NCBI GenBank assembly: GCA_023958085.1
Contig: JAMLGI010000012.1
Coordinates: 1 to 55,469 of the forward strand
Source of the DNA: Solirubrobacterales bacterium
Lineage (GTDB): Bacteria > Actinomycetota > Thermoleophilia > Solirubrobacterales > 70-9
DNA: 55,469 nt
Direction of reading: 5' to 3'
The notes beneath the pieces were generated by a model. It was not told where the DNA came from. It was given only the letters and a program-made list of their open reading frames with translations, and searched no databases. Each line of letters begins with the position of its first letter. Position 1 is the stretch's first letter. The translations under genes were made by a program, and so were the position numbers. Positions 1 through 55,469 of this stretch are shown here, piece by piece.

Positions 1-37
1 GGGGCCTCCAGCTGCTCTGGCAAATTTCTTTCCCGCT

Positions 38-182
38 GCGAGCGGTCCCCTGCGGAGACTCAGGGGGTGGCTGCCGAGGACTAGAGCGCGGAATGACCGC
101 GATCGTACCCACGTACTTGAGCTGTCATTCCGCGCGTCTGACGAAGGCAGGCGCACCCTGAGGCCCGCAGGGGACCGCTCGC
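38..182. repeat. Large nested palindrome downstream of the aldehyde dehydrogenase
   Basis: Outer arms of 18 bases at 38-55 and 165-182 are perfect inverted copies (GCGAGCGGTCCCCTGCGG and its complement). Inside lie CTCAGGG at 59-65 with CCCTGAG at 156-162, and a perfect 12-base pair of arms at 86-97 and 124-135 (GCGCGGAATGAC). The whole folds into one interrupted hairpin of about 145 bases whose edge touches the stop codon of the minus-strand aldehyde dehydrogenase. It could act as a terminator, although there is no T-run, or be a foldback element. I see no gene in bases 1-182. Confidence 0.75.
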
Positions 183-1631
183 TCAGTCGAGGGAGATCAT
201 TACGTGCTTGACCTGGGTGTAGTCCTCGACCCCGTACATCGACATGTCCTTGCCGTAGCCGGACTCCTTGTAGCCGCCGTGAGGCATCTCGACCGCCATG
301 GTCAGGTGGTCGTTGACCAGCACCGCCCCGAACTCGAGCGCGTTGGTCACCCGCATCGCCCGGCCGACATCCCGGGTCCAGACCGATGAGGCCAGCCCGT
401 ACTTCGTTCCGTTGGCCCAGGCGACCGCTTCGGCCTCGTCGGTGAACCGCTGCACGGTCATGGCCGGCCCGAAGATCTCGTTCTGGACCATCTCGTCGTC
501 CTGTTTCATGCCGGCGACCACGGTCGGCTCGACGAAGAACCCGGGGAGGTCGGCCTGCCTGCCACCGGTCACGATCTCGGCGTGGTCGGGTGTCCGATCG
601 AAGAAACCGGTCACGTGGGCGAGCTGCCGGGCCGAGTTGACCGGGCCAAGGGTGGTTTCGGGCGAGTCGAGGTCACCCATCACGTAGCCCTTGGCCTCCT
701 CGGCCAGGAGGTTGACCACGTCGTCGTAGACCCTGGGGCCGGCCATCACCCGGCAGGCCGCGGTGCAGTCCTGGCCGGCGTTGAACAGGGCGGTCGCGGT
801 GACCGTCTCCCGGACCGCATCGAGGTCGGCGTCGTCAAACACGATCACCGGCGCCTTGCCGCCCAGTTCGAGATGAACCCGCTTCAGGGTTTCGGAGGCC
901 TCCCGGGCAATCCATTTGCCGGTGCCGATCGAGCCGGTCAGCGAGATCATGCGGATGTCCGGATGACGGACCAGGGTCGACCCGGCCGGATCGCCGTGGC
1001 CGCCAATGAAGTTCGCCACTCCCGGAGGGAAGATCTCGGCGCAGAGCCGGGCCAGCACACCGAGGGTGGAGGCGGGCGTGGACTCGGCCGGTTTCAGCAC
1101 CAGCGTGTTGCCGGTGGCGAGCGCCGGTCCGATCTTCCAGGCGGCCATCATCAACGGGTAGTTCCAGGGGGTGATCTGGGCGACCACCCCGACCGGCTCC
1201 CGCCGGATGAAGGAGGTCCGTCCCGGCATGTACTCCATCGCCGCCTTGCCCTCGAGGTTGCGGGCCGCGGTGGCGAAGTAGCGAAGGTGGTCGGCGGTGG
1301 TATCCAGTTCCTCTTCCATGAAGGCCTGGCGCGGCTTGCCGGCGTCGGCGGACTCGATATCGCCGAGTTCTTCACCGCACTCCATCAGCCGGTCGGCGAG
1401 TTTCAGCAGCAGGTCGGAGCGCTCCCGGGGGCTGCTGTTTCGCCATCCGCCCTCATAGGCGGCCCTGGCTGCGGCGACCGCCCGGTTCACGTCCTCGGCG
1501 CCGGACAGCGGCGCGGTCCCGATCACCTCCCCGGTCGAGGGGTTGATCACCTCCTCGGAACCACCATCCGCCGGATCGGCGAACTCTCCGTTGATCATGT
1601 TCTGAAGCCTGAGCTTCTCCTTCAGTGCCAT
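183..1631 (-). CDS. NAD-dependent aldehyde dehydrogenase, probably 4-aminobutyraldehyde dehydrogenase
   Basis: 482-residue class I/II-type aldehyde dehydrogenase, a normal length for the family. The active-site set is complete: PWN at 155-157, Lys180 in the VLKPAE motif, Glu255 in LELGG and the nucleophile Cys289 in GQDCT. I chose the ATG at 1631, which has an AGGAGAG ribosome site just upstream; the open frame continues into upstream DNA but without family similarity. Its neighbours on the same strand are alanine dehydrogenase and a class III aminotransferase, opposite a polyamine transporter. This suggests the substrate is 4-aminobutanal made from putrescine, oxidised to GABA in the cytoplasm. 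Related betaine-aldehyde or other aminoaldehyde specificity cannot be excluded. A strong hairpin at 1675-1708 separates it from ald, so it may be expressed partly independently. Confidence 0.9.
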
Positions 1632-1674
1632 TCCTTCTCTCCTGCCTTCCAGTTGAACCAGCCGTCGATGCATA

Positions 1675-1708
1675 AAAAGTGGCGTCACCGTCGGGTGACG
1701 CCACTTTT
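1675..1708 (-). terminator. Intrinsic terminator or attenuator between ald and the aldehyde dehydrogenase
   Basis: Perfect 15-base stem AAAAGTGGCGTCACC / GGTGACGCCACTTTT with a four-base loop. A-runs and T-runs on the two sides make it a Rho-independent terminator readable on either strand. On the minus strand it follows the ald stop by 10 bases and precedes the aldehyde dehydrogenase start by 43 bases. Confidence 0.88.
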
Positions 1709-1717
1709 GAACCTTGC

Positions 1718-2839
1718 TCAGACCCAGCCGAGCGCCTGCTCCAGCGGGACGTACTCGCGACCGACCCCTTCGGCCACGTGCTCGTAGGTCACCTGTCCGT
1801 TGGCCACGTTGACCCCCGGCTTCAGGCCCGGGTCCCGGCTGATCGAGGCCTGGAGCCCGTCGTTGGCCAGAGCCAGCGCGTAGGGCAGGGTGGCGTTGGT
1901 CAGGGCGTGAGTGGCCGTGATCGGCACCGCGCCCGGCATGTTGGCCACGCAGTAGTGGGTGATCCCGTCCACCTCGAACACCGGGTCGCGGTGGGTGGTC
2001 GGACGGGAGGTTTCGAAGCAGCCGCCCTGGTCGATCGCGACGTCGACCAGCACGGCGCCCGGCTTCATCAGCGAGAGCTGCTCGCGGCGAACCACGAACG
2101 GAGCCCGGGCGCCGTGGACCAGCACCGCACCGATCACCAGGTCGGCCCGCGGCAGCATCTCCTCCACCGCGAGGGTGGTCGAGTACACGGTCGAGGCCTC
2201 GCGGGAGTAGTGCTCGTCGAGCCACTTGAGCCGGTCGATCGAACGGTCGTAGAGGTAGACGTCGGCAACCAGCCCCATCGCCATGACCGCGGCGTTGGTG
2301 CCGACCACGCCGCCGCCGATCACCATCACGGTCGCAGCTGAAACCCCCGGGACTCCACCGAGCAGGACACCGCGGCCGCCCATCGGCTTGTGCAGGTGGT
2401 AGGCACCCGCCTGGGTCGCCAGCCGCCCCGCGATCGCGCTCATCGGGGCCAGCAGCGGCAGGCCGCCCCGGCCGTCCTCCACCGTCTCGTAGGCGATGCA
2501 GGTTGCCCCGGACTCGATCAGTCCGGTGGTCTGCTCGGGATCTGGCGCCAGGTGCAGGTAGGTGAAGAGCGTGTGCTCCGGTTTCAGCATCTTGATCTCC
2601 GGGGCCTGAAGCTCCTTGACGTGGAGGATCATCTCCCCCTGGTCAAAGACATCGGCCGCGGCAGGCACGATTGTCGCGCCCTGCGCCTTGAAGTCGGCGT
2701 CACGAATTCCGCTGCCCTCACCGGCGGTCGCCTCGATCACGACCTCGTGCCCGGCGTCGGTGAACTCACGCACCCCGGCCGGGGTGATCGCCACCCGGTA
2801 CTCGTCCTGCTTGATCTCCTTCGGAACCCCGATCCTCAT
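1718..2839 (-). CDS. ald: Alanine dehydrogenase
   Basis: 373 residues, standard length for NAD-dependent L-alanine dehydrogenase (alanine + NAD to pyruvate + ammonia + NADH). The N-terminus [10 protein letters not shown], followed by EYRVAITP, is the family signature. The Rossmann segment [10 protein letters not shown] and the [12 protein letters not shown] motif are also present. The start ATG at 2839 has a GAGAGGG ribosome site. It lies between a pyruvate-using class III aminotransferase and an aldehyde dehydrogenase, so a likely job is to turn the alanine formed by transamination back into pyruvate. A small inverted repeat (GGCGGGA / TCCCGCC, 2868-2887) sits in its 5' region. Confidence 0.95.
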
Positions 2840-2939
2840 ACCCGCGCCCTCTCTTTCATGTGATTGAGGCGGGAACGATGTCCCGCCGGAACCGACTCAA
2901 CCGTGCGCCCAATCCGGGCGGTCCGGCTGCCAAACTGAA

Positions 2940-2985
2940 CCGAGGCGCGGGAAGTCATCGATGCCGGTGACTTCTCGCGCCTCGG
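2940..2985 (-). terminator. Hairpin after the aminotransferase gene
   Basis: 18-base arms CCGAGGCGCGGGAAGTCA and TGACTTCTCGCGCCTCGG with one mismatch around a 10-base loop, starting 25 bases past the aminotransferase stop. There is no clear T-run, so it may be a Rho-dependent pause or an RNA-stability element. Confidence 0.55.
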
Positions 2986-3010
2986 GGACTGCATTTCAGG
3001 CTTTCGGCGG

Positions 3011-4396
3011 TCAGCCGCGCAGCCGCTTCGCTGCCTCGGTGAGGACCGGACGCAACACGTCGTGGATCTCCTCGAACTGCTCGGTGTCGCAGACCAGGAT
3101 CGGCGACAGCTGGATCACGGGCTCACCCCGGTCATCAGCCCGACAGATCAGGCCGCGCTCGAAAAGCTCGGTCGAGAGGAAGTCACGGAGCAGCCACTCG
3201 GACTCATCGGCGCTGAAGCTCTCCTTCGTCCCCTGATCCTTGATCAGCTCGATTGCCTGGAAGAAGCCGGCGCCGCGGACATCGCCGACGATCGGGATGT
3301 CCCGCAGACCGTCCAGCATGCCACGGAACTCGTCTTCCTTGCTCAGGACGTGGCCGGGCAGATCCTCCCGCTCCATGATCTCGAGGTTGGCCAGCGCGAC
3401 CGCGGATGCGACCGGGTGCCCAGCGAACGTGAACCCGTGGGCGAACATGGCGCCGTCCTCCAGGAACGGCTCGGCGATCCGATCCGACGCGATCACTGCA
3501 CCCATCGGCTGGTAGGCCGAGGTGAGGCCCTTGGCGGTCGTGATTATGTCCGGCTCGATTCCGTACCGGTCGCTGCCGAACATGTGACCGATTCGGCCGA
3601 AGGCGGTGATCACCTCGTCGGCGACCAGCAGCACGTCGTACTTGTCGCAGATCTCGCGGACCCGCTGGAAGTAGCCATCCTGCGGCGTGAAACAGCCGCC
3701 GCCGTTCTGGACCGGTTCGAGGATTACCGCGGCGACCGTTTCGGGACCCTCGAACAGGATCTTCTCCTCGATCTTGTCGGCCGCCCAGAGCGGATCACGA
3801 TCCTCCGGCCAGCGATAGCTGTCGGTGTTCGGTACGTGGTTGCCGCCGGGCACGAGCGGCTCGAACTGCGCCCGCATCCCCGGGATCCCGGTCACCGACA
3901 ACGCGCCGAGGGTGGTGCCGTGGTACGCGATCTCACGCGAAATGTGCTTCATCTTCTGGCCGTTTCCACGCAGCCGGTGGTAGTTCCGGGCCAGCTTGAT
4001 CGCCGTGTCGACAGCTTCGCTGCCGCCGTCGGTGAAGAAGACCCGGTTGAGATCTCCCGGTGCCAGAGAGGCGACCTTCGAGGCGAGCTCGATCGCTTTC
4101 GGGTGAGCGTAGTTCCAGATCGAGAAGTAGCCCAGTTCCTTGGACTGTGCTGCAGCTGCATCACCGATCTCGGCACGTCCGTGGCCGACGTTGGAGCAGA
4201 ACAGCCCGGACAGGCCGTCCAGGTACCGCTTGCCCTTGTCGTCGTAGATGTAGGGGCCCTCACCGCGGGTCATGATCGGGATCGGGTGCTCCTCACTGAA
4301 GGAGCCGAGCGGGGTGAAGTGCATCCAGAGATGGCGACGGGCCGCCTCCTGAAGATCCAGGCCGGTGCCTGCTGTGTCCGGCGATACGGTAGTCAC
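3011..4396 (-). CDS. Class III aminotransferase, probable putrescine/polyamine-pyruvate transaminase
   Basis: 461 residues. PLP-dependent fold-type I class III aminotransferase with the family landmarks: FFTDGGSEAVDTAIKLAR, the aspartate in LLVADEVITAFGR and the PLP-lysine in ITTAKGLTSAYQP. I chose the GTG at 4396 because AAGGAGGACAGT sits directly upstream; the frame extends 34 codons further without family sequence. Sequence style and context (alanine dehydrogenase next door, polyamine transporter diverging) fit an omega-transaminase of the SpuC type, moving an amino group from putrescine or a related diamine to pyruvate. Beta-alanine-pyruvate transaminase is the main alternative. Confidence 0.88.
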   Translation of the reverse strand: MTTVSPDTAGTGLDLQEAARRHLWMHFTPLGSFSEEHPIPIMTRGEGPYIYDDKGKRYLDGLSGLFCSNVGHGRAEIGDAAAAQSKELGYFSIWNYAHPKAIELASKVASLAPGDLNRVFFTDGGSEAVDTAIKLARNYHRLRGNGQKMKHISREIAYHGTTLGALSVTGIPGMRAQFEPLVPGGNHVPNTDSYRWPEDRDPLWAADKIEEKILFEGPETVAAVILEPVQNGGGCFTPQDGYFQRVREICDKYDVLLVADEVITAFGRIGHMFGSDRYGIEPDIITTAKGLTSAYQPMGAVIASDRIAEPFLEDGAMFAHGFTFAGHPVASAVALANLEIMEREDLPGHVLSKEDEFRGMLDGLRDIPIVGDVRGAGFFQAIELIKDQGTKESFSADESEWLLRDFLSTELFERGLICRADDRGEPVIQLSPILVCDTEQFEEIHDVLRPVLTEAAKRLRG

Positions 4397-4469
4397 ACTG
4401 TCCTCCTTATCTGACCGGCCCGAGGGCCGACTCGGGAGTCGGTGGACTCCCTTCGAACTTGATGCCCCC

Positions 4470-4509
4470 ACCATAGGCGCAAGTGGCAGCGGACACAACC
4501 TGACACAAC
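4470..4509 (-). promoter_or_regulatory. Promoter of the aminotransferase operon with a tandem operator-like repeat
   Basis: On the minus strand TTGTGT (4498-4493) and TATGGT (4475-4470) are separated by 17 bases, a good -35/-10 pair. On the plus strand GACACAAC occurs twice, at 4492-4499 and 4502-4509, exactly 10 bases apart (one helical turn); one copy covers the -35 box. This looks like a binding site for a regulator of the polyamine genes. Confidence 0.6.
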
Positions 4510-4619
4510 GTCAAGCGGGGTTACTGCGACTGGGCGTCACGTCAACCGGGAAGGACGAAAGTCCCGCCATCTCGCTGCCGGGTGAAACGCAAGCGGGATC
4601 TGCAATCCGCGCTTCGAGG

Positions 4620-4676
4620 TTGCAGCCCGACCGGTTCTTGCACTACGGTTCGGAAAGCAAGACCGGTTTCCGCAAC
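4620..4676 (+). promoter_or_regulatory. Promoter region of the pot transporter operon
   Basis: TTGCAG (4620-4625) and TACGGT (4644-4649) with an 18-base spacer form a plausible promoter. It is straddled by an inverted repeat: CCGGTTCTTGC (4631-4641) and GCAAGACCGG (4667-4676), with one bulged base. The arms cover the -10 region, so a repressor could bind there. The predicted leader is about 60 bases. Confidence 0.45.
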
Positions 4677-4716
4677 CGGGGCGACCGGCAAGACTCACTT
4701 TGAGGAGAGGGGTTCG

Positions 4717-5910
4717 ATGGAAGGCACGCCAGATCCGACCGCCGATAACGGCGGCCCCGCAGAGGGCACATCCGGGCATGGTTCGCCCGGTTCCGGCGGG
4801 GTCCAGCTGGAGGGTGTGACCAAGTCCTTCGGCGACTTCACGGCGGTTGACGACATCGACCTGGGCATCGCCGAGGGCGAGTTCTTCACCATGCTCGGCC
4901 CGAGCGGCTGCGGCAAGACCACCACCCTGCGGATGATCGCCGGGTTCGAACAGCCGACCAAGGGAAAGGTGCTGCTCGACGGGGTCGATCTCGCCGGACA
5001 GCCCGCCTACCGGCGCCCGACCAACACCGTGTTCCAGAGCTACGCCCTCTTTCCGCACATGACCCTGGAGGACAACGTCGGGTTCGGCCTGAAGCGCAAG
5101 AAGGTTCCGAAGGACGAGATCAAGAAGCGCGTGGCGACCGAGCTCGAGCGGGTCGGGCTGTCGCGGGAAGCAAAGCGCAAGCCGGCCCAGCTCTCCGGCG
5201 GCCAGCAGCAGCGGGTCGCACTGGCCCGGGCCCTGGTCAACCTGCCGCGGGTGCTGCTGCTGGACGAGCCGCTCGGCGCCCTCGACCTCAAACTCCGCAA
5301 GGGGCTCCAGGTCCAGTTGAAGAACATCCAGCGGGAGGTCGGGATCACCTTCGTCTACGTCACTCATGATCAGGAAGAGGCCCTGACCATGTCCGACCGG
5401 ATCGCGGTCATGAACGAGGGGCGGATCGAGCAGTGTGACGCCCCGGAGACGGTGTACGAGCACCCCTCCTCGAGTTTCGTTGCCGGGTTCATCGGGGTCT
5501 CGAACCTGATGCCGGCGGTCGCGGGATCCGGCGAGGTGAAGATCGACGGTGGCCCGACGGTGGCCACCGAGGAAGCCAACGACTTCCCCACCGGGCAGCG
5601 CTGCTTCGCCGTGGTTCGGCCCGAGAAACTCCGGGTGAGCAGCCTCGACGTCTCGGCGGAAGGACGGCCGAACGTGGAGGGCCTGGTCGAGAGTTCCCTC
5701 TACCTGGGGACCTCCACCCAGCTCCACGTGACCGTCGGCGACGGAGTGTCGATGACGGTCCTGATCCCGAACGCTTCCGAGTCGGTCCGGGACGAGCTGC
5801 CCGGCGGGGGAGCCAAGGTGCGGCTCTCCTGGCTGCCCGAACACATGCATCTGGTGACCGATTCCGAGTCCAAGTCAAACAACACCGACCCGAACGAAGG
5901 AGTGAACTGA
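4717..5910 (+). CDS. potA: Spermidine/putrescine ABC transporter ATP-binding protein
   Basis: 397 residues. Walker [10 protein letters not shown] at 61-69, signature LSGGQQQ at 159-165 and Walker B LLLDEP at 180-185 are intact. The C-terminal 100 residues form the TOBE-type domain typical of PotA/PotG. I chose the ATG at 4717, preceded by GAGGAGAGGGG; the longer open frame upstream has no family sequence. It is the first gene of a four-gene operon, and its stop codon is immediately followed by the ATG of the binding-protein gene. It powers uptake of polyamines at the inner face of the membrane. Confidence 0.93.
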
Positions 5911-7065
5911 ATGTCTGTATTCACGGCCCGGAGGTGGCGTCTCCTCGGCGCTCTGATGGCGGCAGTCCTCGCGTCGTTTGCCCTGGCGGCCTGCGGCGGA
6001 AACAGCGGCCTCTCCGGCTCCGGCAACGAGGATGTGACCACGGCGAAGTGCGGTGACGCATCCGGTTCGCTCAAGATCTCGAACTGGCCGCTCTACATCG
6101 ATCCGAAGACGATCAAGGAGTTCCAGAGCGAAACCGGGATCAAGACGACCTACACCGAAGAGGTCAACGACAACAACCAGTTCTTCGGCAAGGTCCAGGG
6201 CCAGTTCAGCCAGGGCAACTCCGGCGGACGAGACCTGATCATCGTGACCGACTGGATGGCCGAGAAGATGTGGAATCTGGGCTACATCCAGAAGCTCGAT
6301 CACTCCTGCCTCGAAACCGTCTTCAAGAACATGGTTCCGAGCCTCAAGAGCCCGGCCTTCGACCCGGACCGGGAGTACACGGTCCCGTGGCAGTCGGGAA
6401 TGACCGGCCTGATGGTGCGTGAGGATCTCGCCCCGGAGGTCAAGTCGATCAACGACCTGTTCGATCCGAAGTACAAGGGCAAGGTCACGATGCTCGAGGA
6501 GATGCGGGACACGGTGCCGCTGGTGATGGCTGCGGACGGGGTCGACCCGACCACGGCAACCACCGAGGACTGGATGAACGCGATCAACAAGATCGGGGAC
6601 GCGGTCAAGAGCGGACAGATCCGCCGGTTCACCGGCAACGATTTCGTCCAGGACATGATCAAGGGCGACGTGGTCGCGGCGATCGGCTGGTCCGGGGACG
6701 GAGTCCAGGTCGAGGCCGACAACCCGAACATCAAGTACGTTCCGCCGGCCGAGGGCTGCTCGCTCTGGTCGGACAACATGCTGATCCCGGTCGGGGCCCC
6801 GAACTCACCGGCCGCCTACGAGTTCATGAACTACGTGTACGAGCCGAAGAACCAGGCCCAGATCACCAAGTACGTGAACTACGTGAGCCCGGTGAAGGGA
6901 GTCAAGGAGGTGTTGGTGAAACAGGATCCGGACATCGCCAACAACAAGCTGATCTTCCCGCCGGACAGCGTCACCGAGAAGTGCTTCAGCCAGGTGTCAC
7001 CACCCGGCGATGAAGAGCAACAGAAAGAGGTCGAGCAGGCGTTCCAGAACGTCCTGACCGGCTGA
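5911..7065 (+). CDS. potD: Polyamine ABC transporter substrate-binding lipoprotein
   Basis: 384 residues. An N-terminal signal with lipobox LAAC (Cys28) marks it as a lipoprotein, which makes it a client of the Lgt encoded at 37.2 kb. The start of the mature domain (GSLKISNWPLYIDPKTI) and the DLIIVTDWMAEKM segment are typical of the PotD/PotF family of extracellular polyamine-binding proteins. A GAAGGAG site lies 7 bases upstream of the ATG, inside the end of potA. Whether it binds spermidine, putrescine or another cation cannot be read from sequence alone. Confidence 0.92.
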   Translation: MSVFTARRWRLLGALMAAVLASFALAACGGNSGLSGSGNEDVTTAKCGDASGSLKISNWPLYIDPKTIKEFQSETGIKTTYTEEVNDNNQFFGKVQGQFSQGNSGGRDLIIVTDWMAEKMWNLGYIQKLDHSCLETVFKNMVPSLKSPAFDPDREYTVPWQSGMTGLMVREDLAPEVKSINDLFDPKYKGKVTMLEEMRDTVPLVMAADGVDPTTATTEDWMNAINKIGDAVKSGQIRRFTGNDFVQDMIKGDVVAAIGWSGDGVQVEADNPNIKYVPPAEGCSLWSDNMLIPVGAPNSPAAYEFMNYVYEPKNQAQITKYVNYVSPVKGVKEVLVKQDPDIANNKLIFPPDSVTEKCFSQVSPPGDEEQQKEVEQAFQNVLTG

Positions 7066-7114
7066 TTCACCGGGAACAGGCGCTGACGAGAAAGAAAAGG
7101 AGCAACGGTAGTCG

Positions 7115-7984
7115 ATGAACACTTTCCGTCAGCGCCTGGTTCCCTACGCCCTCCTCGGTCCGGGGCTCATCTGGTTGACGATCTTCTTCGTCATCCCGAT
7201 GTACTACATGCTGGAGCTGTCCCTGAAGACGGGGTCACTCGAGGCCGGGTTCCAGATGACCTGGGCCTTCAGCAACTACACGGATGCGATCTCCCAGTAC
7301 AGCACCCAGTTCTGGCGTGCCTTCTACTACGCGGGGATCGCCTCCTTCTTCTGCCTGCTGATTGGCTACCCGCTGGCCTACGCGATCGCCTTCAAGGCCG
7401 GCCGCTGGAAGAACCTGATGCTGTTCGCGGTGGTGGCTCCGTTCTTCACCACCTACCTGATCCGGACCGTCGCCTGGAAGACCATCCTCGACGACTCGAG
7501 CCCGGTGGTCAGCATCCTCAAGACGCTCCATATCGTCCCGCCCGACGGCCGGGTCCTCGCGACCTCGGCCGCGGTGATCGCCGGGCTGACCTACAACTTC
7601 CTGCCGTTCATGGTGCTGCCGCTTTTCGCCGCGCTTGAACGACTCGACCGAAGACTTCTGGAAGCGGGCAACGACCTTTACGCAACCTCGCCCCAGACCT
7701 TCTGGCGGGTCACGCTTCCCCTGACCATGCCCGGCATCGTCGCCGGAGTGCTGCTCACCTTCATTCCGGCAGCCGGTGACTACGTGAACGTGATCTTCCT
7801 CGGGGGGACAAGCCAGGCGATGATCGGCAACGTGATCCAGTCCAAGTATCTGGTCGTCAACGACTACCCGGACGCAGCCGCACTTTCGTTCACCCTGCTG
7901 GCGATCATCCTGGTCGCGCTGATCATCTACATCAAGTTCGCCGGCACATCAGCCTTGATGGGCGAGGAAGAGGAGGCTCACTGA
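7115..7984 (+). CDS. potB: Polyamine ABC transporter permease (PotB/PotH)
   Basis: 289 residues with about six membrane helices. The cytoplasmic EAA loop that docks to the ATPase is visible as EAGNDLYATSPQTFWRVTLP. It has AAGGAG 15 bases before the ATG and ends one base before the next permease starts. It pairs with the following gene to form the heterodimeric channel of the polyamine importer. Confidence 0.92.
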   Translation: MNTFRQRLVPYALLGPGLIWLTIFFVIPMYYMLELSLKTGSLEAGFQMTWAFSNYTDAISQYSTQFWRAFYYAGIASFFCLLIGYPLAYAIAFKAGRWKNLMLFAVVAPFFTTYLIRTVAWKTILDDSSPVVSILKTLHIVPPDGRVLATSAAVIAGLTYNFLPFMVLPLFAALERLDRRLLEAGNDLYATSPQTFWRVTLPLTMPGIVAGVLLTFIPAAGDYVNVIFLGGTSQAMIGNVIQSKYLVVNDYPDAAALSFTLLAIILVALIIYIKFAGTSALMGEEEEAH

Positions 7985-7985
7985 C

Positions 7986-8831
7986 ATGTGGCGCTGGATC
8001 AAGGAACACATCGTCCTCTTCGTCGGGCTGCTGGCGATGTTCTACATGCTGCTGCCGATCGCGGTGATCGCAATCTTCTCCTTCAACGATCCCACCGGCC
8101 GCTATAACTTCGAGTGGGTCGGATTCACCACCCAGTACTGGCAGGATCCGTTCGGGATCACCCCGCTGACCGACTCGCTGATCACCAGCATCCAGCTTGC
8201 TTTCCTCACCTCGATCGCGGCGACCGCGCTCGGCACCCTGATCGCGATCGCCCTGGTCCGACACCAGTTTTTCGGTCGCCGGGCCGCGAACCTGCTGATC
8301 GTGATCCCGATGGCAACCCCGGAGGTCGTGATCGGTGCTTCACTGCTTTCCTTCTTCCTCACCACCGGGATCTTCAAGCTCGGTTTCGGGACCCTGCTGA
8401 TCGCCCACATCATGTTCTCGATCAGCTTCGTGGTGATCGTGGTCAGATCACGCCTGATCGGATTCGACCGGAGACTGGAGGAAGCCGCCGCCGATCTCGG
8501 CGCCTCGGCGTTCACCACCTTCCGCAAGGTGACCCTGCCGTTGATCGCCCCCGGGGTCGGGTCCGCGGCCCTGCTCTCGTTCGCGCTCTCGATCGACGAC
8601 TTCGTGATCTCGAACTTCAACTCCGGAGCCACCGTCACCTTCCCGCTCTACATCTTCGGCGCCAACCAGCGCGGCATCCCGGTCGAGGTGAACGTGATCG
8701 CCACGATGCTTTTCGCGGTCACCGTGATCGCGATGCTGAGCGTGATCATCCAGCAGCGCCGGGCCGAGAAGATGGCGGACATGAGGCCGGAGGAGATCGC
8801 CAACAAGCCGGCGGTCTCGCTCCCGATGTGA
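7986..8831 (+). CDS. potC: Polyamine ABC transporter permease (PotC/PotI)
   Basis: 281 residues, about six membrane helices, with the EAA loop EAAADLGASAFTTFRKVTLP and the downstream segment SIDDFVISNF found in PotC/PotI proteins. It starts one base after the potB stop, so the two are probably translationally coupled. It is the last gene of the transporter operon; the following aldehyde dehydrogenase has its own leaderless-type promoter. Confidence 0.92.
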   Translation: MWRWIKEHIVLFVGLLAMFYMLLPIAVIAIFSFNDPTGRYNFEWVGFTTQYWQDPFGITPLTDSLITSIQLAFLTSIAATALGTLIAIALVRHQFFGRRAANLLIVIPMATPEVVIGASLLSFFLTTGIFKLGFGTLLIAHIMFSISFVVIVVRSRLIGFDRRLEEAAADLGASAFTTFRKVTLPLIAPGVGSAALLSFALSIDDFVISNFNSGATVTFPLYIFGANQRGIPVEVNVIATMLFAVTVIAMLSVIIQQRRAEKMADMRPEEIANKPAVSLPM

Positions 8832-8854
8832 ACCGGCCCTGAGGCGAACCGGGC

Positions 8855-8860
8855 TATGGT
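8855..8860 (+). promoter_or_regulatory. -10 box of a leaderless transcript (TATGGT, 6 bases before ATG)
   Basis: TATGGT ends 6 bases before the ATG at 8867 and there is no ribosome site, so transcription is expected to begin at or next to the start codon. Confidence 0.55.
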
Positions 8861-8866
8861 CCGGCC

Positions 8867-10333
8867 ATGGGATACGAGACGCGTTTGCTTGTTGGTGGAG
8901 AGTCGATCACGGGCGAGGGTCCGGCGATCGAGGTTGAGAACCCGGCAACCGGGGAGATCGTTGCCACGGTGGCCGCGGCCTCGGCCGCACAGCTCGACGA
9001 TGCGGTGAAGGCCGCCGATGCCGCCCGGGCCGACTGGGCCGGAATGGCGGCGGTCGACCGGGCCCCGCTGCTCCACGAGGTCGCGGCCCGGCTGCGGGAG
9101 CGGTCCGCAGAGCTGGCGCGGCTGATGACGGTCGAGATCGGCCGGCCGCTGACCGAGTCGGCCGACGAGGTGGAGTGGTGCGCTGCCTGTTTCGACTACT
9201 ACGCCGAGGTCGCCCGCTCCGAGATCGGCCGGGTGATCCCGCCGATCGAGTCCACCCAGTTCGCGGTGGTGGTCAAGGAGCCGCACGGCGTGGTCGGTGC
9301 GATCGTCCCCTGGAACTTCCCGCTCCTGCTTCTGACCTGGAAGCTCGCTCCCGCCCTGGCCGCCGGCAACACCGTGGTCGCCAAGCCGTCCGAGCTGACT
9401 CCACTTTCCACCTTGGCGATCGCCGATGTGTTCAGCGAGCTGCCGCCGGGGACCGTGAACCTGGTGGCCGGGGACGGCCAGATCGGGGCGGGGATCGCCG
9501 AGCATCCGGGGGTCGACTGCGTCGCCTTCACCGGATCGGTCGCGACCGGCCGCAGGGTCGGGGTCGCCTGCGCCGCCCGCAACGCCCGGGTCAACCTCGA
9601 GATGGGGGGCAAGGACCCGTTCATCGTCTGTGACGACCTGACCGACGAGCAGATCGCGGTCGCCGCCCGCGGCGGCGCCTGGGCCGCCTTCCTGAACGCC
9701 GGGCAGGTCTGCACCTCCTCCGAGCGGTTCTACGTGATGGCCGGGGTTTTCGACCGATACGTCGAAGCCTTCCTCAAGTACACCGAGGCGCTCCGGGTCG
9801 GTGATCCCTTCGACCCGGAAACCGAGATCGGTTCGATGGCCTCGGCCGGTCAGAAGGCGAAGGCCCTGGCCCAGGTCGATGCCGCGGTCGCCGCCGGAGC
9901 CGAACTCCTGACCGGCGGCGGTGACGCCGGACGGCCGGACGGCCACTTCCTCGAACCCTGCGTGCTGACCGGGGTTCCGGCCGACGCCGATCTGCTCCGG
10001 GAGGAAACCTTCGGCCCGGTCGCCCCGCTCGTCCCGGTCGGATCGCTGGACGAGGCGATCGAGCGAGCCAACGGACTCGACTTCGGCCTCGGGGCGAACA
10101 TCTACACGGCCGATCTGAAGACCGCGATCCGCTGCGTCAAGGAGGTCCGGGCGGGATCGGTCTGGATCAACGATCCACTCACCGACAACGATGCCGGACC
10201 GTTCGGCGGGTTCAAGAACTCCGGTATCGGCCGGGAACTCGGCACCGAGGGGCTCGACGCTTTCCGGGAAGCCAAACACGCCCACATCGAAACCGAGATC
10301 GCCGACAAGGAGTGGTGGTACCCCTACGGGTGA
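8867..10333 (+). CDS. Aldehyde dehydrogenase (second copy in the polyamine island)
   Basis: 488 residues. Active-site residues are complete: PWN at 148-150, Lys173 in VAKPSE, Glu245 in LEMGG and Cys282 in GQVCT. It is only distantly similar to the dehydrogenase at 183-1631, so the two are not a recent duplication. In context it could oxidise succinic semialdehyde, glutaric semialdehyde or an aminoaldehyde from longer polyamines. The ATG at 8867 is preceded by a -10-like TATGGT with no Shine-Dalgarno site, so the mRNA is probably leaderless. It lies 35 bases after potC on the same strand. Confidence 0.88.
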   Translation: MGYETRLLVGGESITGEGPAIEVENPATGEIVATVAAASAAQLDDAVKAADAARADWAGMAAVDRAPLLHEVAARLRERSAELARLMTVEIGRPLTESADEVEWCAACFDYYAEVARSEIGRVIPPIESTQFAVVVKEPHGVVGAIVPWNFPLLLLTWKLAPALAAGNTVVAKPSELTPLSTLAIADVFSELPPGTVNLVAGDGQIGAGIAEHPGVDCVAFTGSVATGRRVGVACAARNARVNLEMGGKDPFIVCDDLTDEQIAVAARGGAWAAFLNAGQVCTSSERFYVMAGVFDRYVEAFLKYTEALRVGDPFDPETEIGSMASAGQKAKALAQVDAAVAAGAELLTGGGDAGRPDGHFLEPCVLTGVPADADLLREETFGPVAPLVPVGSLDEAIERANGLDFGLGANIYTADLKTAIRCVKEVRAGSVWINDPLTDNDAGPFGGFKNSGIGRELGTEGLDAFREAKHAHIETEIADKEWWYPYG

Positions 10334-10367
10334 AACGGAACTCACGGGCGCCAGGTCTGTCTCGGAC

Positions 10368-10373
10368 TAGACT
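10368..10373 (+). promoter_or_regulatory. -10 box of a leaderless transcript (TAGACT, 6 bases before ATG)
   Basis: TAGACT followed by CGGAAC and the ATG at 10380; no ribosome site. The same geometry recurs at many genes in this window. Confidence 0.55.
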
Positions 10374-10379
10374 CGGAAC

Positions 10380-11855
10380 ATGAACGCGCAGCCCGAACTC
10401 GACCAGAACCGAACTCCCTATCTCGATGCCCTGATCGAGTTCGCCCAGAGCGACCCGGGACGCTTCAACGTCCCCGGTCACCAGGGCGGCATCGGCGCCA
10501 GTGAAAAACTCCGGTTGCTGGCCGGTTCGACCGGGCTGGCCAACGACGTTCCCGCCCTGATCGAGGGGATCGACGTAGGCAGCCCGAACCCGTTCCAGGA
10601 GGCGCAGCGGCTGGCCGCCGGTGCCTGGGGGGCGAAGCGCTCCTGGTTTCTGGTCAACGGTGCCTCCCAGGGCAACCAGTCGATGTGCCTGGCGGTCGGC
10701 CACATGGGTGACGAGATCGTGGTCCAGCGCAACGTTCACTCCTCGGTGATCGACGGAATGATCCTGGCCGGCCTCACCCCCACCTTCGTCGCCCCGGAGA
10801 TGGACGAGGAGCTCGGCGTGGCCCACTGCCTCACCCCGGAAGCCTTGGCCGAGGCGCTCGACCGCTGCCCGAACGCAGCGGCCGCGGTGGTCGTTTCCCC
10901 CACCTACTTTGGTGCCGCTGCCGACGTGGCCGGTCTGGCCGAGGTCGCCCACTCGCGGGGAATCCCGCTGGTTGCCGATGAGGCCTGGGGCGCCCACTTC
11001 CACTTCCACCCCGACCTGCCACCGTCCGCGATCCAGTCCGGGGCGGATCTGGTGATCTCCTCCACCCACAAGATCGTCGGCAGCCTGACCCAGTCGGCGA
11101 TGATTCATCTCGCCACCGATCGCTTCGACGAGAACATCATCGACCGCTGCATCTCGATGACCGAATCGACCAGCCCGAACTCGCTGCTCTGCGGCTCGCT
11201 CGACGCGGCCCGGCAGCAGGCGGCGGTCGACGGGGAACGGCTGCTCGGCGAGACCATCTCCGGCCTGACCGAAGCCCGGGCAGAGCTGCGACTGGTTGAC
11301 GGGCTGGACGTGCTGGACGAGAAGCTGCTGGAGAGGGAGAGTGTCGCCGGCTGGGATCCGCTCAGGGTCGTGATCGACGTGCGTGGAACCGGAGCCACCG
11401 GATACCGGGTGGCAGCGATGGCCCGTGAACTGACCAACGTGAACTTCGAACTGGCATCGGACACGGTCGCGGTGGCCGTGTTCGGACTCGGGACCGGCAC
11501 CCCGACCCGGGGTCAGCGAATGCTGGACGGGATGATCACGGTGGTCGAAGAACTGCAGGAGAACCCGCCGGCCGAATCACCACGGGTCGTACTGCCGCCA
11601 CCCTGGGGCGAGCCCGCCGTGACCCTGCGACAGGCCTTCTTCGGCCGTCACGAGGTGGTGCCCTTCGACCAGGCCGAAGGCCGGATCGGGGCGGAGCCGC
11701 TGGCCGCCTACCCGCCCGGCATACCAAACGTCTTGCCGGGAGAGATCCTGACCCGTGAGACACTCGACTTCATCCGGGACTCGGTCGAACATGGCGGCTT
11801 CGTGCGTGGCGCCGCCGACCGGGAACTGACCACCCTGCGAGTTCTCTCCGAGTAA
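10380..11855 (+). CDS. Orn/Lys/Arg decarboxylase family PLP enzyme
   Basis: 491 residues, matching the short wingless form of the family (Bacillus-type arginine/lysine decarboxylases). The PLP-lysine is Lys231 in the SSTHK motif; Asp200 in VADEAWGAH, His120 in NVHSS and the N-terminal FNVPGHQGG are family landmarks. It makes a diamine (agmatine, cadaverine or putrescine) from a basic amino acid; which one cannot be told. Its place next to the transporter and transaminase genes supports a role in polyamine metabolism, although it works in the opposite direction to the catabolic genes. Likely leaderless. Confidence 0.88.
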   Translation: MNAQPELDQNRTPYLDALIEFAQSDPGRFNVPGHQGGIGASEKLRLLAGSTGLANDVPALIEGIDVGSPNPFQEAQRLAAGAWGAKRSWFLVNGASQGNQSMCLAVGHMGDEIVVQRNVHSSVIDGMILAGLTPTFVAPEMDEELGVAHCLTPEALAEALDRCPNAAAAVVVSPTYFGAAADVAGLAEVAHSRGIPLVADEAWGAHFHFHPDLPPSAIQSGADLVISSTHKIVGSLTQSAMIHLATDRFDENIIDRCISMTESTSPNSLLCGSLDAARQQAAVDGERLLGETISGLTEARAELRLVDGLDVLDEKLLERESVAGWDPLRVVIDVRGTGATGYRVAAMARELTNVNFELASDTVAVAVFGLGTGTPTRGQRMLDGMITVVEELQENPPAESPRVVLPPPWGEPAVTLRQAFFGRHEVVPFDQAEGRIGAEPLAAYPPGIPNVLPGEILTRETLDFIRDSVEHGGFVRGAADRELTTLRVLSE

Positions 11856-11864
11856 CCCCCGGTT

Positions 11865-12257
11865 TCAGCCGGAGGTGCCGGGATCGGCCTCGATCAGTTC
11901 GACCCGGTAGCCGTCGGGATCGGCGACGAAGCAGAGCCGGGGGCCGTTCTCGGCGACCGTGTACGGCGGACGTTCCGGTTCGATCCCGGCCGTGGCCAGA
12001 CGGGCGAGGGCTCCGTCCATGTCCTCGATCGTGATCGCGATGTGGCCGTAACCGGTGCCGATCTCGTAGGGCTCGGTCCGGCCCCTGTTCCAGGTCAGCT
12101 CGAGCCGGGCACCGTCCTCGGGCAGGCCCATGAAGATGTTCACTGCCTCGTCCCGGATCGGCAGACGCCCGATTTCGGCGAAACCGAGTTTCTCGTAGAA
12201 GTCAACCGACTTCTCCGGGTCAAGCACCCGGTAGCAGGTGTGGATAAGCGCAGACAT
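11865..12257 (-). CDS. VOC-family protein, lactoylglutathione lyase-like
   Basis: 130 residues, one vicinal-oxygen-chelate domain built of two beta-alpha-beta-beta-beta modules. The likely metal ligands of glyoxalase I are present: His6 (IHTCYRV), a Glu in RLELTW, His in GHIAI and Glu near the end in VELIE. NPDGYRVEL-like spacing (DPDGYRVELIE) is typical of glyoxalase I. It could detoxify methylglyoxal, though with a thiol other than glutathione in actinobacteria. It is convergent with the decarboxylase. TATGCT on the minus strand (12269-12264) sits 6 bases before the ATG, a leaderless arrangement. Confidence 0.8.
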   Translation of the reverse strand: MSALIHTCYRVLDPEKSVDFYEKLGFAEIGRLPIRDEAVNIFMGLPEDGARLELTWNRGRTEPYEIGTGYGHIAITIEDMDGALARLATAGIEPERPPYTVAENGPRLCFVADPDGYRVELIEADPGTSG

Positions 12258-12367
12258 CGGCCGAGCATATGCGGTGAGCGGACCGTGGGTCCGGCGGCCA
12301 CCGGCCGGACTGGCGCTGATGGTTCACCGCGAGGGACCAGCCTGGTGGCCGGCGGGTCCTGTCCACG

Positions 12368-12572
12368 TTTTTTCTTTTCGCATTGGAAGGCGCGACCGAA
12401 ACTCTGTCCTCGGTGTGGACCCGTATGCCTTAGGTCTGCTTCGTCGGCGGGAAACGCCGGGCCACCGGCCCGTCTTGTTCCCTTCTCCTTGCATCCCGTT
12501 GGCATACGGCCCCACACTCTCGGGACGTTTCGGCCACACCTTCAGCTCCCGCTCGGTGCGAAAAGCAAAAAA
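12368..12572. repeat. Long imperfect foldback (candidate structured RNA or MITE-like element)
   Basis: Outer arms TTTTTTCTTTTCGCA (12368-12382) and TGCGAAAAGCAAAAAA (12557-12572) are complementary apart from one bulge. Inner arms GTGTGGACCCGTATGCC (12413-12429) and GGCATACGGCCCCACAC (12501-12517) match at 15 of 17 positions, and CCGAAAC/GTTTCGG pairs lie between them. The 205-base span therefore folds as one long hairpin. No credible protein is encoded in 12258-12876; the open frames there follow the palindromes. Confidence 0.65.
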
Positions 12573-12642
12573 CCCGGCCACCCGCCGGAAGGGAGGCTGG
12601 CGGCTGACGGTGAAGGAAACAGCCAGGGAGTCCATCTCCCCT

Positions 12643-12689
12643 TTCTGGAGCCGGTATAGGCCACATGGCCGCCACAATCGGCTCCAGAA
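12643..12689. repeat. 47-bp palindromic repeat, copy 1
   Basis: Ends TTCTGGAGCCG and CGGCTCCAGAA form an 11-base stem, with a GGCC-ACAT-GGCC inner hairpin. One of four dispersed copies of equal length in the window. Confidence 0.85.
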
Positions 12690-12713
12690 GGATCCCCGGG
12701 AGGGCGCAGCTCT

Positions 12714-12760
12714 TTCTGGAGTCGGTTTAGGCCGTATAGCCGCCACAATCGGCTCCAGAA
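12714..12760. repeat. 47-bp palindromic repeat, copy 2
   Basis: Same 47-base design as copy 1, 71 bases further along, with one base change in the left arm (TTCTGGAGTCG). The inner part CGTATAGCCGCCACAATC is close to copies 1 and 3. Confidence 0.85.
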
Positions 12761-12807
12761 CCGATTGGGGGTGTGTGGTGAGCGAGTGGTGTCTGCGCCG
12801 TCAGCCC

Positions 12808-12856
12808 TCGAGGGGGAGGTTTGTCTCTCGATGGAGGCTGACAAACCTCCCCTCGA
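12808..12856. repeat. Inverted repeat overlapping the promoter of the enolase-family gene
   Basis: TCGAGGGGGAGGTTTGT (12808-12824) and ACAAACCTCCCCTCGA (12841-12856) pair over 16 bases with one bulged G; CAGCC/GGCTG extend the stem further out. It ends 9 bases before the TAGGGT -10 box at 12865, so it may be an operator or may block read-through from upstream. Confidence 0.7.
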
Positions 12857-12864
12857 CGGCTGGG

Positions 12865-12870
12865 TAGGGT
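12865..12870 (+). promoter_or_regulatory. -10 box of a leaderless transcript (TAGGGT, 6 bases before ATG)
   Basis: TAGGGT, then GGATTC, then the ATG at 12877; no ribosome site. Confidence 0.55.
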
Positions 12871-12876
12871 GGATTC

Positions 12877-13938
12877 ATGAACACCTGGGATCGAGTTGCC
12901 GACCTGCCGCTGGACATCGAGTCGTATGAGCTGGAGGGGCTTTCCTTCAGTCCGAATCCGGATTTCGAACGGCTGAGCACGGTGATCCGGATCTCCGGCG
13001 GCGGCGAGACCGGCCTCGGGGAGGACATCACCTACGAGGGACTAGACCAGATCGCGCTTCAGGATGCGGGCTCGACCCTGGACCTGACCGGCCCGAAGAC
13101 GGTCGGGGAGTTCTGCGAGCTGACCGGTTCGCTCGACCTTTTCCCGACCCCGGCCGAACGGGAGGTCTCCCGCAACTACCGGCGCTGGGCGTTCGAGTCG
13201 GCCGCGCTGGATCTCGCCTTGAAACAGGCCGGGACCGATCTCGCTGCCCATCTCGGGCGGGAGCTCAAGCCACTCAACTTCGTCGCCTCGATGGGGCTCG
13301 GCGGCGGCCCCGGTGGCACCGAATCCGACATCGGCCGGCTCAAGGCGAAACTGGACCGCTACCCCGACCTGGAGTTCAAGCTCGATCCAGCGCTCGACTG
13401 GGGGCCGCACCTGATTGCCGAACTCGCCGAGACCGGTGCGGTCAACACGCTCGACCTGAAGGGCCAGTACAAGGGAACCCCGGTTGACATAGAGACCGAC
13501 CCGGACCTGTACCGGCGGCTGGTCGAGGCCTTCCCCGAAGCCTGGCTGGAGGATCCCGACCTCACCCCGGAAACCCGCGAGGTGCTGAAGGACCACTGGG
13601 AGCGGGTCACCTGGGACGCCCCGATCCACTCGGTTGCCGATATCGAGACTCTGGAGCACAGGCCGGAGGTGATCAACATCAAGCCATCCCGGATGGGCGG
13701 GGTCAAGTCAACCTTCGACGCCTACGACTGGTGCGAGGCCAACCGGGTCGGTGCCTACGGCGGGGGCCAGTGGGAACTCGGGATCGGTCGTGAACAGATT
13801 CAGTACCTGGCGGCGCTGTTTCACCCGAACACCCCGAACGACACCGCCCCGGTCGGCTACAACGCCGCCGTCCCGGAACCGGGCCTGCCGACCAGCCCGA
13901 TGAGGGTCGAGGCCGGTGCTTTCGGCGCGATACGGTAG
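12877..13938 (+). CDS. Enolase-superfamily protein (mandelate racemase / muconate lactonizing type)
   Basis: 353 residues. An N-terminal capping domain is followed by a TIM barrel with acid residues in the places expected for metal binding: LDLKGQ, WLEDPDL and TWDAPI. Lysines in EFKLDP and NIKPSRMGG could be acid/base residues. The reaction is unknown; members abstract a proton next to a carboxylate and include dipeptide epimerases, sugar-acid dehydratases and o-succinylbenzoate synthase. No pathway genes sit nearby. Expression is probably leaderless, with a strong inverted repeat just upstream of the promoter. Confidence 0.8.
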   Translation: MNTWDRVADLPLDIESYELEGLSFSPNPDFERLSTVIRISGGGETGLGEDITYEGLDQIALQDAGSTLDLTGPKTVGEFCELTGSLDLFPTPAEREVSRNYRRWAFESAALDLALKQAGTDLAAHLGRELKPLNFVASMGLGGGPGGTESDIGRLKAKLDRYPDLEFKLDPALDWGPHLIAELAETGAVNTLDLKGQYKGTPVDIETDPDLYRRLVEAFPEAWLEDPDLTPETREVLKDHWERVTWDAPIHSVADIETLEHRPEVINIKPSRMGGVKSTFDAYDWCEANRVGAYGGGQWELGIGREQIQYLAALFHPNTPNDTAPVGYNAAVPEPGLPTSPMRVEAGAFGAIR

Positions 13939-13975
13939 GTGCAGGTCCTGACCAGTCTGAAAGAACGGAGCCCCG

Positions 13976-14503
13976 ATGGCCGAGAAAAGTTTCGCTGAAG
14001 CGTTGAACGCCCAGGTTGCCAACGAGTTCGCCGCCTCCCAGCAGTACGTGGCGATGGCGGTCTACTACGACAGCGAGACCCTGCCCCGGCTGGCCGCTTT
14101 CTTCTACCGGCAGGCCCTGGAGGAACGTGAACACGCGATGATGATGATCCAGTACCTGCTGGACGTGGACGCCCCGGTCGAGGTGCCCGACATCAAGTCG
14201 CAGCCCACCCGGTACAAGGACGGGATCACCCCGGTCAAGGAGGCACTCGGCCAGGAGAAGCGGGTTTCGGATGAGATCTTCGCCCTGTTCGAGCTGGCCC
14301 GCGAGACCAGGGACTACCGGGCCGAGCAGTTCATGACCTGGTTCGTCAAGGAACAGGTTGAGGAGGTGGCCCTGATGGGCGACCTGCTGAGCGTGGTCGA
14401 ACGCTCCCGGGAGAACCTGCTGCTGGCCGAGGAGTACATCGCCCGGGAGGGTCTCGGCGAGGAGGGTGCGGACCCGACCGCCCCGCCGCCGGCCGGCGGC
14501 TGA
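13976..14503 (+). CDS. Ferritin (non-haem)
   Basis: 175 residues, four-helix ferritin-like fold. Ferroxidase-centre ligands are seen as Glu17 in NEF, Glu50 and His53 in EEREHAM, with further glutamates in the KEQVEEV helix. It stores iron as ferric mineral in a 24-subunit cytoplasmic shell and protects against peroxide. ACGGAG lies 7-8 bases before the ATG. The tail after residue 160 is a short disordered Pro/Ala/Gly stretch. Confidence 0.92.
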   Translation: MAEKSFAEALNAQVANEFAASQQYVAMAVYYDSETLPRLAAFFYRQALEEREHAMMMIQYLLDVDAPVEVPDIKSQPTRYKDGITPVKEALGQEKRVSDEIFALFELARETRDYRAEQFMTWFVKEQVEEVALMGDLLSVVERSRENLLLAEEYIAREGLGEEGADPTAPPPAGG

Positions 14504-14638
14504 GCCCCAAAGCGCAGCTTCGAGTCACGGGCTGCGTTATTCTCATCACAAGGAGAGGGCCGGGGTGAGACGGGCGACTGTCGAGCAGGGTGCCCAGGGA
14601 GAGTGGGCTTCGTGGTCCGTGACGAGAGGAGAGTTTCA

Positions 14639-16966
14639 ATGGTGGTTCGATCCGTTACTTCGATCCGGGAGGGGCGGAACGTCCTGCTCGGAATGCTTGC
14701 TGCGATCCTGATCGTGCTTCTTGCCGCGGGATCGGCCCAGGCAGCCAAGCCGGCGATCTTCGAGGCAGGTGCCGCGGCCTTCAACATCAACCCCGACACC
14801 CCCCAGTACATCGGCGGCTACGGCTACAAGAGCGGGCCGACCACGGAGGTCAACGACCCGCTCGAGGTCCGGGCCTTCTTCGTCGGCCAAGGCAGGAACG
14901 CGGCAGTGATGGTTTCGGCCGACTCGACCGGCTGGTTCAGCGCCTACGAGGGTCCCACGATGAAGCCGTACGGAATCGATGCCACCCGGGTCAAGATCGC
15001 CGAGGCCCTGAGCAACCGGGGCTACAACGTCACCCCCGAGTCGGTGCTGATCAACTCCACCCACGCCCACTCCACCCCGGTTCTGGTCGGAATCTGGGGC
15101 CTGGTCGACTGGAGGTACCTGAAGAAGGTTTCGACCAGCGCGGTCGATGCCGCCATCGCAGCGGCCGACCGGGCGAAGAAGTCCGAACTCTGGGCAGAAA
15201 CCGGCAGCGTCCGGTCGCTGGTCTGGCAGAACGGCCAGGGCACCAACCACCCGGACGGGTACGAGGCCGACAACCAGCTGCCGGTGCTCTGGGCCCGGGA
15301 TCCACAGACCAAGGCAACCAACGCGATCTACGTGAACATCCCGAACCACCCGGATCAGTTCCGGGCGGAGGACTACAACAAGTTTTCGGCCGACGTGCCG
15401 GGCTACGTCCGCAAGGTGCTGGATGAACAGATCGGTGGCACCGCCGTGGTCGCTTCCGGGACCCTCGGCCGCCAGGAACCGCCGGGCAGCAACCCCGCCT
15501 ACAGCGAAGTGATTCCCCAGGCGGAGTTCGACATCAACCAGATCCAGCAGACACTGGGGACCGCGACCCCGGTGACCAGGGGTGGAGTTGATGGCGCCCA
15601 GGAGCGTTTCACCACCGAGGCGGACAACTCCGACCTGCTGACCCTGATCAGCGGTTTCATGGGGGCCGGCAGCTGCATCGACGAGTTCGAGTACTGCACG
15701 ATCCCCCGTTCCCGGGCCCCCGAGTACTACAGCCCGGCGGGCGGTGGCGACCCGGCCACCGTCACTGCGACCACCCAGGCGATCCGGATCGGTGATGTGC
15801 TGATCGCGTCCAACCCCGGCGAGGCCTTCCCCGAGGTGAACCGGGCGATCCGGGAGTCGGTCAACACCGGCGCCCGCCAGATCCACGTGGCCGCCCTGAC
15901 CGACATGCTCGGCTACTACTACAACCGCGCCAACTACAACGACGAGCAGATCGGGTCGAGCAACTTCAACACCTACAACGTCGGACCCGATCTCGGCCAG
16001 GACAATGCCGACGCGGCCCGGAAGGCAATCGGTGACCTCGGCTTCGCAACGACCCCACAGGTCGTTGATGCCCCGTGGAACCCGGACGTACAGAAGCGGC
16101 CCGGGGTTCAGTGGTACCCGAACCGGACCGCTTCGGCCAACCCGACGGTCAGCATCTACGGTTCCGCCACCCGTTCGCAGGACAAGAAGGCGCCGGAGCC
16201 GACCGTGATCAACTGGGACTTCGGTGACGGCGACACCCAGACTACCACCAAGGTGGACGGGGACTGGGAGCGGTTCGATCACACCTTCCCCGGTCCCGGC
16301 ACCTACCAGGTGACCGCCACCGTGTCGAGTGAACACTCGATCGATCACGTGATCAGGGACCGCAGCTGGTCTGACACGATCACGATCGACCCGCCGCTGG
16401 AGATCACCGCCAGGGTTGTCAGACGTTCGACTACCGCCGCCACGCTCGCGGTATCCGGCAAACGCGACCGGGGTCACGTTGTCGGCAGCAGCGGCAACGG
16501 CAGGCTGATCGCCGCCAGCTGGTCCTCCGCCGGGAAGAACAAGGGTGCGGGTCTCATGCTGACCATCCCGTTCGGGAGGCGCACCGCGAAGGCGGCGGTG
16601 ACCGCGGTTGACGGCGCCGGCAACACCGCCACCGCTCAGGTGAAGATCCCGCGGGCGCCGGCCCTGAAGGTCAAGCTCCGGGCGAAGACGCTGCGCCTGA
16701 AGAGCGGTCGTCAGGGTGTCCTCAGGGCCGTCGTCTCCAACCCGGGTGGTGCCGCCGCCACCGGCGTGAAGGTCTGCGCCACCGGCAACCGGGTGGCGCA
16801 ACCGGTTCGCCGCTGTGTCAAGGCCGGAAAGCTCGGTGCCGGCAAACGCAAGACGATCAAACTCCGGCTGCGTGGCAAGAAGAAGGGCGCCTCCACCGTG
16901 AAGCTGACCGTGAAGTCAGGTAACGCCGGGAGCGCCAAGGCGAAACTCAAGGTTCGCACTCGATAG
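14639..16966 (+). CDS. Secreted protein: neutral ceramidase-like domain, PKD domain and basic C-terminal Ig-like domain
   Basis: 775 residues. The signal peptide ends near residue 36 (GSAQA). Residues of about 40-490 resemble the neutral/alkaline non-lysosomal ceramidase N-terminal domain (FNINPDTPQYIGGYG, MVSADSTGWF, NSTHAHSTP). Residues of about 520-585 are a PKD domain (NWDFGDGD, FDHTFPGPGTYQVTATV). The C-terminal 150 residues are Lys/Arg-rich beta modules that may bind the cell surface. Start ATG 14639 has GAGAGGAGAG upstream; the open frame begins 12 codons earlier. It probably acts outside the cell on lipids or related esters/amides, but the substrate is not known. Confidence 0.75.
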   Translation: MVVRSVTSIREGRNVLLGMLAAILIVLLAAGSAQAAKPAIFEAGAAAFNINPDTPQYIGGYGYKSGPTTEVNDPLEVRAFFVGQGRNAAVMVSADSTGWFSAYEGPTMKPYGIDATRVKIAEALSNRGYNVTPESVLINSTHAHSTPVLVGIWGLVDWRYLKKVSTSAVDAAIAAADRAKKSELWAETGSVRSLVWQNGQGTNHPDGYEADNQLPVLWARDPQTKATNAIYVNIPNHPDQFRAEDYNKFSADVPGYVRKVLDEQIGGTAVVASGTLGRQEPPGSNPAYSEVIPQAEFDINQIQQTLGTATPVTRGGVDGAQERFTTEADNSDLLTLISGFMGAGSCIDEFEYCTIPRSRAPEYYSPAGGGDPATVTATTQAIRIGDVLIASNPGEAFPEVNRAIRESVNTGARQIHVAALTDMLGYYYNRANYNDEQIGSSNFNTYNVGPDLGQDNADAARKAIGDLGFATTPQVVDAPWNPDVQKRPGVQWYPNRTASANPTVSIYGSATRSQDKKAPEPTVINWDFGDGDTQTTTKVDGDWERFDHTFPGPGTYQVTATVSSEHSIDHVIRDRSWSDTITIDPPLEITARVVRRSTTAATLAVSGKRDRGHVVGSSGNGRLIAASWSSAGKNKGAGLMLTIPFGRRTAKAAVTAVDGAGNTATAQVKIPRAPALKVKLRAKTLRLKSGRQGVLRAVVSNPGGAAATGVKVCATGNRVAQPVRRCVKAGKLGAGKRKTIKLRLRGKKKGASTVKLTVKSGNAGSAKAKLKVRTR

Positions 16967-16981
16967 AACCCACCCCACCCA

Positions 16982-17046
16982 CCCCAGCCGCCGAGGTGTC
17001 GAATTCCCGGCACTATGCCGGATAATCGACACCTCGGCGGCTGGGG
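16982..17046. terminator. 65-base hairpin between convergent genes
   Basis: Perfect 21-base arms at 16982-17002 and 17026-17046 (from CCCCAGCCGCCGAGG to CCTCGGCGGCTGGGG), with a second hairpin CCGGCA/TGCCGG in the loop. It separates the plus-strand secreted protein from the minus-strand flavin reductase. There is no T-run. A two-way transcription barrier fits its position; a mobile palindrome is also possible because its outer end CGGCTGGG also flanks the inverted repeat ending at 12856. Confidence 0.7.
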
Positions 17047-17055
17047 GCCCGGGGG

Positions 17056-17649
17056 TTAGGCCTCGGCGGCGCGGACCTTCTCCCGGGCCTGCTCCCGGAT
17101 CGGAGTCAGCGTTTCCGCCCAGAGTTCAAGCTGGCTCAACATCCGCCCTGCCCCACGTTCGAACCGCTCGCCATCGAAAGCACCGTTCTCGTCAAGGTGG
17201 GTGGCCGCGTTCGGGATCGGCACCTGGCTGGCCAGCGGCATCATGCCGAGCTGGGTGAGGGTCGGCTTCAGCGCCTGGACCGCTCTGGCTCCCGCCCACA
17301 CCCCGCCGTAGCTGACGAAACCGGCCGGTTTGCCCACCCACTCGTGGTAGAGGAAATCGATCGCGTTCTTCAGCGCTGGAGCCGGAGTCGCGTTGTACTC
17401 GGGTGTCACGAACACGATCGCGTCGGACCAGTTGACGATCCCGCTCCAGTTGCGGGTGTGCTCACGGGTGTAGGCGAGCAGATGGGGTTCCTCCGGTTCG
17501 TCCATGAAGGGGAGGTCCAGCTCGAGCAGGTCAGCCGACCGGACCTCGAAGCGACCGTCGGCTTCGGCGAGCGGCAGGAACCAGTCGGCGACCGGCTTGC
17601 CCAGGCGCCCCGGCCGAACCGATGCGATAACCACCAGCAGATTCAACAT
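17056..17649 (-). CDS. NADPH-dependent FMN reductase family protein
   Basis: 197 residues, flavodoxin-like fold. The N-terminal VVIASVRPGRLGKPVADW binds the FMN phosphate; FVTPEYNATPAPALKNAIDFL and GFVSYGGVWAGARA are the family's flavin and dimer motifs. It probably reduces FMN, quinones or azo/nitro compounds with NADPH. The ATG at 17649 is preceded by TAGTCT (17662-17657) with a 7-base spacer and no ribosome site, so the transcript looks leaderless; a much longer open frame upstream is antisense noise across the tRNA. Confidence 0.9.
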   Translation of the reverse strand: MLNLLVVIASVRPGRLGKPVADWFLPLAEADGRFEVRSADLLELDLPFMDEPEEPHLLAYTREHTRNWSGIVNWSDAIVFVTPEYNATPAPALKNAIDFLYHEWVGKPAGFVSYGGVWAGARAVQALKPTLTQLGMMPLASQVPIPNAATHLDENGAFDGERFERGAGRMLSQLELWAETLTPIREQAREKVRAAEA

Positions 17650-17692
17650 GGTCGCCAGACTACCGGCGACCGCCGGGACCTCGGGGGATGAA

Positions 17693-17766
17693 CGGGAGCG
17701 ACGGGACTTGAACCCGCGGCCTCTGGCGTGACAGGCCAGCGCTCTAACCAACTGAGCTACGCCCCC
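17693..17766 (-). tRNA. tRNA-Asp (GTC)
   Basis: 74 bases on the minus strand with a complete cloverleaf: acceptor GGGGGCG/CGCTCCC (one G-U), D arm, anticodon loop CTGTCAC giving anticodon GTC, T arm with TTCAAGT, discriminator G. No encoded CCA. Confidence 0.95.
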
Positions 17767-17948
17767 GTGAGCCGGTCGGACTTCCGACCGGACGGCATTA
17801 TCGCAGCCTCGCCCGAACGGCGGCAGCCGCCCCCGCAAGGTCGACCGGACGACCCCAGAGCCGATCTCGGCAGGGCTGCGAAGCCCGGCGTGCTGATTCG
17901 GCGAGCCGAGTGGTGCGCTGGTGAGCTCTGCCTGGCGGGATAGGCACT

Positions 17949-17954
17949 TATGCT
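17949..17954 (+). promoter_or_regulatory. -10 box of a leaderless transcript (TATGCT, 7 bases before ATG)
   Basis: TATGCT, GACCGCC, then ATG at 17962. This geometry decides the start: the upstream ATG at 17950 lies inside the -10 box. Confidence 0.55.
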
Positions 17955-17961
17955 GACCGCC

Positions 17962-18813
17962 ATGAGATTCGTTACCTACGCTTCCGACCGTGGCCCCCGG
18001 GCCGGAGTCCGGACCGAAACCGGCCTGATCGACGCTTGGGACCTGATCGGGGACAGTCCCGAACCGAGCCTCAGGAATCTGCTCGCTGCGGAGCGGATGG
18101 GGGATGTGCGGGCCGCGATCGAGGACGGCTCCTGGAGCGAGGTGGCGACCTCGCCGGGAAGCATTCTCTGTCCGATCCCGGATCCGGACAAGATCGTCTG
18201 TGTCGGCCTCAACTTCCGGGAACACGCGGTCGAGACCGGTCAGGAGATCCCCAGGGCACCGGCGATCTTCGCCAAGTTCCGGAATGCGCTGGTTCCGGAC
18301 GGCTCCACAGTCACGCTCCCGGCCGCCTCCCGCAAGGTCGATTACGAAGCCGAGATCGCCTTCGTGATCTCGAAGCGGGCTCGCGAGGTGCCGGTCGAGC
18401 AGGCGATGGATCACGTCGCCGGCTACACCCTGCTGAACGACCTCTCGGCCCGGGACCTTCAGGGCCGGACCCCGCAGTGGATGCCGGGCAAGGTGTTCGA
18501 CGGATCCGCCCCCTGCGGCCCCGATCTGGTCACCCCGGATGAGGCCGGTCCGTCCGACGCACTCGAGCTGGGAATGCGCGTGAACGGGGAGGAACGTCAG
18601 AGCTCTTCGACCGCAGACCTGATCTTTCCGGTGCCGGAACTGGTCTCGATCCTCTCCAGCTGGATGACCCTGGAGCCGGGCGACATCATCTCCACCGGAA
18701 CTCCCTCCGGGGTCGGTCTGGGGATGGACCCGATGGTCTGGCTCGAGGACGGGGACGAACTCCTGGTCAGCTCGCCGCAGCTCGGCGAGTTGAGGACCAC
18801 GATCCGGCGCTGA
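17962..18813 (+). CDS. Fumarylacetoacetate hydrolase (FAH) family protein
   Basis: 283 residues. The C-terminal FAH fold carries the divalent-metal residues in DYEAEIAFVI and the NDLSARDLQ motif, with GDIISTGTPSGVG near the end. Members hydrolyse or isomerise acyl-pyruvates in aromatic and amino-acid degradation; the exact substrate cannot be predicted. Start MRFVTYASD was chosen over the ATG 12 bases earlier because of the family alignment and the leaderless promoter. The convergent gene follows 29 bases after the stop. Confidence 0.88.
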   Translation: MRFVTYASDRGPRAGVRTETGLIDAWDLIGDSPEPSLRNLLAAERMGDVRAAIEDGSWSEVATSPGSILCPIPDPDKIVCVGLNFREHAVETGQEIPRAPAIFAKFRNALVPDGSTVTLPAASRKVDYEAEIAFVISKRAREVPVEQAMDHVAGYTLLNDLSARDLQGRTPQWMPGKVFDGSAPCGPDLVTPDEAGPSDALELGMRVNGEERQSSSTADLIFPVPELVSILSSWMTLEPGDIISTGTPSGVGLGMDPMVWLEDGDELLVSSPQLGELRTTIRR

Positions 18814-18842
18814 AACCCCGGCGGGTGGTGGCCAGCGGGGTG

Positions 18843-20027
18843 TTACGGCCGTTTGGCCCCGGCGATCTCGTTGCGGACCATCGGAATGTCCGCCGAGAGC
18901 GGCCGGGACGGCGCCGACCCGGTTCCGCCCGAAACCCGGGCCCCGACGCTGCTCGACCGGGCGGCCGACCACCGGACCCGGACCGGATTGACCCGGAGCA
19001 GCTTGCGCCAGGTCGCCGGACCGACCACGCCGTCGTCACCGAGCCCGCGACGCCGCTGGAACCTGCGGACGGCCCGCTTGGTCCGCTTGCCGAAGATCCC
19101 GTTGATCTCCAGGTTGTATCCGGCCCCGACCAGGTACTGCTGCATCCAGACCACGGTGTCGCCGCTGCTGCCACTCCGAATCACCGGTCGCTCCCGGGAC
19201 GGGGTGAAATGGGGGAAGGCCCTGACCGGACGGCCCAGGGTTCTCCAGGCGGACCGGCTTGTTTCCTGCCAGGACCACCAGCTGGGGGCGACCCCGTAGC
19301 TTTTCGCGTAGCGACGGAAGTTCTTCAGGGCCTTTGCCGAGGGATCCATCCAGGTCTGGCCGACCGGATAGATCTGGCGTTCGTAGATCGAGTTTTCCCG
19401 CCAGGCAATGCCGACCGCTTCCCGGACCGAGTCCCCGATCGCCTTCCAGTAGACCTGTGGCAGGTTTGCGGTCGCCGCACCGGGTCCGAGAAAGACCGAG
19501 TAGGGGAAACCCTGGTGGTAGTTGTTGTAGGGGAAGGTTGAAAGCGCGAGCTTGAACTTCGGTCCGACTCGACGGCGCAGCTGGCGGATGTACCGGTCCG
19601 CCTGCGAGTAGCGTCCTTCGTACTCCGCTTCGGCATCGATCACGAAACAGTCCGCGCCGCGTTTCTTCGCCACCGCCGACACCGCGGCCTCCCGGGCCGG
19701 CTCGCGGCCGTAGACGTACTGCCAGCCACAGACCTTCAGTCCGGCCCGCTGGAAGCGCCTGACCATCGACCGGGTGAACTGGCTCCAGACGTTGGTTCCG
19801 TCCCCGGACTTGATGTAGAGCGTGCCCACGTCCGCCCGGCGGGCACGACGGATGATCGCGTCCAGACTCCCGTTCTCGGAGCTCGAGATGTACCAGATCC
19901 ACATGCCCTGGCGGTCGTACGGCGTGGCGGCCGAGGCCGGTCCCGCCGATCCGGACCAGCCGGCGACGACCAGCACGGAAAGCAGCGCGGCCAGCAGGCC
20001 GAGCCGTCGAAGGGGATTGACTCTCAT
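18843..20027 (-). CDS. Secreted protein with peptidoglycan-binding domain
   Basis: 394 residues from the ATG at 20027 (MRVNPLRRLGLL), where a signal peptide ending near ASA begins. Residues of about 40-270 resemble a TIM-barrel glycosidase-like domain (MWIWYISS, VGTLYIKSGDGTN, DCFVIDAEAEYEG). About 290-350 is a PG_binding_1 domain (GSSGDTVVWMQQYL, NGIFGKRTKRAVRRFQ, DGVVGPATW). This combination suggests a wall-associated hydrolase. Catalytic residues are not certain; the acidic pair in DAEAE is a candidate. It is divergent from the deacetylase at 20114, with an 86-base shared promoter region. Confidence 0.8.
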   Translation of the reverse strand: MRVNPLRRLGLLAALLSVLVVAGWSGSAGPASAATPYDRQGMWIWYISSSENGSLDAIIRRARRADVGTLYIKSGDGTNVWSQFTRSMVRRFQRAGLKVCGWQYVYGREPAREAAVSAVAKKRGADCFVIDAEAEYEGRYSQADRYIRQLRRRVGPKFKLALSTFPYNNYHQGFPYSVFLGPGAATANLPQVYWKAIGDSVREAVGIAWRENSIYERQIYPVGQTWMDPSAKALKNFRRYAKSYGVAPSWWSWQETSRSAWRTLGRPVRAFPHFTPSRERPVIRSGSSGDTVVWMQQYLVGAGYNLEINGIFGKRTKRAVRRFQRRRGLGDDGVVGPATWRKLLRVNPVRVRWSAARSSSVGARVSGGTGSAPSRPLSADIPMVRNEIAGAKRP

Positions 20028-20113
20028 CGGCCTGAAAACACGGTTGGAACTGAATCGGAGCGCATTCGGGTGAGCCTGTACGCTTATCAACCGCTGCCGG
20101 TCGGCTGCCCCGA

Positions 20114-21301
20114 ATGACTCCACGCCGCAAACTTTCTTTCGCTCTGGCCGCCCTTCTCGGGACGGTTCTCATCGTCGTTTTCGCCACCCAGGCCCAGCCT
20201 GCGGCACTGACCAGTCCGCTGGCGCTCTACCAGGGAGACCTGCGCCAGGACGGCAACCGGGTCGAGTTCACGATCGACACCGCCGGTCCGGTCGACACCG
20301 GCACCCTCGACGGCCTGCCGGACATGGACGACGGGAAGAGCCGGTTCCTCTGCCTCGAACTCACCGCCGAATCGGGAGGCCGGGGAGCCCGGGTCTGCCT
20401 GGCGCCGGAGGACAGGGTCGGGATCACCCCGATCGGGCCGGACGGCGGGAAACCGTCGACCGTGGAGGCCGAGATCCTGCGCCCCGGAAACGACCGGATC
20501 ACCGCCCGGTTCCCTTACGGGCTGCTCGATCTCGATCCCGGTCGCTACCGGTTCCGGTTCGTTTCCTCGGACGGAAGCTGCGGATCCAGGCCGGATGACC
20601 GGTGTGTCGACTCGATCCCGCAGGGTCAAGGCCCCGGTTTCAACCTCAGGGTCCCGGCCCTCACCGGCTGCCAGAACGATGGTGGCCGTGAGGTTCGCAA
20701 CGGTGCGCGGGACCAGAAAGCGGTCGCCCTTACCTTCGACGACGGGCCGGGGGTGTCGACCCCGGAGATCCTCCGGATTCTCCGTGAGAAGCGGGTTGAT
20801 GCCACCTTCTTCCTCCTCAGTTCGATGATCTCCCAGGACCCGGAGGCGGTGAAGCAGATCCCCCGTCAGGGCAGCGAGGTGGCGAACCACTCGATCGCGC
20901 ATGCTGCCCTTCCTCCGCTCTCCGACATCGAACAGGCAAACCAGGCGATCTCGGAGGCTTCCGGGGTGACGCCGTGTGCCTTCCGGCCCCCGTACGGTGC
21001 GGTTGACGCAAGCCTGGTCGCCCGGGCCAGACAGGCCGGTCTCGACACGGTGCTCTGGGATGTCGACACCGAGGACTGGCAGAGCTACACCACGATCGAC
21101 TCGATCCTCGCCAACGTGAAGACAAACGCCACCAACGGCTCGATCATCCTGATGCACGACGGCGGCGACCAGCCCCGGCCGAAGACGATCGAACTCCTGC
21201 CGAAGCTGATCGACCAGTTGCGGAACGACGGGTTCGCTCTAGTCACCGTGTCCGAGCTGCTAGGCAACGAGATCACCTGGGAACCGCTCGGCAAACCCTG
21301 A
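20114..21301 (+). CDS. Secreted polysaccharide deacetylase (NodB type)
   Basis: 395 residues. A signal or anchor helix covers 8-25, then a beta-rich domain of about 170 residues, then a NodB domain. All five NodB motifs are visible: TFDDGPG (Asp209/Asp210), ANHSIAH (His259, His263), RPPYGA, WDVDTEDW and ILMHDGG. It should be a metal-dependent deacetylase of wall polysaccharide or another N-acetylated polymer. The same two-domain layout occurs in the minus-strand protein at 23862-25091, so these are paralogues flanking a secreted esterase-like gene. Confidence 0.9.
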   Translation: MTPRRKLSFALAALLGTVLIVVFATQAQPAALTSPLALYQGDLRQDGNRVEFTIDTAGPVDTGTLDGLPDMDDGKSRFLCLELTAESGGRGARVCLAPEDRVGITPIGPDGGKPSTVEAEILRPGNDRITARFPYGLLDLDPGRYRFRFVSSDGSCGSRPDDRCVDSIPQGQGPGFNLRVPALTGCQNDGGREVRNGARDQKAVALTFDDGPGVSTPEILRILREKRVDATFFLLSSMISQDPEAVKQIPRQGSEVANHSIAHAALPPLSDIEQANQAISEASGVTPCAFRPPYGAVDASLVARARQAGLDTVLWDVDTEDWQSYTTIDSILANVKTNATNGSIILMHDGGDQPRPKTIELLPKLIDQLRNDGFALVTVSELLGNEITWEPLGKP

Positions 21302-21373
21302 CCGGGATCCGCTCGTCGAACTCGGCTACCCTGTCGGCAGGGAGCAGTACTGAACTGAATCGGGAGGAGCTTC

Positions 21374-23842
21374 GTGCGTCGTATCAGCTTGATCACGCTC
21401 GCCCTGCTGGCGGGCCTGTCCGTACTCACCGGATCCGCTTCGGCGCACAAGGTGGAGAAGGCCACCGGTGGCCTGAAGGACACCCTGAAGACGAACGTCC
21501 TCGCGAAACCCGGCAACGGCCTGAAGGACACCCTGAAGACGAACGTTCTGGCAACACCGGGCTCAACGGTGACCCTGTCGGCGACCGGATCCAGCTTCGA
21601 CCGCGGCAGATTCACCGCGGTCAGGAAACGCCGCCTCAGGGTCGGTCGGAGCGGCAGACGGACGGTCAGACTGGTCACCACCGGGGTTGCTCGCCGTGAG
21701 GGTGCCGGCTGCCAGGCGGTGAACGTCACGGTCATCGCCCGCTCCGGGCGCCGGGTCACGAAATCAAGGGTCCGTCTTCAGCGAGTCCGTCCCTGCACCC
21801 CGCAACGGGTGGATCTCTCCCGGGCCGATGACTGCGAGTTCATCGCCCGGCCGAAGGAGGGCATGTGCATGCTGCCCTTCCCCAGCGACTTCTACACACG
21901 TCCGGACCGGAACAGTCCGACCGGGAAACGGATCCGCTTCACCGAGGCTGCGATGCCGACCAACCGGAACGGGGTGCCGATCGACCCCTCCACCTACTCG
22001 GACTCGGACGGCTTCAGCCAGGGATCCGGGATCGCCTTGAAGGTGCCCGGGGTCGACAGCATCGCGGCCGTCACCGCCAACCGGCTGGTTCCGATCAACC
22101 ACCTCGGCCGGTATGCCGACCGCAACCAGCGAGTGGTCGTGATCGACACCAGGACCGGCAAGCGCCACCCGATCTGGGCCGAGATCGACTCCAACGCCAA
22201 CCTGACCCGCGACCGGCTGCTGGAGATCAAACCGGCCGAGAACTTCCGCTCCGGTGGCCGCTACATCGTCGCCCTGCGCAACCTGACCGACCAGTCCGGC
22301 CAACGACTCCAGGCGCCGGGCGCCTTTCGTTTCTACCGGGACGGGATCAAGTCCGGCCAGAAGAGGATCGAGCAGCGCCGGGCCCATTTCGAAGGGCTCT
22401 TCCGCACTCTGCGCCGGGCGAAGATCAAGCGGAGCGACCTTTACCTGGCCTGGGATTTCACGGTTGCCAGCGACGAGAACAACTACCGCCGGGTGCTCAG
22501 CATGCGCGACCGGGCCTTTGCCGAACTGGGCGACACGAATCTGGCGGACAACCGGATCGAACCGGGCAGTTCCGCCCCGGACTTCACGATCGACTCGGTC
22601 CAGAACTTCACGCCGCTCCAGAATTCGCAGGTGGCACGAAGGATCAAGGGACATTTCACCGTCCCCTGCTTCCTCAAGTCGACCAACGACCAGCCCGACT
22701 GCGCCCCGGGCAGCATCATGGACCTCGACGAAAATCGACTGCCGAGACGTCACGGCAACTGGAGCGCCAACGTCGAGTGCATCCTGCCGCAGTCGGCGAT
22801 GGACGGATCGAAGCTGCGGCCGATGATGTTCGGCCACGGCCTGCTCGGCCGGGCCGACGGGGTGAACGGCTCGGTCAACCCGGATCTGGCCCAGAACCAC
22901 AAGATGCTGGTCTGCGGCACCGACGAGATCGGGATGGCCGGCGACGACCCCGGCGAGGTGATCATGGCGCTGCTGGACCTTTCCCGGTTCAAGGTGGTGC
23001 CCGATCGCCTGGCCCAGGGGATCCTCAACGAACTCTTCCTCGCCCGGCTGATGTACCACCCGGACGGGCTGGGAACGGACCCGGCCTTCCAGGTGGACGG
23101 CGAGTCGGTGATCGACGGGCGGGCCGTCTACTACATGGGTGCCAGCCAGGGCGGAATCATGGGTGGCGCGTTGACCGCCGTCTCGCCGGACTTCACCCGG
23201 GCCTCACTGCTGGTCGGGGCAATGAACTACTCAACCCTGCTGCCCCGCTCGATCGACTTCGATCTGTACGCCGGTTTCCTCAACCCCTCCTACCGGAACG
23301 AGATGGCCCGGCCGCTGATCTTCAACCTGATGCAGATGCTCTGGGATCGCAGCGAACCGAACGGCTACGGCCACCGGATGACCGACAACCCGCCGCCGAA
23401 CACCCCTAGACACGAGGTAACCCTGCAGATCGCGCTCGGTGACCATCAGGTCAGCAACTTCGCCTCCGAGGTCGAGGCCCGCACCGTCGGGATGGCGACC
23501 AACGGACGGCCGGTCGATCCCGACCGCTGGCCGGACTACGACATTCTCTGGAACGTTCCGCGGATCAAACCGTCCGAGTACCCGTACCACCGGTCGAACA
23601 TCATCTACTTCGACGGCGGCCCGATCCGCACCGACCCGGGGAATCCGGGCAGAACGATCGGCACCACCCCGCCACCGTTCACCAACCTGCCGAACCGGGC
23701 CGGACAGGATCCTCACGGGGCCCCGGGAGGGGCAGGCAAGGCGGTTCAGATGACCTCGGACTTTCTGCAGCCGAACGGCTACATCGAGGACATCTGCGCC
23801 CCGAAGTCCTGTTACAGCGACATCTGGTCTGGCCTGCCCTGA
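21374..23842 (+). CDS. Secreted alpha/beta-hydrolase-like protein
   Basis: 822 residues from a GTG with GGAGGAG upstream. Signal peptide ends near GSASA. Residues 33-64 contain a near-perfect tandem duplication of 16 residues (unit GLKDTLKTNVLA). The body shows a lipase-type nucleophile elbow, GASQGG, with Ser591, and FGHGLLGRADG as a possible oxyanion region. I read it as an extracellular lipase/esterase-like hydrolase, but I recognise no characterised family. It stands between two polysaccharide deacetylases. Confidence 0.7.
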   Translation: MRRISLITLALLAGLSVLTGSASAHKVEKATGGLKDTLKTNVLAKPGNGLKDTLKTNVLATPGSTVTLSATGSSFDRGRFTAVRKRRLRVGRSGRRTVRLVTTGVARREGAGCQAVNVTVIARSGRRVTKSRVRLQRVRPCTPQRVDLSRADDCEFIARPKEGMCMLPFPSDFYTRPDRNSPTGKRIRFTEAAMPTNRNGVPIDPSTYSDSDGFSQGSGIALKVPGVDSIAAVTANRLVPINHLGRYADRNQRVVVIDTRTGKRHPIWAEIDSNANLTRDRLLEIKPAENFRSGGRYIVALRNLTDQSGQRLQAPGAFRFYRDGIKSGQKRIEQRRAHFEGLFRTLRRAKIKRSDLYLAWDFTVASDENNYRRVLSMRDRAFAELGDTNLADNRIEPGSSAPDFTIDSVQNFTPLQNSQVARRIKGHFTVPCFLKSTNDQPDCAPGSIMDLDENRLPRRHGNWSANVECILPQSAMDGSKLRPMMFGHGLLGRADGVNGSVNPDLAQNHKMLVCGTDEIGMAGDDPGEVIMALLDLSRFKVVPDRLAQGILNELFLARLMYHPDGLGTDPAFQVDGESVIDGRAVYYMGASQGGIMGGALTAVSPDFTRASLLVGAMNYSTLLPRSIDFDLYAGFLNPSYRNEMARPLIFNLMQMLWDRSEPNGYGHRMTDNPPPNTPRHEVTLQIALGDHQVSNFASEVEARTVGMATNGRPVDPDRWPDYDILWNVPRIKPSEYPYHRSNIIYFDGGPIRTDPGNPGRTIGTTPPPFTNLPNRAGQDPHGAPGGAGKAVQMTSDFLQPNGYIEDICAPKSCYSDIWSGLP
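21471..21566 (+). repeat. Tandem 48-bp duplication inside the secreted hydrolase gene
   Basis: Two adjacent 48-base units start with the same 28 bases or so (GGCCTGAAGGACACCCTGAA...) and diverge toward their ends. The reading frame is preserved, giving two copies of a 16-residue segment directly after the signal peptide. Confidence 0.85.
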
Positions 23843-23861
23843 TCGGACCGTCCCCGGACGG

Positions 23862-25091
23862 CTACCTGACCGGGCGGTAGAGCATCCGGTTGCCGAGCAG
23901 TTCGGTGACCGTCACAAACCGGTAGCCGCGCCGCCGCAGTTTGCGGATCGCCCGCGGCAAGGCGGCGACGGTCTGCCCGCGCGGCCCGCCGGCGTCGTGC
24001 ATCAGCACGATCGACCCGCGCCGCACACCGTGGGAGATCCGGCTCCGGATCGTGCCCGATCCGGGGAGACTCCAGTCGACCGTGTCGACATCCCAGATCA
24101 CGCTCTTCATCCCCGCCCGGCGGGCGGCCGACTTCAGACCTGAGCCGATCGCGCCGTAGGGGGGTCGGAAGAGGCAGGGCCTGAACCCGGTGCGGCGCCG
24201 GATCGCCCGGCTGGCTCGGGAGATGTCGGAGTAGCCGGGGAGCAGAGCGTGATTCGAACTGTGGTTGGCGAGTTCGTGACCGGCGGCAAGCACCTTTCGG
24301 GCCATCCCCGGATATCGGTTCACCTGCGAACCGAGCATGAAGAAGGTTGCCTTCACCCTGAAGCGCCGGAGCTGTCGCAGCACCGCCGGGGTGGCCGGCC
24401 CCGGTCCGTCGTCGAAGGTGAACGCGACCAGCTTGCGTCGACGCGGGCCGTGGGAGACGACCCCGCCGTTGCCACCGGTGCAGCCGACCACCCGCACCGG
24501 CCGGAGCCGGTAGTTCAGCTTTCTGGCAGTCGGAAAGGTGGCCGCGCATCCGGACCTCCCGTCGGCCCCGTCGCAGCTTCCGTCGGCGTAACTGATCTGC
24601 CAGCGGTACCCGGCGGGGCGAAGCCCGGCCAGGTCCGGGCGAAACGCCGCGGTCAGGCCCCGCCTGCCGCGTCGCATCACATCGGCCTCGATCGTTTTCC
24701 GGGAGATCACCTTCCCGTTCGGGGCGAGGCGCGAGACCCCGACCCGGTGGTACGGCCGCCGGCGGCCACCGAAGCAGATCCGGACCAACCCCCGGGTCCC
24801 GGCCCGGGACAGGTCGAGGCAGAGGTAGCGGGCACGGTCGCGACGGAACTCGGGCCGGGGATCGAGCTTTCGCAGCATCACAGGTTTCACGGTCCGGACC
24901 TGGACGATCAGGGATCGCCCCGACTGGGAGAGCTTCGCCCGCTCGATCGGCCGATGCTTCACCCCGGTCGCGGCGGGGGTCGCAACCAGGCAGATGACAC
25001 CAAGCAGAGCACCGGCCAGCGTGAGCCGAAGGATGGCGGCGGGCCGTCCCGACCGTCCTGCCGGTTGGCTGTCAGCCGACTGTGCTTCCAC
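23862..25091 (-). CDS. Secreted polysaccharide deacetylase (NodB type), second copy
   Basis: 409 residues from a GTG at 25091. N-terminal helix at about 22-42 for export, a beta-rich middle domain, then NodB with TFDDGPG, ANHSSNH, RPPYGA, WDVDTVDW and VLMHDAGG. Both metal-binding histidines and the catalytic aspartate pair are kept. It parallels the protein at 20114 in layout, including a pair of conserved cysteine positions before the NodB domain. TATACT on the minus strand (25104-25099) lies 7 bases before the GTG, so this is a leaderless GTG start. It ends 19 bases from the convergent hydrolase. Confidence 0.88.
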   Translation of the reverse strand: MEAQSADSQPAGRSGRPAAILRLTLAGALLGVICLVATPAATGVKHRPIERAKLSQSGRSLIVQVRTVKPVMLRKLDPRPEFRRDRARYLCLDLSRAGTRGLVRICFGGRRRPYHRVGVSRLAPNGKVISRKTIEADVMRRGRRGLTAAFRPDLAGLRPAGYRWQISYADGSCDGADGRSGCAATFPTARKLNYRLRPVRVVGCTGGNGGVVSHGPRRRKLVAFTFDDGPGPATPAVLRQLRRFRVKATFFMLGSQVNRYPGMARKVLAAGHELANHSSNHALLPGYSDISRASRAIRRRTGFRPCLFRPPYGAIGSGLKSAARRAGMKSVIWDVDTVDWSLPGSGTIRSRISHGVRRGSIVLMHDAGGPRGQTVAALPRAIRKLRRRGYRFVTVTELLGNRMLYRPVR

Positions 25092-25121
25092 CGAGCCAAG
25101 TATAGGCCGGGCCGGGAGCGG

Positions 25122-26096
25122 TCAGTCCCGGGTGGCAACCGGAGGGAGAACCAGCTCCGCAAAGACCGCCCGGTGGTCGGTTCCGGTGACCGGTTCGACA
25201 TCGAAATCGGAAACCCGGATCCCCCCCTGGGCCAGCACGTGATCGATCGTCACCGGCGGCGGCCACCCGATCCGTGAAGGCCAGGTGAAGGACAGGCCTC
25301 GACCGACCGCAGCGGCGGCATCCTCGTAGCCGGTGTCGATCAGGTCCCGCAGCCGGGCGTGGTCGAGGGTGGCGTTGAAGTCCCCGGCCAGCACCAGCGG
25401 AAGTTCCCGGCTACCCGCAGCCGGGAGGGCCTGCAGATCACGCCGCCATTCGGGGGTGGATCGCGGGCCGGTAGGAGCGGTCGGGTGAACCGCAACCAGG
25501 TTCAGCGGGATCGAGTCCGGCACCTGTACCGCGGTGATGAACTGGGCCGGGCGAGTTTCCAGCCGTTCGAGTCCGGCCAGGGGCCAGCGCGACCAGATTC
25601 CGGCTCCGACTCCCCGCGGTCCCGGCTCGAGCACCGTTTCGGGATAGAGAGGTTCGATCCCGGCCTTCTCCAGACCGGCGATCGCCCCTGTGGTCAGTTC
25701 GGTCAGGACCAGCAGATCAACATCGCGAGAGGCCGCCAGCGCGAGCAGTTCCCGGGGATCGGCCTGCCCCCGGTGGAGGTTCAGGGCGAGGATCCGGACC
25801 GGACGGCCGTGACCGACCGAGGTCGGGGTCCCGAAGCCACGGGGACCGACCGCCAGAATGAAGACAAGCGTCGCGATCACCAGGAAGACCACCGGCAGCC
25901 ACCGTCGAAGCAGCACCGCCGTGAGCAGTGAGAGCAGGGTGGCGATCAGCGCATACGGCGTGTAGGCGATCACCTGCACCAGCGGCCAGCCCCGTTCGAG
26001 ACCGCCGATCCGGACCAGGGCCCAGACCAGCAGCGGCACGGTCAGCCCCCAGGCAACAACGCTGCGCCAGATCCCTCCGGGCCGCTCCCGGGTCAG
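25122..26096 (-). CDS. Membrane-anchored endonuclease/exonuclease/phosphatase (EEP) family protein
   Basis: About 324 residues. Three membrane helices in the first 100 residues are followed by an EEP domain with LNLHRG, a VLTELT acid motif, VLAGDFNATLDH and a C-terminal TDHRAVFAEL, the usual metal and catalytic residues. The start is uncertain. The first helix begins just downstream of a CTG at 26096 that overlaps the methyltransferase stop codon; the first GTG (26039) would cut into that helix. The active domain probably faces outside; substrates in the family include nucleic acids, phospholipids and inositol phosphates. Confidence 0.72.
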   Translation of the reverse strand: MTRERPGGIWRSVVAWGLTVPLLVWALVRIGGLERGWPLVQVIAYTPYALIATLLSLLTAVLLRRWLPVVFLVIATLVFILAVGPRGFGTPTSVGHGRPVRILALNLHRGQADPRELLALAASRDVDLLVLTELTTGAIAGLEKAGIEPLYPETVLEPGPRGVGAGIWSRWPLAGLERLETRPAQFITAVQVPDSIPLNLVAVHPTAPTGPRSTPEWRRDLQALPAAGSRELPLVLAGDFNATLDHARLRDLIDTGYEDAAAAVGRGLSFTWPSRIGWPPPVTIDHVLAQGGIRVSDFDVEPVTGTDHRAVFAELVLPPVATRD

Positions 26097-26943
26097 CCGG
26101 GGCCTCCCGGTCCGAGCCGCTGCTCCATGATCCGGACCGCCTCCGGATTGCGATCGATCAGCACACAGTCCCGGCCAAGCTTCGATGCGACCGCCCCGAG
26201 GGTGCCGCTGCCGGCGAAGAAGTCGAGGCAGCGGTCGCCCGGTTCGGTGGAGGCCTGGACGATCCGTCGGAGGACCCCCTCCGGTTTCTGGTTCGGATAG
26301 CCGGTCTTCTCGCGGCCGTTGGTGGGCACGATGGTGTGCCACCAGACATCGGTCGGGAGCTTGCCGCGAGCCGCCTTCTCGGGGGTGACCAGGCCGGGGG
26401 CCATGTACGGCTCACGGTCAACCGCGGCTGAATCGAAGTGGTATCGCTCCGGGTCCTTCACGTAGACCAGGATCGTGTCGTGCTTGGCCGGCCAGCGCCG
26501 TTTCGACTTTCCTCCGTAGTCGTAGGCCCAGATGATCTCGTTGAGAAAACTGTCCCGACCGAAGATCCGGTCCAGCAGAACCTTGACGTAGTGGGCCTCC
26601 CGACAGTCGAGGTGCAGATAGAGGGTCCCGCGCTCGTCCAGCAGCCGCCTCATCAGATGGGGTTCGAGGAAGGCAACGTAGTCGTCGTGGCGGTCATCGT
26701 AGGAGATCCTGGAGGCTCCTCGGTCCGGTAGGCGCGCCCGCCGAAACCGGTCCGGTCGCCCTCGGTATCCCGGTCAACCCTGATCGTCCGCCGGGTCTGC
26801 CGATGCCCGGTGTTGAACGGCGGATCGATGTAGACAAGCCGGAAGGACCCGTCCCCGAACCGCGGCAGAAGCTCGAGGCTTTCCCCGAGCAGAATCTCGA
26901 TCTCCCCTCGGGACTCCGCCGAAAGCTCCTCACCAGCCGCCAC
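26093..26943 (-). pseudogene. Beta-class DNA methyltransferase, split by one frameshift
   Basis: From a leaderless GTG at 26943 the frame gives motif IV DPPFNTG, then leaves frame near 26706-26722. The downstream frame resumes with SYDDRHDDYV, FLEPHLMRRL and ends with motif I FAGSGT. The order IV before I defines the beta class (N6-adenine or N4-cytosine). Restoring a single base in the GAGCCTCC stretch rejoins both parts into about 283 residues. It has no restriction partner, so intact it would be an orphan or regulatory methyltransferase. The lesion may be genuine or a sequence error. Confidence 0.8.
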
Positions 26944-26972
26944 CGGGCCACCCTACCGCGAGGGGTGGCGCC

Positions 26973-27089
26973 TCACTCGTCGTGCGGGTCGCTGCGGTCG
27001 GCCGACAGCACCACCCGAAACAGCCCGTAGACCATCAACGGGAACCCGATGAAGATCACCACCATCGCCACAATCGCGGTTATCCCCAT
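26973..27089 (-). CDS. Small single-pass membrane protein, 38 residues
   Basis: ATG at 27089, stop TGA at 26973-26975. Residues 2-28 form a clean hydrophobic helix (ITAIVAMVVIFIGFPLMVYG), followed by a polar tail rich in Asp/Arg (SADRSDPHDE). Only a weak GAGCGG site lies upstream. It sits 29 bases before the methyltransferase gene on the same strand. No family recognised. Confidence 0.45.
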   Translation of the reverse strand: MGITAIVAMVVIFIGFPLMVYGLFRVVLSADRSDPHDE

Positions 27090-27143
27090 CCGCTCAGGCC
27101 CTCATTTCCCGGACCGCCCCTGACGGATGTGGCAAACCGGGCA

Positions 27144-27545
27144 TCAGTCGGAGATCCAGTAGATGATGCGCTGTCGTCCACGGCTGCATTTTGCCTTGCC
27201 CCGGCCGGTACCCGTGGCCCACGATCGGCAGCGCCACTGACGGTAGGCCAGTCTGCTGCAGCGCGGCAGGTTGGTGCAGCGCAGGCGGTGAATCACTCTC
27301 TCTGCCGTCCGGCAGCCGACTCCCCGGGCCACGTAACGGTGAACGTTGAAGTTCAGATACCCGCAGCCCCGCCACCGGATCCGGTGGGAGATCCGGCGGA
27401 CGTCGTTCCCCGAGGTGGCCCCAGAGCAGGATGCCTCGGCCGGTGAGCAGTCGGCGACGCTCGGGCCGACGGTGCCGGCTGCGGCCGACCCCGGCGCGAG
27501 ACCGACCGCCAGAGCGGCCACCAGGACGATGATGACTCTTCTCAC
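27144..27545 (-). CDS. Small secreted cysteine-rich protein
   Basis: 133 residues from a GTG with AAGGAG upstream. A signal peptide ends near SAAAG; the mature part of about 110 residues is strongly basic and has eight cysteines, enough for four disulfides. No known family recognised. A role as an extracellular binding or antimicrobial protein would be speculation. It is the last gene before the integration site of the tRNA-Val element. Confidence 0.7.
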   Translation of the reverse strand: MRRVIIVLVAALAVGLAPGSAAAGTVGPSVADCSPAEASCSGATSGNDVRRISHRIRWRGCGYLNFNVHRYVARGVGCRTAERVIHRLRCTNLPRCSRLAYRQWRCRSWATGTGRGKAKCSRGRQRIIYWISD

Positions 27546-27608
27546 CCGTTGTCTCCTTCAAGGCGGTGGACGAAACCGAGTCCCGATCGTACCCCTCCCC
27601 GGGACCGA

Positions 27609-27652
27609 TGGGCGGTGACGGACTTGAACCGCCGGCATCCTGCGTGTAAAGC
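27609..27652 (-). other. Orphan 3' half of a tRNA-Val gene (attL of the integrated element)
   Basis: Read on the minus strand this gives the last part of the anticodon loop with TAC, a stem half GCAGG, variable loop, T arm with TTCAAGT and ACCGCCCA, but no 5' half. Joined to the 5' half of the intact tRNA-Val at 32232 it makes a complete 73-base tRNA. It shares the 14-base core CCTGCGTGTAAAGC (27639-27652) with the intact gene. Confidence 0.85.
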
Positions 27653-27709
27653 CCCCATGGTGACCAGAGTATGAGTCCGAATAGGTCAGTTTCGCACGGT
27701 AGAGCCAAG

Positions 27710-27759
27710 TTGAGTCGGCTGAGTCGGTCTCACTCGGCCTGAGTTGGCCTGGGTTGGTA
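27710..27759. repeat. Five tandem 10-bp repeats next to attL
   Basis: Units TTGAGTCGGC, TGAGTCGGTC, TCACTCGGCC, TGAGTTGGCC and TGGGTTGGTA follow with exact 10-base phasing, so they lie on one face of the helix. Position between the core site and the integrase gene suggests protein-binding sites for integrase or an accessory factor. Confidence 0.65.
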
Positions 27760-27774
27760 CATCCCGCGGTACAT
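27756..27774. promoter_or_regulatory. Putative integrase arm-type sites, left end
   Basis: GGTACAT occurs at 27756 and 27768, 12 bases apart. The identical arrangement recurs at the right end (32068 and 32080), as expected for arm-type binding sites of a tyrosine recombinase. Confidence 0.6.
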
Positions 27775-27853
27775 CGGGACCGATCGACCGGGGGTTGCGT
27801 AACGGCCCTGCCCGGCGTGTCCCATTCAGTCAGACCGGAAGGACGGTTTGGCA

Positions 27854-29222
27854 ATGAACGCGAATTCAGAACCGAAAGGTTCCCTCGTCGTCTACGAGAC
27901 CAAGGGCGGTACGCCTCGCTACCGGGCGAAGTGGCGAGACAGGAACGGTAGGCAATGCTCGCCGACGATCGGCCCGGCGTGGTTGACGAAGAAGGACGAA
28001 CGATGGATCCGACGAGCAGGCCGAGTTCAGCCGGGATATTTCAACGAGCAGCAGGCCTATCTACGGATGGCCGATCTGATCGCGGAACACGACGCATCGC
28101 TGCCACGACCAGGTGATCCGAAGCCGGTGCTATTCGGGGAGCTGGCCGACGCCTGGCTCGAATATCTGTCCCAGGGCGGCCGGGCCAAGCCCTCCACCCT
28201 GATCGACTACCGGATCATGATCGCTCGCCCCGGCCCCTGCGCCCGAGGAGGCGGCGAGCGCAAGGCCCGCATCATGCGCGAGTTTGCCGAACGAGAGGCC
28301 GCCGCGATCACGACCGGAGAGGTGGCTGCGTTCCTGGACCAGCTCGTAGTGGAGGGCCTTGGTGCACGCAACGTGAACCGGCACCGACAGACACTCCACG
28401 CCATCTTCGCCTTCGGCATGAGGCCGGGTACCTACGGACTGGCCAAGAACCCGGTCTCCGACACGGAGAAGCAGCGCGAGGACGGACCGGCAGCGATCGA
28501 CCCCTTCACCACCGAAGAACTGGCCGCGATCGAACGTGTGGCGAGGGAGGGACTACATCGCAAGCGACCGGAGGGCTTCTATGGCCCCACCGTTCACCGA
28601 GAGTGGCAGCGAATGAACGAACAGGACGCAGCGATCTTCATGCTGGCTGCCTACACCGGGCTTAGGCAAGGCGAGCTAAGAGCGCTCAGGTGGCGGCACA
28701 TCTTCCTGGCCGAGCAGCGGCTGTCGGTTGAAGAGGCGATATCGGGCGACGAGTTCTCCACCACCAAGAGTAGAAAGGTGCGATCGGTGCCCTTGGTGGA
28801 GGCAGCATGTGACCTCATCAGCGGGCTACGCGCAAGAGACTGGATGCTCGGGGACGGGGATCTTCTCTTCTGTGCCAATGACGGAAGCCCACGCCGGTGC
28901 CTCGGCGCTTCGCAGGAGGTTCAAGCAGGCCCAGAGGAAGGCCGGAGTACGAGAGCGGCGGTTCCATGATCTCCGCCACACCTTCGGCTCGATCGCGGTG
29001 CGACGGTTCGATCCAGTCACGGTTCAGCGACTCATGGGCCACGCCAACCTGAAGACAACGGAGCGCTACATGCACAGCCGACCACGCGCCGACGACGCCA
29101 CCCAACTTGCGGAGGCCTTTGCGTCGGACGGAGAACCCCGTCCGGAACCGGCGAGACCCAGGCCCTTCTCGCACAAGGGCACCGGTTCGAGCTTTCGGCT
29201 GAAAGCGAAGATCAGCAAGTAA
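27854..29222 (+). pseudogene. Tyrosine-type site-specific integrase, frameshifted
   Basis: The first frame runs to about 28890 with an N-terminal arm-binding domain (PRYRAKWRDRNGRQ), a SAM-like core-binding domain and the catalytic arginine in TGLRQGELRAL. The second frame carries HDLRHTFGS and MGHANLKTTERYMH, holding the His-Arg-His/Tyr residues. The switch lies near 28885-28905 (CACGCCGGTGCCTCG); two missing bases or one extra would explain it. All catalytic residues survive across the two frames. GGAAGGA precedes both the ATG at 27854 and a TTG at 27848. Confidence 0.88.
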
Positions 29223-29273
29223 TCGGTACCCATCCCTGACCCATAATTTGCCCCTTCCGGCATCTCCCGCCGC

Positions 29274-29279
29274 TACCAT
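29274..29279 (+). promoter_or_regulatory. -10 box of a leaderless transcript (TACCAT, 6 bases before ATG)
   Basis: TACCAT, GGACAC, then ATG at 29286 of the antitoxin remnant. Confidence 0.45.
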
Positions 29280-29285
29280 GGACAC

Positions 29286-29532
29286 ATGACGGCCAAGGAA
29301 CAACTGCGCGAGCACGTCGAGGCGCTGAGCGAAGACGACGCGGCAAGGTGCTGCGCGCGTGCTGATTCAGCAGCTGGGCGATGGCGATCCCTGGTACCCA
29401 CCCGGACGTGGCACCCCTCAGCGAAGAATCCTTCAGCCCCGAGGACCAGGCACTGATCCAGGAGGGCAGGGAAGACGCGCCGAGGCAGGCCGAACCGTCA
29501 GCCTGGAAGAACTGCAGGCCAAGTACGGGTGA
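29286..29532 (+). pseudogene. Antitoxin of a RelE/ParE-type toxin-antitoxin pair, frameshifted
   Basis: The pieces line up in order across three frames: MTAKEQLREHVEALSEDDAAR, then LSEESFSPEDQALIQEG, then AGRTVSLEELQAKYG and a stop at 29530-29532. The last segment is the classic end of antitoxins of this group. At least four single-base losses (for example in AAGGTGCTG and GACGCGCCGAG) would have to be restored to read through. The stop overlaps the start GTG of the toxin gene, as in a functional pair. Confidence 0.7.
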
Positions 29533-29788
29533 GCCCCAGCACCTGGAGGTCGAGTTCGCAAGACGCGCCGAGCGTGACCGCGACGCCGACCCACCGGTGG
29601 CAGCGGGTACTGGTCGCGATCGCCAGCCTCGGCGAATCACATCGTCATCCTGCCTCCAAGCCCCTCGCGGGAAGAAGCGAATGGCGGCTGCGGGTCGGTG
29701 ACTGGCGGGTCATCTTCGAACGAGACCCCAAAGCCGAGGCCGTCAGGATCATCAAGTCCTGCCACGCGGCCGCGCCTACGAACGGTAG
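29529..29788 (+). pseudogene. RelE/ParE-type toxin, frameshifted
   Basis: Fragments in order are EFARRAERD, then RVLVAIASLGE and GRSEWRLRVGDWRVIFERD, then, in a further frame, VLPRGRAYER and a stop at 29786-29788. These match the RelE/ParE endoribonuclease fold, including the basic C-terminal VLPRGRAY. One base is missing in AAGTCCTG (near 29755), and another break lies near 29595. As written no functional toxin can be made. Overlap with the antitoxin is GTGA. Confidence 0.7.
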
Positions 29789-30065
29789 ACAGCCACGTAA
29801 GCCCGCCAATCTGATCGCATGGTGAGCCCGCTTCAAGGAAGGTGAATTTATCGCTCCTCAGCACCACTTTTCCCCAATGCCATCCCCCTTCCACACAGTA
29901 TCACCAGAACATATGTTCGTATATATGGGTAGGTAACGGCACCTGCTGAGCCACTTCGATTGCGCACGTCGAATGACGACTACGGCGGGGCCCGTTCCGT
30001 TTCTCCGGATGACGCTCGGATTCGGGACGCCCCTGGCGGTGCCATGAGACCTCCGTGTTCCGGCC

Positions 30066-30071
30066 TAGACT
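30066..30071 (+). promoter_or_regulatory. -10 box of a leaderless transcript (TAGACT, 6 bases before ATG)
   Basis: TAGACT, AGGCGC, then ATG at 30078; same geometry as host genes outside the element. Confidence 0.55.
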
Positions 30072-30077
30072 AGGCGC

Positions 30078-30971
30078 ATGCCTTTTAGTGCCCAGATTTA
30101 CCCGCTTCTGATTTCTTCGCCGAGTGATGTGAACGCCGACGCTGACATCGCTATCGAAGCAACTCTGCGCTGGAACGTCATATATGGACGGCAGTTCAAT
30201 TCGTCCGTGATGCCGCTTCACTGGACGCGCCATGTGGCCGCCGAGTATGGCGTTCGACCCCAGGAATCCATAAACAATCAGCTTGTTGAGGAAGCCGAGA
30301 TAGTGATCGCACTCTTCTGGCACCGACTGGGTTCTGACACTGGGAAGTCGGATTCCGGAACTATTGAAGAGATCGAGGAAGCGCACGATCGAGGCGCCCA
30401 TGTTGCGGTTCTGCGATGCAGGCGCGACATTCCGTCAGACGACCTCGATGCCGAACAGGCCAGCAAGCTGGATTCCTATCTTCTAGGGCTGCGAGACAAA
30501 GCACTCGTTCTCGACTACGAAGATGACAACGGGCTCAGGCAACATGTGGAGACGATCTTGACCCGAGCCGTCAGTGCTTCATCCGCACAAGCTAAAGCTG
30601 AAGCCACGGTCGCCGCCCCATCCAGTGAGATACAGCCAGCGGCTCAGGTTTGGCCGGGACTGGAACGGCGTGAAGCGGTCAAAACCGACTCGAAAGGTCG
30701 GGTGAAGACAGAGAATCGTTGGTTTCTCAAGCTTTCGAATACCGGAACGGAGCCAGCAAAGCACGTGAAGTATGTGCTCGAGCCCGATGGCGAAGGAGAA
30801 ATACCACACGATCTTGGAGACGACCGCGAGCTGGAGTCGCTCCCGCCAGAAGGTGAGTCAGAGACTCAGCTCTATCTCCACTCCGGGGTTGCCTCTCAGG
30901 TCCGCTGCACCGTTACCTGGGAGGATTCCGGCAGGGAGCAGCGAGGCGTCGGACTTCTCCGATTCTTTTAG
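30078..30971 (+). CDS. DUF4062-like protein with C-terminal beta domain, possible defence effector
   Basis: 297 residues, intact. Residues of about 6-160 show the signature of DUF4062/TIR-like nucleotide-handling domains: ISSPSDV at 12-18, a PQ..IN.QLV segment at 61-70, FWHRLGSDTG at 80-89 and SGTIEEIEEA at 93-102. After a flexible linker, residues of about 195-297 form a beta-rich Ig-like module (WFLKLSNTGTEPAKHV). Related N-terminal domains are common in STAND-type and other immune proteins, usually as sensing or signalling modules. It is the only intact large gene of the tRNA-Val element. No enzyme active site can be named with confidence. Confidence 0.65.
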   Translation: MPFSAQIYPLLISSPSDVNADADIAIEATLRWNVIYGRQFNSSVMPLHWTRHVAAEYGVRPQESINNQLVEEAEIVIALFWHRLGSDTGKSDSGTIEEIEEAHDRGAHVAVLRCRRDIPSDDLDAEQASKLDSYLLGLRDKALVLDYEDDNGLRQHVETILTRAVSASSAQAKAEATVAAPSSEIQPAAQVWPGLERREAVKTDSKGRVKTENRWFLKLSNTGTEPAKHVKYVLEPDGEGEIPHDLGDDRELESLPPEGESETQLYLHSGVASQVRCTVTWEDSGREQRGVGLLRFF

Positions 30972-31025
30972 TTATGCGACCACAGGTCTCTGGAGAAACG
31001 CGACCCGAAGGCTCAGTTCGGATCC

Positions 31026-31262
31026 TCAATATTTATTGACGGTGGTGACGGTGCCATCGACAAAGATCAACTGATACACGTTGTCCGTTAGGTCGTAGTA
31101 CCAGATCACGCCAACGCCAGAAATATCCTGATCCCGGTCAGGCGGTCCGAGTGTCTGCCTTACCTCATCGGAAGTCATTCCCAGCACGTCCTTGGTGGGC
31201 AAATACTTTGACTTCGCTTTGAAGATCTCATTCGACTCGACAAGTTGGGCCATGAATTTCAA
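31026..31262 (-). CDS. Small protein with SmpA/BamE-like fold, possibly N-terminally truncated
   Basis: 78 residues from a TTG. The pattern VLGMTSDEVRQTLGPPD followed by VIWYYDL and YQLIFVDGTV is that of the SmpA/OmlA (BamE) helix-strand fold also found in small lipoproteins. No signal peptide is present in this frame. An overlapping upstream frame (31438-31259) encodes 59 residues with KEFMKRFGRKYPKATS, which could be the original N-terminal part, separated by a frameshift. Function unknown. Confidence 0.5.
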   Translation of the reverse strand: MKFMAQLVESNEIFKAKSKYLPTKDVLGMTSDEVRQTLGPPDRDQDISGVGVIWYYDLTDNVYQLIFVDGTVTTVNKY

Positions 31263-31424
31263 CGCTTGCTGAAGCGTTTGTCCTGTGTCGATGGAAGCAA
31301 AGTCCCGCTCATAGAGCTGTCGTTAGCCTGGGCCTTCGGCGCCCTGCTGGTGGCCTTCGGGTACTTGCGCCCAAACCGCTTCATGAATTCCTTGGTGACT
31401 GCTGCCCTCGCCGCACCATCGAGG

Positions 31425-31943
31425 TTACGCCACTTCATCTCCGATCCAGCGAGCAGGTCCGCCGTAGTCGCATTGGCCGTTGCTCACCATCGTTTTCATC
31501 ACTGGCGGGCATTGGACCGGACTCAGACTCAAGCGAGCCATCATCGCTCGGAGATCGACGCAGGTCTCAAGAGCATCAACGGCTTCAGCGGGGAGGTCAT
31601 TCGAATAGGAGACGGTGGCCGTGGGAGTTCTTGAGATCTTCGAGACAAAACCGTTCTCGCGGTCAAAATCGGGATCCTGAACGAGCCGCGTCATTCTTTC
31701 TGATCGGTAGAAGGAGATCACAACTCGATGTCTCTTTTGAGGGAAATGGGTAGTAGCCGATCAGGTCGGCCTGAGACTTACCTACATCAGTTGACTCTGC
31801 TCGATCGATCCTAAGATCGGTCTCATCGAGACACTCGGCGACAGTGGCTGGAGTAACCGCTCGGGCGAGTACCATCGTGATCAGTGCCGCATCCGGCCAG
31901 CACCAGCCGAGAGCGACGGCCAAAGTCCCCAGTAAAAGCGCAT
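31425..31943 (-). pseudogene. Small secreted protein of unknown function, frameshifted
   Basis: ATG at 31943 has a strong AAGGAGG site. Adding one G to the run in TACTGGGGACTT yields a signal peptide (MRFYWGTLAVALGW) running into DAALITMVLA, then LDETDLRIDRAES. A second shift near 31735 leads to VISFYRSERMTRLVQD and a stop at 31425. The rebuilt protein is about 170 residues, exported, with no family recognised. The good ribosome site suggests it was recently functional. Confidence 0.5.
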
Positions 31944-32067
31944 CGATTCCTCCTTGACGAGCGACACGCTCCAGCCTAGCGGACCGTGAGGTGAACTAAG
32001 AGGCGGTTCGCGGCGGTTCAGCCCATCGGAATCATCGATCCCGCAGCGAAGACGACTACCTATCACC

Positions 32068-32086
32068 GGTACATTCCGTGGTACAT
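32068..32086. promoter_or_regulatory. Putative integrase arm-type sites, right end
   Basis: GGTACAT at 32068 and 32080 with 12-base spacing, followed by CG as at the left end. It lies about 104 bases inside the attR core. Bases 31944-32160 hold nothing else I can identify. Confidence 0.6.
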
Positions 32087-32160
32087 CGAAAGCGCGGTGC
32101 CGCCGCGAGCGCGCGCCGTGGAGGGCGCGCTTTCGGCGGCTGAGCGTCAATCAGGCTGGA

Positions 32161-32232
32161 TGGGCGGTACTGGGCTCGAACCAGTGATCCCTGCGTGTAA
32201 AGCAGGCGCTCTACCAACTGAGCTAACCGCCC
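32161..32232 (-). tRNA. tRNA-Val (TAC)
   Basis: 72 bases, complete cloverleaf on the minus strand: acceptor GGGCGGT/ACCGCCC, anticodon loop TTTACAC giving TAC, T arm ACTGG-TTCGAGC-CCAGT, discriminator A, no encoded CCA. The variable loop is four bases, one shorter than in the orphan half at 27609. Its 3' half was apparently supplied by the integrated element. Confidence 0.93.
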
Positions 32233-32280
32233 GTAAGGGTGGTTATGCCTTCTGTCGGGTTCCCCAGGTAGTGCCGCGGG

Positions 32281-33103
32281 TCAGCCCGGGACCGGAACGC
32301 AGGTCAGATCCTTTCCGCTGACCGGGACCACTCCGGATGGCGGCATGGGTGCCTTCGGCTTCGCCTTGCGCCCGTCTGTCGGGGCAAGGTGGGTGCGGAA
32401 GAATCAGGCTGATCGCATCTCTGGGCACGTATCGAGTTGTCAGATCGAGGCTGCCGGTGATCATCGGGTAGAGGGTCGCGTACGGCCAGGTGGGTCTGGC
32501 AGCGGCGATCTGCGGGGCAAGCGTCTGGAGGTCACTGAAGGTGAGGTGCTTCGCTCCGGTGAGCTCCAGGCCAGTTTCCGGCTGATGGGCATTTACGAAC
32601 CAGCGGCAGGACTTGTCCTGCTGGCAGCTCGCGGGTCCGTACGTTGACCAGGTTGACCAGCTCTGGCTCCGAGATCTGCTTCGACTCAAGTGGAGTTCCG
32701 AACTGACCGTCAACCAGCTCCCCGCCGGGGAACTCGACCGTGAAAGCGTCGGAGGTGTGATCGACCGAGGCGACGGTAAAGAGCCCCGGCTGGCCAGGTC
32801 TGCAAACCAGCGACGTGTAGACCGCCCGGTCTGGGGTGCAGGCATGTGAGAAGCGAACCAGAGGCGAGCGCCGCATCATCACCACCCCGCCCTCACACAT
32901 CCGGGTGTTGGCCGAAACCGGCCGGACGCGAGCTGATCGACCAGCTCAAACGACCGGGTGCCGACCCTGGACTTGCCGGTGAGTGGCGGAATACTCAACT
33001 CCAGGGAGTCTTGCGCCGCGGCCTGTCCCGAGGGAGCAACCAGCAGGCCGGCAACGACCACCGCCACCGGGAGCACAAAGCCCAATTTCCATCTCCCCGC
33101 CAT
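32281..33103 (-). pseudogene. Secreted alpha/beta-hydrolase (PAF-acetylhydrolase-like esterase), degraded
   Basis: The N-terminus from 33103 has a signal peptide (LPVAVVVAGLLVAPSGQAAAQ) and LTGKSRVGTRSFELVDQ. Later frames give FADLASRG, SVDHTSDAFTVEFPGG, LELTGAKHLTFSDLQ and AFF-like ...FFRTHLAPTDG before a stop at 32281. These follow the order of secreted PAF-AH-like esterases. At least four frame changes occur and the total is much shorter than the roughly 400 residues usual for the family, so part of the middle is missing. The GHSxG nucleophile region is not intact (FSHACTPDR). Confidence 0.65.
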
Positions 33104-33355
33104 TTGATCAACCTAGCGCCGGGACCAACCGGGACATTTGTCGCGATTTTGCGGACTCGGGGGCGAGTTTCTGCCCGAGGCTTCAAGATGAACCGTTGTT
33201 GGACACTCCGAAGGAACCTCTCGAATCATGGCCCGATCCACACCCATCCAGAACGAGAATCGCACCACGATCAAGCTCAAGACGCGGGCCAGCCGGACCG
33301 TGAACGGACCGAGGAGCTGATCGAGGTCGCGTCGCCACGGACCAGGGAGGGTCAG

Positions 33356-33583
33356 ATGAACCAGTTGATCGAACTGGTCCAGGAGCGGTTCCCGGGAGCC
33401 GAACTCCGGGTTTTCCATGACGGGGCCGGTTCATTTACCAGGGACGACCTTCACGTGGTTGCGGTCACCAAGATCCCCTCGAAGTACCCAGTGACCACCG
33501 CCGGGCGTGGACGACCGGGGCGAAGGAAGACGGTGCGACGAGTCAGCTCCGTCTCACTGCCTGAGCGGCCTTCCACCCGGTGA
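33356..33583 (+). CDS. Small protein translationally coupled to the restriction-modification gene
   Basis: 75 residues. The ATG at 33356 has GGGAGG five bases upstream, and its stop overlaps the GTG of the restriction-modification gene in a GTGA junction, both signs of a real gene. N-terminal MNQLIELVQERFPGAELRVF and DDLHVVAVTKIPSKY precede a basic tail. No family recognised; a controller or accessory of the restriction system is one possibility. The upstream frame is open further (ERTEELIEVASPRTREG), so the gene may once have been longer. Confidence 0.5.
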   Translation: MNQLIELVQERFPGAELRVFHDGAGSFTRDDLHVVAVTKIPSKYPVTTAGRGRPGRRKTVRRVSSVSLPERPSTR

Positions 33584-36500
33584 ACTCCTCCGAGGGACAG
33601 CTCGGTCTGCCCGGCATGGGGGTAGAGAACCGCAGCCTGTTCAGCGAACACTTCCTTGACGATCGCTTGCCGGAGTGGGGTGAGTTCCAGCAGATTGATC
33701 CCGCATCGATCGCCAACCAGCTCGGAAAGATCTGGGAGCAGGAACGCGGGACCATTGCCTCCGCCAACGAGTCCCAGACCGAAGACAGGCTGGGTGAAGC
33801 CGCTTCTCGAACTGCTCGGTTTCGAGCGTATGGTCCAACCGAACAGTCGACTCGAAGCGGTCGCCGGATCCCGGACTACGCACTGTTTACGTCACTTGAC
33901 GACCGTCAGGCCTCGGAGAAAGCGGAGGGGTTGGGCCGATTCGAGCGTGCCGTCGCTCTGGCGGAAGTAAAGCGTTCTCGATCGCGCTCGACAAACGAAG
34001 CGCCGGAGCGGGACCACAGAGCCCCGAAGCCCAGGTACTCGACTACATGTGGCGTACCCGGGTGCGATGGGCGATCCTCACCAACGGCAAGGAGTGGCGG
34101 CTCTACGGCCAGGCCGGCGACCTGGTCGAGGCGGCACATCTGAGCATTCCCGATCTGCCCGGGTTAATCGAATCCGGCGATCCGGAAGAGCTGCGCTACT
34201 TTCTCGCTTTCTTCGGTGCTGCCTCGTTCCGGCCCGACGAATCGGGAACCTGCTTTCTCGACCGGGTGCTGGCCGAGAGCGAGGCCGGTGCTCGCCGAAT
34301 CGGAGACTCGCTTCGCGACCAGATGTTCAACGCTGTGCCGAGGATTGCTTCCGGTCTGATCGGCGAGGAGGAGCGGACCGATGCCACCCTGGAGGAAGGT
34401 TTCTCCAACGCGCTGGTGGTGCTCTACCGGATCCTGTTCTGCCTCTACGCCGAGTCACGGGGGCTGCTTCCGGTGGATAACCGTCGCTACCTGACCTACA
34501 GTCTGCGGGAGCAGCGGGACCGGGTGAACCGGGAGAGCGGCGGATCGATGCGTTCGAACCGCTTCTACAACGACCTGGAGATTCTGTTCAGTCTGGTCGA
34601 TGAGGGCGACCCGGACCTGGGGATCAACCAGTACAACGGCGGACTCTTCTCCGGAGGAACGGCATCCATGGCTGACCGGGCGTTCGGTTCCCGACCCGCT
34701 GATGAGGGAGGCGCTCCTGGCGCTCTACACGGTCGATGGCGAGGCGATCGACTACCGTGACCTCTCGATCCGCACCTCGGCACGATGTACGAGAACTGCT
34801 CGAGCACCGGCTCGCGGTCGAGGACGGTGAGATCGTCCTCGCTGCGCCGCCGGGCGCCACGAGGTCGGGTCTTACTTCACCCCCGAGCCGATCGTTGACG
34901 ATCGTCGAACGAACCAGACTCTCGACCCGCTGCACAAGGCCGAACCGCCGCCCGGCTCCGCGAGGCCGGAGTATCGGCGAAGCCGCCCGCGAGGAAGTTC
35001 CTCAAGACCACCGTCTGCGACCCGGCGATGGGCAGCGGGCACTTCCTGGTCTCCGCCGCGACCTACATCTCCAGGTTCATCGCCACCGAGCCCTCGCAGG
35101 AGGGGGTCGAGATCGACGAACTCGCAATCCACCGACAGGTGACCGAACGCTGCCTCTACGGGGTGGATCTGAACCCGATGGCGGTTGAACTCGCCCGGTT
35201 GGCGATGTGGCTGATCACGGTGGACGGCACCAGGCCACTCACCTTCCTGAGTGAACCTGCGGTCCGGCAACTCGCTGGTCGGGGCCGACGTTGACGATCT
35301 CCGCAGCGACATCCTTTTTGACCAGCGCCTGACCACCGAGATCGCCCAGATGATCGCGGCGACCGGCGAGATCCGGGCGACCCCGAGCGACCGGGCGGAC
35401 GAAGTCCACGACAAGGAGGAACTGGCCCGTGAGTCCGGATCCTCAGGGACGAACTCGAGGTGCTGGCCGACGAGTCGATCGGACGCTACTTCCCGGACGG
35501 GCCGGATCACCCGTTCCACTGGGAGCTCAGCTTCCCGGAGGTCTTCTTCGAGGATGACGGGAGCCCGGGCACGGGACTCGGTTTCGACGCAATCGTCGGC
35601 AATCCGCCATACGTACGGATCCAGGAACTCGGCCGGGAGATTGCTGACTACTGCCGGAACCGGTTCGCCTCAGCCCACGGCAGCTTCGATCTCTACATCG
35701 TCTTCATCGAACGGTCCTTCGGGCTGCTGGCCAGCTCGAGTAGCTCGGCTTCATCGTGCCGAACAAGTTCCTCAAGCTCGAATCCGGCTCGAAACTGCGG
35801 GCACTGCTCGCCTCCGGGGGACTGGTGGACGAGGTGGTTGACTTCGGCGACACCCAGGTCTTCGCGGGCGCAACCAACTACACATGCATCCTCGGCCTCA
35901 GCCCGGAACCGGCGGCCGAGGTCGCCTACTCGCGAGTGAAGGACCCGGGACGGACCCCCTGTAGAGGCGATATCGACCGAGCCGAAGCCAGAGCACTTCC
36001 CGACTTCGGATCTGAGTGAAGAGCCCTGGGTACTGGTGCCGGCCCGCGAGCGGTCGATCATTGAGACTGCCCGGTCCGGAGCCATCCAATTGAGCGAAGC
36101 CGTCGACGCGATCTTCACGGGGCTCCAGACCAGCGCCGACCCGATCTACATCGTCGAGGACCGCGGCCCGGGGCCGAACGGCCGCCGGGTCTACTCGAAG
36201 GAGTCCGGACGGGAGCTGGAGCTGGAACCCGACCTGCTCCATCGGCTGGCCAGCGGCGGGGACATCGACCGCTGGGCGATCAGGCCGCTGGGTGACCTGC
36301 TGATCTTCCCCTACAGACGGGGTGAGAACGAACAGATGCGACTGCTCACTCCGGAGGAACTCGCCGCCCTGCCGCTGACCGCCGCCTATCTGGGGGAACA
36401 CGAAGAGAAGCTGCGCGGTCGCGAAAGCAAGAAGATGGATCACGACAGCTGGTACGGATACGTGTACCCCAAGAGCCTCGGGCTCCATGACAAGCCGAAG

Positions 36501-37193
36501 TTGGGCGTGCCCCGGCTCTGCGACCGGCTTCACGCAGTCGATCAAGATGGGACCGTCTACCTGGACAACGTGGACGTAAACGGGATCCTCACAACTGCGA
36601 CCGGGCCCGGGCTCTGGGTGCTGGCCGCCATCCTGAACTCTCGGCTCCCTGGACTTCGTATTCCGCTTGCAGTCGGTGCCATTTCGTGGGGCGTACTACT
36701 CCGTAACGAAGCAGTTCATCTCACCGCTGCCGATCCGGATACCGGTCGCGGACCAAACCATGGAGCTGGAGAGTCTGGCCAAGGGTCTTCACAAGGCCGC
36801 CTCGGCTCGCAACGCCGAGAAACATGAGTTCCACCGCTGGCTGGGCGAACTGATCGAGATGCCGGTGAAGGTCTGGCTCGGTACACAACGCTTGATTCAT
36901 ATGAGGAGATCGGTAGCGACGGGATCCTGGCGTCCTCCGGCACAACCGCCGCCGACTCGGGATCAACCCGGACAGCCGGGCGCTCGGCGAACAGGTCCGC
37001 ACTGAGTACGAGACCAGCCTGGAGAAGCTTGGAGGCCTGAACCGGACGATCCAGGCGGCGGAAGTGCACAGCTCGAGGACGCCGTGTTCGATCTCTACGA
37101 GATGTCGCATCCCAGCGCGACACGATCAACGCCGATACCCGGCTGAAGCACCCGGGCGAGAGGCCGTCGGCTACGCGGCAGCAGTCGGGGTGA
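33580..37193 (+). pseudogene. Eco57I/PglX-like type II restriction-modification protein, multiply frameshifted
   Basis: Fragments in order rebuild a protein of about 1,190 residues. N-terminal NRSLFSEHFLDDRLPEW and PLLELLGFERM resemble the nuclease-containing end of such enzymes. The N6-adenine methyltransferase core follows: CDPAMGSGHFLVSA (motif I) and GNPPYVR (motif IV NPPY). FIVPNKFLKLESG and a target-recognition region with QFISPLPIRIP come next. The C-terminus (RTIQAAEVQLED) ends at 37191-37193. I count at least eight frame changes, so no active enzyme is encoded as written. The stop overlaps lgt tail to tail. Confidence 0.8.
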
Positions 37194-37971
37194 CTGAGGT
37201 GGTCTGTTCGGGGGGGCGGGCGAGGGTGCCGTGGCGGTGCCTGACCACGAGGATCGCGATCGCTCCGGCGGCGATCACCGCGAGGCTTTCAAGCTGGGCC
37301 GCGGTCAGGCCGAGGGCCACCCGGTCGTTGGTCCGGAGGAACTCGACCAGCAGACGCTCGGTCCCGGCGAACATCAGGTAGATCGCGAACAGGACCCCGA
37401 AGCGGAACCGGTCGCGGAGCCGCCAGAGGACCACGGCAACGAGCGCCATGGTCAGTGATTCGTAGATCGGGGTCGGGTGGACCATCACCCCCGGTGGGGT
37501 AGGCACGGTGCCGTCCGGGTAGCCCATCGCCCAGGGGCCGTCCCACGGCTTGCCGTAATCCCCGTCCCCGGAGAGCTGGCAGCCGATCCGTCCGACCGCG
37601 TAGCCGGCGGCCAGCGCCGGGGCCGCCGCGTCACAGAGAAAGAGGTTGGCGGTCTTTCGCCACCAGGCCCAGAGCAGCACCCCGATCGCTCCGCCGGCTG
37701 CGCCCCCGTACCAGGTGAGGCCGGAGCCGGAAAAGACGCTGCCGAGCAGGTCGTCCCTGACCGTGTCGTAGTTGTCAACCAGGAAGTAGAGCCGGGCGCC
37801 GATTAGCCCGCCGGCCAACGCGGCGAAGGTCATCTCGTAGGCCCAGTCAGGTGAGCGGCCGGTCTCGACGAAACGGCGGTGGACGATCATCCCGGCGACC
37901 ACGAAGGAGAGCGCGAACATCAACCCGAACGTCTGCAGGGTGATCGGGCCGATCGAGATCTCCGGGAGCAT
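37171..37971 (-). CDS. lgt: Prolipoprotein diacylglyceryl transferase
   Basis: 266 residues, about seven membrane helices. The Lgt signature GRIGCQLSGDGDYG lies at 127-140, and HPTPIYE and the ERLLVEFLR helix are present. It transfers diacylglycerol from phosphatidylglycerol to the lipobox cysteine of prolipoproteins, such as the PotD at 5.9 kb. It is intact although its neighbours on the left are frameshifted. TAGGGT (37986-37981) lies 9 bases before the ATG, giving a nearly leaderless mRNA. Confidence 0.95.
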   Translation of the reverse strand: MLPEISIGPITLQTFGLMFALSFVVAGMIVHRRFVETGRSPDWAYEMTFAALAGGLIGARLYFLVDNYDTVRDDLLGSVFSGSGLTWYGGAAGGAIGVLLWAWWRKTANLFLCDAAAPALAAGYAVGRIGCQLSGDGDYGKPWDGPWAMGYPDGTVPTPPGVMVHPTPIYESLTMALVAVVLWRLRDRFRFGVLFAIYLMFAGTERLLVEFLRTNDRVALGLTAAQLESLAVIAAGAIAILVVRHRHGTLARPPEQTTSVTPTAAA

Positions 37972-38033
37972 CGGCCCCGGACCCTACCCGAGTCCGGCGG
38001 GGCCAGAACACCCTCCCCACCCCGACCAATCCG

Positions 38034-38080
38034 TTCTGGAGCCGGTTGTGGCGGGATAGCCGCCACTTTCGGCTCCAGAA
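38034..38080. repeat. 47-bp palindromic repeat, copy 3
   Basis: TTCTGGAGCCG/CGGCTCCAGAA outer stem, with GTGGCGG/CCGCCAC inner stem around GATAG. The best-folding copy; it lies upstream of lgt, 40 bases from tRNA-Glu. Confidence 0.88.
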
Positions 38081-38119
38081 CCGTGAGGTTCGGGATTCTG
38101 CAGCTGGCCTTGATGGACA

Positions 38120-38191
38120 TAGCCCCGGCGGGAGTCGAACCCGCGCTGCCAGGTTGAAAACCTGATGTGCTAACCGTTACACCACGGGGCC
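38120..38191 (-). tRNA. tRNA-Glu (TTC)
   Basis: 72 bases on the minus strand: acceptor GGCCCCG/CGGGGCT (terminal G-U), anticodon loop TTTTCAA giving TTC, T arm GCGGG-TTCGACT-CCCGC, discriminator A, no encoded CCA. It lies between two copies of the 47-bp repeat. Confidence 0.94.
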
Positions 38192-38299
38192 ACGGCACAG
38201 GCGGACCGCTTACACGATTCCGCGGAAGTCATTCTCTCAGGATGCCCCGGAACGTAGCGCCCCGGTCATCAAGAACAGCTCCATCCGACCCCCGAGACA

Positions 38300-38346
38300 T
38301 TCTGGAGCCGGTTGTGGCCGAATATCCTCCACTATCGGCTCCAGTT
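38300..38346. repeat. 47-bp palindromic repeat, copy 4
   Basis: Same length and outer stem (TTCTGGAGCCG / CGGCTCCAG), more diverged inner part and a final TT instead of AA. It overlaps the reconstructed 3' end of the TolB-like gene. Confidence 0.8.
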
Positions 38347-39596
38347 CGGCGCGGAGTTCGAGAAATGCAAGGACCGGTCGTCAGCGCCCCGGATCGTGAA
38401 CCTGTGTATAGCGGCGGTCCGGTATGGCTCGCCGGGCCGAACGCGACCACCATGAATGTGTCTGGCCACGCCCCAGGTGGAAGTACGTCCGTGGCGAGCT
38501 GCACACTTGAGACGCCGCTCGGTGCCGCCCGGTCCGGGCGCGCACCGGTAGCCCGTTGGCCAGCCCGGTGGCCCGGAAGGTGAAAGTCGCGGTCCGCTTG
38601 CGCCGGTGGATCGCGCGCGCGTGATCACCGTGCGGGGAATCTTGGCGCCCGGGCTCGGCTGCCAGTCCACGTCCTCATCGATCGGGTTGCCGCCCGGAAC
38701 GTGGTTCGCCACCAACTCGGTGTTCTGACCGCCGGCCGCCGACACAGACCACAGGTGAAGATAGCCGCTTCCGTTGTTGGCGGCGAACCGATCGTCGTCC
38801 CATCGGGCGACCAGGCCGGGAAGTCGCCGTCGGAATAGCCGTTGTCCTCGTGGTGGAGTTCCCCCTGGTCGCTTCCGTCAGCGTTCATGGTCCACAGGTC
38901 TGCGCCGACCGACTCGTGTGGATGCATGGCGTAGCGTAGACGATCCGCGAACCGTCAGGTGACCAGGCGGGCTGAACGTCCCAGTTGAGCGGATCGTTGC
39001 TGAGGTCCCGCAGGCCGTTGCCGTCGATCCGGACCGAGTAGATCTCACGGTCACCCCCACCCGCCGGAACGCCGGTGTAGATGATCCGGCCACCCGCCGG
39101 GGACCACGCGAGATCGCTCTTGCCAGTCGCGCTGTGCGTAATCTGGCGCACGGCGGTTCCGTCGCTGTGCATGACGAAGATGCTGGACGGCCCCCCGACC
39201 CGGTTTGAGACGAAGGCGAGCTCGGTTCCGCTCCGGAGACCACGTCGGGTCGCTGCTGTCGGCAGGCGTGTGCGTCAGCTTGCGTACGCCCCTGCTGGCC
39301 GTGCTCATCACGAAAACCTGCGTGTTCCGATGGCCGGGGGCGCCTCGCGTGGAAGGCGATCTCGCGGCCATCCGGGGAGAACGCGGGATCCGTCTCCGTG
39401 GCACTGGAGGAAGCGCCGGTCAGGTCGACGTCCCCGCGGCGAGGTCCACGAAAATGTGGCGCGCACCGCCATCCCGGGTGGACGTGAACGCGACGACGCC
39501 ATTCGTCCCGGGATATGCGGCGGGCGCCGCGGCAGCCGAGACCAGCGCGAGCACGGCGACTGCGACGGGCAAGGTGATACGTCGGAGGGTCATCAT
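38332..39596 (-). pseudogene. Secreted TolB-like beta-propeller protein, multiply frameshifted
   Basis: From the ATG at 39596 a signal peptide (VAVAVLALVSAAAAPAA) leads to YPGTNGVVAFTSTRDG. PD40-type blades then appear in several frames: DPAFSPDGREIAF, ITHSATGKSDLAWSP, LNWDVQPAWSPDGSRIVYA and GDFPAWSPDG. A C-terminal Ig-like domain (TFMVVAFGPASHTGP) follows. At least five frame changes interrupt it. The start overlaps the stop of the intact upstream gene (ATGATGA), so the two formed an operon. It would have been an extracellular propeller, perhaps binding wall or protein partners. Confidence 0.75.
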
Positions 39597-40882
39597 CGGA
39601 CCTTGAACCTCAGCCTGGCCGGCGTCACGTCGGCCCGGCCCCGGCTGTCGACCGCCTTGACCGCGAACAGGTGCCTGCCCTTCTTCAGGTACCTGTAGGT
39701 CTTCGGCGAGCGGCAGATCCGCCATCTTCCGCGATCGAGCCGGCACTCAAACTTGAGAGCGCCAACCCCGCCGGAGCCTGAGAACCTGAACACGGCCAGG
39801 CGCTTGCCACGCTTGACCCGATCGCCGGTAATTCTGGTCCCGGGCGCACCGACCGGACTCAGCGCCGCCGCCCCGAGGAATGGCATCGAGCCACCGCGGA
39901 CGACCCGGCGCACCGAGCCCTGGATCGAGCCGCAAGCGTTCGGATTCGAGACATTCGCCTCGTAGATGCCGTCGTCCTGACCCCAGGCAAGAGTCGACCC
40001 GTCCGAGGAGAACGAGAGGCTGGCCCGGGATGTTCCGGCGCTCGTTGCATACTGGCCCGCGGGCAGCGTGATCGTGCAGTGAGTGTCGGTGACGTCGGCG
40101 GTCACCGGCGGACTTGAAGTCGTCTCGAGGGTGATCGCGACGTTTGCGACCGTGCCCCCATGGTCCGGACCGTCGTCGGTAAGTACCGCGAACTTGAGCC
40201 CGGTGCGAGCGATCGCCACCTGATAGGAAGGCGCGGCCCCGATGGCTTCATCCGCGTACCAGCCCGGGCTCGAGTCGTCGGCGAGCGAATACATGGCGAA
40301 CTCGCTCTGGGTCCCGACCGTCGGGCCGTCGTGCGTGATCAAGAGGTGCTTTGGCCCCCACCACTCTGGCGAGGAGTACGGGAGCGGGGCGCCTTCGGAG
40401 TCGTTGGCGATAGAGAACGTGCCCGCGCCGCTAGATCGCCGCCATGAGGTGTAGGGATCGGTGAACGAGGGGATCACCGTCCAGGCCACGTTTGAGTTGT
40501 CGGGCGCCACCCGGAAATGCGACACGTACGCGGGATCCCCGACCGTTGAGTAGCTGCCTTGAGTCGCGACCGGACCCGCGAGCCGATGCCCCTGTGCGTC
40601 GAACTCGTAGATCTGGTCGCCTCCGGACGGATTGAAGCCGCCGCCGATCCGGGAGTGGTCTCCGGCGACGGCGATAACCCCGCTATCGGTCTCGGAGGGC
40701 CACGCCCAGCCGCCGTTGGCCGAGGTAATCGCACGCGCCTGCGAGCCGTCCGGTTGTGCGATGTAGACGCTTCCCTGCTTCACGTAGACAAGCGAGTCAG
40801 CACTCGCGGTCGCCGCGATGAGCAGCGTGAGTGCAACGGCCACCGCGCCGACAATCAAGCGATGGAAGGTGTGGCACGACAT
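39593..40882 (-). CDS. Secreted protein with propeller-like repeats and C-terminal Ig-like domain
   Basis: 429 residues from the ATG at 40882, chosen because AGGAGGTG lies 5-6 bases upstream. Signal peptide ends near ATASA. The middle contains loosely repeated blades (SLVYVKQGSVYIAQPDG, ASLSFSSDGSTLAWGQDDG) like WD40/PD40 propellers. The last 75 residues (FECRLDRGRWRICRSP and KKGRHLFAVKAVD) are a basic domain often seen at the end of exported proteins in Solirubrobacterales. Function unknown; operonic with the broken TolB-like gene. Confidence 0.7.
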   Translation of the reverse strand: MSCHTFHRLIVGAVAVALTLLIAATASADSLVYVKQGSVYIAQPDGSQARAITSANGGWAWPSETDSGVIAVAGDHSRIGGGFNPSGGDQIYEFDAQGHRLAGPVATQGSYSTVGDPAYVSHFRVAPDNSNVAWTVIPSFTDPYTSWRRSSGAGTFSIANDSEGAPLPYSSPEWWGPKHLLITHDGPTVGTQSEFAMYSLADDSSPGWYADEAIGAAPSYQVAIARTGLKFAVLTDDGPDHGGTVANVAITLETTSSPPVTADVTDTHCTITLPAGQYATSAGTSRASLSFSSDGSTLAWGQDDGIYEANVSNPNACGSIQGSVRRVVRGGSMPFLGAAALSPVGAPGTRITGDRVKRGKRLAVFRFSGSGGVGALKFECRLDRGRWRICRSPKTYRYLKKGRHLFAVKAVDSRGRADVTPARLRFKVR

Positions 40883-41116
40883 GAAGGCACCTCCTGACAT
40901 TCCGGTCTCACATCTGCCTGCGTCCCCCGTACAGAAACAGGGAAAGCGGTCTCAAATACCCGCTATGACGAAAGCGAACCGGATCGTTCCGGAGTCGCCG
41001 GGAACCAGGTTCTCCGGGGGCTCTCCGATCGAGGTTTGCGGCCGGGATGGCTGTCGCTGCCGGCTGTGTCCCCGGGATGATCCTTCCCGCGATCGGCCGT
41101 CGAAAGACCGGTCGGA

Positions 41117-42019
41117 TCAGGCCGATCCGCGCGAGAGCAGGTGCTCGAGTAGGGCCTTCTGGGCGTGGAGCCGGTTCTCGGCCTGATCCCAGACCGCCGA
41201 GCGTTCGCCGTAAAGCACCTCGGCGGTGATCTCCTCGCCGGGATGGGCCGGCAGGCAGTGCATCACGATCGCCTCCGGTCCGGCCGCGTCGAGCAGGGCG
41301 GCATCGATCCGGTAGGGCGTGAGATCGGCCCGCCGCCGGTCGGCGCTTTCCTCGTCTCCCATGCTGACCCAGACGTCGCCGTAGATCGCGTCGGCTCCGC
41401 GAACCGCTTCGAGCGGGTCGTCGGTCAGTTCGGCCGGGGTGTCCTCCGGAAGCTGGTAGCCGTCCGGGGCGGCGATCGCCACCTCGACCCCGGCCAGTGA
41501 ACCGGCCACCGCCAGCGAGTGGGCCACGTTGTTGCCGTCGCCGACGTAGGCGATCTTCAGGCCCTCCAGCCGACCGAAGCGCTGCCGGAGCGTCTGCAGG
41601 TCGGCCAGGGCCTGGCAGGGATGGGAGGCCGGGGTGAGCGCGTTCACCACCGGGACCGAGGCGTGCCCGGCCAGGGTGACCACGTTCTCGTGCGAGCCGG
41701 AACGGATCACGATCGCGTGGACGAACCGGGAGAGCACCCGGGCGGTGTCCTCCACCGACTCGCCCCGGGAGAGCTGCATCTCGTCGCCGCGCAGGACGAC
41801 CGGGGTTCCGCCGAGTTCGGCCACGCCGACCTCGAAGGAGATCCGGGTCCGGGTTGAAGGCTGTTCGAAGATCAGGGCGACGGAGCGACCGGCGAGGGCG
41901 TCGTCGGCAACCGACGGCCGGCCCAGGCGCAGCTCCTCGGCCCGTTCGATCAGGGCGACCAGTCGTTCGCCGGTGATCTCCCGGCCGGTCACGTAGTGGA
42001 GGGGGGCTGATTCGGTCAA
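41117..42019 (-). CDS. argF: Ornithine carbamoyltransferase
   Basis: 300 residues. Carbamoyl-phosphate motif STRTR at 55-59, HPCQ in the middle and the ornithine-binding HCLP (MHCLPAHPGEE) near the end are all present. It makes citrulline from ornithine in arginine synthesis. The start is set to the TTG at 42019: TAGTAT (42032-42027) precedes it by 7 bases, and the family begins about here; the open frame upstream would read into the divergent promoter. That makes it a leaderless TTG start, which is unusual. No other arg gene is next to it. Confidence 0.9.
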   Translation of the reverse strand: MTESAPLHYVTGREITGERLVALIERAEELRLGRPSVADDALAGRSVALIFEQPSTRTRISFEVGVAELGGTPVVLRGDEMQLSRGESVEDTARVLSRFVHAIVIRSGSHENVVTLAGHASVPVVNALTPASHPCQALADLQTLRQRFGRLEGLKIAYVGDGNNVAHSLAVAGSLAGVEVAIAAPDGYQLPEDTPAELTDDPLEAVRGADAIYGDVWVSMGDEESADRRRADLTPYRIDAALLDAAGPEAIVMHCLPAHPGEEITAEVLYGERSAVWDQAENRLHAQKALLEHLLSRGSA

Positions 42020-42066
42020 GGGCTGGATACTACGGCGGGGCGGCGCCTGAGATAGTGGGAGGTCGG

Positions 42067-43545
42067 ATGAATGCAAGCGAACCCACACCAGACGTCCCTC
42101 CGGCTCCCGACGGGGGCCCGACCCCGCGGGAGGAGCGGGGACGCCGGAACCGGCCCAGGCGGGGAGAGTCCTTCGAGGGATCGATCGAGACCCTGGCCTA
42201 CGGAGGACGCGGGATCGTCCGGCTCGACGGCTTCGTGGTTTTCGTCTCCGGGGGCCTGCCGGGCGACCGGATCCGGGGGGAGATCACCAAGTCGAAAAAG
42301 GGCTACGCCGAGGCCCGCCTGACCGAACTGCTTGAGCCCGCCGCCGACCGCCTTCCGGACAGCGACCTCCATCAGGGCGAGGCCTGTCCCGGGGCCGGCT
42401 GGCAGGCACTCGCCTACGAACGCCAACTCTCCTTCAAGGAGGAACACGTCCGGGACGCGCTCACCCGGATCGGCCGGCTCGAGGTCGATCTCGACCCGAT
42501 CGTTCCCGCCCTTGAGCAGTGGCGGTACCGCAACAAGGTCGAGTACTCCTTCGGGGAACAGGACGGCGAACTGGTGCTCGGCTTCCGGCCCCGGGGGCGG
42601 TGGGACGAGGTGCTCGACATCGAGGACTGCCGCCTCTCCTCGGAAGCAACCAACCGGGCCCGCAACGAGCTGCTGGAGTGGGCCCGCTCGGAGGGATTGA
42701 ACGCGTACGACCCGCACGACCAGCGCGGCCTGCTTCGCAATCTGGTGATCCGGGAAGGTCGCCGCACCGGCCAGATCCAGACCCGCCTGGTCACCTCGGA
42801 GGGCCGCTTCCCGAAACCGCCGGTCGACCTCCACACGGTGATCGAGGGTCCCTCCGGCAGCACCTCAGGACCGACCGGGGCGCTCGGTGAGGAGACCCTG
42901 CGGGAGCGAATCTTCGATCTCGAGATCGAGCTCTCGCACGAGTCCTTCTTCCAGACCAACACCGAGATGGCCGAGCAGCTCTACGGCCTGGCGGCCGAGT
43001 ACGCCGGTCTCAGCGGGGCCGAGACCCTGTTCGATCTCTACTGCGGGGTCGGCACGATCGGGCTAAGCCTGGCCGGACAGGTGAAACAGGTCTGGGGGCT
43101 GGAGATCGTCGAGGACGCTATCGCCAACGCCGAACGGAACGCCCGCGCCAACGGGATCACCAACGCCCGGTTCGTCGCGGCCAACGCCCGTACCGGCCTG
43201 CGTCCCCTGATCGAACAGGCCGGCCGGCCGGATGTGGTCACGGTCGACCCGCCCCGGGCCGGCCTCTCGAACAAGATCGTACGAAGGCTGATCGAGTGCG
43301 AGGCGCGGCGGATCGTCTACATCTCCTGCAACCCGACCACGCTGGCTCCGAACGCGGCCCAGCTGGTCGAGGCCGGCTATAAGCTGAACCGCGTGAGACC
43401 GGTAGACATGTTTCCCCAGACCCCGCACATCGAGTGTGTCGCCCGCTTCGACCTCGATCGCTCCCGCAGCATCCTGGTCGAACGCGAGATCGAGGCCGAC
43501 GCCACCGGACCGGACCGGTCCGACATAGCCCCGGAGACGGCATGA
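42067..43545 (+). CDS. Class I RNA methyltransferase, RlmD/TrmA family (uracil-C5)
   Basis: 492 residues. N-terminal TRAM domain (about 40-100: IETLAYGGRGIVRLDGFVVF), then a SAM-binding core with LFDLYCGVGTIGLSLA, the VTVDPPRAGL motif and the catalytic cysteine in YISCNPTT. It methylates a uridine in rRNA or tRNA; RlmD (23S U1939) is the usual annotation. I chose the ATG at 42067 with GGGAGG upstream; a GTG at 42055 is in frame. Its stop overlaps the next gene as ATGA. The promoter region is shared with the divergent argF. Confidence 0.88.
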   Translation: MNASEPTPDVPPAPDGGPTPREERGRRNRPRRGESFEGSIETLAYGGRGIVRLDGFVVFVSGGLPGDRIRGEITKSKKGYAEARLTELLEPAADRLPDSDLHQGEACPGAGWQALAYERQLSFKEEHVRDALTRIGRLEVDLDPIVPALEQWRYRNKVEYSFGEQDGELVLGFRPRGRWDEVLDIEDCRLSSEATNRARNELLEWARSEGLNAYDPHDQRGLLRNLVIREGRRTGQIQTRLVTSEGRFPKPPVDLHTVIEGPSGSTSGPTGALGEETLRERIFDLEIELSHESFFQTNTEMAEQLYGLAAEYAGLSGAETLFDLYCGVGTIGLSLAGQVKQVWGLEIVEDAIANAERNARANGITNARFVAANARTGLRPLIEQAGRPDVVTVDPPRAGLSNKIVRRLIECEARRIVYISCNPTTLAPNAAQLVEAGYKLNRVRPVDMFPQTPHIECVARFDLDRSRSILVEREIEADATGPDRSDIAPETA

Positions 43546-44336
43546 GCCGCCCACAGCAGCAGCGGGCCTTCGGGGTCGCCGCCGGACTGCCGGCCGAGGT
43601 CTGCGGACCGCTGGCCGAGGTCTGTGACGAAGCGGGCTACGCCTCGATCTGGGCCAACGACCATCCCTTCGCCAAGGGGCTGGAAACCCTGGCCGAGTTC
43701 GCCAGGGCGAGTGACCGACTGGAGCTCGGGGTGGGCGTGATCGCCCTCGATCGTCAGGGTCCCGAGGTGATCGCCGCCGACATCGAGCGCCTGGGGCTGG
43801 ACCCGGCCCGGCTCCGAATCGGGGTCGGGGCCGGCTTCGAGAAAAAGCCACGCACCTTCATGGCCGAACAGATTGGTGAGCTGCGCGAACAGCTCCCCGG
43901 GGTGCGGGTCGTGATGGCCGCGATGGGACCGAAGATGTGCGCCCTGGCCGGCAGCTCGTACGACGGCGCCTTCTTCAACTGGATGACCCCCGACTTCGCC
44001 ACCGGTGCCAGACAGCAGGTCGAGGCCGGAGCCGCCGAGGCCGACCGTGAAACCCCGCCGGTGTTCGGCTACGTTCGCACCGCGGTCGGCGAGGACGCCG
44101 CCGCGCGTCTGGCCAAGGAGGAAGCCTTCTACCGGGATCTCCACCCCGGCTACCGCAACCACTTCGACCGGCTCGGCGAGCCGGAAGGAACGGTCGGGGT
44201 CGCCGCCGCCGACCGGGACGAGGCGCAGTCCGCCCTGGCCGCCTACACCGCCCTCGACGTGATCGTGGTCCGTGGTCTCGCCTCGGCCAGGGTCGAGCCG
44301 ATGACCGCCCTGGCCCACGCCGCCGCCCCGGCCTGA
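43542..44336 (+). CDS. LLM-class (F420-dependent type) oxidoreductase
   Basis: 264 residues, TIM-barrel luciferase-like monooxygenase family, shorter than the usual 300-340. YASIWANDHPF and LRIGVGAGF are family motifs, and the protein probably uses coenzyme F420 or flavin. Start overlaps the previous stop by four bases, so it is co-translated with the RNA methyltransferase. The substrate is unknown; with its shortened form it could be a non-canonical member. Confidence 0.78.
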   Translation: MSRPQQQRAFGVAAGLPAEVCGPLAEVCDEAGYASIWANDHPFAKGLETLAEFARASDRLELGVGVIALDRQGPEVIAADIERLGLDPARLRIGVGAGFEKKPRTFMAEQIGELREQLPGVRVVMAAMGPKMCALAGSSYDGAFFNWMTPDFATGARQQVEAGAAEADRETPPVFGYVRTAVGEDAAARLAKEEAFYRDLHPGYRNHFDRLGEPEGTVGVAAADRDEAQSALAAYTALDVIVVRGLASARVEPMTALAHAAAPA

Positions 44337-44401
44337 CCCGCTCCCCCCGAGCGGCCCCGCGGTGTCCGCCCGGGCCGACCGCGCAGACGATCGCCCGAGT
44401 G

Positions 44402-44407
44402 GTATGT
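44402..44407 (+). promoter_or_regulatory. Possible -10 box for the collagen-like operon (TATGTT)
   Basis: TATGTT lies 59 bases before the first collagen-like gene in an otherwise G/C-rich gap. No convincing -35 box. Confidence 0.3.
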
Positions 44408-44466
44408 TCCGCTGAGGCCGCGGTCAGTCCACCGCGAGCCGGAAAATTTGCAAGAGGCGTCAAGGG

Positions 44467-45024
44467 ATGGTGTTGGGAGTGGAGCCAAGCGGTAGCGACT
44501 CGGGTTCGTCCGGCGACGGCGAGCGGCTGGTCATTTCGTTCGACGACGAACCGGAGGGCGCCGAGACCCAGGTGCTCGAGTCGACCGAAGCGGTCGAAGA
44601 GTCCGGATCGAGCGGCCGACGGATCATCGTCGCCGAAGACGAGGAGTACGAGGACGAGTACGACGAGGAGCTCGAGGAGGAGCCGGCGGAAGTTCCACCG
44701 GCCGAACCGAAACCGCCCGGACGAACCAGCGAACTGCTCGACCGGATCGGCCTCCCCGGCAAGCAGCTGGCGCTGCTCGCCGCGGCAGCGGTCGTCGGCT
44801 GTCTGCTGGTCTCGCTGTTCACCGTCTACGCCGTGACCAAGTGGACCCCGCTGCTGCCGGAGCCAGAGGTTGGAAAGATCGGTCCACGAGGAGAGCAGGG
44901 CCTCCCGGGCAAGACCGGATTCCGGGGCAAACGTGGACGACGCGGGCACGAAGGCACCCCCGGCCCGCAAGGAGTTGAGGGTCCTCGCGGGGCCGATGGC
45001 GAAGCGACTCTGGAGGAGTACTGA
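44467..45024 (+). CDS. Membrane-anchored collagen-like protein 1
   Basis: 185 residues. A 100-residue cytoplasmic tail contains a very acidic stretch (EDEEYEDEYDEELEEEP), then one membrane helix at about 101-123, a 12-residue spacer and exactly 15 uninterrupted Gly-X-Y triplets (136-180), ending TLEEY. Orientation N-in/C-out is inferred from the Arg/Lys residues before the helix. Triplets include several Gly-Pro-Arg/Gln and Gly-Lys/Arg units, able to form a collagen triple helix. No cysteine in the external tail, unlike the next two proteins. It is the first of three overlapping genes. Confidence 0.85.
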   Translation: MVLGVEPSGSDSGSSGDGERLVISFDDEPEGAETQVLESTEAVEESGSSGRRIIVAEDEEYEDEYDEELEEEPAEVPPAEPKPPGRTSELLDRIGLPGKQLALLAAAAVVGCLLVSLFTVYAVTKWTPLLPEPEVGKIGPRGEQGLPGKTGFRGKRGRRGHEGTPGPQGVEGPRGADGEATLEEY

Positions 45025-45389
45025 TGAGCGAGGAAGGCACCCGGAACCGCAGCCTGAAGGACGTGGCGACCCCGGCTCAGTGGCGGAACTGGATCCTGAT
45101 CGGGATCCTCGCCACCATGCTGGTCACCACTCTTTCCCTGGTTGTGGTGGCCAACAGCACCGAGATTCTGCAGCGGGGACCGCAGGGCGCGATCGGCAAG
45201 CGGGGTGAACCCGGCGAACGCGGCCAGAGAGGACCACGCGGGTTCCCGGGCAAGCGGGGCGGCGACGGTCCGCAGGGACCGGCGGGACCGGCGGGAGCGT
45301 CCGGGGCCAGCGCAAGCGCGCCCTGCGATGCCGATCCAATTGCCAAGAATCCGTCGCAAGGCGGCTGGCCCTACCCGATCTGCCCGTGA
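45024..45389 (+). CDS. Membrane-anchored collagen-like protein 2
   Basis: 121 residues. Short cytoplasmic N-terminus, one membrane helix at about 23-43, then exactly 15 Gly-X-Y triplets (52-96) and a tail with two cysteines (APCDADP ... PICP). Its ATG shares one base with the stop of gene 1. The triplets are rich in Gly-Glu-Pro, Gly-Lys-Arg and Gly-Pro-Ala. A disulfide in the tail could register or lock chains after assembly. Confidence 0.85.
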
Positions 45390-45733
45390 CCATGACTTCC
45401 GAACCAGGCAAGAAAGACAACCCCCGGAGCACCCCCATGGACAAGACCGAAAAGATCATGGCCGCAGTCATCGGCGGGGTGGCGATTCTCGCCATTGCCC
45501 TGTTCTCGATCTTCGCGATCGGTGCCTGGACCAATGTGATGCCGGTCGGGGCCACCGGTCCCGCCGGCGCGGTCGGACCCAATGGCATAGTGGGGAAGGA
45601 GGGGCCCCGAGGACGCAAGGGTCGGCCGGGCCCGCAAGGTGACCCCGGACCCCAGGGACCTTCTGGCCCAGCCGGCGAGGATGTCTGTGACAACCCGGGC
45701 AGCAGCGTCGAGTACTTCGTCTGCGGCTACTGA
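45386..45733 (+). CDS. Membrane-anchored collagen-like protein 3
   Basis: 115 residues from a GTG that overlaps the gene-2 stop as GTGA. One membrane helix at about 25-46, exactly 15 Gly-X-Y triplets (55-99), then a tail with two cysteines (DVCDNPG ... FVCGY) matching the tail design of protein 2. The triplet region is the most proline-rich of the three. The gene ends 9 bases from the convergent RING-protein gene. Confidence 0.85.
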
Positions 45734-45742
45734 AAGTCGGAA

Positions 45743-46660
45743 CTACTTTCCGGCTTCGGCGTTCCGGGCGAACTCCCGGGCGATCATTCCGGCCCGGGTA
45801 GCTGAACGCGACCCGACGACCACGGTCATGCCGCCGCCGCTGCCGTCGGACATGATCAGCTTGGCGCAGTAGATCCCGGCACAGTCGTCGGGCCCGTTCC
45901 GGAACCGGATCAGGTCGGCGACCCGCATGTTCCTGGAGCGAACCCGACTGTTCGGGAGTCGCTTCTCGTTGATCGTGTAGCTGGCCTCATCCTCAACCGG
46001 GTCGGAATCCGGCGTGGTGACCACCCCGACGAAGTCCCGTCCGGGCCCGGACAGGGTGGTGATCCGGGTTTCCGGACCCTCCGGGTCCGACCGGTCCTTC
46101 GGTCCGCTCCAGCCGCGGCCCCGGGGCAGCACCGCACCCCACTGCCCGCCCGGATCCTCGGTCCAGCGGAAACCGAGTTGATCCCGCATCCGGGCGAGGC
46201 GGATCGCCTGCTTGCGGCGGGCGGCGGCCCGCTTTTCGGCCTTGACCTGATTTGCGGTCTTCTTCGGCGGCTTTTTCGCGGGCGGGGCCGGTTCCGGTTC
46301 ATCCTGGCCGGTGAGGGCGATCGCCACAACCACCCCGGCGAGCAGGACGACCCCGGCGACAAGCGAACCAAGCTGGATCTGCCGACGCCGCCGGTCCGGA
46401 TCTGGCTCCGGGTCCGCAGCCGGGGCTGCCTCTCCGTCCACGGCGATGACCATCCGGGATGATTCCGCCGGGGAGTCCGGTGCTCCGGCCTGTCCGCCGC
46501 AGCCGAAGACCGCGCAACCCTCGTTCTCGATCCAGCACTCCCGGTGGTAGACCGAGTCGCATTCGGGGCAGGCCATGCGTTCGTCCCCGTCGAGCAGGGG
46601 CGTCTGACAGTACGGGCAGATCCAATCCGGCTTCCCGTCCACGATCCCGGGATCGTCCAT
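45743..46660 (-). CDS. Transmembrane protein with N-terminal RING-type zinc finger (RING-TM 2)
   Basis: 305 residues. Eight zinc ligands Cys15, Cys18, Cys31, Cys34, His39, Cys42, Cys49, Cys54 in the order C-x2-C-x12-C-x2-C-x4-H-x2-C-x6-C-x4-C, a prokaryotic RING/treble-clef arrangement. A linker leads to one membrane helix at about 97-117, a Lys/Ala-rich coiled segment, and an external domain of about 130 residues (FRWTEDPGG, SRNMRVADLIRF, GIYCAKLIM). Last gene of the ubiquitin-like operon, 6 bases after the sister gene. In this context it is a candidate membrane E3 ligase or adaptor with an external sensor. Confidence 0.8.
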   Translation of the reverse strand: MDDPGIVDGKPDWICPYCQTPLLDGDERMACPECDSVYHRECWIENEGCAVFGCGGQAGAPDSPAESSRMVIAVDGEAAPAADPEPDPDRRRRQIQLGSLVAGVVLLAGVVVAIALTGQDEPEPAPPAKKPPKKTANQVKAEKRAAARRKQAIRLARMRDQLGFRWTEDPGGQWGAVLPRGRGWSGPKDRSDPEGPETRITTLSGPGRDFVGVVTTPDSDPVEDEASYTINEKRLPNSRVRSRNMRVADLIRFRNGPDDCAGIYCAKLIMSDGSGGGMTVVVGSRSATRAGMIAREFARNAEAGK

Positions 46661-46666
46661 CGGCTT

Positions 46667-47653
46667 CTACTTGCAGCCGGGCCGGAAGAGCTGGTCACCC
46701 TGACCGCCCCAGTCCTTGAGGCGCTGCGGGGTGACGTCGACTCCGGGTTCGTAGGTCCAGCGCTGCCGGGTCGGATCCCATTTGGCCCAGGTGATCCCCC
46801 CGCGGGACTGGCAGAGATCCCTTGGGTCGTTGTACGGCATCTCGCCCAGGTACACGGTCACCACCCCCTCCTCCGGGTAGTCCGGTTGCTTGAGGGTGGC
46901 CCGGAGACCGCTGGGGTCGAGATGCTTGGCCAGACTGCGGTAGTTGTTCCAGAACGAGTAGCGGTCGCCGCCGGCTTCCCGGATCTGGGTCCGCTTGCGC
47001 TCCGAGAGGTTCTCCCAGATCGTGCCGGCATCGAAGCCGCGAACGTCGCTGAACCAGTCCTGCATGAAGTTCTGGACCTCGCGGGCCATCTCCGCCCTGG
47101 GGATGTTCGGCAGGCGACCGTTGTCGTAGCAGGGCACCCCGTCCTTCCCGGTTCCCTGCTCGCACTTGACCTCGTCCTTCGGGTTGCCGTCACCGAAGGT
47201 GTTGGACACGATCAGGATGCCGATCAGGGCGCAGAAGGCGGCCACCCCGACCGCGATCCACCAGGGCGACCGGTCCACCCTGGCGACCGGCTCGGCCGGC
47301 GGCGGGGCCGTTCGGGCGCGGTCAGGCTCGGGGGCGATCCGCCGGCGGGGCCGCCGGGGCGGGGCGGGCTCGATCTTCTGCTTCTTCGCTGAAGGACCGG
47401 CCTTCGGCGGCACGGTCGAACCGGCCCGCGACGGCACCGCCCGATCGGTCGTCTCGGCACCCTTCGCTCCGGCGCAGCCTTCAACCGCGCAGCCGCCGGC
47501 GTCCTCCCAACAGTCCTGATGGTGAGTGGTGCCGCAGACCCCGCAGGTGGCGATCTCGTCCCGCTCCTTGATCGGGAACTTGCAGTGGGGGCAGGAGCGA
47601 CCGGTCTGGCTCCTGCCCGCCGTGCCCCGCCGGGGTCCCTTGGTGCTCATCAT
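46667..47653 (-). CDS. Transmembrane protein with N-terminal RING-type zinc finger (RING-TM 1)
   Basis: 328 residues. Zinc ligands Cys21, Cys24, Cys37, Cys40, His45, Cys48, Cys55, Cys60 have exactly the same spacing as in the sister protein at 45743. A proline/arginine-rich linker (about 70-125) precedes one membrane helix at 131-150. The external part of about 175 residues (IPRAEMAREVQNFM, WENLSERKRTQIREAG) resembles small helical-beta extracellular domains but I recognise no family. ATGATG at the start overlaps the JAB stop. The layout suggests the RING faces the cytoplasm and can meet the E2 proteins. Confidence 0.8.
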   Translation of the reverse strand: MMSTKGPRRGTAGRSQTGRSCPHCKFPIKERDEIATCGVCGTTHHQDCWEDAGGCAVEGCAGAKGAETTDRAVPSRAGSTVPPKAGPSAKKQKIEPAPPRRPRRRIAPEPDRARTAPPPAEPVARVDRSPWWIAVGVAAFCALIGILIVSNTFGDGNPKDEVKCEQGTGKDGVPCYDNGRLPNIPRAEMAREVQNFMQDWFSDVRGFDAGTIWENLSERKRTQIREAGGDRYSFWNNYRSLAKHLDPSGLRATLKQPDYPEEGVVTVYLGEMPYNDPRDLCQSRGGITWAKWDPTRQRWTYEPGVDVTPQRLKDWGGQGDQLFRPGCK

Positions 47654-48198
47654 CGGTACTCGTCCTCCTGCGCTGATTGGCTTGGGTTTTCAAGTTCATC
47701 GAGGCTGGCCATGCTCCAGCCGAGCGGGGTGCGCCGCACGAACCGCTCGATCACCTCGCCGTCGTCCCAGGTGAAGACTCCCTCGATCCCGGCGATCGGA
47801 TCGACCACGTGGGCGATCTGCGACGGGTCGTTGAAGAAGTTGTGGTGAATGAAGAGATCGTGTTCGGAAAGGAAGATCCCGAAGCCGGGGTGGCTGTGGT
47901 ACCAGCCGACGATGTCGGCTGCCGGATACCTCTCCTCCATCACCCGGTGAACGTGTTCCCAGCTGTCCTGGGTGAAGGTCAGGGTGGCCCGCTGTTCGTC
48001 GGCACTGATCGCGTGGATCGCCGCGTAGATCAACGGCAGATCGCCACGGGTCGATTTGTGCCCGACCAGCACCCCGCCGACCTCGCGGTCCCGGTTGTTG
48101 AAGACATGGGGAAAGATGTAGCTGCGGTCGATCTCGTCGAGCTGTGACTTGAAGCCGTCCAGGTCCCATTCCGCTTCCTCCCGATGTTCCTGGCTCAT
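47650..48198 (-). CDS. JAB/JAMM (MPN+) metalloprotease, predicted Ubl-specific isopeptidase
   Basis: 182 residues, complete JAMM site: Glu39 in REVGGVLVG, then His101-x-His103, seven residues, Ser111-x2-Asp114 (HSHPGFGIFLSEHD). This is the zinc protease fold of Rpn11/CSN5-type deubiquitinases and of bacterial homologues that process ubiquitin-like proteins. Here the modifier has no C-terminal extension, so the enzyme would remove the modifier from targets rather than mature it. It overlaps the E2 gene upstream and the RING gene downstream by four bases each. Confidence 0.92.
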   Translation of the reverse strand: MSQEHREEAEWDLDGFKSQLDEIDRSYIFPHVFNNRDREVGGVLVGHKSTRGDLPLIYAAIHAISADEQRATLTFTQDSWEHVHRVMEERYPAADIVGWYHSHPGFGIFLSEHDLFIHHNFFNDPSQIAHVVDPIAGIEGVFTWDDGEVIERFVRRTPLGWSMASLDELENPSQSAQEDEYR

Positions 48199-48710
48199 CG
48201 TCCGGACTCCGTGATCAGAACTTGCGGCTCTGCGGCCGGTCCGGCCACGTCCACTCCGAGGATCTCCTCGCAGTCGAAGCCGGGCTCGATCCCCAGCCGG
48301 GAGACCCAGGCGGCCGCATCGGTGTCGAGGGCATCCTCGATGCTGAAGGAACCGTAGGAAACGAGGTCGATCAGTCGAACCACCAGGTCCGGCAGGCTCT
48401 CCGACGCCGACCAGTCCCCGATACACACCCCGCCGTTCCGATCCGGTCCGAGAATGTTGGGGTGAAAGATCGGGGTCTGCCAGGTGATCACCGGCGGCCG
48501 ACGGGGATACTCGCGATGGAGGTAGATCTCGCAACGGTGCTGGTCCGCCACGGCGACCCGGCGATTCTCCAGTCGGATGCCTGGAGCCGTGAAGCTGACC
48601 GTGTACCGGTCGGGAGGATCTCCGTTCGGCTCGAACGTGAAGAGGCCGGTTTCGGCCCGTTCACCCATCTGATGGGCATCGGCCTCCAGCCTTCGCAGCC
48701 GGGGGTTCAC
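48195..48710 (-). CDS. E2-like ubiquitin-conjugating enzyme (UBC fold), copy A
   Basis: 171 residues from a GTG that overlaps the E1 stop as GTGA. HPN motif at 83-85 (TPIFHPNI) and the expected catalytic Cys96 in GGVCIGDW, with a following conserved Trp100, as in active E2 enzymes. YPRRPPVITW is the strand before HPN. It should accept the modifier from the E1 as a thioester. The C-terminal 40 residues after the UBC core are of unknown role. Copy B is encoded at the head of the operon. Confidence 0.88.
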   Translation of the reverse strand: MNPRLRRLEADAHQMGERAETGLFTFEPNGDPPDRYTVSFTAPGIRLENRRVAVADQHRCEIYLHREYPRRPPVITWQTPIFHPNILGPDRNGGVCIGDWSASESLPDLVVRLIDLVSYGSFSIEDALDTDAAAWVSRLGIEPGFDCEEILGVDVAGPAAEPQVLITESGR

Positions 48711-49894
48711 GCCACCACTCCCGCTCCGCGCTCCACCGGTTCGAGACGGAAGAAGATCCGCTCGAAGCCGAGCCGTCCGACCAGGACGTCCTGCTCCGGC
48801 AACCCGATCCCGGCCGCGGTCTCGCCCGCAAGCGGCGAGTCGTCCTCGACCGCGTGGGCGAACTCGATCTGCCAGGGCTCGCCGCAGTCGGGGCAGCTTC
48901 CGTCGGTGGCGGTGAGCGCATCGAGAGGGCGCAGGAACCGCCCCGATCCGCCGCAGGCGGCACACTCCGCTCCCACCGCGATCTCCTGTTCCAGCTCCAG
49001 CACCGCCTCCGGACCGAGACGGCCCCGGGCTCTGCCGAGCAGCTCGCCGAGGGTCATGTCGGGACCGACCGTCTCGGCTGCGGAAAGGTCGTAGCTGTCG
49101 TGGCTCAGGCAGTCCTCCCGCGGGGCGTAACGCACCACATAGGAGTCGTGGGTGAGGCCGACGAAACTGAAGCCGGCTCCGGCCAGGGTCGGTTCCCCCA
49201 GCCGGTCCCGGTGAAGCAGCTTGACCGCCTCCTGCACCTGAATCCCGCCGATCACGCTGGCGGTCGTCGCGTTGGTCGGGACCTTGCCCTCAAGCATCTC
49301 CTCCCGGCTGAGCAGGGCGCAGGAACGACGGGCCGCGACCAGTTGGTGGTCGCGCTCGTTCATGGTGCACTCGTAGCAGGCCGTATCCGGCGGGATGAAC
49401 ACGCGAACGGTGCCCATCAGGCCCTCGATCGCGCCGTCGATCCAGGGGGTCCCGGTCTTCCAGCAGGCCTGGTTCACGTACAGCCGGGCCTCCCGGTTGT
49501 CCAGTCCGGCGATCACCAGGTCGGCGTCGGCGAAGCGGCCCAGCCCGAGTGAGAGCCGAACGTCCCCGGTCACCGCCTCAATCTCCACATCGGGGTTCAT
49601 CCCGATCACACGCTCGGCCAGAACCTCGGCCTTCTTCCGGCCCTCGTCACTCTCCCGGAAGAACACACAGCGGGCCAGGTTCGAGTTCTCGATCTCGTCC
49701 ATGTCGACCACCACGATGTGACCGACTCCCATCAGGGTGAGGTTCTTGACAATCTCGTTGCCGAGTGCGCCCGCCCCGACGACGATCACCCTGGCCGCGG
49801 CCAGACGGGGCTGATCCCACCAGCTGATCAGGCTCTGTCGGTGGTAGCGGTCGTGCTCGTCCTCGAGCTCGATCTTGACCCGGCCCCGGGACAT
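48707..49894 (-). CDS. E1-like ubiquitin-activating enzyme (ThiF/MoeB fold)
   Basis: 395 residues. Rossmann nucleotide site GAGALGNE at 40-47, acidic DMDEIE at 64-69, NSNLAR at 70-75 and Asp132 in LDNREAR are the ThiF/E1 adenylation residues. CYEC at 173-176 and Cys192 in RRSCALL fall where the zinc or catalytic cysteine lies in E1 proteins. A C-terminal extension has two CxxC pairs (311/314 and 334/337), a second zinc ribbon not found in MoeB/ThiF. It should adenylate the C-terminal glycine of the neighbouring modifier and pass it to an E2. Confidence 0.9.
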   Translation of the reverse strand: MSRGRVKIELEDEHDRYHRQSLISWWDQPRLAAARVIVVGAGALGNEIVKNLTLMGVGHIVVVDMDEIENSNLARCVFFRESDEGRKKAEVLAERVIGMNPDVEIEAVTGDVRLSLGLGRFADADLVIAGLDNREARLYVNQACWKTGTPWIDGAIEGLMGTVRVFIPPDTACYECTMNERDHQLVAARRSCALLSREEMLEGKVPTNATTASVIGGIQVQEAVKLLHRDRLGEPTLAGAGFSFVGLTHDSYVVRYAPREDCLSHDSYDLSAAETVGPDMTLGELLGRARGRLGPEAVLELEQEIAVGAECAACGGSGRFLRPLDALTATDGSCPDCGEPWQIEFAHAVEDDSPLAGETAAGIGLPEQDVLVGRLGFERIFFRLEPVERGAGVVA

Positions 49895-49899
49895 CGGCC

Positions 49900-50160
49900 T
49901 CAGCCGGCGGTGATCTCTGCGACCAGACGGAGCACGTCTCCGTCCTTCACCCCGGCGTCGGCCAGGGTCACGTTGTCGTTGATCTGCAGCCCGGTCTGCT
50001 TGTGGTGGAACTTGTAAGAGAGCGGCTGTCCATCCGGTCCGGTGGCCGGGAGCTTCATCAGTCCGACCAGCTTTCCGATGATTCGGCCCGATGCGACATC
50101 GTCCGGCATCGTCACCTCCTCGGTCTTGTTGCCGGTTGCGTCCACTACAGTCACATCCAT
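49900..50160 (-). CDS. YukD/EsaB-like ubiquitin-like modifier ending in Ala-Gly
   Basis: 86 residues, one beta-grasp domain: MDVTVVDATGNKTEEVTMPD, a helix with GRIIGKLVGLMKLP, SYKFHHKQTGLQI and DVLRLVAEITAG. The LPATGPDGQPLSYKF segment is typical of the YukD group. The protein ends exactly with AG, giving a free C-terminal glycine as an E1 requires and needing no proteolytic maturation. Internal lysines (Lys12, 30, 36, 50, 54, 72) would allow chains. A strong AAGGAGG precedes the ATG, consistent with high expression of the modifier compared with its enzymes. Confidence 0.88.
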   Translation of the reverse strand: MDVTVVDATGNKTEEVTMPDDVASGRIIGKLVGLMKLPATGPDGQPLSYKFHHKQTGLQINDNVTLADAGVKDGDVLRLVAEITAG

Positions 50161-50196
50161 CTGCGTTTTCCTCCTTGGGTGATAGCGGGCATCAGT

Positions 50197-50769
50197 TCAC
50201 TCACTCGGGTCGGCCGAATGGACCAGGACATCGAAATCCGAATCTCCTCCGGTCGTTCCCATCGAGATCTCCTCGACTCCGAGACCTACGTTCCCGACCG
50301 GGAACCTCCCGGTGCCTTCCTGGGTGAGCGTCCATCTCGCGGCGAGCGGATCCAGCGGGCTGGCCAGGTTGTAGTCGCGGTACTGGATCATGTCCCCGAT
50401 CTTGGCGATCAGATCGACCAGCCGGGTTGAAGGAGCCCAGTTCTCGTCGTCGACCAGGCAGTAGTACTCCCGGACGTTCGGGTGAAAGATCGGGGATTTC
50501 GGTGCTGCGTAAGGCTTCTCGGCCGGGTAGCGTCGCGGGAGGAGCAACTCCACTTCATGCTCGTCGGCCGAGGCCACCCTGACCCGATCGGTTTCCAGGT
50601 TGCCGGGCCGCTCACCCTCCAGCCGGAGTCCATCCAGCCGGTACCGGATCCGGTAGGTCTCGGGCGGGAGACGGGAACCAACCGGTTCGATCTCGACCCG
50701 GGGATGACCGGAGTAGAGCTCTCGCACCTGGGTGTAGTCAGCCTGAAGGCGCCGCAACCTCGGGTTCAC
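50197..50769 (-). CDS. E2-like protein (UBC fold), copy B
   Basis: 190 residues from a GTG with AGGAG upstream. N-terminus MNPRLRRLQAD matches copy A (MNPRLRRLEAD). HPN at 96-98 (SPIFHPNV) and Cys104 in EYYCLVDDENW, with Trp111, occupy the E2 active-site positions, but the HPN-to-Cys gap is 5 residues here and 10 in copy A. It may be a second active E2 with another target range, or a non-catalytic partner as in UEV proteins, although the cysteine is kept. First gene of the seven-gene operon. Confidence 0.8.
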   Translation of the reverse strand: MNPRLRRLQADYTQVRELYSGHPRVEIEPVGSRLPPETYRIRYRLDGLRLEGERPGNLETDRVRVASADEHEVELLLPRRYPAEKPYAAPKSPIFHPNVREYYCLVDDENWAPSTRLVDLIAKIGDMIQYRDYNLASPLDPLAARWTLTQEGTGRFPVGNVGLGVEEISMGTTGGDSDFDVLVHSADPSE

Positions 50770-50853
50770 GGCCCGTGCTCCTGAACTCTTTCCACAGCTG
50801 GCTCCCCCTGGGGGTCAACCTCGCTCCATGAGGTCGACGATCGGACCAGGCCA

Positions 50854-50859
50854 TGATAG
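50854..50859 (-). promoter_or_regulatory. Possible -10 box of the ubiquitin-like operon (TATCAT)
   Basis: TATCAT on the minus strand, 85 bases upstream of the copy-B E2 gene, in the only gap (50770-50915) before the operon. No clear -35. It implies a leader of about 80 bases. Confidence 0.35.
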
Positions 50860-50915
50860 CCAGAGATCCCCGGTCGACCCCTTCCGGCTCTGTGGATGCC
50901 CAGGGTGCGGGCTGC

Positions 50916-53024
<2,109 letters not shown>

Positions 53025-53025
<1 letters not shown>

Positions 53026-54974
53026 CAGCTCTTGCCCCCTGCACGTTTCTGCCCACGGGCCTTGCGTCGACCTCCGCGGACCGCTTTCGGGTCGGCGACG
53101 GTCCGTTTGGCGGCCTTGGGACGGCCGGTGGTCTGGATGAACTTGAGCGCCTGCACGTAGACCAGGTTCTTGTGCCGCCGGGTGATCTCGGCGTCCCGCA
53201 TCGCCTCGAGAAACTCCTCGGGTCCCTCGAACCGGGGCACCCGGACCCGGACCGCGCCCAGGCCCTGGGCAACATGACTGTCGGATCCGGCGGCAGGAAC
53301 GATGTTGTACTTCCGGGCGAACCGTTCGGCCTCCTCGTTGAAGGAACTGATCGCAACCCGCGGGTTGAACACCTCCATCAGGTCGATCTCCTCGACCATG
53401 TCCAGCAGATGTTCGTAGTCCGGCACCGAGTGGAGCCGGTCGAACGGATGTGGCACGTAGACCAGTCCGCCCTGGCGGCGGATCTCGGCGACCGTCTCGG
53501 CCATGGTCATGCCCCTGGGGATCTTCTCCTTCAGGAAGAGGCCGATCACCTCCCCCTGCTCCGCCGTCTTCACCTCTTCGCCGACGATGATCTGGAAATC
53601 ATCGATCCCGGCCGCCACCTCGGCCGCGGCCAGCGCCCCCGAAACCTCGTTGTGGTCGGTGATCGCGATCGCCCCGAAACCCCGGTCACGGGCGGTCTCG
53701 ATCAGCACCTCGACCGGGGTCGCACAGTCGGAGGAGTGGTCGGTATGCATGTGCAGATCGATGTCGATCAGGGGCCGTTTCGCCAGCCTGGTTCTCAGCC
53801 GCTGGTTTTCCGGTCTGGAGTGACGTCGGTCGGTGAGGCCCCGGTAGAGCTGCTCGAATCGACCCGCCAGATCGGCCCAGGTTTCCAGCCCGGCCCCAAG
53901 CCCGCGCTTGCGGAAGCTGCTGCGAAGCTCCCCGTCATCGAGCCGGGCGATCTGGCCGGCGAGGGTGACCGGGTCCCCCGCCGGGAAAAGCAGCCCGTAC
54001 TTGCCGTCGCCGACCAGTTCGGTGTATCGGCCGATGGTCGAGGCGACCGGGACCGCGCCGGACGCGATCGCCTGCCGGAGCGCGCCCGGCACCGGTGCCG
54101 GACCGCCGGAAGCGGCGACGAAGACATCACTGACCGCACAGAGTTCCGCCAGGGAGACCTGTTTCGGGCCGACCACCTTGATCCGCGACCGGATCTCGCG
54201 GGCAACCCGGAAGGAAACCTCGCCGGGGTTCCGTGCGTGGATCGTGGCGGTCCAGTCGAGGCCCTCCGGAAGTCGCCGCAGCGCCCGCAGAAAAAGCCGG
54301 AGTGCGCCGGGTTCCTCCGCCTCCGAGAAGGCGATCCGGAGCGGTCCGGAACTGCTCTGGTCGGGTTCGACCGGGTCGACCCCGGACCTGGTCAGCTCGT
54401 AGGCACCGGGGAAGTACCGATTGAGCAGCTCGGCCGATGCCTCCGACGACGCGGTCCGCCCGTCGAGTCGTCCGAAGAAGATCTCCATCAGCGGCCGGGC
54501 GACCAGGGTCGCGAAGGGTCGCTCCCCGGTCTCATGGAACGTGCCCACATTGAGCGAAAAGGAGTGCCGGAGGGCGGTGGAGGAGAAGCCGGGAAGAAAC
54601 GGGTCGTGGACGTGAACGATGTCGAAGGCGCCGCTGCCGAGCAGGGTCTCGACCCGGTTGCCGACATCGACCGACACCGGTGCCTGGCGCCGCCGGGATC
54701 CGCGGGGCAGCCCGACGCCGGCTCCCATCGAGAGCATCCGTGGCGCCTCGCCGGGGGCGAACAGGGCGTCCGGATCGGAGCCCAGCCGATCGAGCTCGGA
54801 CTGGGTCGCCGCGACCCCCCCGCGGCCGCCACCGGGAGCGGCGATCACAACCGAGTGGCCCGCTCCGGCAAGCTCGGTCGAGATCCGGTCGACGAAGCGG
54901 TTGACCACCCGTTCCCCGTCCCACGGGAAAGGGGTGAACTGGATAATCGAAAGTGGCTTCGGGGAAGCGGTCAC
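53025..54974 (-). CDS. Glycosyltransferase-PHP phosphoesterase fusion protein
   Basis: 649 residues. About 1-380 is a GT-B (family 4-like) glycosyltransferase (FDIVHVHDPF, GTFHETG, SDVFVAASGG and the ALRQAIASGAVPV donor-site region). About 400-600 is a PHP domain with metal motifs HMHTDHS (408-414), ITDHNE (438-443), GEEVKT, PHPFDR and GSDSHV. The last 50 residues are Lys/Arg/Gly-rich, probably disordered. The combination could make and trim a phospho-glycan or glycolipid. Start is a leaderless GTG (TAGGAT at 54987-54982, 7-base spacer). Confidence 0.85.
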
Positions 54975-55026
54975 GGCAGCGATCCTACGTCCGGCCGGGT
55001 CCGTCCGGTGAAACTCACCGGAACGA

Positions 55027-55057
55027 GAAAGGGGTCCGCCGTCTGCGGACCCCTTTC
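55027..55057 (-). terminator. Intrinsic terminator after ino1
   Basis: 13-base perfect stem GAAAGGGGTCCGC / GCGGACCCCTTTC with a five-base loop; on the minus strand it starts 18 bases past the ino1 stop and is followed by a T-rich stretch. Confidence 0.8.
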
Positions 55058-55075
55058 ACCAGCCGTTTGGCCGGC

Positions 55076-55469
55076 TCAGGCCTTGGACTTGGCTTCCCCG
55101 GCCTCGGCCACCTTCTTGGTGCCCTTGAGCGGGGATCCGGCGCCGGCGTTGGTGGCGATGAACTCTTCGGTCATCTCCCGTGCGTCGGCGTCCGGCCGCT
55201 GGTTGTGCGGCGACTTCATCAGGTAGGAGGAGGGGCCGTCGAGCTGACCGGCAATGCCGTTGTTGAGCGCCAGCTTGATGATCCGGACCGCGTCGATCAC
55301 GACTCCGGCCGAGTTCGGCGAGTCCCACACCTCGAGTTTCAGCTCGACGTTGAGCGGCACGTCACCGAAGGACTTGCCCTCAAGCCGAATGTGAGCCCAC
55401 TTGCGGTCGGTCAGCCACGGCACGTAGTCGGACGGGCCGACGTGGACGTCCTCTTCCGGCAGTTCGGTG
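55076..55469 (-). CDS. ino1: Inositol-3-phosphate synthase, C-terminal part (runs off the window)
   Basis: About 130 C-terminal residues are in the window. [25 protein letters not shown] and [13 protein letters not shown] are hallmark sequences of myo-inositol-1-phosphate synthase, which makes inositol phosphate from glucose 6-phosphate using NAD. In actinobacteria this feeds phosphatidylinositol and mycothiol. The final 30 residues ([16 protein letters not shown]) are a charged tail. The start lies beyond base 55469. Confidence 0.92.

What the first reader, a model, noticed from the sequence alone, without database searches (positions are those of the whole stretch)
45743..50769. Seven-gene bacterial ubiquitin-like conjugation operon with two transmembrane RING proteins
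One tightly packed minus-strand operon encodes E2 copy B, a YukD-like modifier, an E1, E2 copy A, a JAMM isopeptidase and two membrane RING proteins, with start/stop overlaps at three junctions and gaps of 5-36 bases at the others. All active-site residues I can check are in place. This gives a full activation, conjugation, ligation and removal cycle in a bacterium. Comparative genomics has reported prokaryotic E1/E2/JAB/RING neighbourhoods, and BilABCD and Bub systems are characterised in antiphage defence. This set differs by its single-domain YukD-like modifier, two E2-like proteins and paired membrane RINGs, and I know of no experimental account of this form.
Basis: partly seen in the sequence, partly recalled or inferred. 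Interest (0 to 1): 0.95.

Follow-up and report, generated by a model that had tools for sequence, protein, structure and literature searches.

The report
Membrane-linked ubiquitin-like tagging system in bacteria
A compact bacterial operon encodes what looks like a complete ubiquitin-style protein-tagging kit (tag, activator, two carriers, two membrane-anchored ligase-like proteins and a tag remover) of a type that recurs in at least six bacterial groups, has been foreseen by computation but, as far as I could find, never tested at the bench.

Summary
In detail: seven tightly packed minus-strand genes (50769-45743) encode an E2, a YukD-type ubiquitin-like protein (Ubl), an E1, a second E2, a JAMM peptidase and two membrane RING (Prok-RING_1) proteins, with catalytic residues intact. 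AlphaFold gives a confident beta-grasp for the Ubl (nearest solved fold: Caldiarchaeum ubiquitin) and an E1 whose C-terminal domain aligns with the E2-recruiting domain of eukaryotic E1s. I collected 82 related loci from at least six bacterial groups. Across 49 of 65 Ubls the tail EITAG is invariant and often followed by a removable extension. Two ancient E2 classes and several membrane RINGs per operon are common, so these do not distinguish the window. RING-TM-trypsin fusions and FHA and HtrA-like neighbours point to the cell envelope; I found no sign of phage defence. Many components outside the window carry an acidic SUMO-SIM-like motif (21/37, 21/35, 21/57 tails against 2-3% of controls in the main clade), a possible Ubl-docking code. 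In the window the operon and three collagen-like genes fill a site that is empty in a same-genus genome. The system type was predicted by Burroughs et al. 2011 (known to me by abstract only); conjugation itself is unshown.

The parts
50197..50769 (-). E2-B, ubiquitin-conjugating-enzyme-like, 190 aa, Cys104, class B
   Evidence: Pfam UQ_con 7.3e-6; profile of its class matches yeast Ubc13 at 2.7e-10; class-B clade, support 0.95
49900..50160 (-). YukD-type ubiquitin-like modifier, 86 aa, C-terminus ...AEITAG
   Evidence: Pfam YukD 5.5e-12; AlphaFold pLDDT 93.3, beta-grasp; top Foldseek hit Caldiarchaeum ubiquitin 6fnn; invariant EITAG tail
48707..49894 (-). E1 activating enzyme, 395 aa: adenylation domain, Cys192, CxxC/CxxH zinc site, C-terminal UFD-like domain with a C4 zinc knuckle
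   Evidence: ThiF 5.2e-57; conservation; AlphaFold pLDDT 91.6, aligned with UBA3 over 13-387 and with UBA1 over 6-386
48195..48710 (-). E2-A, 171 aa, Cys96, class A (HPNILxPxxxGGVC)
   Evidence: Pfam UQ_con 1.2e-8; class-A clade, support 0.95
47650..48198 (-). JAMM isopeptidase, 182 aa
   Evidence: Pfam JAB 3.6e-9; HxHx10D intact; nearest solved relative Caldiarchaeum Rpn11 homologue 6fjv, 3.5e-8
46667..47653 (-). RING1: C4HC3 Prok-RING_1 domain (aa 18-60), linker, TM 132-150, extracytoplasmic domain of about 178 aa of unknown family
   Evidence: Pfam 7.1e-11; TM and ligand pattern; no significant Pfam match for the last domain
45743..46660 (-). RING2: C4HC3 Prok-RING_1 domain (aa 14-54), TM 100-118, extracytoplasmic domain of about 187 aa
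   Evidence: Pfam 3.1e-9; TM; no Pfam match for the last domain
49856..49882 (-). SIM-like motif RVKIELEDE at the disordered E1 N-terminus (aa 5-13)
   Evidence: residues 1-10 pLDDT 52; post hoc in this window
50209..50241 (-). SIM-like motif SDFDVLVHSAD in the E2-B C-terminal tail (aa 177-187)
   Evidence: same place as in class-B E2s elsewhere
48198..48230 (-). weak SIM-like C-terminus of E2-A (EPQVLITESGR)
   Evidence: read by eye; not returned by the rules, which flag EEILGVDVAG upstream of it instead
46430..46456 (-). SIM-like RMVIAVDGE between RING and TM of RING2 (aa 69-77)
   Evidence: post hoc
44467..45024 (+). collagen-like TM protein 1, acidic N-terminus with two SIM-like stretches (44524-44550, 44620-44646); convergent neighbour in the same insertion
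   Evidence: Pfam Collagen 1.5e-8
45024..45389 (+). collagen-like TM protein 2
   Evidence: Pfam Collagen 8.9e-8
45386..45733 (+). collagen-like TM protein 3, ends 10 bases from RING2
   Evidence: Pfam Collagen 1.5e-8
44337..50918 (.). inserted unit (collagen-like trio plus seven-gene operon) between LLM-type oxidoreductase and glutamate dehydrogenase genes
   Evidence: same-genus locus L193 has these two flanks 56 bases apart; L192 has other genes there

Best explanation
The operon encodes a ubiquitin-like conjugation cycle that works at the cytoplasmic face of the membrane. The 86-aa YukD-type Ubl, already ending in its mature glycine, is adenylated by the E1 and loaded on E1 Cys192. It is passed, by way of the E1's UFD-like domain, to two E2s of different ancient classes (Cys96, Cys104). 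E2~Ubl is recruited by the membrane-anchored C4HC3 RING proteins, which place the Ubl on membrane or membrane-proximal substrates; their extracytoplasmic domains sense or hold the client. The JAMM peptidase removes the Ubl (and in relatives also trims the precursor). The likely purpose is control of envelope proteins, not phage defence. Shown by computation: genes, folds, active sites, conserved tail, membrane RINGs and spread. Inferred: thioester transfer, E3 activity, substrates and purpose.
For: Gene set, order and active sites. Ubl beta-grasp with pLDDT 93.3, best Foldseek match Caldiarchaeum ubiquitin. E1 model aligned with UBA3 and UBA1 into their UFD. E1 Cys192 invariant in 64 close relatives; E2 HPN/Cys kept in 65-67 of 67. 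EITAG tail in 49 of 65 Ubls, 26 of them with a C-terminal extension. JAMM motif in 88 of 90. 66 of 67 RINGs C4HC3 and 64 of 67 with TM. RING-TM-Trypsin_2 single chains in six planctomycete loci, RING-TM-NTF2-like (L015), RING-TM-TPR (L143, L007); membrane FHA proteins and membrane trypsins in operons. No matches in the plasmid, phage and viral-contig searches. No proteasome-family match in this genome, so proteasomal destruction is unlikely here.
Against: No thioester or conjugate has been shown for any member that I could find. The tail ends in a single Gly, not Gly-Gly (precedents: Atg8/LC3, CBASS cyclases, PMC10097602). The RINGs have C4HC3 ligand order, as in RING-CH and PHD, and PHD-like domains need not be E3s. 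The luminal domains of the window's RINGs match no family. The envelope role rests on relatives: the window operon itself has no protease or FHA gene.
Confidence: 0.7

Rival explanations
1. It is an antiphage defence system like Bil, Bub or type II CBASS: the Ubl is put on phage or effector proteins during infection.
For: Patchy spread, absence from sampled same-genus genomes and insertion at a variable site are usual for defence genes. E1 and JAMM match PADLOC E1-E2, BilD and JAB models, weakly. One relative has a PADLOC candidate gene (PDC-S11) between Ubl and E1 (L010).
Against: No CD-NTase or effector gene in the window operon; PADLOC finds no recognisable system in the window flanks that I scanned; flanks in L006 and L010 are housekeeping genes; Ignavibacteria hold E2-JAMM away from Ubl-E1-RING, unlike a mobile defence cassette; no matches on plasmids, phages or viral contigs at the thresholds used. 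Membrane RINGs with extracytoplasmic domains suit envelope work better. Only a few flanks were examined.
Confidence: 0.15
2. It is a sulfur-carrier or secretion accessory module: the YukD-like protein serves a type VII secretion-like process, or the E1 works as a MoeB/ThiF for sulfur transfer, and no protein conjugation occurs.
For: YukD/EccD domains belong to type VII secretion, and the Ubl model aligns with EccD5 at Z 11.5; the E1 core is closest in fold to MoeB and ThiF (Z 31).
Against: Two E2s with intact active sites, a JAMM peptidase and RINGs in one operon have no role in sulfur transfer; the E1 has a UFD-like domain; EccD's Ubl domain has no free conserved EITAG tail, to my knowledge; no secretion ATPase in the operon.
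Confidence: 0.07
3. The RING-like proteins are not E3s but membrane receptors or clients that dock the conjugate through PHD/FYVE-like zinc fingers; E2s modify targets directly, as SUMO's Ubc9 can.
For: C4HC3 order, weak PHD and C1 matches, variable luminal domains (protease, TPR, NTF2-like); the two E2 classes could carry specificity themselves.
Against: Pfam places the domain in the prokaryotic RING family; a review describes bacterial RINGs as C4HC3 (PMC11354881); in the core loci a RING gene usually accompanies E1, E2 and JAMM.
Confidence: 0.2

Closest known systems
Prokaryotic YukD-Ubl/E1/E2/RING/JAB neighbourhoods predicted by Burroughs, Iyer and Aravind 2011 (Mol BioSyst 7:2261)
   Same: Same gene types, including membrane RING (Pfam Prok-RING_1 was named from that work, from memory) and a YukD-like Ubl thought to be conjugated
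   Different: I could not read the paper, so gene-by-gene comparison is open. The invariant EITAG tail, the two E2 clades, RING-protease fusions, SIM-like motifs and the collagen-linked insertion are from this work; I do not know whether any was noted there.
Caldiarchaeum subterraneum ubiquitin operon (archaeal; PMC5654768, PMC6043591)
   Same: Ub, E1, E2, RING, JAMM; the window Ubl's best structural match and the JAMM's best solved relative are both from it; JAMM-trimmed precursor, as in many relatives here
   Different: Archaeal; Gly-Gly tail; one E2; small RING protein, not membrane-anchored; E1-E2-E3-DUB activity shown in vitro
Bil (BilABCD) antiphage system
   Same: Ubl, E1, E2, JAB in one operon
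   Different: No RING; BilA is a two-domain ISG15-like Ubl (from memory); antiviral activity shown; here single-domain YukD type, two E2s, membrane RINGs
Bub (bacterial ubiquitination-like) operons
   Same: Ubl, E1, E2, JAB conjugation machinery
   Different: Often beside CapW, CapH/CapP or CapK/CapS regulators, phage protection not shown (PMC13373217); diverged mechanism (from memory); none of these regulators among the flanking genes annotated here
Type II CBASS Cap2/Cap3
   Same: E1-E2 chemistry and JAB peptidase; single-Gly C-terminus can be a conjugation end (PMC10097602)
   Different: E1 and E2 fused, target is a CD-NTase, no Ubl, no RING
SUMO-interacting motifs and SOB motifs of eukaryotes
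   Same: Short acidic-hydrophobic beta-strand motifs in disordered tails of pathway components (PMC12751080); SOB sequences ESEVEVIHV and DSEVEIVTV resemble DDVEIEL
   Different: Bacterial motif has alternating spacing; binding to the Ubl is not shown

Membership tests
Predicted YukD-type prokaryotic Ub-like conjugation systems (Burroughs 2011) | YukD-like Ubl with free conserved C-terminal Gly | tested here: met
   YukD 5.5e-12; EITAG
Predicted YukD-type prokaryotic Ub-like conjugation systems (Burroughs 2011) | E1 with C-terminal UFD | tested here: met
   AlphaFold model aligned with UBA3 to residue 387 and UBA1 to 386
Predicted YukD-type prokaryotic Ub-like conjugation systems (Burroughs 2011) | E2 with HPN and catalytic Cys | tested here: met
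Predicted YukD-type prokaryotic Ub-like conjugation systems (Burroughs 2011) | JAMM peptidase and Prok-RING_1 protein with TM in the same operon | tested here: met
Predicted YukD-type prokaryotic Ub-like conjugation systems (Burroughs 2011) | Covalent conjugation of the Ubl | not testable with these tools
   needs biochemistry
Caldiarchaeum-type archaeal ubiquitin operon | Mature Ub ends in Gly-Gly | tested here: not met
   ends in Ala-Gly in the window and in all EITAG/VAG relatives
Caldiarchaeum-type archaeal ubiquitin operon | Small RING protein without a membrane anchor | tested here: not met
   328 and 305 aa with TM segment
BilABCD | Four genes, one E2, no RING | tested here: not met
   seven genes, two E2s, two RINGs
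BilABCD | PADLOC Bil models cover the components | tested here: inconclusive
   only the E1 matches BilD, 4.2e-8, over 114 residues; models date from 2023
Type II CBASS Cap2/Cap3 | E1-E2 fusion beside a CD-NTase | tested here: not met
   E1 and E2 are separate genes and none of the seven operon proteins is a CD-NTase
Bub | Neighbouring CapW, CapH/CapP or CapK/CapS regulator genes (an association, not a requirement) | tested here: inconclusive
   upstream neighbour is glutamate dehydrogenase; no search for these regulators was run; membership by sequence not testable, Bub papers not held

The most novel reading that the evidence does not exclude
A widespread bacterial, membrane-tethered ubiquitin-like system in which the YukD-type Ubl is not only conjugated but also read non-covalently by SIM-like motifs on E1, E2, JAMM and envelope proteins (membrane proteases, FHA proteins, here perhaps a collagen-like surface protein), so that tagging in the cytoplasm is coupled to proteins acting outside the membrane: a bacterial counterpart of eukaryotic membrane RING ligases plus SUMO-type reading.
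Probability: 0.3. Interest if true: 0.88.

Novelty: new member of a known kind. Interest (0 to 1): 0.62.

Why it matters
A 2014 survey concluded that no analysed bacterial genome held a complete ubiquitin toolkit (PMC4327156). Here a complete set, with RING-like proteins, belongs to a family whose E1 is found in about one to fifteen percent of sampled genomes in five taxonomic groups, with a Ubl strongly conserved between phyla. If active, it would be a bacterial E1-E2-RING-JAMM cycle tied to the membrane and to extracytoplasmic proteases, which makes testable how RING-dependent tagging and SIM-type reading arose. The recurring tail motif gives a cheap first experiment.

Tried and rejected
Antiphage island: PADLOC on the operon and on six window flanking genes gave only generic E1-E2/JAB matches and a methyltransferase match. 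Plasmid, phage and viral-contig searches: no match at the thresholds used. Proteasome link: no PF00227 match in this genome or in G081 of the same order; other genomes match, but the model also matches E. coli and B. subtilis, so HslV-like proteins may explain it. Identity of the RING luminal domains: no significant Pfam match; not folded, for lack of homologues. A natural Ubl-E2 fusion (L171) was considered as a docking test and dropped because it is too diverged. Type VII secretion: not searched genome-wide. Whole genome as file: not available. The SIM-like motif in the window alone is weak: 7 matches against 3.0 expected by shuffling, 1.2% of shuffles reach it, rule chosen post hoc; outside Armatimonadota-type loci the enrichment is modest (Fisher p 0.07, 0.02, 0.008). 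GC content of the insertion does not differ from its surroundings.
Full report
OBSERVATION. In order of transcription: E2-B 50769-50197, Ubl 50160-49900, E1 49894-48707, E2-A 48710-48195 (GTG start), JAMM 48198-47650, RING1 47653-46667, RING2 46660-45743. Three junctions overlap by 4 bases; the others have gaps of 36, 5 and 6 bases. Pfam names all seven, E2-B just below its curated cut-off. A profile of E2-B's class matches eukaryotic Ubc13 at 2.7e-10.

ACTIVE SITES. I aligned the proteins with those of 82 other loci. The two E2s keep HPN and Cys (Cys96 in E2-A, Cys104 in E2-B); across 67 E2s the Cys is kept in 66. E1 keeps the GxGxxG region, Asp132/Arg137 and Cys192, invariant in 64 close relatives, and cysteines 173, 176 and 262 with His265, plus a second C4 site (311, 314, 334, 337). 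The JAMM motif H-S-H-x10-D is intact, as in 88 of 90 relatives. Both RINGs show C-x2-C, C-x2-C, H-x2-C, C-xn-C (C4HC3), the order a review gives for bacterial RINGs (PMC11354881).

STRUCTURE. AlphaFold2 with 34 sequences gives the Ubl a mean pLDDT of 93.3 and a beta-beta-alpha-beta-beta order. Foldseek's first PDB match is Caldiarchaeum ubiquitin (6fnn, E 8e-6), with NEDD8 and ubiquitin close behind; in the second look EccD5 of ESX-5 and many ubiquitin-fold proteins tie at Z 10.6-11.5. The E1 model (pLDDT 91.6, 47 sequences) aligns over residues 13-387 with UBA3 (2nvu, Z 29.8) and 6-386 with UBA1 (4ii2, Z 27.6), that is, through the ubiquitin-fold domain that recruits E2 in eukaryotes. Its first ten residues are not ordered (pLDDT 52).

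TAIL OF THE MODIFIER. In 49 of 65 Ubls the protein ends, or is followed by an extension, right after EITAG; ten more have VAG there. 26 of the 49 have one or more extra residues of unrelated sequence (S, RF, SIHR, TGLGSATGE and so on), 23 end at the glycine, as in the window. This is what a trimmed precursor would look like, as in Caldiarchaeum, where Rpn11 does the trimming (PMC5654768). The end is a single glycine; single-glycine ends are used by Atg8 and CBASS cyclases (PMC10097602). In the window no trimming is needed.

SPREAD. E1 relatives at E below 1e-50 occur in 24 of 343 Planctomycetota, 38 of 251 genomes of the phylum of L007 (Armatimonadetes by its record title), 8 of 119 of the Ignavibacteria class and 10 of 247 Acidobacteriota; at E below 1e-40 in 4 of 299 of the window's own class; two Clostridia also have it. 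Of the eight other same-genus genomes searched for the E1, none has it. The window's E1 groups with those of Patulibacter (L009) and L025, next to Clostridia and among Armatimonadota, so transfer between phyla is likely.

WHAT IS NOT SPECIAL. E2-A and E2-B fall into two old clades (support 0.95 each), and L007, L141, L143, L160, L162 and L163 also have both kinds (the class-B E2 of L160 is short and is judged from its motif). Operons with two or three membrane RINGs are common; 64 of 67 RING proteins have a TM segment (Kyte-Doolittle only). Some Armatimonadota operons carry three JAMM genes.

ENVELOPE LINK. Six planctomycete loci encode one chain of RING, TM segments and a Trypsin_2 domain (E 7e-19 to 2e-23); L015 has RING-TM-NTF2-like; L007 and L143 have RING-TM-TPR. 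Operons L007 and L010 hold a separate membrane trypsin, and L007 and L016 a membrane FHA protein, clustered with genes in L012 and L013. In the window, each RING has one TM and an extracytoplasmic domain of 178-187 residues without significant Pfam match. Topology is inferred: RING must be cytoplasmic to meet E2. I infer a role in the control of envelope proteins. No proteasome match was found in the window's genome (95% complete) or in G081 of the same order, so destruction by proteasome is not the likely outcome here.

SIM-LIKE MOTIF. Tails of E1 (N), E2-B (C), JAMM (N), the membrane trypsin (C) and the FHA protein (N) repeat a pattern such as DDLDIEL, EEIEIELL, LDIDLEED. I noticed the pattern first and then wrote the rule, and a first, stricter rule was loosened and re-run, so the counts are not from an independent test. 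With the second rule, in Armatimonadota-type loci 21/37 E1, 21/35 E2 and 21/57 JAMM tails match, against 4-6 of 204 control termini (Fisher p 1.5e-16, 6.7e-16, 3.0e-12; related sequences, so these overstate independence) and shuffle means of 1-2. In other phyla it is weak: 2/40, 4/34, 3/33. With the first rule and all loci together: 18/77, 23/69, 14/90 against about 1-3% of controls. In the window itself E2-B's C-terminal tail matches in the expected place (GDSDFDVLVHSAD), and a second match lies in E2-A's tail (CEEILGVDVAGPA); looser forms occur in E1, RING2 and collagen-like protein 1 (about 1% of shuffles, post hoc). SUMO's SIMs are loose, acidic-hydrophobic and are found in the SUMO E1 and E3s (PMC12751080). 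Binding to this Ubl is a hypothesis; its conserved basic residues K50, H53, K54 and R78 are a candidate site.

INSERTION. In same-genus locus L193 the LLM-type oxidoreductase and glutamate dehydrogenase genes are 56 bases apart; in L192 other genes lie between; in the window the three collagen-like genes and the operon lie between. The first collagen-like protein was found in no other of 18 same-genus genomes, and no ORF with long Gly-X-X runs occurs in the other 82 loci. The trio and operon may have arrived together, but one empty site does not prove one event.

KNOWN OR NEW. The Caldiarchaeum system is the closest one tested at the bench, but differs in its Gly-Gly tail, single E2 and small RING. 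Bil, Bub and CBASS lack RINGs, as far as I know. The kind of system was predicted in 2011 (Burroughs et al.; not held; abstract from memory; the reference is confirmed). Paper searches found no experiment on it; the library is incomplete. I therefore call it a new member of a known, predicted kind. The leads I have not seen elsewhere are the tail, the RING-protease fusions, the SIM-like code and the collagen-linked insertion.

Noticed in passing
window 44467-45733, + strand: Three consecutive collagen-like single-TM proteins (Gly-X-X runs of 15) with overlapping starts and stops, ending 10 bases from the Ubl operon; the first was found in no other sampled same-genus genome.
   Followed up: partly
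L013 14937-16301, L072, L073, L074, L076, L084: RING domain, TM segments and an extracytoplasmic trypsin-like protease in one chain in Planctomycetota.
   Followed up: partly
L010 8881-9972: A 363-aa protein (PADLOC PDC-S11 candidate, weak NucS match) sits between Ubl and E1 in one locus; absent there in the close relative L011.
   Followed up: no
L067, L068, L069: In Ignavibacteria the E2 and JAMM genes form a pair away from the Ubl-E1-RING genes in the same genomes.
   Followed up: partly
L167-L170: Armatimonadota E1-like genes without any recognised Ubl, E2, JAMM or RING nearby.
   Followed up: no
L021-L023 (Nitrosotenuis/Nitrosotalea): Thaumarchaeal E1-like protein (33-36% identity to the window E1) in a conserved gene block (clusters cl9-cl13) in which none of the other components was recognised.
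   Followed up: no
L013, L016, L072, L076: Planctomycete and acidobacterial class-B E2s carry long cysteine-rich, probably zinc-binding C-terminal extensions.
   Followed up: no
L078, L080, L082, L161: Another E2 subgroup ends in tails such as EDILIIE or DDLLVIE, closer to the classical SIM pattern.
   Followed up: no
L192 9262-12364: The same chromosomal site in another same-genus genome holds unrelated small genes, so it may be an insertion-prone site.
   Followed up: no
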